Origin: an uncultured Amaricoccus sp.
Lineage (GTDB): Bacteria; Pseudomonadota; Alphaproteobacteria; Rhodobacterales; Rhodobacteraceae
Direction of reading: 5' to 3'
DNA length: 10,716 nt
Assembly: GCF_937858865.1 (NCBI RefSeq)
Contig: NZ_CALLYO010000096.1
Span: 1-10,716, forward strand
Shown here in pieces: positions 1 through 10,716 of this stretch; within the stretch, counting starts at the first letter, position 1, and each line of letters starts with the position of its first letter. The position numbers were made by a program, and so were the translations under genes. The notes beneath the pieces are model-generated. The model had not been told where the DNA came from. It did not search any database and saw only the letters and a list, made by a program, of their open reading frames with translations.

Positions 1-636
1 CAGCACGTCGATGAAGGAGCGGTCCCAGCGTCCTTCCTTCATCGCGGCGATGGTCAGCTCCTCCTTCTCGCGCTGGGCGGCGGCCCGGGCGATCAGCTCC
101 TCGGCCTCGTCGGGCGAGAAGGCGAGCAGGCCGTCCTGGTCGCCGACGACGATGTCGCCGGGGCGGACCGTCATGCCGCCGAGCGTGACCGGCACGTTGA
201 TCGCGCCCGGCCCGTCCTTGTACGGGCCGCGGTGGGTGTGGCCGGCGGCGTAGACCGGAAAGGTCCGCTCGCCGATCTCGGCGACGTCGCGGATCGCGCC
301 GTTCAGCACCATGCCGGCCATGCCGATCGAGGCGGCATGGAAGGTCAGGATCCCGCCGACGAGCGCGTTGGCGCAGTCGCCGTCGGCATCGACCACCATC
401 ACGTCGCCGGGGCGGCAGAGCTCGAAGGCGCGCAGGATCGCGAGGTTGTCGCCAGCACGCGTACGCACGGTCACCGCCGTGCCGGCGAGCGGCGCCGGCT
501 TGTGGTAGGGGCGCAGGCTGGCGAAGCCGCGGCTGCGGTGGAGCTGGTCGCTGATGAGGGCGACGCGCAGGCCGCGCAGCCGCTCCAGCAGCCCCGGGGC
601 GACGGAGGGGGCGCTCGGATGCTTCTCGATGGTCAT
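1..636 (-). CDS. RraA-family / HMG aldolase-like protein (3' end cut by window)
   Basis: The frame is open from an ATG at 636 down to base 1 with no stop, giving 212 visible residues; the C-terminus lies outside the window. The start is supported by a GAGGAGG Shine-Dalgarno just upstream (about 642-648). Family features are VVDADGD (about 81-87), a glycine-rich VGGIL segment, NGAIRD (112-117), THRGPYKDGPG (134-144) and RPGDIVVGDQDG (158-169), typical of RraA-like proteins. The fold includes 4-hydroxy-4-methyl-2-oxoglutarate/oxaloacetate aldolases and the RNase E inhibitor RraA, so the substrate cannot be named. The Arg-Asp of the aldolase D-x20-R-D motif is present (R116-D117), but the Asp position is Gly95. 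Expected location is cytoplasmic. It lies downstream of pip on the same strand, separated by 181 nt. The family call is firm, the reaction is not. Confidence 0.88.
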   Translation of the reverse strand, partial: MTIEKHPSAPSVAPGLLERLRGLRVALISDQLHRSRGFASLRPYHKPAPLAGTAVTVRTRAGDNLAILRAFELCRPGDVMVVDADGDCANALVGGILTFHAASIGMAGMVLNGAIRDVAEIGERTFPVYAAGHTHRGPYKDGPGAINVPVTLGGMTVRPGDIVVGDQDGLLAFSPDEAEELIARAAAQREKEELTIAAMKEGRWDRSFIDVL

Positions 637-646
637 GGGCGCCTCC

Positions 647-772
647 TCAGCGCCGGTTCGGCGACGACCGCGACCCCGGCATGCCGGGGAGGTAGAGCAC
701 CACGCCGCCATCGTCGTCCAGCCCCTTGCCGCCCGGGACCCACCAGCGCGCACGGTGGCCCCTCGGGGGCAT
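647..772 (-). CDS. Doubtful 41-aa ORF upstream of the RraA-like gene
   Basis: An ATG at 772 opens a 41-codon frame ending in TGA at 649-647, which overlaps the Shine-Dalgarno of the RraA-family gene. Nearly all codons end in G or C, like real genes here, and the peptide contains GGKGLDDDGGVVLYLPG. Against it, no ribosome binding site precedes the ATG, the length is within chance for this GC content, and a 16-bp palindrome inside the frame suggests a structural role for the DNA or RNA instead. No family is recognised. It is listed as a candidate leader peptide only. Confidence 0.15.
   Translation of the reverse strand: MPPRGHRARWWVPGGKGLDDDGGVVLYLPGMPGSRSSPNRR
674..689. repeat. 16-bp perfect palindrome CCCCGGCATGCCGGGG
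   Basis: The sequence is perfectly self-complementary and lies in the 181-nt spacer between the end of pip and the start of the RraA-family gene. There is no loop and no T tract on either side, so it does not look like a standard terminator. It could be a dimeric regulator's site upstream of the RraA-family gene, or chance. Confidence 0.35.
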
Positions 773-817
773 CGTGGAGCCGGCAGGACGGCGAACGACG
801 CCCGCGCCAGCCTCGCG

Positions 818-1792
818 TCAGCCGCGCAGGGCGTCCATGATCGCCACCAGCTCGGCGCTGATGCCGGGTTCTGAAAGGGCGTGGCCGGCATTCGTCACCA
901 TGCGCAGCGTCGAGCCGGGCCAGGCCTGGTGCAGCGCGTGCGCGGTGTGCGGCGGGCAGATCATGTCGTAGCGGCCCTGCACGATGTGGCCGGGGATGCG
1001 GCCGATGCGGGCCATGTTGCGCAGGATGTGGCCGTCGCCGTCGAGAAAGCCGCCGTTGATGAAATAATGGTTCTCCAGCCGGGCGAAGGCGAGCGAGTAG
1101 GCGCTCGACGGCTGGCCGCGCGCCTCGCCGGGATCGAGCACGGCGAGCGCGCTCTCCCAGCCGGCCCAGGCGCGGGCGAAGCGGATCTGCTCCGCCTGGT
1201 CCGCCCCGAAGAGCCGCCGGTGGTAGGCCCCGATCAGGTCGTGCCGCTCCGCCTCCGGGATCATCTGGGCGAAGCTCGTCCACGGCTCGGGCCAGAAGCC
1301 GCCGGCCCCGCCGCCGTAGAACCAGTCGAGCTCGGCCTTCGTCATGGTGAAGACCCCGCGCAGCACCAGCGCGCGCACCCGCTCGGGGTGGGTCTGGGCG
1401 TAGACCAGCGCGAGGCAGGCGCCCCAGGAGCCGCCGAAGACCACCCAGCGGTCGACCTTCAGCTCCTCGCGGATGCGCTCGATGTCGGCGACGAGATCCC
1501 AGGTGGTGTTGTTCTCGACGCAGGCATTGGGGCTCGAGCGGCCGCAGCCGCGCTGGTCGAAGAGGATCGCCCGGTAGTGGCCCGGATCGAAGAAGCGGCG
1601 CATCCCGGGCGAGCAGCCGCCGCCCGGGCCGCCGTGCAGCACCACGACTGGCGCGCCGTCCGGCCGGCCGCACTGTTCGACGTAGACCCGGTGCCCCCCG
1701 GGCATCTCCATCACCTGCTGGCGGAACGGCTCGAGCGGGGGGTAAAGTCCGCTTCGGGCGCCGGCGCCGCTGTGGCTCGGGTTTTCCTTCAT
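818..1792 (-). CDS. pip: Proline iminopeptidase (prolyl aminopeptidase, S33 alpha/beta hydrolase)
   Basis: The protein has 324 aa, the usual length for this family. It removes N-terminal proline from peptides and is normally cytoplasmic. Visible motifs are LYPPLEPF near the N-terminus (the family hallmark, which sets the start), the oxyanion loop HGGPGGG (53-59), FDQRGCGRS (78-86), the nucleophile elbow GGSWG with Ser122 (120-124), Asp276 in [10 protein letters not shown], and His304 in [10 protein letters not shown]. These form a complete Ser-Asp-His triad, so the enzyme should be active. The ATG at 1792 is preferred over an in-frame ATG at 1852, which would run into ubiG and add non-family residues; the Shine-Dalgarno is weak. 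The gene diverges from ubiG across 50 bp that must hold promoter signals for both. Confidence 0.95.
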
Positions 1793-1842
1793 GGAGGCAC
1801 GATGTATCCCGACAAGCTCAGGAACCATCGCAGGTTGGCCGG

Positions 1843-2613
1843 ATGAGTGCAACGCAGAACGCCGGGAGCGGGGGCACCGTCGACCCCGCCGAGGTGGCCA
1901 AGTTCGAGGCGATGGCCGCCGAATGGTGGGACCCGGACGGCAAGTTCCGCCCGCTCCACATGATGAACCCCTGCCGGCTCGGCTATGTCGTCGAGCAGAT
2001 CGCCGCCGAGTTCGCCCGCGACCCCAAGGTAGCGCAGCCCTTCGCCGGCCTCCGGCTCCTCGACGTCGGCTGCGGCGGCGGGCTCCTCGCCGAGCCGATG
2101 GCGCGACTCGGCGCCGAGGTGGTGGGGGTGGACGCGGCGGCGCGCAACATCCCGGTCGCCGAGGTGCATGCCGCGCAGTCGGAGCTCGCGATCGACTATC
2201 GCCACGGCACGGCCGAGGCGCTGGCGGCGGGCGGCGAGCGGTTCGACGTGGTGCTCGCCATGGAGGTGATCGAGCATGTCGCCGACCCGCCGGCCTTCCT
2301 CGCTGCCTGCCGCGAGCTGCTGGTGCCGGGCGGGCTCCTCGTCTGCTCGACGATCAACCGCAACCCGAAGAGCTGGCTGATGGCGATCGTCGGCGCCGAG
2401 CACGTGCTGCGCTGGCTGCCGAAAGGCACGCACGACTGGCGCAAGTTCGTCACCCCGGACGAGCTGCTGGCGCTCTTCCGCGGCGCCGGCCTCGAGCCGG
2501 TCGACCGCAAGGGCTTCGTCTTCGACCCGCTCGACTGGAGCTGGCGGATCTCCGACCGCGACCTCTCGGTCAACTATGTCGCCGCGGCGGTGCGGCCGGG
2601 CGACAGCGGTTAA
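1843..2613 (+). CDS. ubiG: Ubiquinone biosynthesis O-methyltransferase UbiG
   Basis: The product is 256 aa. UbiG carries out both SAM-dependent O-methylations in ubiquinone synthesis, at a polyprenyl-hydroxyphenol intermediate and at demethylubiquinol, on the cytoplasmic face of the membrane. The UbiG signature [18 protein letters not shown] (26-43) precedes the Rossmann SAM motif [20 protein letters not shown] (72-90). The acidic residue after strand 2 is in VVGVDAA (93-99), and motif II is [13 protein letters not shown] (134-146). CSTINRN and the GTHDW...PDEL region follow, as in other UbiG proteins. The gene starts 50 bp from divergent pip. It ends in TAA inside an 8-bp palindrome (2608-2615) just before the CtrA-type site. 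Confidence 0.96.
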
Positions 2614-2618
2614 CCGGG

Positions 2619-2633
2619 TTAAGGAGTCCTTAA
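2619..2633. promoter_or_regulatory. CtrA-type binding site TTAA-N7-TTAA containing GANTC
   Basis: The sequence TTAAGGAGTCCTTAA matches the alphaproteobacterial CtrA consensus TTAA-N7-TTAA exactly and is a 15-bp palindrome around one central base. A third TTAA lies at 2610-2613, and the spacer contains GAGTC (2624-2628), a CcrM-type GANTC methylation site. TTAA is very rare in this GC-rich window: apart from these I see it only near 3646. The site ends 46 bp before the transglycosylase ATG, a plausible distance for an activator or repressor site. Binding itself is inferred. Confidence 0.6.
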
Positions 2634-2649
2634 GCAAGCCTCTGGAGAG

Positions 2650-2665
2650 GCGGCGGTCCTGCCGC
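2650..2665 (+). other. Small stem-loop in the transglycosylase upstream region
   Basis: GCGGC (2650-2654) and GCCGC (2661-2665) can pair around a 6-nt loop between the CtrA-type site and the transglycosylase ATG. There is no T tract. It may fold in the mRNA leader or be chance, because short GC stems are common in this composition. Confidence 0.2.
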
Positions 2666-2679
2666 TAGTCTCGCGCCCC

Positions 2680-3612
2680 ATGACAGGGGGAAGGCGCATT
2701 CTCGCCATGCTGGTCGCGGGGCTCGTTGGTCTCGCGCCCGCGGCGCAGGCCGAGCCGGCCGGAGAGATCGAGCTCGCCGCGCTTGCGCCGCCGCCGCGGC
2801 CCGGGCCGGACGCCGGCCACTGCACCGCCGACGGCGTCTGCATCCGCGCGGCGAGCTACGTCGCCGACGTCTGCCATGTCATAGAGGCCGCCGCGCAGCG
2901 TAACCGCCTCGACCCGGGCTTCTTCGCCCGGCTGATCTGGAAGGAGAGCCTCTTCGACGCCGCCGCCGTCAGCCCGGCCGGTGCCCAGGGCATCGCCCAG
3001 TTCATGCCGGACACGGCCAAGCTCCGCGGGCTCGCCGATCCGTTCAACCCGGCCGAGGCGCTCGCCGCCTCGGCGCTCTATCTCGCCGATCTCGCGCGCG
3101 ACTTCGGCAACATCGGGCTCGCCGCCGTCGCCTACAACGGCGGCGAGGCGCGGGCGGCCGCCTTCGTCGAGGCGAAGGCCGTGCTGCCCTCCGAGACGCG
3201 CGCCTACGTCCAGGCGATCACCGGCTATTCCGCCGACGCCTGGCGCGACGCCCCGCCGGAGAAGGTCGACCTCGCGCTGCCGGGCGAGGCGGGCTTCCAG
3301 GCCGCCTGCGTCGCCCAGGCCGGCAAGCGCCGGCTGCGCGAGTTCCCCGCCGGCCCGCCGCTCAAGCCCTGGGCGGTCATCGTCGCCTCGAACCGCGACC
3401 GCGAGGCGGCCGAGCGGCAGGTCGGCCGGCTGCAGAACCGCCATGCCGAGGTGCTGCGCGGCGAGCCGGTCAGCTACACCCGCGCCCGCCGTCCCGGCAT
3501 GCCGGCGCGGCTCTACATGGCGCAGGTCGGCCGCGACAGCCGCGCCGATGCCGACGCCCTCTGCGCGCGGCTGAAGCGCAGCGGCGGCGACTGCATGGTG
3601 CTGCGGAACTGA
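2680..3612 (+). CDS. Secreted lytic transglycosylase with C-terminal SPOR-like domain
   Basis: The protein has 310 aa. A signal peptide covers about 1-24 (hydrophobic LAMLVAGLVGLAP, cleavage after AQA), so it acts in the periplasm. The SLT/goose-lysozyme-like domain (about 60-200) shows the catalytic Glu89 in IWKES, GAQGIAQFMP (101-110) and AYNGG (151-155), the three classic motifs. Such enzymes cleave the MurNAc-GlcNAc bond with 1,6-anhydro product formation. The last 80 residues (about 231-310, WAVIVASN ... LYMAQVGRDSRADADALCARLKRSGGDCMVLR) resemble a SPOR fold, known to bind denuded glycan at division sites. The ATG at 2680 is chosen because it directly precedes the signal peptide; its Shine-Dalgarno is weak. 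The CtrA-type site upstream suggests cell-cycle control. The exact family is not assigned. Confidence 0.9.
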   Translation: MTGGRRILAMLVAGLVGLAPAAQAEPAGEIELAALAPPPRPGPDAGHCTADGVCIRAASYVADVCHVIEAAAQRNRLDPGFFARLIWKESLFDAAAVSPAGAQGIAQFMPDTAKLRGLADPFNPAEALAASALYLADLARDFGNIGLAAVAYNGGEARAAAFVEAKAVLPSETRAYVQAITGYSADAWRDAPPEKVDLALPGEAGFQAACVAQAGKRRLREFPAGPPLKPWAVIVASNRDREAAERQVGRLQNRHAEVLRGEPVSYTRARRPGMPARLYMAQVGRDSRADADALCARLKRSGGDCMVLRN

Positions 3613-3670
3613 CCGCCCCGGCGCCCGCCTCGGTGAACGTCGGGTTAACGCCGCCGGCAAGCCACTGAAC

Positions 3671-3685
3671 GGGAACAGTTTTCCC
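3671..3685. terminator. Weak hairpin between convergent genes
   Basis: GGGAA (3671-3675) and TTCCC (3681-3685) flank a 5-nt loop in the 98-nt gap between the transglycosylase stop and the convergent cytochrome b561 stop. A run of four T overlaps the 3' arm, but no T tract follows. It may assist termination, but is weak. Confidence 0.25.
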
Positions 3686-3710
3686 CGCGTCTTGCACGCA
3701 CGACGCCCAG

Positions 3711-4187
3711 TCAGGTCATGCGCCGGATAAGCCCGGTCCGCCACCAGATCTGGTGGACGAGGACGGCGCCGACGTGGAGCAGCACGAGCCACATCAGCAG
3801 CATCCGCCCGAGGTCGTGCAGCCCGCCGAGAGGCCCCGACGGCAGGAACCAGGCGAGAAGTCCCGACACCGGCAGCGCGACGAGCAGGCCGTAGAAGGCC
3901 CAGTGGACCGCCACCGCTGCCCGCTGCGCCAGCGGCGGCTCGTCGGCCGGCGGCGGCGGGGCGCCGCGGGTCAGCCGCAGGCCGATGCGCCAGAGCATCA
4001 GCACGAGGATGGCGATGCCGGTGACGACATGGGCGCGGACCCCGCCGGTCACGGTGAACTCTCCGCTCCGCATCCCCATGCCGAACGCCCGCCCGATCTC
4101 GTCGAAGGCGAGATACTGCAGGCCGACGAGGAGGGCGATCGCCCAGTGCAGGGCCTTCTGGGCGCGGGAATAGCTGGCGGCGGACAT
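3711..4187 (-). CDS. Cytochrome b561-family membrane protein
   Basis: The 158-aa integral membrane protein has four predicted helices (about 12-30, 50-70, 93-115 and 127-147), the normal CybB-like length. Family features are YSRAQKALHW at the N-terminus with His14, His53 in the second helix (GVRAHVVTG), and His138 and His145 in LLHVGAVLVHQIWW. These are the four positions expected to hold two b haems; the protein ends in the typical LIRRM. Members move electrons between quinol and periplasmic or membrane acceptors. The ATG at 4187 is supported by AAAGGAG about 8 nt upstream; a longer frame upstream is rejected because it adds no family sequence. It is divergent from the efe operon across 199 bp. 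A functional link to iron import is only inference. Confidence 0.9.
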   Translation of the reverse strand: MSAASYSRAQKALHWAIALLVGLQYLAFDEIGRAFGMGMRSGEFTVTGGVRAHVVTGIAILVLMLWRIGLRLTRGAPPPPADEPPLAQRAAVAVHWAFYGLLVALPVSGLLAWFLPSGPLGGLHDLGRMLLMWLVLLHVGAVLVHQIWWRTGLIRRMT

Positions 4188-4308
4188 GGACGGGCTCCTT
4201 TCCGGGCATGGCAGGCCGGGGGAGGGGAGGATCCGGCCGCATGCTCCCTGAACGCAGCCGGCGCGTCGTTCCGTCGCGGCCTCCGCCGGCCGCTCACGAC
4301 TCGGAGCC

Positions 4309-4337
4309 TTGCGCGCCGGGCCGCCGCAGAGTAGGCA
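4309..4337 (+). promoter_or_regulatory. Candidate promoter of the efe operon
   Basis: TTGCGC (4309-4314) and TAGGCA (4332-4337) are separated by 17 nt in the 199-bp spacer between the divergent b561 and efeU genes. A start near 4344 would leave a leader of about 43 nt. The -10 match is poor. A small inverted repeat CGGTC/GACCG (4352-4356 and 4364-4368) lies in the leader. I see no clear Fur, Irr or RirA operator. Confidence 0.25.
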
Positions 4338-4386
4338 ATTCCCGAGCGGTTCGGTCAACTACCGACCGGGGAGGGGTCGGCCGGAA

Positions 4387-5220
4387 ATGCTGCCTGCATT
4401 TCTCATCATGCTCCGCGAGGGCCTCGAGGCCGCGCTGATCGTCGGGATCATCGCCGGCTACCTCGCGCGCACCGGCAGGCAGGCCTGGCTCCCCACCGTC
4501 TGGATCGGCGTCCTCCTCGCCGTCGCCCTCTCGCTCTTCGTCGGCGCGGCGGTGCTCGCCGTCGGCTCGCAGTTCCCGCAGAAGCTCCAGGAGCTCTTCG
4601 AGGCGATCATCGGCGCGCTCGCCGTCATCATCCTCATCTCGATGGTCTTCTGGATGCGCAAGGCGGCGCGCTCGATCAAGAAGACCGTCGAGCACGACAT
4701 CGACGTCGCGCTCGCCGACGCACACGGGCCGACCTGGGCCCTCATCGGCATGAGCTTCTTCGCCGTCGCCCGCGAGGGGCTCGAGTCGGTCTTCTTCCTC
4801 CTCGCCATCTTCCAGCAGAGCCCGGGGCCGGCGGCGCCGATCGGTGCGCTGCTCGGCATCGCGGCGGCGGTCGTGCTCGGCTACGGCATCTACCGCGGCG
4901 GGGTCCGGCTCGACCTCCGGCGCTTCTTCCTCTGGACCGGGATCTTCATCATCTTCGTCGCCGCCGGGCTCGCCGCCAGCGTGCTGCGCAGCCTGCACGA
5001 GGCCGGCATCTGGAACCACCTGCAGCAGCCGGTCTGGGACCTCAGCCGCACGCTGCCGGTCAGCTCCATCCTCGGCACGGTGCTGAGCGCGCTCTTCGGC
5101 TACCACGAGACGCCGGTGCTCGGCGAGGTGCTGGTCTGGGCGATCGTCCTCGGCGTCTCGCTCTTCTTCTTCCTCCGCCCGCAGCGCCCGGCGGCGGAGC
5201 CCGCCCGGCAGGAGGTCTGA
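4387..5220 (+). CDS. efeU: EfeU ferrous iron permease (FTR1 family)
   Basis: The inner-membrane permease has 277 aa and several long hydrophobic helices, consistent with the seven-helix FTR1 topology. Both REXLE iron motifs are present: REGLE at 10-14 in the first helix and REGLE at 129-133 (AREGLESVFF) in the fourth. These are the residues that carry iron through FTR1/EfeU channels. The ATG at 4387 is chosen because MLPAFLIMLREGLEAALI is the normal EfeU N-terminus; an in-frame ATG at 4309 would add a hydrophilic, non-conserved stretch. A GGGAGGGG stretch lies about 10 nt upstream. It is the first gene of a four-gene operon, and AGGAGGT at its end serves the next gene. Confidence 0.95.
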   Translation: MLPAFLIMLREGLEAALIVGIIAGYLARTGRQAWLPTVWIGVLLAVALSLFVGAAVLAVGSQFPQKLQELFEAIIGALAVIILISMVFWMRKAARSIKKTVEHDIDVALADAHGPTWALIGMSFFAVAREGLESVFFLLAIFQQSPGPAAPIGALLGIAAAVVLGYGIYRGGVRLDLRRFFLWTGIFIIFVAAGLAASVLRSLHEAGIWNHLQQPVWDLSRTLPVSSILGTVLSALFGYHETPVLGEVLVWAIVLGVSLFFFLRPQRPAAEPARQEV

Positions 5221-5224
5221 ACCC

Positions 5225-6394
5225 GTGGCGACACCCAAGCCGCTCTCGCGCCGCACCACCGCCCTCGCCCTCGCCGGCGCCGGCCTCCTCGCCGCCGCCG
5301 GCCTCGGCGCCTTCTGGTTCGCCGCCCGCACCAACCCCCCCGAGGTCGTCGAGGGCGAGATCGCGGTGACGGTGACCGACACCGTCTGCGAGCCGGCCGA
5401 GCTCACCGTGCCGGCCGGCAGGACCACCTTCCGCATCCACAACGCCTCCGACCGGCCGCTGGAATGGGAGATCCTCGACGGCGTCATGGTGGTGGCCGAG
5501 CGCGAGAACATCGCCCCCGGCCTCAACTCGACGCTCGCCGAGCGGCTGAAGCCCGGCGTCTACGACATCACCTGCGGCCTCCTCTCCAACCCGCGCGGCA
5601 AGCTCACCGTCCTCGCGACCGCCGAGTCCGAGGCGGCGAAGGCCGCCCCCGAGCTCCGCTACTTCATCGGCCCGCTCTCCGAGTACCGCGTCTACCTCAG
5701 CCGCCGCGCCTCCGAGCTCGTCGCCGCCACCGCCACCCTCTCCGAGAAGATCGCCGCCGGCGACCTCGAGGGGGCGCGCGCGGCCTGGGCGGCGGCCCGC
5801 CAGCCCTGGCGGCAGATGGCGCCGGTCTCCGCCCGGATCGGCGATCTCGCCAACAGCATGGACCCGCTCGCCGACTATCTCGCCGAGCGCGAGGAGGATC
5901 CGGCCTTCACCGGCTTCCACCGCATCGAGTACGGCCTCTGGGGGCAGAATTCGACCGAGGGCCTCGCGCCCGTCGCCGAGAAGCTCGCCGCCGACGCCGC
6001 GGCGCTCAAGGACCGGCTGAAGACCCTCGACGTCGCACCGGCCGACCTCGCCGGCAACGCCGCCGACCTCGCCTCCCGCGTCGCCGACCAGGCGACCGGC
6101 TCGCAGGCCCCCTACAGCCATCTCGACCTCGCCGAATTCTCCGCCGACCTCGACGGCATCTCGAAGTCGGCGCTCCTCGTCGACCCGCTGGTCAGGGAGG
6201 CCGACCCCGCCGCCTCCGAGGCGCTCGTCCAGGCCCTCGATGCCGCCCGCGCCACCCTCGACGGCTTCAAGGTCGAGGGCGCCATGCCCGCCTATGACCA
6301 GGTGGACGAGGCCGGCCGCCAGCGCCTGTCCGAAGCCTTCGCCGCCGTCGCCGCCGCCGCCGCCGCCTACAACCCCGCGATAGGGCTCGAATAG
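5225..6394 (+). CDS. efeO: EfeO: cupredoxin-M75 (imelysin-like) iron-binding protein, divergent M75
   Basis: The product has 389 aa, near the usual EfeO length. It starts with GTG, supported by AGGAGGT at 5210-5216, and lies 4 nt after efeU. Residues 11-33 form a hydrophobic signal or anchor preceded by SRR; no clear cleavage site is seen, so it may stay membrane-tethered on the periplasmic side. The cupredoxin-like domain (about 44-132) has Cys55 (VCEPAELTV), LEWEILDGVMVV (79-90), ERENIAPG and Cys117 (DITCGLLSNPRGKL). The M75 domain (about 145-386) has the HXXE motif H232-R-I-E235 in GFHRIEYGLW. EfeO passes iron to EfeU. Compared with the second M75 gene in this operon, the C-terminal half is divergent: only YSH of a conserved SGEEDRYSHTDLWDF block remains recognisable. 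Near the end is a six-Ala run from (GCC)6. Confidence 0.93.
   Translation: MATPKPLSRRTTALALAGAGLLAAAGLGAFWFAARTNPPEVVEGEIAVTVTDTVCEPAELTVPAGRTTFRIHNASDRPLEWEILDGVMVVAERENIAPGLNSTLAERLKPGVYDITCGLLSNPRGKLTVLATAESEAAKAAPELRYFIGPLSEYRVYLSRRASELVAATATLSEKIAAGDLEGARAAWAAARQPWRQMAPVSARIGDLANSMDPLADYLAEREEDPAFTGFHRIEYGLWGQNSTEGLAPVAEKLAADAAALKDRLKTLDVAPADLAGNAADLASRVADQATGSQAPYSHLDLAEFSADLDGISKSALLVDPLVREADPAASEALVQALDAARATLDGFKVEGAMPAYDQVDEAGRQRLSEAFAAVAAAAAAYNPAIGLE
5912..5995 (+). repeat. 84-nt block nearly repeated in the second M75 gene
   Basis: This stretch in efeO, encoding GFHRIEYGLW...NSTEGL...VAEKLAAD, aligns without gaps to 8070-8153 in the fourth operon gene. By eye, 75 of 84 bases match, while the flanking M75 sequence is much more divergent. 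It holds the HXXE metal motif, so selection, local gene conversion or both could explain it. Confidence 0.75.
6350..6367 (+). repeat. (GCC)6 trinucleotide repeat in efeO
   Basis: Six tandem GCC codons give an alanine run near the EfeO C-terminus. Such a repeat may vary in copy number by slippage, changing Ala count without shifting frame. Confidence 0.7.
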
Positions 6395-6396
6395 CC

Positions 6397-7710
6397 ATGC
6401 CAGCTCTCCTCACCACCCGCCGCCGCCTGCTCGCCGGTGCCGCCGCCCTCGCCGCCACGCCGGCCTTCGCCGCCACCGGCCAGCACAACGTCACCGACGC
6501 CCCGGTCGCCGACACCACCAGCGCGGCCGATCTCGTCTCCCCCTACGGCCGCCACCAGGCCGGCATCACCACGCCCAGGCCGGCGAACGGGATGGTCGCC
6601 GCCTTCCACGTGCTCGCCTCCGACCCCTCGGCGCTCGAGCGGCTGTTCCGCCGGCTGACCGAGCGCATCGTCCTCCTCACCCACGGCGGGCCGCTCCCCG
6701 AGACCGACCCGAAGCTGCCGCCCCCCGACAGCGGCATCCTCGGCCCGGTGGTGCAGCCCGACGCGCTGACCGTCACCGTCGGGCTCGGCGCCTCGCTCTT
6801 CGAGGACAGGACCTGGCTTGCGCCCCACAGGCCGCGGGTGCTCTCGCGGATGACCCGCTTCCACAACGACGCGCTCGACGCCGACATCTGCCACGGCGAC
6901 CTCGTCATCCAGTTCTGCGCCAACACCCAGGACACCGCGGTGCACGCGCTTCGGGACATCGTGAAGAACATCCCCGACCAGCTGGTGCTGAAATGGGCGC
7001 AGGCCGGCAACGTGCCGGTGATCCCCGCCCGGCCCGACGCCGCGCCCGAGAGCGCGCGCAACCTGCTCGGCTTCCGCGACGGCTCGGCCAATCCCGACAG
7101 CGAGGACGCCGCGCTGATGGAGCGCGTGGTCTGGATCGGCCCCGGCAACGCGGAGCCCGACTGGGCGGCCGACGGGACCTACATGGCGGTCAGGATCATC
7201 CGCAACCTGGTCGAGCGCTGGGACCGCACCCCCCTCGGCGAGCAGGAGCGGATCTTCGGCCGCACCAAGATGAGCGGCGCGCCGCTCGACCGGGCGGAGG
7301 GCACCGAGGCGATGGTGCCCGACTATGCCGCCGACCCGGAGGGCGAGGCGGTCCCGCTCGACTCCCACATCCGCCTCGCCAACCCGCGCACGCCGGGGAG
7401 CGAGGAGAGCCTGATGCTGCGCCGGCCGTTCAACTACGTGAACGGCGTGCTGAAGAACGGCCAGCTCGACCAGGGCCTGCTCTTCATCGCCTTCCAGTCC
7501 GACCTCGAGAAGGCCTTCGTCGCCGTGCAGCGGCGCCTCGATCGCGAGCCGCTCGAGGAATACATCAAGCCGGTGGGCGGGGGATATTTCTTCGTCCTCC
7601 CCGGCTTCGCGGCCGGCGAGGACTTCCTCGGCAGCTCGCTGATCGCAGCCCTTTCCCCGACGAGCCAGACTTCCAGCCAGTCGATCCCTGGCCGCCCGGT
7701 CACCGACTGA
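6397..7710 (+). CDS. efeB: EfeB: Tat-exported DyP-type haem peroxidase
   Basis: The protein has 437 aa, standard for EfeB/YcdB. The N-terminus TTRRRLLAGAAALAATPAFA is a Tat signal (cleavage near 26), so the protein folds with haem in the cytoplasm and is exported to the periplasm. The DyP distal motif GFRDGSANP (225-233) holds Asp228. The proximal haem ligand is His324 in LDSHIRLANPRT, and an arginine follows in LRRPFNYVNG (341-350). All key residues are present. DyP enzymes use peroxide; EfeB is proposed to oxidise ferrous iron or extract iron from haem for EfeU. The ATG lies 2 nt after the efeO stop, indicating translational coupling. Confidence 0.96.
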   Translation: MPALLTTRRRLLAGAAALAATPAFAATGQHNVTDAPVADTTSAADLVSPYGRHQAGITTPRPANGMVAAFHVLASDPSALERLFRRLTERIVLLTHGGPLPETDPKLPPPDSGILGPVVQPDALTVTVGLGASLFEDRTWLAPHRPRVLSRMTRFHNDALDADICHGDLVIQFCANTQDTAVHALRDIVKNIPDQLVLKWAQAGNVPVIPARPDAAPESARNLLGFRDGSANPDSEDAALMERVVWIGPGNAEPDWAADGTYMAVRIIRNLVERWDRTPLGEQERIFGRTKMSGAPLDRAEGTEAMVPDYAADPEGEAVPLDSHIRLANPRTPGSEESLMLRRPFNYVNGVLKNGQLDQGLLFIAFQSDLEKAFVAVQRRLDREPLEEYIKPVGGGYFFVLPGFAAGEDFLGSSLIAALSPTSQTSSQSIPGRPVTD

Positions 7711-7739
7711 GAGCGCCAAAGCCCACAGAGGAGTTCCGC

Positions 7740-8549
7740 ATGCGCTTTCTCACCCTCGCCGCCCTCGGCGCGCTCGCCTTCGGCGGGCAGGCCTATGCCC
7801 AGAGCGAGGCCACCCTCGATCTCGTCGGGCCGATCAGCGAGTACAAGCTCTTCGTCGCCGAGCAGGTCGACCAGCTGGTCGCCGACACCACCGCCTTCGT
7901 CGAGGCGGTCAAGGCCGGCGACGTCGAGCGGGCCAAGGCGCTCTTCGCCCCGACCCGGATCAACTACGAGGAGATCGAGCCGATCGCCGAGCTCTTCTCC
8001 GACCTCGACGTGGCGATCGACAGCCGCGCCGACGACTACGAGAAGGCCGAGCAGGACCCGGAGTTCCCCGGCTTCCACCGCATCGAATACGGCCTCTGGG
8101 AGAAGAACTCGACCGAGGGCCTCGACCCCGTCGCCGACAAGCTCCTCGCCGACGTGACGGACCTGCAGGGCCGCATCGAGGGCCTGACCTTCCCGCCCGA
8201 GGTCGTGGTCGGCGGCGCCGCCGTGCTGATGGAGGAGGTCGCCGCCACCAAGATCTCCGGCGAGGAGGACCGCTACAGCCACACCGACCTCTGGGACTTC
8301 CGCGGCAACTTCGACGGCTCGCGCAAGATCGTCGAGCTGGTGCGGCCGCTGGTGGACGACGAGGCGTTCCTCGCCACGGTCGACAAGAACTTCGCGACCG
8401 TCGACGAGATCCTGGAGAAGTACCGGGACGGCGCCGGCTACGTCACCTATGACAATCTGACCGAGGAGGACCGCGTGGTCCTGGCCGGCGCCGTCAACAC
8501 GCTGGCCGAGGACCTTTCGACGCTCCGCGGCAAGCTCGGCCTCGACTGA
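7740..8549 (+). CDS. Stand-alone M75 / EfeM-like iron-binding periplasmic protein
   Basis: The product has 269 aa with a Sec signal peptide (1-20, cleavage after AYA), then a single M75 domain and no cupredoxin. Conserved features are EPIAELFSDLD (80-90), the HXXE motif H113-R-I-E116 in GFHRIEYGLW, VGGAAVLMEEVAATKISGEE (157-176), DRYSHTDLWDF (177-187) and the C-terminal LRGKLGLD. It is closer to the C-terminal half of E. coli EfeO, as I recall it, than the efeO of this operon is. AGAGGAG (about 7727-7733) precedes the ATG. It lies 29 nt after efeB and is the last operon gene. Such short proteins are called EfeM or EfeO-like and are thought to bind iron for EfeU. It could replace or complement the M75 half of the first protein. 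Confidence 0.93.
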   Translation: MRFLTLAALGALAFGGQAYAQSEATLDLVGPISEYKLFVAEQVDQLVADTTAFVEAVKAGDVERAKALFAPTRINYEEIEPIAELFSDLDVAIDSRADDYEKAEQDPEFPGFHRIEYGLWEKNSTEGLDPVADKLLADVTDLQGRIEGLTFPPEVVVGGAAVLMEEVAATKISGEEDRYSHTDLWDFRGNFDGSRKIVELVRPLVDDEAFLATVDKNFATVDEILEKYRDGAGYVTYDNLTEEDRVVLAGAVNTLAEDLSTLRGKLGLD

Positions 8550-8564
8550 CCCGCCTCCCGGGCC

Positions 8565-8583
8565 TGCGCCGCAGCCCGGCGCA
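8565..8583 (+). terminator. First of two hairpins after the efe operon
   Basis: TGCGCCG (8565-8571) and CGGCGCA (8577-8583) pair perfectly around a 5-nt loop, 16 nt after the last efe stop codon. No T tract follows. It probably acts with the stronger hairpin directly downstream. Confidence 0.4.
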
Positions 8584-8593
8584 CGCCCGATGC

Positions 8594-8622
8594 GGCCCCG
8601 GACCGTCTACCCGTCCGGGGCC
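8594..8622 (+). terminator. Strong hairpin, likely efe operon terminator
   Basis: GGCCCCGGAC (8594-8603) and GTCCGGGGCC (8613-8622) form a perfect 10-bp stem with a 9-nt loop. The T tract of a textbook intrinsic terminator is missing, as often in very GC-rich genomes. Lying after the operon and opposite a convergent gene, it could act from both sides. Confidence 0.55.
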
Positions 8623-8697
8623 GAGACCGCCGCCCGATACAGTTGCCGGGTGATCCGTTTGCCTATGGCTCTTGGCGCGAGCGTCACCGTTGCCCCC

Positions 8698-8718
8698 GGC
8701 CGTGCGCCCCGCACGGCC
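8698..8718. terminator. Tight hairpin in the convergent spacer
   Basis: GGCCGTGCG (8698-8706) and CGCACGGCC (8710-8718) pair over 9 bp with a 3-nt loop. On the + strand it is followed by a moderately T-rich stretch (about 8727-8745), unusual for this window. It could be a back-up terminator for the efe operon or part of an unrecognised structured RNA. Confidence 0.4.
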
Positions 8719-8745
8719 TGCGCCTGCCTTGTCTTATGGCTTTTC

Positions 8746-8774
8746 CGCGGCCCTGCGGTGAGAGTGGGGCCGCG
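8746..8774. terminator. Hairpin just beyond the VWA gene stop
   Basis: CGCGGCCC (8746-8753) and GGGCCGCG (8767-8774) form an 8-bp stem with a 13-nt loop. It begins 19 nt past the stop of the - strand DUF1194 gene and is the natural candidate for ending that transcript. On that strand it is followed by A-rich rather than T-rich sequence, so an intrinsic mechanism is doubtful. Confidence 0.35.
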
Positions 8775-8792
8775 CAAGAGAGGCCGAAGCGA

Positions 8793-9518
8793 TCAACCGG
8801 ATGTCGCCTGGACCCCCGGCATCTGCCCGGAGATCTCCAGGATCAGCTTCCGCCGCACCGCGGCTGCGAAGGCGTCGCGCCCGTTCGCGGTGACGACGAA
8901 GGCGCCCGGGCCGCCGATCAGCTGCTCGGTGAAGTCCGCCTCGAGGTTCCCGACGCCCGGACGGCCCGAGCAGTCGTCGCAGAGGATGGCGAGCCCGTTC
9001 ACCACCACTCCCTGCCCGATCGCAATGTCGCGCGCCTGGGCGATGGTCGGCGGCCGCGGGTTCCAGATGCTGTCGCCCGAGAGGTCGATCACCTTGCGCC
9101 AGCCCTCGAAGCCGTTGCCCTCGATCAGCGCCAGCCCGCGCAGGATCGCCGCGCCGATCGCGTTGGTGCCGGTCGCCCGTCGCGGCGCCGCCATCAGCCG
9201 GGCGCCGAACTGCCGCGCGCTCGCCTCGTCCTCGACCAGCATCCAGTCGACCACCACGTCCTGCGACCGCGCGCCGGCCCATTCCACGAAGGCGACCGCG
9301 ATCCGCCCCCGCGCGCCGCCGTTCTCGATCGCCCAGAGCACCTCGGGGTCGACCATCGCCTCGGCATAGCCCTGCCGCTGCAGCATGGTCTCGACCGGGT
9401 CGATCGAGCCGCTCGCATCGGCGAGCAGCAGGAGCTCGAGGTCCACCGGCTCGCGCGGCGCCTGCGCCGCCGCCGGCACCCCGGCCAGGATCGCCGCCAC
9501 CATCAGCCGCTTCAGCAC
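8793..9518 (-). CDS. Secreted DUF1194 protein with von Willebrand A domain
   Basis: The product has 241 aa. The GTG at 9518 is chosen because GAGAGGAGGG sits about 7 nt upstream and the signal peptide (1-20, ending AAAQA) begins directly after it. A longer upstream frame runs into the tRNA and is rejected. The VWA fold shows a MIDAS-like metal site: DASGS at 34-38, Thr118 in ATGTNAIG, and Asp149 in IDLSGDS. A CDDC motif (180-183) may form a disulfide or bind metal. This matches the DUF1194 family, frequent in alphaproteobacteria, whose function I do not know. The location should be periplasmic. It is convergent with the efe operon and downstream of tRNA-Leu on the same strand, with a hairpin between. 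Confidence 0.9.
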   Translation of the reverse strand: MLKRLMVAAILAGVPAAAQAPREPVDLELLLLADASGSIDPVETMLQRQGYAEAMVDPEVLWAIENGGARGRIAVAFVEWAGARSQDVVVDWMLVEDEASARQFGARLMAAPRRATGTNAIGAAILRGLALIEGNGFEGWRKVIDLSGDSIWNPRPPTIAQARDIAIGQGVVVNGLAILCDDCSGRPGVGNLEADFTEQLIGGPGAFVVTANGRDAFAAAVRRKLILEISGQMPGVQATSG

Positions 9519-9578
9519 CGCGCGCCCTCCTCTCCCGCTCCCCGCGGAAGATAGCATCACGGCCCGCCCGTTCGATCC

Positions 9579-9597
9579 CCGGCGGGCCTCCCGCCGG
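9579..9597 (-). terminator. Hairpin downstream of tRNA-Leu
   Basis: CCGGCGGG (9579-9586) and CCCGCCGG (9590-9597) form a perfect 8-bp stem with a 3-nt loop, starting 12 nt past the encoded CCA of the tRNA. No T tract follows on the - strand. It probably ends or trims the tRNA transcript and separates it from the DUF1194 gene. Confidence 0.45.
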
Positions 9598-9609
9598 AGG
9601 AGGAAGGAG

Positions 9610-9922
9610 TGGTGCGGGCAGCCAGGCTCGAACTGGCACTCCCGAAGGAAGCGGATTTTCGTACCACTTCGGCTTCCGCCGCCGCGCGTCACCCGCGCGT
9701 TCGTGGTCTGGACTATCCCTTGGCCCTGGCCATGCCGGCTTTAGGCCCCGCCCGTCTAGTCTCTACACCTTCCGCCCCGAAGGGCCGGCTTGGCTCGGGA
9801 TTGCCACCGGCGCGACCCGTGAGGTTTCCCCGAATTTGAGCGGTTCTGCCCCCGCGGGTTTCCCCGCGGGCACCCGATGTCTGACCCAAGTCCGCTGCGT
9901 CTACCGATTTCGCCATGCCCGC
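9610..9922 (-). tRNA. tRNA-Leu(UAA), interrupted by a group I intron
   Basis: The 5' exon is 9922-9888 (35 nt) and the 3' exon 9659-9610 (50 nt), making an 85-nt mature tRNA with encoded CCA (9612-9610). The acceptor stem is GCGGGCA/TGCCCGC, with discriminator A. The D stem is GCG/CGC with the leucine-like AAATCGGTAGA loop. The anticodon stem is GCGGA/TCCGC and the loop CTTAAAA gives anticodon TAA. The variable arm TCC-TTCG-GGA is that of a class II tRNA, and the T arm GCCAG-TTCGAGC-CTGGC is complete. Every arm pairs without mismatch once the 228-nt insert between U34 and A35 is removed. It reads UUA/UUG leucine codons. Open reading frames overlapping it are spurious. Routine tRNA searches without intron handling may miss it. 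Confidence 0.95.
9660..9887 (-). ncRNA. Group I self-splicing intron (IC3-like) in tRNA-Leu(UAA)
   Basis: This 228-nt ribozyme separates U34 from A35. P1 pairs exon ACUU plus intron G with CGGGU (9876-9872), placing the required U.G wobble at the 5' splice site. P2 is CCCGCGGG-GAAA-CCCGCGGG (9870-9851). The core has GGCAATCCCGAGCCAAGCC (9805-9787), nearly the sequence I recall from the Anabaena tRNA-Leu intron, and GTGTAGAGACTAGACGGG (9768-9751). P7 is GACTA (9761-9757) with TAGTC (9715-9711), a perfect 5-bp guanosine-binding helix. P9 is closed by ACCAC (9707-9703) and GTGGT (9667-9663), with two inner hairpins, one capped GGAA. The last base is G. P3 could not be assigned with confidence. 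It carries no homing endonuclease ORF, so it is probably inherited vertically or mobile only through RNA. Splicing activity is inferred. Confidence 0.93.
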
Positions 9923-9933
9923 ACACCAGGAGA

Positions 9934-9961
9934 CACCTAGCGCGGCCGTTCGCCGTCATAA
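9934..9961 (-). promoter_or_regulatory. Candidate promoter of tRNA-Leu
   Basis: On the - strand, TTATGA (9961-9956) and TAGGTG (9939-9934) are 16 nt apart, the second ending 11 nt before the tRNA 5' end, a normal place for a stable-RNA -10 box. Both match the sigma70 consensus poorly. The upstream part overlaps an AT-rich palindrome ATAAAG-G-CTTTAT (9958-9970). Confidence 0.3.
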
Positions 9962-9980
9962 AGGCTTTATCTCGCCATGC

Positions 9981-10009
9981 TTGAGGGAGAGCCGCCCCTG
10001 CACTACATT
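9981..10009 (+). promoter_or_regulatory. sigma70-like promoter of rsfS-rlmH
   Basis: TTGAGG (9981-9986) and TACATT (10004-10009) are separated by exactly 17 nt and each match four of six consensus bases. Transcription would begin near 10016, about 30 nt before the rsfS ATG at 10046. If real, it rules out the in-frame ATG at 9977. Confidence 0.5.
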
Positions 10010-10045
10010 CGAGGGGCCCGGCGCCGGGCGGATCGGCGCATCAAG

Positions 10046-10495
10046 ATGGAGGAGTCGGACCTGACTCACAGTGCCCCGGCGGCGCAGGCCGCCTCTCCCG
10101 CGGGCCCCCTGGCGGCCCTGGCGGGAGGAACCGACAGCGATGCGTTGCTGTCACTGATCCTGGCCTCGCTCGAGGACGACAAGGCCGAGGACATCGTCTC
10201 GATCCCGCTCGCCGGCAAGTCGGAGATGGCCGATCACATGGTGATCGCCAGCGGCCGCTCGTCGCGCCAGGTGGCGGCGATCGCCGACAAGCTCATGGAC
10301 CGGCTGAAGCAGCAGGCGGGGATCATCGCCCGCACCGAGGGCCGCGACCTCGGCGACTGGGTGCTGATCGACGCGGGCGACGTCATCGTCCACGTCTTCC
10401 GCCCCGAGGTGCGCGACTTCTACCAGCTCGAGAAGATGTGGATGCCGCAGGCGGCGCGACCGGGCGCCCCGCAGCGGGTGGCCGACAGCGCCTGA
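10046..10495 (+). CDS. rsfS: Ribosomal silencing factor RsfS (Iojap family)
   Basis: The product has 149 aa. RsfS binds protein uL14 on the 50S subunit and blocks subunit joining under starvation. Conserved blocks are DKAEDIVSI (45-53), GKSEMADHMVIASGRSSRQV (57-76) and WVLIDAGDVIVHVFRPEVRD (105-124), followed by FYQLEKMW. The first 30 residues are Ala/Pro-rich and not conserved. The frame is open back to an ATG at 9977, but those 23 codons include several rare A/T-ending ones (CTT, GGA, ATT, CGA, GAT) and cover the likely promoter, so 10046 is preferred; the Shine-Dalgarno is weak at both. rlmH follows after 15 nt, a common gene pair. nadD, often next to rsfS, is not upstream here; the split tRNA-Leu is. 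Confidence 0.94.
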   Translation: MEESDLTHSAPAAQAASPAGPLAALAGGTDSDALLSLILASLEDDKAEDIVSIPLAGKSEMADHMVIASGRSSRQVAAIADKLMDRLKQQAGIIARTEGRDLGDWVLIDAGDVIVHVFRPEVRDFYQLEKMWMPQAARPGAPQRVADSA

Positions 10496-10510
10496 CCCGG
10501 GCGCCGGCCG

Positions 10511-10716
10511 ATGCGGGTGACGATCGTCGCCGTCGGCCGGCTCAGGGCCGGCCCCGAGGCGGCGCTCGTCGCCGACTATCTCGCCCGCTTCGACCGCACC
10601 GGCCGCGCGCTCGGCCTCGGCCCGGCGCGGGTGGTGGAGGTCGAGGACCGCCGCGGCGGCGGCCCCGCCGCCGAGGCCGCCCTCATCGCCGCCGCCCTCC
10701 CGAAGGGCGTCCCCCT
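10511..10716 (+). CDS. rlmH: 23S rRNA pseudouridine-1915 N3-methyltransferase RlmH (3' end cut by window)
   Basis: Sixty-eight codons are visible from the ATG at 10511 to the window edge. The N-terminus MRVTIVAVGRLRAGPEAALV, then DYLARFDRTGRALGLGPARVVEVE, is characteristic of alphaproteobacterial RlmH. This SPOUT enzyme methylates pseudouridine 1915 in helix 69 of 23S rRNA on assembled 70S ribosomes. The SAM-binding knot lies in the missing C-terminal half, so its integrity cannot be judged. It lies 15 nt after the rsfS stop with no strong Shine-Dalgarno of its own, suggesting cotranscription and coupling. Confidence 0.92.
   Translation, partial: MRVTIVAVGRLRAGPEAALVADYLARFDRTGRALGLGPARVVEVEDRRGGGPAAEAALIAAALPKGVP

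Follow-up and report, generated by a model that had tools for sequence, protein, structure and literature searches.

A group I intron in a tRNA-Leu(UAA) gene of an uncultured Amaricoccus, and its relatives in bacterial genomes, plasmids and phages

We conclude with high confidence that the only tRNA-Leu(UAA) gene seen in the genome of this uncultured Amaricoccus, an alphaproteobacterium, is split by a group I intron without an open reading frame, that the intron would remove itself from the transcript, and that the family to which it belongs has spread, partly on plasmids and phages, and been retargeted. In chemistry and insertion site the intron is like that of cyanobacterial trnL, yet it is of a proteobacterial tRNA intron family. 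For a broader reading we put the chances at about even: these introns may form a large hidden mobile class with some ten tRNA hosts, travelling on phages and conjugative plasmids and replacing host tRNA genes, the window's included, so that annotation reports a missing tRNA. Here "the window" is the whole 10,716-nt stretch of DNA analysed.

A tRNA gene divided in its anticodon

The gene is divided into a 35-nt 5' exon, a 228-nt insert and a 50-nt 3' exon (Table 1). The insert lies between U34 and A35 of the anticodon, the insertion site of the cyanobacterial trnL lineage. When the exons are spliced in silico, ARAGORN folds them as an 85-nt tRNA-Leu(taa) whose acceptor, anticodon and T stems are all complete, a class II molecule with variable arm and CCA; dinucleotide shuffles of the split-gene region gave a tRNA call of any kind in 0 of 500 trials. 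Run on the intact sequence, the program finds no tRNA across the whole window with introns disallowed, and calls tRNA-Leu(taa) with a 228-nt intron (our locus L026) with introns allowed. An earlier note on this DNA had described a perfect 85-nt class II tRNA with CCA, restored around a 228-nt insert placed exactly between U34 and A35; the first point holds and the second is correct to the base.

The note's central proposal, that a group I intron occupies the tRNA-Leu(UAA) site in a proteobacterium, is supported by the core helices and by a covariance model. The Rfam Intron_gpI model (RF00028) aligns the core from P3 onward (9843-9748, minus strand) with an E value of 3e-4; its score, 29.2 bits, lies under the gathering score of 50, so the Rfam search proposed in the note favours the assignment by the first measure and not by the second. 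That gathering score is passed by one of nine loci (L031), all nine, the window's included, being clear members of the family; it is a convention and no defining trait of group I introns. An independent covariance model, built from six relatives with the window's intron left out, matches 9846-9701 (minus strand) at 138.8 bits (E 1e-32), its sole match in the window, and finds nothing in the genome's 25 other tRNA loci. The note had staked its reading on a covariance-model match, and this is one.

The group I core is present, P3 to P8 with the P3/P7 pseudoknot, and in a seven-row alignment helices P3 to P9 pair as expected. Three features listed in the note can be read from the sequence: U.G at the 5' splice site, a P2 capped by GAAA, and G as the last base of the intron; in the relatives, a T before the intron and a terminal G were search conditions and hence are no evidence. 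The window's P1 contains two wobble pairs and has three or four pairs in all, because base 9872 fits both P1 and P2. The conserved core and perfect P7 of the note passed both a pairing check and an analysis of covariation. Over 27 core pairs in 100 aligned rows, pairing is standard in 99.7% of cells, and 17 pairs have changed on both sides. The covariation score of 0.260 compares with 0.090 for shuffles and with no more than 0.065 when partners are slid; all these figures flatter, since the rows are kin to one another and their alignment had been fitted to the other helices. P7 is absent from the structure of the aligning model; three of its five pairs have changed on both sides, and the last is AU in 66 cases, GC in 31 and UA in 2.

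The helices claimed are the outer P2, P3 to P8, and P9. First registers for P8a and P9a were dropped, having no pairing in the window, as were those for P2b and P6b, which were not kept in other rows. Free-energy folding of the 310 nt did no better than shuffles (z -0.60) and did not show the group I fold. At 228 nt the intron has no room for a homing endonuclease gene. Judging by its kin, it may belong to subgroup IC3.

Judged from these features, the intron is very probably active, removing itself. The steps we propose come from established group I chemistry: the exon end ..ACUU of the precursor would pair with the intron guide GGGU, forming P1 with its U.G; guanosine bound in P7 would cut after U34; the freed 5' exon would attack behind the terminal G; and ligation of the exons would yield a mature tRNA reading UUA and UUG.

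Table 1. Features of the split gene in the window, with one plasmid counterpart
Feature	Positions	Strand	Basis
Whole split tRNA-Leu(UAA) gene	9610..9922	-	Sequence, ARAGORN, in silico splicing
5' exon, acceptor 5' strand to U34, end ..GACUU	9888..9922	-	In silico splicing
Group I intron, 228 nt, final base G	9660..9887	-	Rfam match, helix check, in silico splicing, covariance model
3' exon, A35 to CCA	9610..9659	-	In silico splicing
P1: exon ACUU (9891-9888) with guide GGGU (9875-9872), U.G at splice site	9872..9891	-	Read from sequence; guide class counted
P2 hairpin, GAAA loop	9847..9872	-	Outer three pairs kept in 7/7 rows
P3, 5' strand (partner 9753-9748)	9838..9843	-	Helix check, covariation
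P3, 3' strand	9748..9753	-	Helix check, covariation
P4 (9833-9828 with 9800-9795) around P5 (9824-9823 with 9805-9804)	9795..9833	-	Helix check, covariation
P6 (9794-9792 with 9769-9767), plus P6a	9767..9794	-	Helix check, covariation
P7, guanosine-site helix (9761-9757 with 9715-9711), pseudoknotted to P3	9711..9761	-	Helix check, covariation
P8 (9746-9744 with 9725-9723)	9723..9746	-	Helix check, covariation
P9 (9707-9703 with 9667-9663)	9663..9707	-	Helix check
Plasmid split tRNA-Leu(UAA), pCTX-M3	L305 6001-6291 = NC_004464.2 61830-62120		Core model, by eye

Copy number and possible replacement of the host gene

An Rfam tRNA search of the genome yields 25 places, 24 of which ARAGORN names. 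Among these 24 the leucine anticodons CAA, UAG, CAG and GAG are present and an uninterrupted tRNA-Leu(UAA) is not, so the search for a second intact copy that the note had proposed turned up none; as the assembly, in 651 contigs, reaches 92.6% completeness, such a copy may be missing from it. A pattern search found an uninterrupted tRNA-Leu(UAA) in one of 23 intron-bearing genomes versus 12 of 18 without the intron (Fisher p 2.5e-5), the one exception (G423) having its copy within a tight array of Met, Leu and Ser tRNAs. Genes whose anticodon stem differs escape the pattern: when seven genomes (six of the 18 intronless ones and G001) were searched again with a tRNA query, three proved to hold an uninterrupted gene with a different anticodon stem, and in four no uninterrupted tRNA-Leu(UAA) was found.

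That the window's copy is decaying, with a normal tRNA-Leu(UAA) hidden in a gap of the assembly, seems to us highly improbable. The genome is indeed incomplete, decayed or truncated copies exist elsewhere (L039; the second copy in L088), and TTA is found in none of the 2,976 codons of ten window genes, so that loss is perhaps tolerated; set against these points, the tRNA stems and core helices of the window's copy are intact, and 22 of the 23 intron-bearing genomes have no uninterrupted copy by the pattern. The idea that the introns sit in little-used tRNAs did not prove general: TTA and AGA occur 0 and 2 times in the 2,976 codons, but ACC and AAG, read by other host tRNAs of these introns, occur 81 and 59 times.

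For the functional split gene that we favour, the route of arrival may have been replacement of the host's whole tRNA gene by one already split. The claim is kept at this strength because the exons of an intronless genome of the same genus (G005) are 81% identical to the window's, as close as many intron-bearing ones. Neither rsfS nor DUF1194 turned up next to the tRNA at the other loci searched, whose sequence mostly extends some 1.5 kb to either side, and thus a clean empty site was not demonstrated. A tree of tRNA exons was dropped for having too few columns.

Some genomes hold more than one copy. L088 (about 5500-6300) has two split tRNA-Leu(UAA) genes of different exon types on opposite strands, about 0.8 kb apart, one of which ends early in the intron core; the pair is perhaps a gene replacement caught halfway. 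Genome G045 (loci L031, L039 and L041) has one intact split tRNA-Leu(UAA) and a decayed copy elsewhere, with a tRNA-Leu-like stretch (Rfam tRNA 36.1 bits) about 1.4 kb from the intact gene. The window itself also carries, at 4309-8549, an iron-uptake-like cluster of FTR1 permease, cupredoxin-imelysin, Dyp-type peroxidase and a second imelysin.

Distribution, hosts and vehicles of the intron family

Model R1, trained on seven alphaproteobacterial introns with the window's among them, finds the intron in 2 of 11 genomes of the genus, and relatives in 41 of 394 genomes sampled from the bacterial family, taken to be Rhodobacteraceae, in 49 of 385 from the class and in 41 of 398 from the phylum, the last three samples being even draws from larger groups, filtered more strictly than in the genus search. 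The 44 matches in the bacterial family lie in tRNA-Leu(UAA) (27), -Arg(CCU) (10), -Arg(UCU) (3), -Thr(GGU) (2), -Thr(UGU) (1) and -Lys(UUU) (1). A pattern scan of named genomes returned at least 118 places; 113 of those listed are tRNA-Leu(UAA) split at 34/35, and the other five comprise two loci cut by contig ends (L115, L142), one where only the 3' half fits (L094), and two chance matches (L118, L120), discarded by eye as lacking an intron. R1 was run on 66 of the 118 listed loci and matched all 66: 29 in Alphaproteobacteria, 21 in cyanobacteria, 6 in Acidobacteriota, 3 each in Gammaproteobacteria and Bacteroidota, 2 in other Pseudomonadota (64 ranked), one unranked and one in a Bacilli MAG (L122). 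The Acidobacteriota and Bacteroidota records may be misbinned, since all are MAGs; carriers not marked as MAGs include Carnimonas nigrificans ATCC BAA-78, Tahibacter aquaticus DSM 21667, Bradyrhizobium, Rhizobium, Reyranella and others. Cultured relatives with a similar split gene include Rhodobaculum claviforme LMG 28126 and Camelimonas lactis DSM 22958. The note had called this site a hallmark of cyanobacteria and plastids, a view not supported by these results, which place the same split gene in many Alphaproteobacteria and in gammaproteobacterial, acidobacterial and Bacteroidota records. It had also read long residence from the GC-rich stems: intron GC does track flank GC over 108 loci (rho 0.70), which is consistent with this, but carriage by 2 of 11 genomes of the genus favours gain or loss. 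The intron of the uncultured Bacilli MAG (L122 244-981), 677 nt long in a tRNA-Leu(UAA), holds a 149-aa HNH endonuclease-like ORF (PF01844, 24 bits).

Host tRNAs were set by in silico splicing (51 of 196 by hand) because ARAGORN's own intron placement mislabelled several, as Phe, Ser or Stop. The 198 rows comprise Leu(UAA) 128, Arg(CCU) 27, Lys(UUU) 9, Thr(GGU) 9, Leu(CAA) 6, Arg(UCU) 5, CAU-anticodon 5 (called Met by ARAGORN, assumed to be Ile), Lys(CUU) 4, Thr(CGU) 2 and Thr(UGU) 1, ten tRNA species in all, together with one decayed Leu copy and one row without a tRNA. L040 has a core but no tRNA, and by eye L269 has none either; L094 was counted as Leu from its 3' half only, and L278 and L289, at contig ends, as Thr(GGU) from their 5' halves.

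Insertion sites span 33/34 to 36/37 and the guide suits each host, both judged by eye: Leu(UAA) has ACUU with GAGU or GGGU; Lys(UUU) and Arg(UCU) present the same CUU as Leu(UAA), at 34/35; Thr(GGU) has GGU with GCC; and Arg(CCU) has CCU with GGG. Of the 111 non-cyanobacterial rows classed as Leu(UAA), 98 have a four-pair P1 with U.G, the guides being GAGU in 90, GGGU (the window's class) in 6 and others in 2; four of the eight failures shown are Arg genes that had passed the filter. In three tRNA-Leu(CAA) introns (L257, L262, L266) the 5' exon ends in C by eye, a C-G pair seemingly replacing U.G. Since the host label changes at least 22 times on a 197-row quick tree, a count inflated by weak forks and treating the decayed copy as a label of its own, hosts have switched during the history of the family. 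The family has been retargeted to other anticodon loops, and the matching guides hint at reverse splicing of free introns.

Plasmids and phages transport whole split tRNA genes. A query of 310 nt from the window has matches in 1,280 of 72,556 plasmid records, 1,266 of them over at least 80% of the query, at 60-80% identity in all but one (about 77% in the best rows); the hosts are mainly Escherichia, Klebsiella, Salmonella and Acinetobacter. Three of these plasmid regions were checked: in each the core is intact (143.9-145.1 bits), and inspection by eye shows the tRNA-Leu(UAA) to be complete, its intron placed as in the window. With a plasmid copy as query, at least 80% of it is found in 1,257 plasmid records, with at least 99% identity in 1,277 of the 1,280 that match; in complete E. 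coli genomes, 624 of 5,426 hold at least 80% of it and 635 any part, and 656 of 658 records reach at least 99% identity. This split gene, of alphaproteobacterial type, rides with an aac(3)-II / AAA-ATPase segment: a type II aac(3) gene is present in eight of nine regions opened (3-6 kb on each side), and in the ninth (H60) IS26 follows and no aac(3) is listed. No tRNA is annotated at the split gene in the E. coli records, the ten rows listed reading 'none'; such absence is informative for the E. coli table only, because the plasmid table is without RNA genes. The closest fetched locus to the plasmid copy is that of Camelimonas lactis (90%), and the split gene may mark the donor lineage of the aac(3)-II segment.

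Gordonia phage Daredevil (NC_048021.1; L308 2501-2766) carries, near an integrase gene, a tRNA-Lys(UUU) split at 34/35 by an intron of the family (112.7 bits). Predicted viral contigs gave at least 120 core-pattern places; among the 120 matches listed, and without a shuffle control, 41 splice to tRNA-Leu(UAA), 65 show no tRNA, and the rest are other or doubtful tRNAs. In three viral contigs (L316, L332, L349) a split tRNA-Leu(UAA) lies beside tail or lysis genes. The family would thus have moved partly as whole split tRNA genes on such vehicles.

Relation to cyanobacterial introns and to known systems

R1 gave 202 core matches, from which two of L122, L269 and the truncated second L088 copy were dropped before the trees, and then L040. 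The main tree uses 94 of 196 rows, chosen by group quotas, and 198 columns; L039 and nine long or doubtful loci were barred, the bootstrap had not settled, and the tree is unrooted. Twelve cyanobacterial introns and one from a gammaproteobacterial MAG (L132) form one branch (100/100) on a long stem. The window's intron lies outside it, paired with L043 (92/88), among proteobacterial tRNA-Leu, -Arg, -Lys and -Thr introns and acidobacterial tRNA-Leu introns; three Bacteroidota rows and one Arg(CCU) row stand near the cyanobacterial branch, and the fork that parts them from the remaining rows is weak (63/91). In AU tests, on groupings named after the tree was seen, a tree with the window pair nested inside half of the cyanobacterial rows is rejected (p 0.0017), whereas the pair's placement as sister to all cyanobacterial introns (p 0.35) or with Arg(CCU) introns (p 0.33) is not; single clades of all Leu(UAA) introns (p 0.001) and of the non-cyanobacterial ones (p 0.0013) are both rejected, the former partly because tRNA-Leu(CAA) introns fall among the Leu(UAA) rows.

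The tree proposed in the note thus supports the first of its two alternatives: the window's intron is a member of an under-reported family of proteobacterial tRNA introns. The second, an ancient transfer, may still be true, since the sister relation is not rejected. To a recent transfer of a cyanobacterial tRNA-Leu(UAA) intron we give hardly any credence. Such an intron would account for the same tRNA, the same position and the similar length; L132 has one inside the cyanobacterial branch, the sister placement is permitted, and the Bacteroidota and Arg(CCU) rows adjoin that branch on weak forks. The 100/100 branch and the rejected nesting nevertheless oppose it, and two measures agree: cyanobacterial introns score 65-103 bits with R1 and the Leu(UAA) introns of Alphaproteobacteria and Acidobacteriota 108-158, a comparison that leans, as alphaproteobacterial rows were the training set of R1 (for Leu(UAA) introns from other proteobacterial classes, seven in number, the range is only 80-104), and exon identity to the window's is 66-73% in cyanobacteria against 84% in the best intron-bearing Alphaproteobacteria.

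Vertical descent from a tRNA-Leu(UAA) intron in the common ancestor of Cyanobacteria and Proteobacteria, followed by many losses, is improbable. It would explain the shared site in several phyla, and a deep sister relation to the cyanobacterial introns is not rejected; it sits badly, however, with rejection of the all-Leu(UAA) clade, with presence in 2 of 11 genomes of the genus, and with split genes that ride on plasmids and phages. Two introns of the window's bacterial family also have distant neighbours: L057 that of the gammaproteobacterium Carnimonas (L098; 100/88), and L029 that of an acidobacterial MAG (L146; 99/78).

What surprises us in this proteobacterial family is how common, diverse in hosts, mobile and unseen it is: roughly a tenth of the genomes sampled at family, class and phylum level carry it, and the window's copy escapes both ARAGORN without introns and the Rfam cut-off. 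A 2021 study found tRNA introns behind the missing fMet or Ile2 genes of 36 genomes (PMC8450103); intron-caused "missing tRNA" reports may extend to Leu, Arg, Lys and Thr. With its many hosts, and several guides on a single scaffold, the family opens an old question to testing: whether introns lacking an ORF enter matching anticodon loops by reverse splicing, or are moved solely as part of a whole tRNA gene. A literature search that lay mostly outside subscription papers found no report of this case, and we make no claim of its absence from print. Two reviews list cyanobacteria, with a few alpha- and betaproteobacteria, as the hosts of tRNA introns in bacteria (PMC4033280, PMC11408192), and a third, from 2014, places all phage introns known at that time in protein genes, despite the many phage tRNAs (PMC3984707). 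PMC5733544 describes as group I introns some cyanobacterial inserts of 22-49 nt, in tRNA-Arg, -Gly and -Lys; far shorter than those of the present family, they were left out of the analysis.

Three known systems invite comparison. The tRNA-Arg(CCU) introns of alphaproteobacteria (Agrobacterium; Bartonella BbgpI), reportedly treated by Paquin, Heinfling and Shub in 1999, share with the window's intron the core, the size, the patchiness and the lack of room for an ORF, and fall on the same side of the tree; they differ in inserting after position 36, not 34, and 11 of their 12 tree rows form a branch of their own (98/99). BbgpI is reported to splice (PMC7717549). The cyanobacterial trnL intron, in the loci compared, occupies the same site of the same tRNA, but forms the separate 100/100 branch and has a four-pair P1 in only 1 of 20 rows. 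The introns of CAU-anticodon tRNAs in other proteobacteria (the Azoarcus tRNA-Ile type) are compact and matched by the same model as the window's (R1 37-104 bits, five rows), but differ in host and, by eye, in site (33/34 or 36/37); the likeness of the window's core to that of Azoarcus is presumably close.
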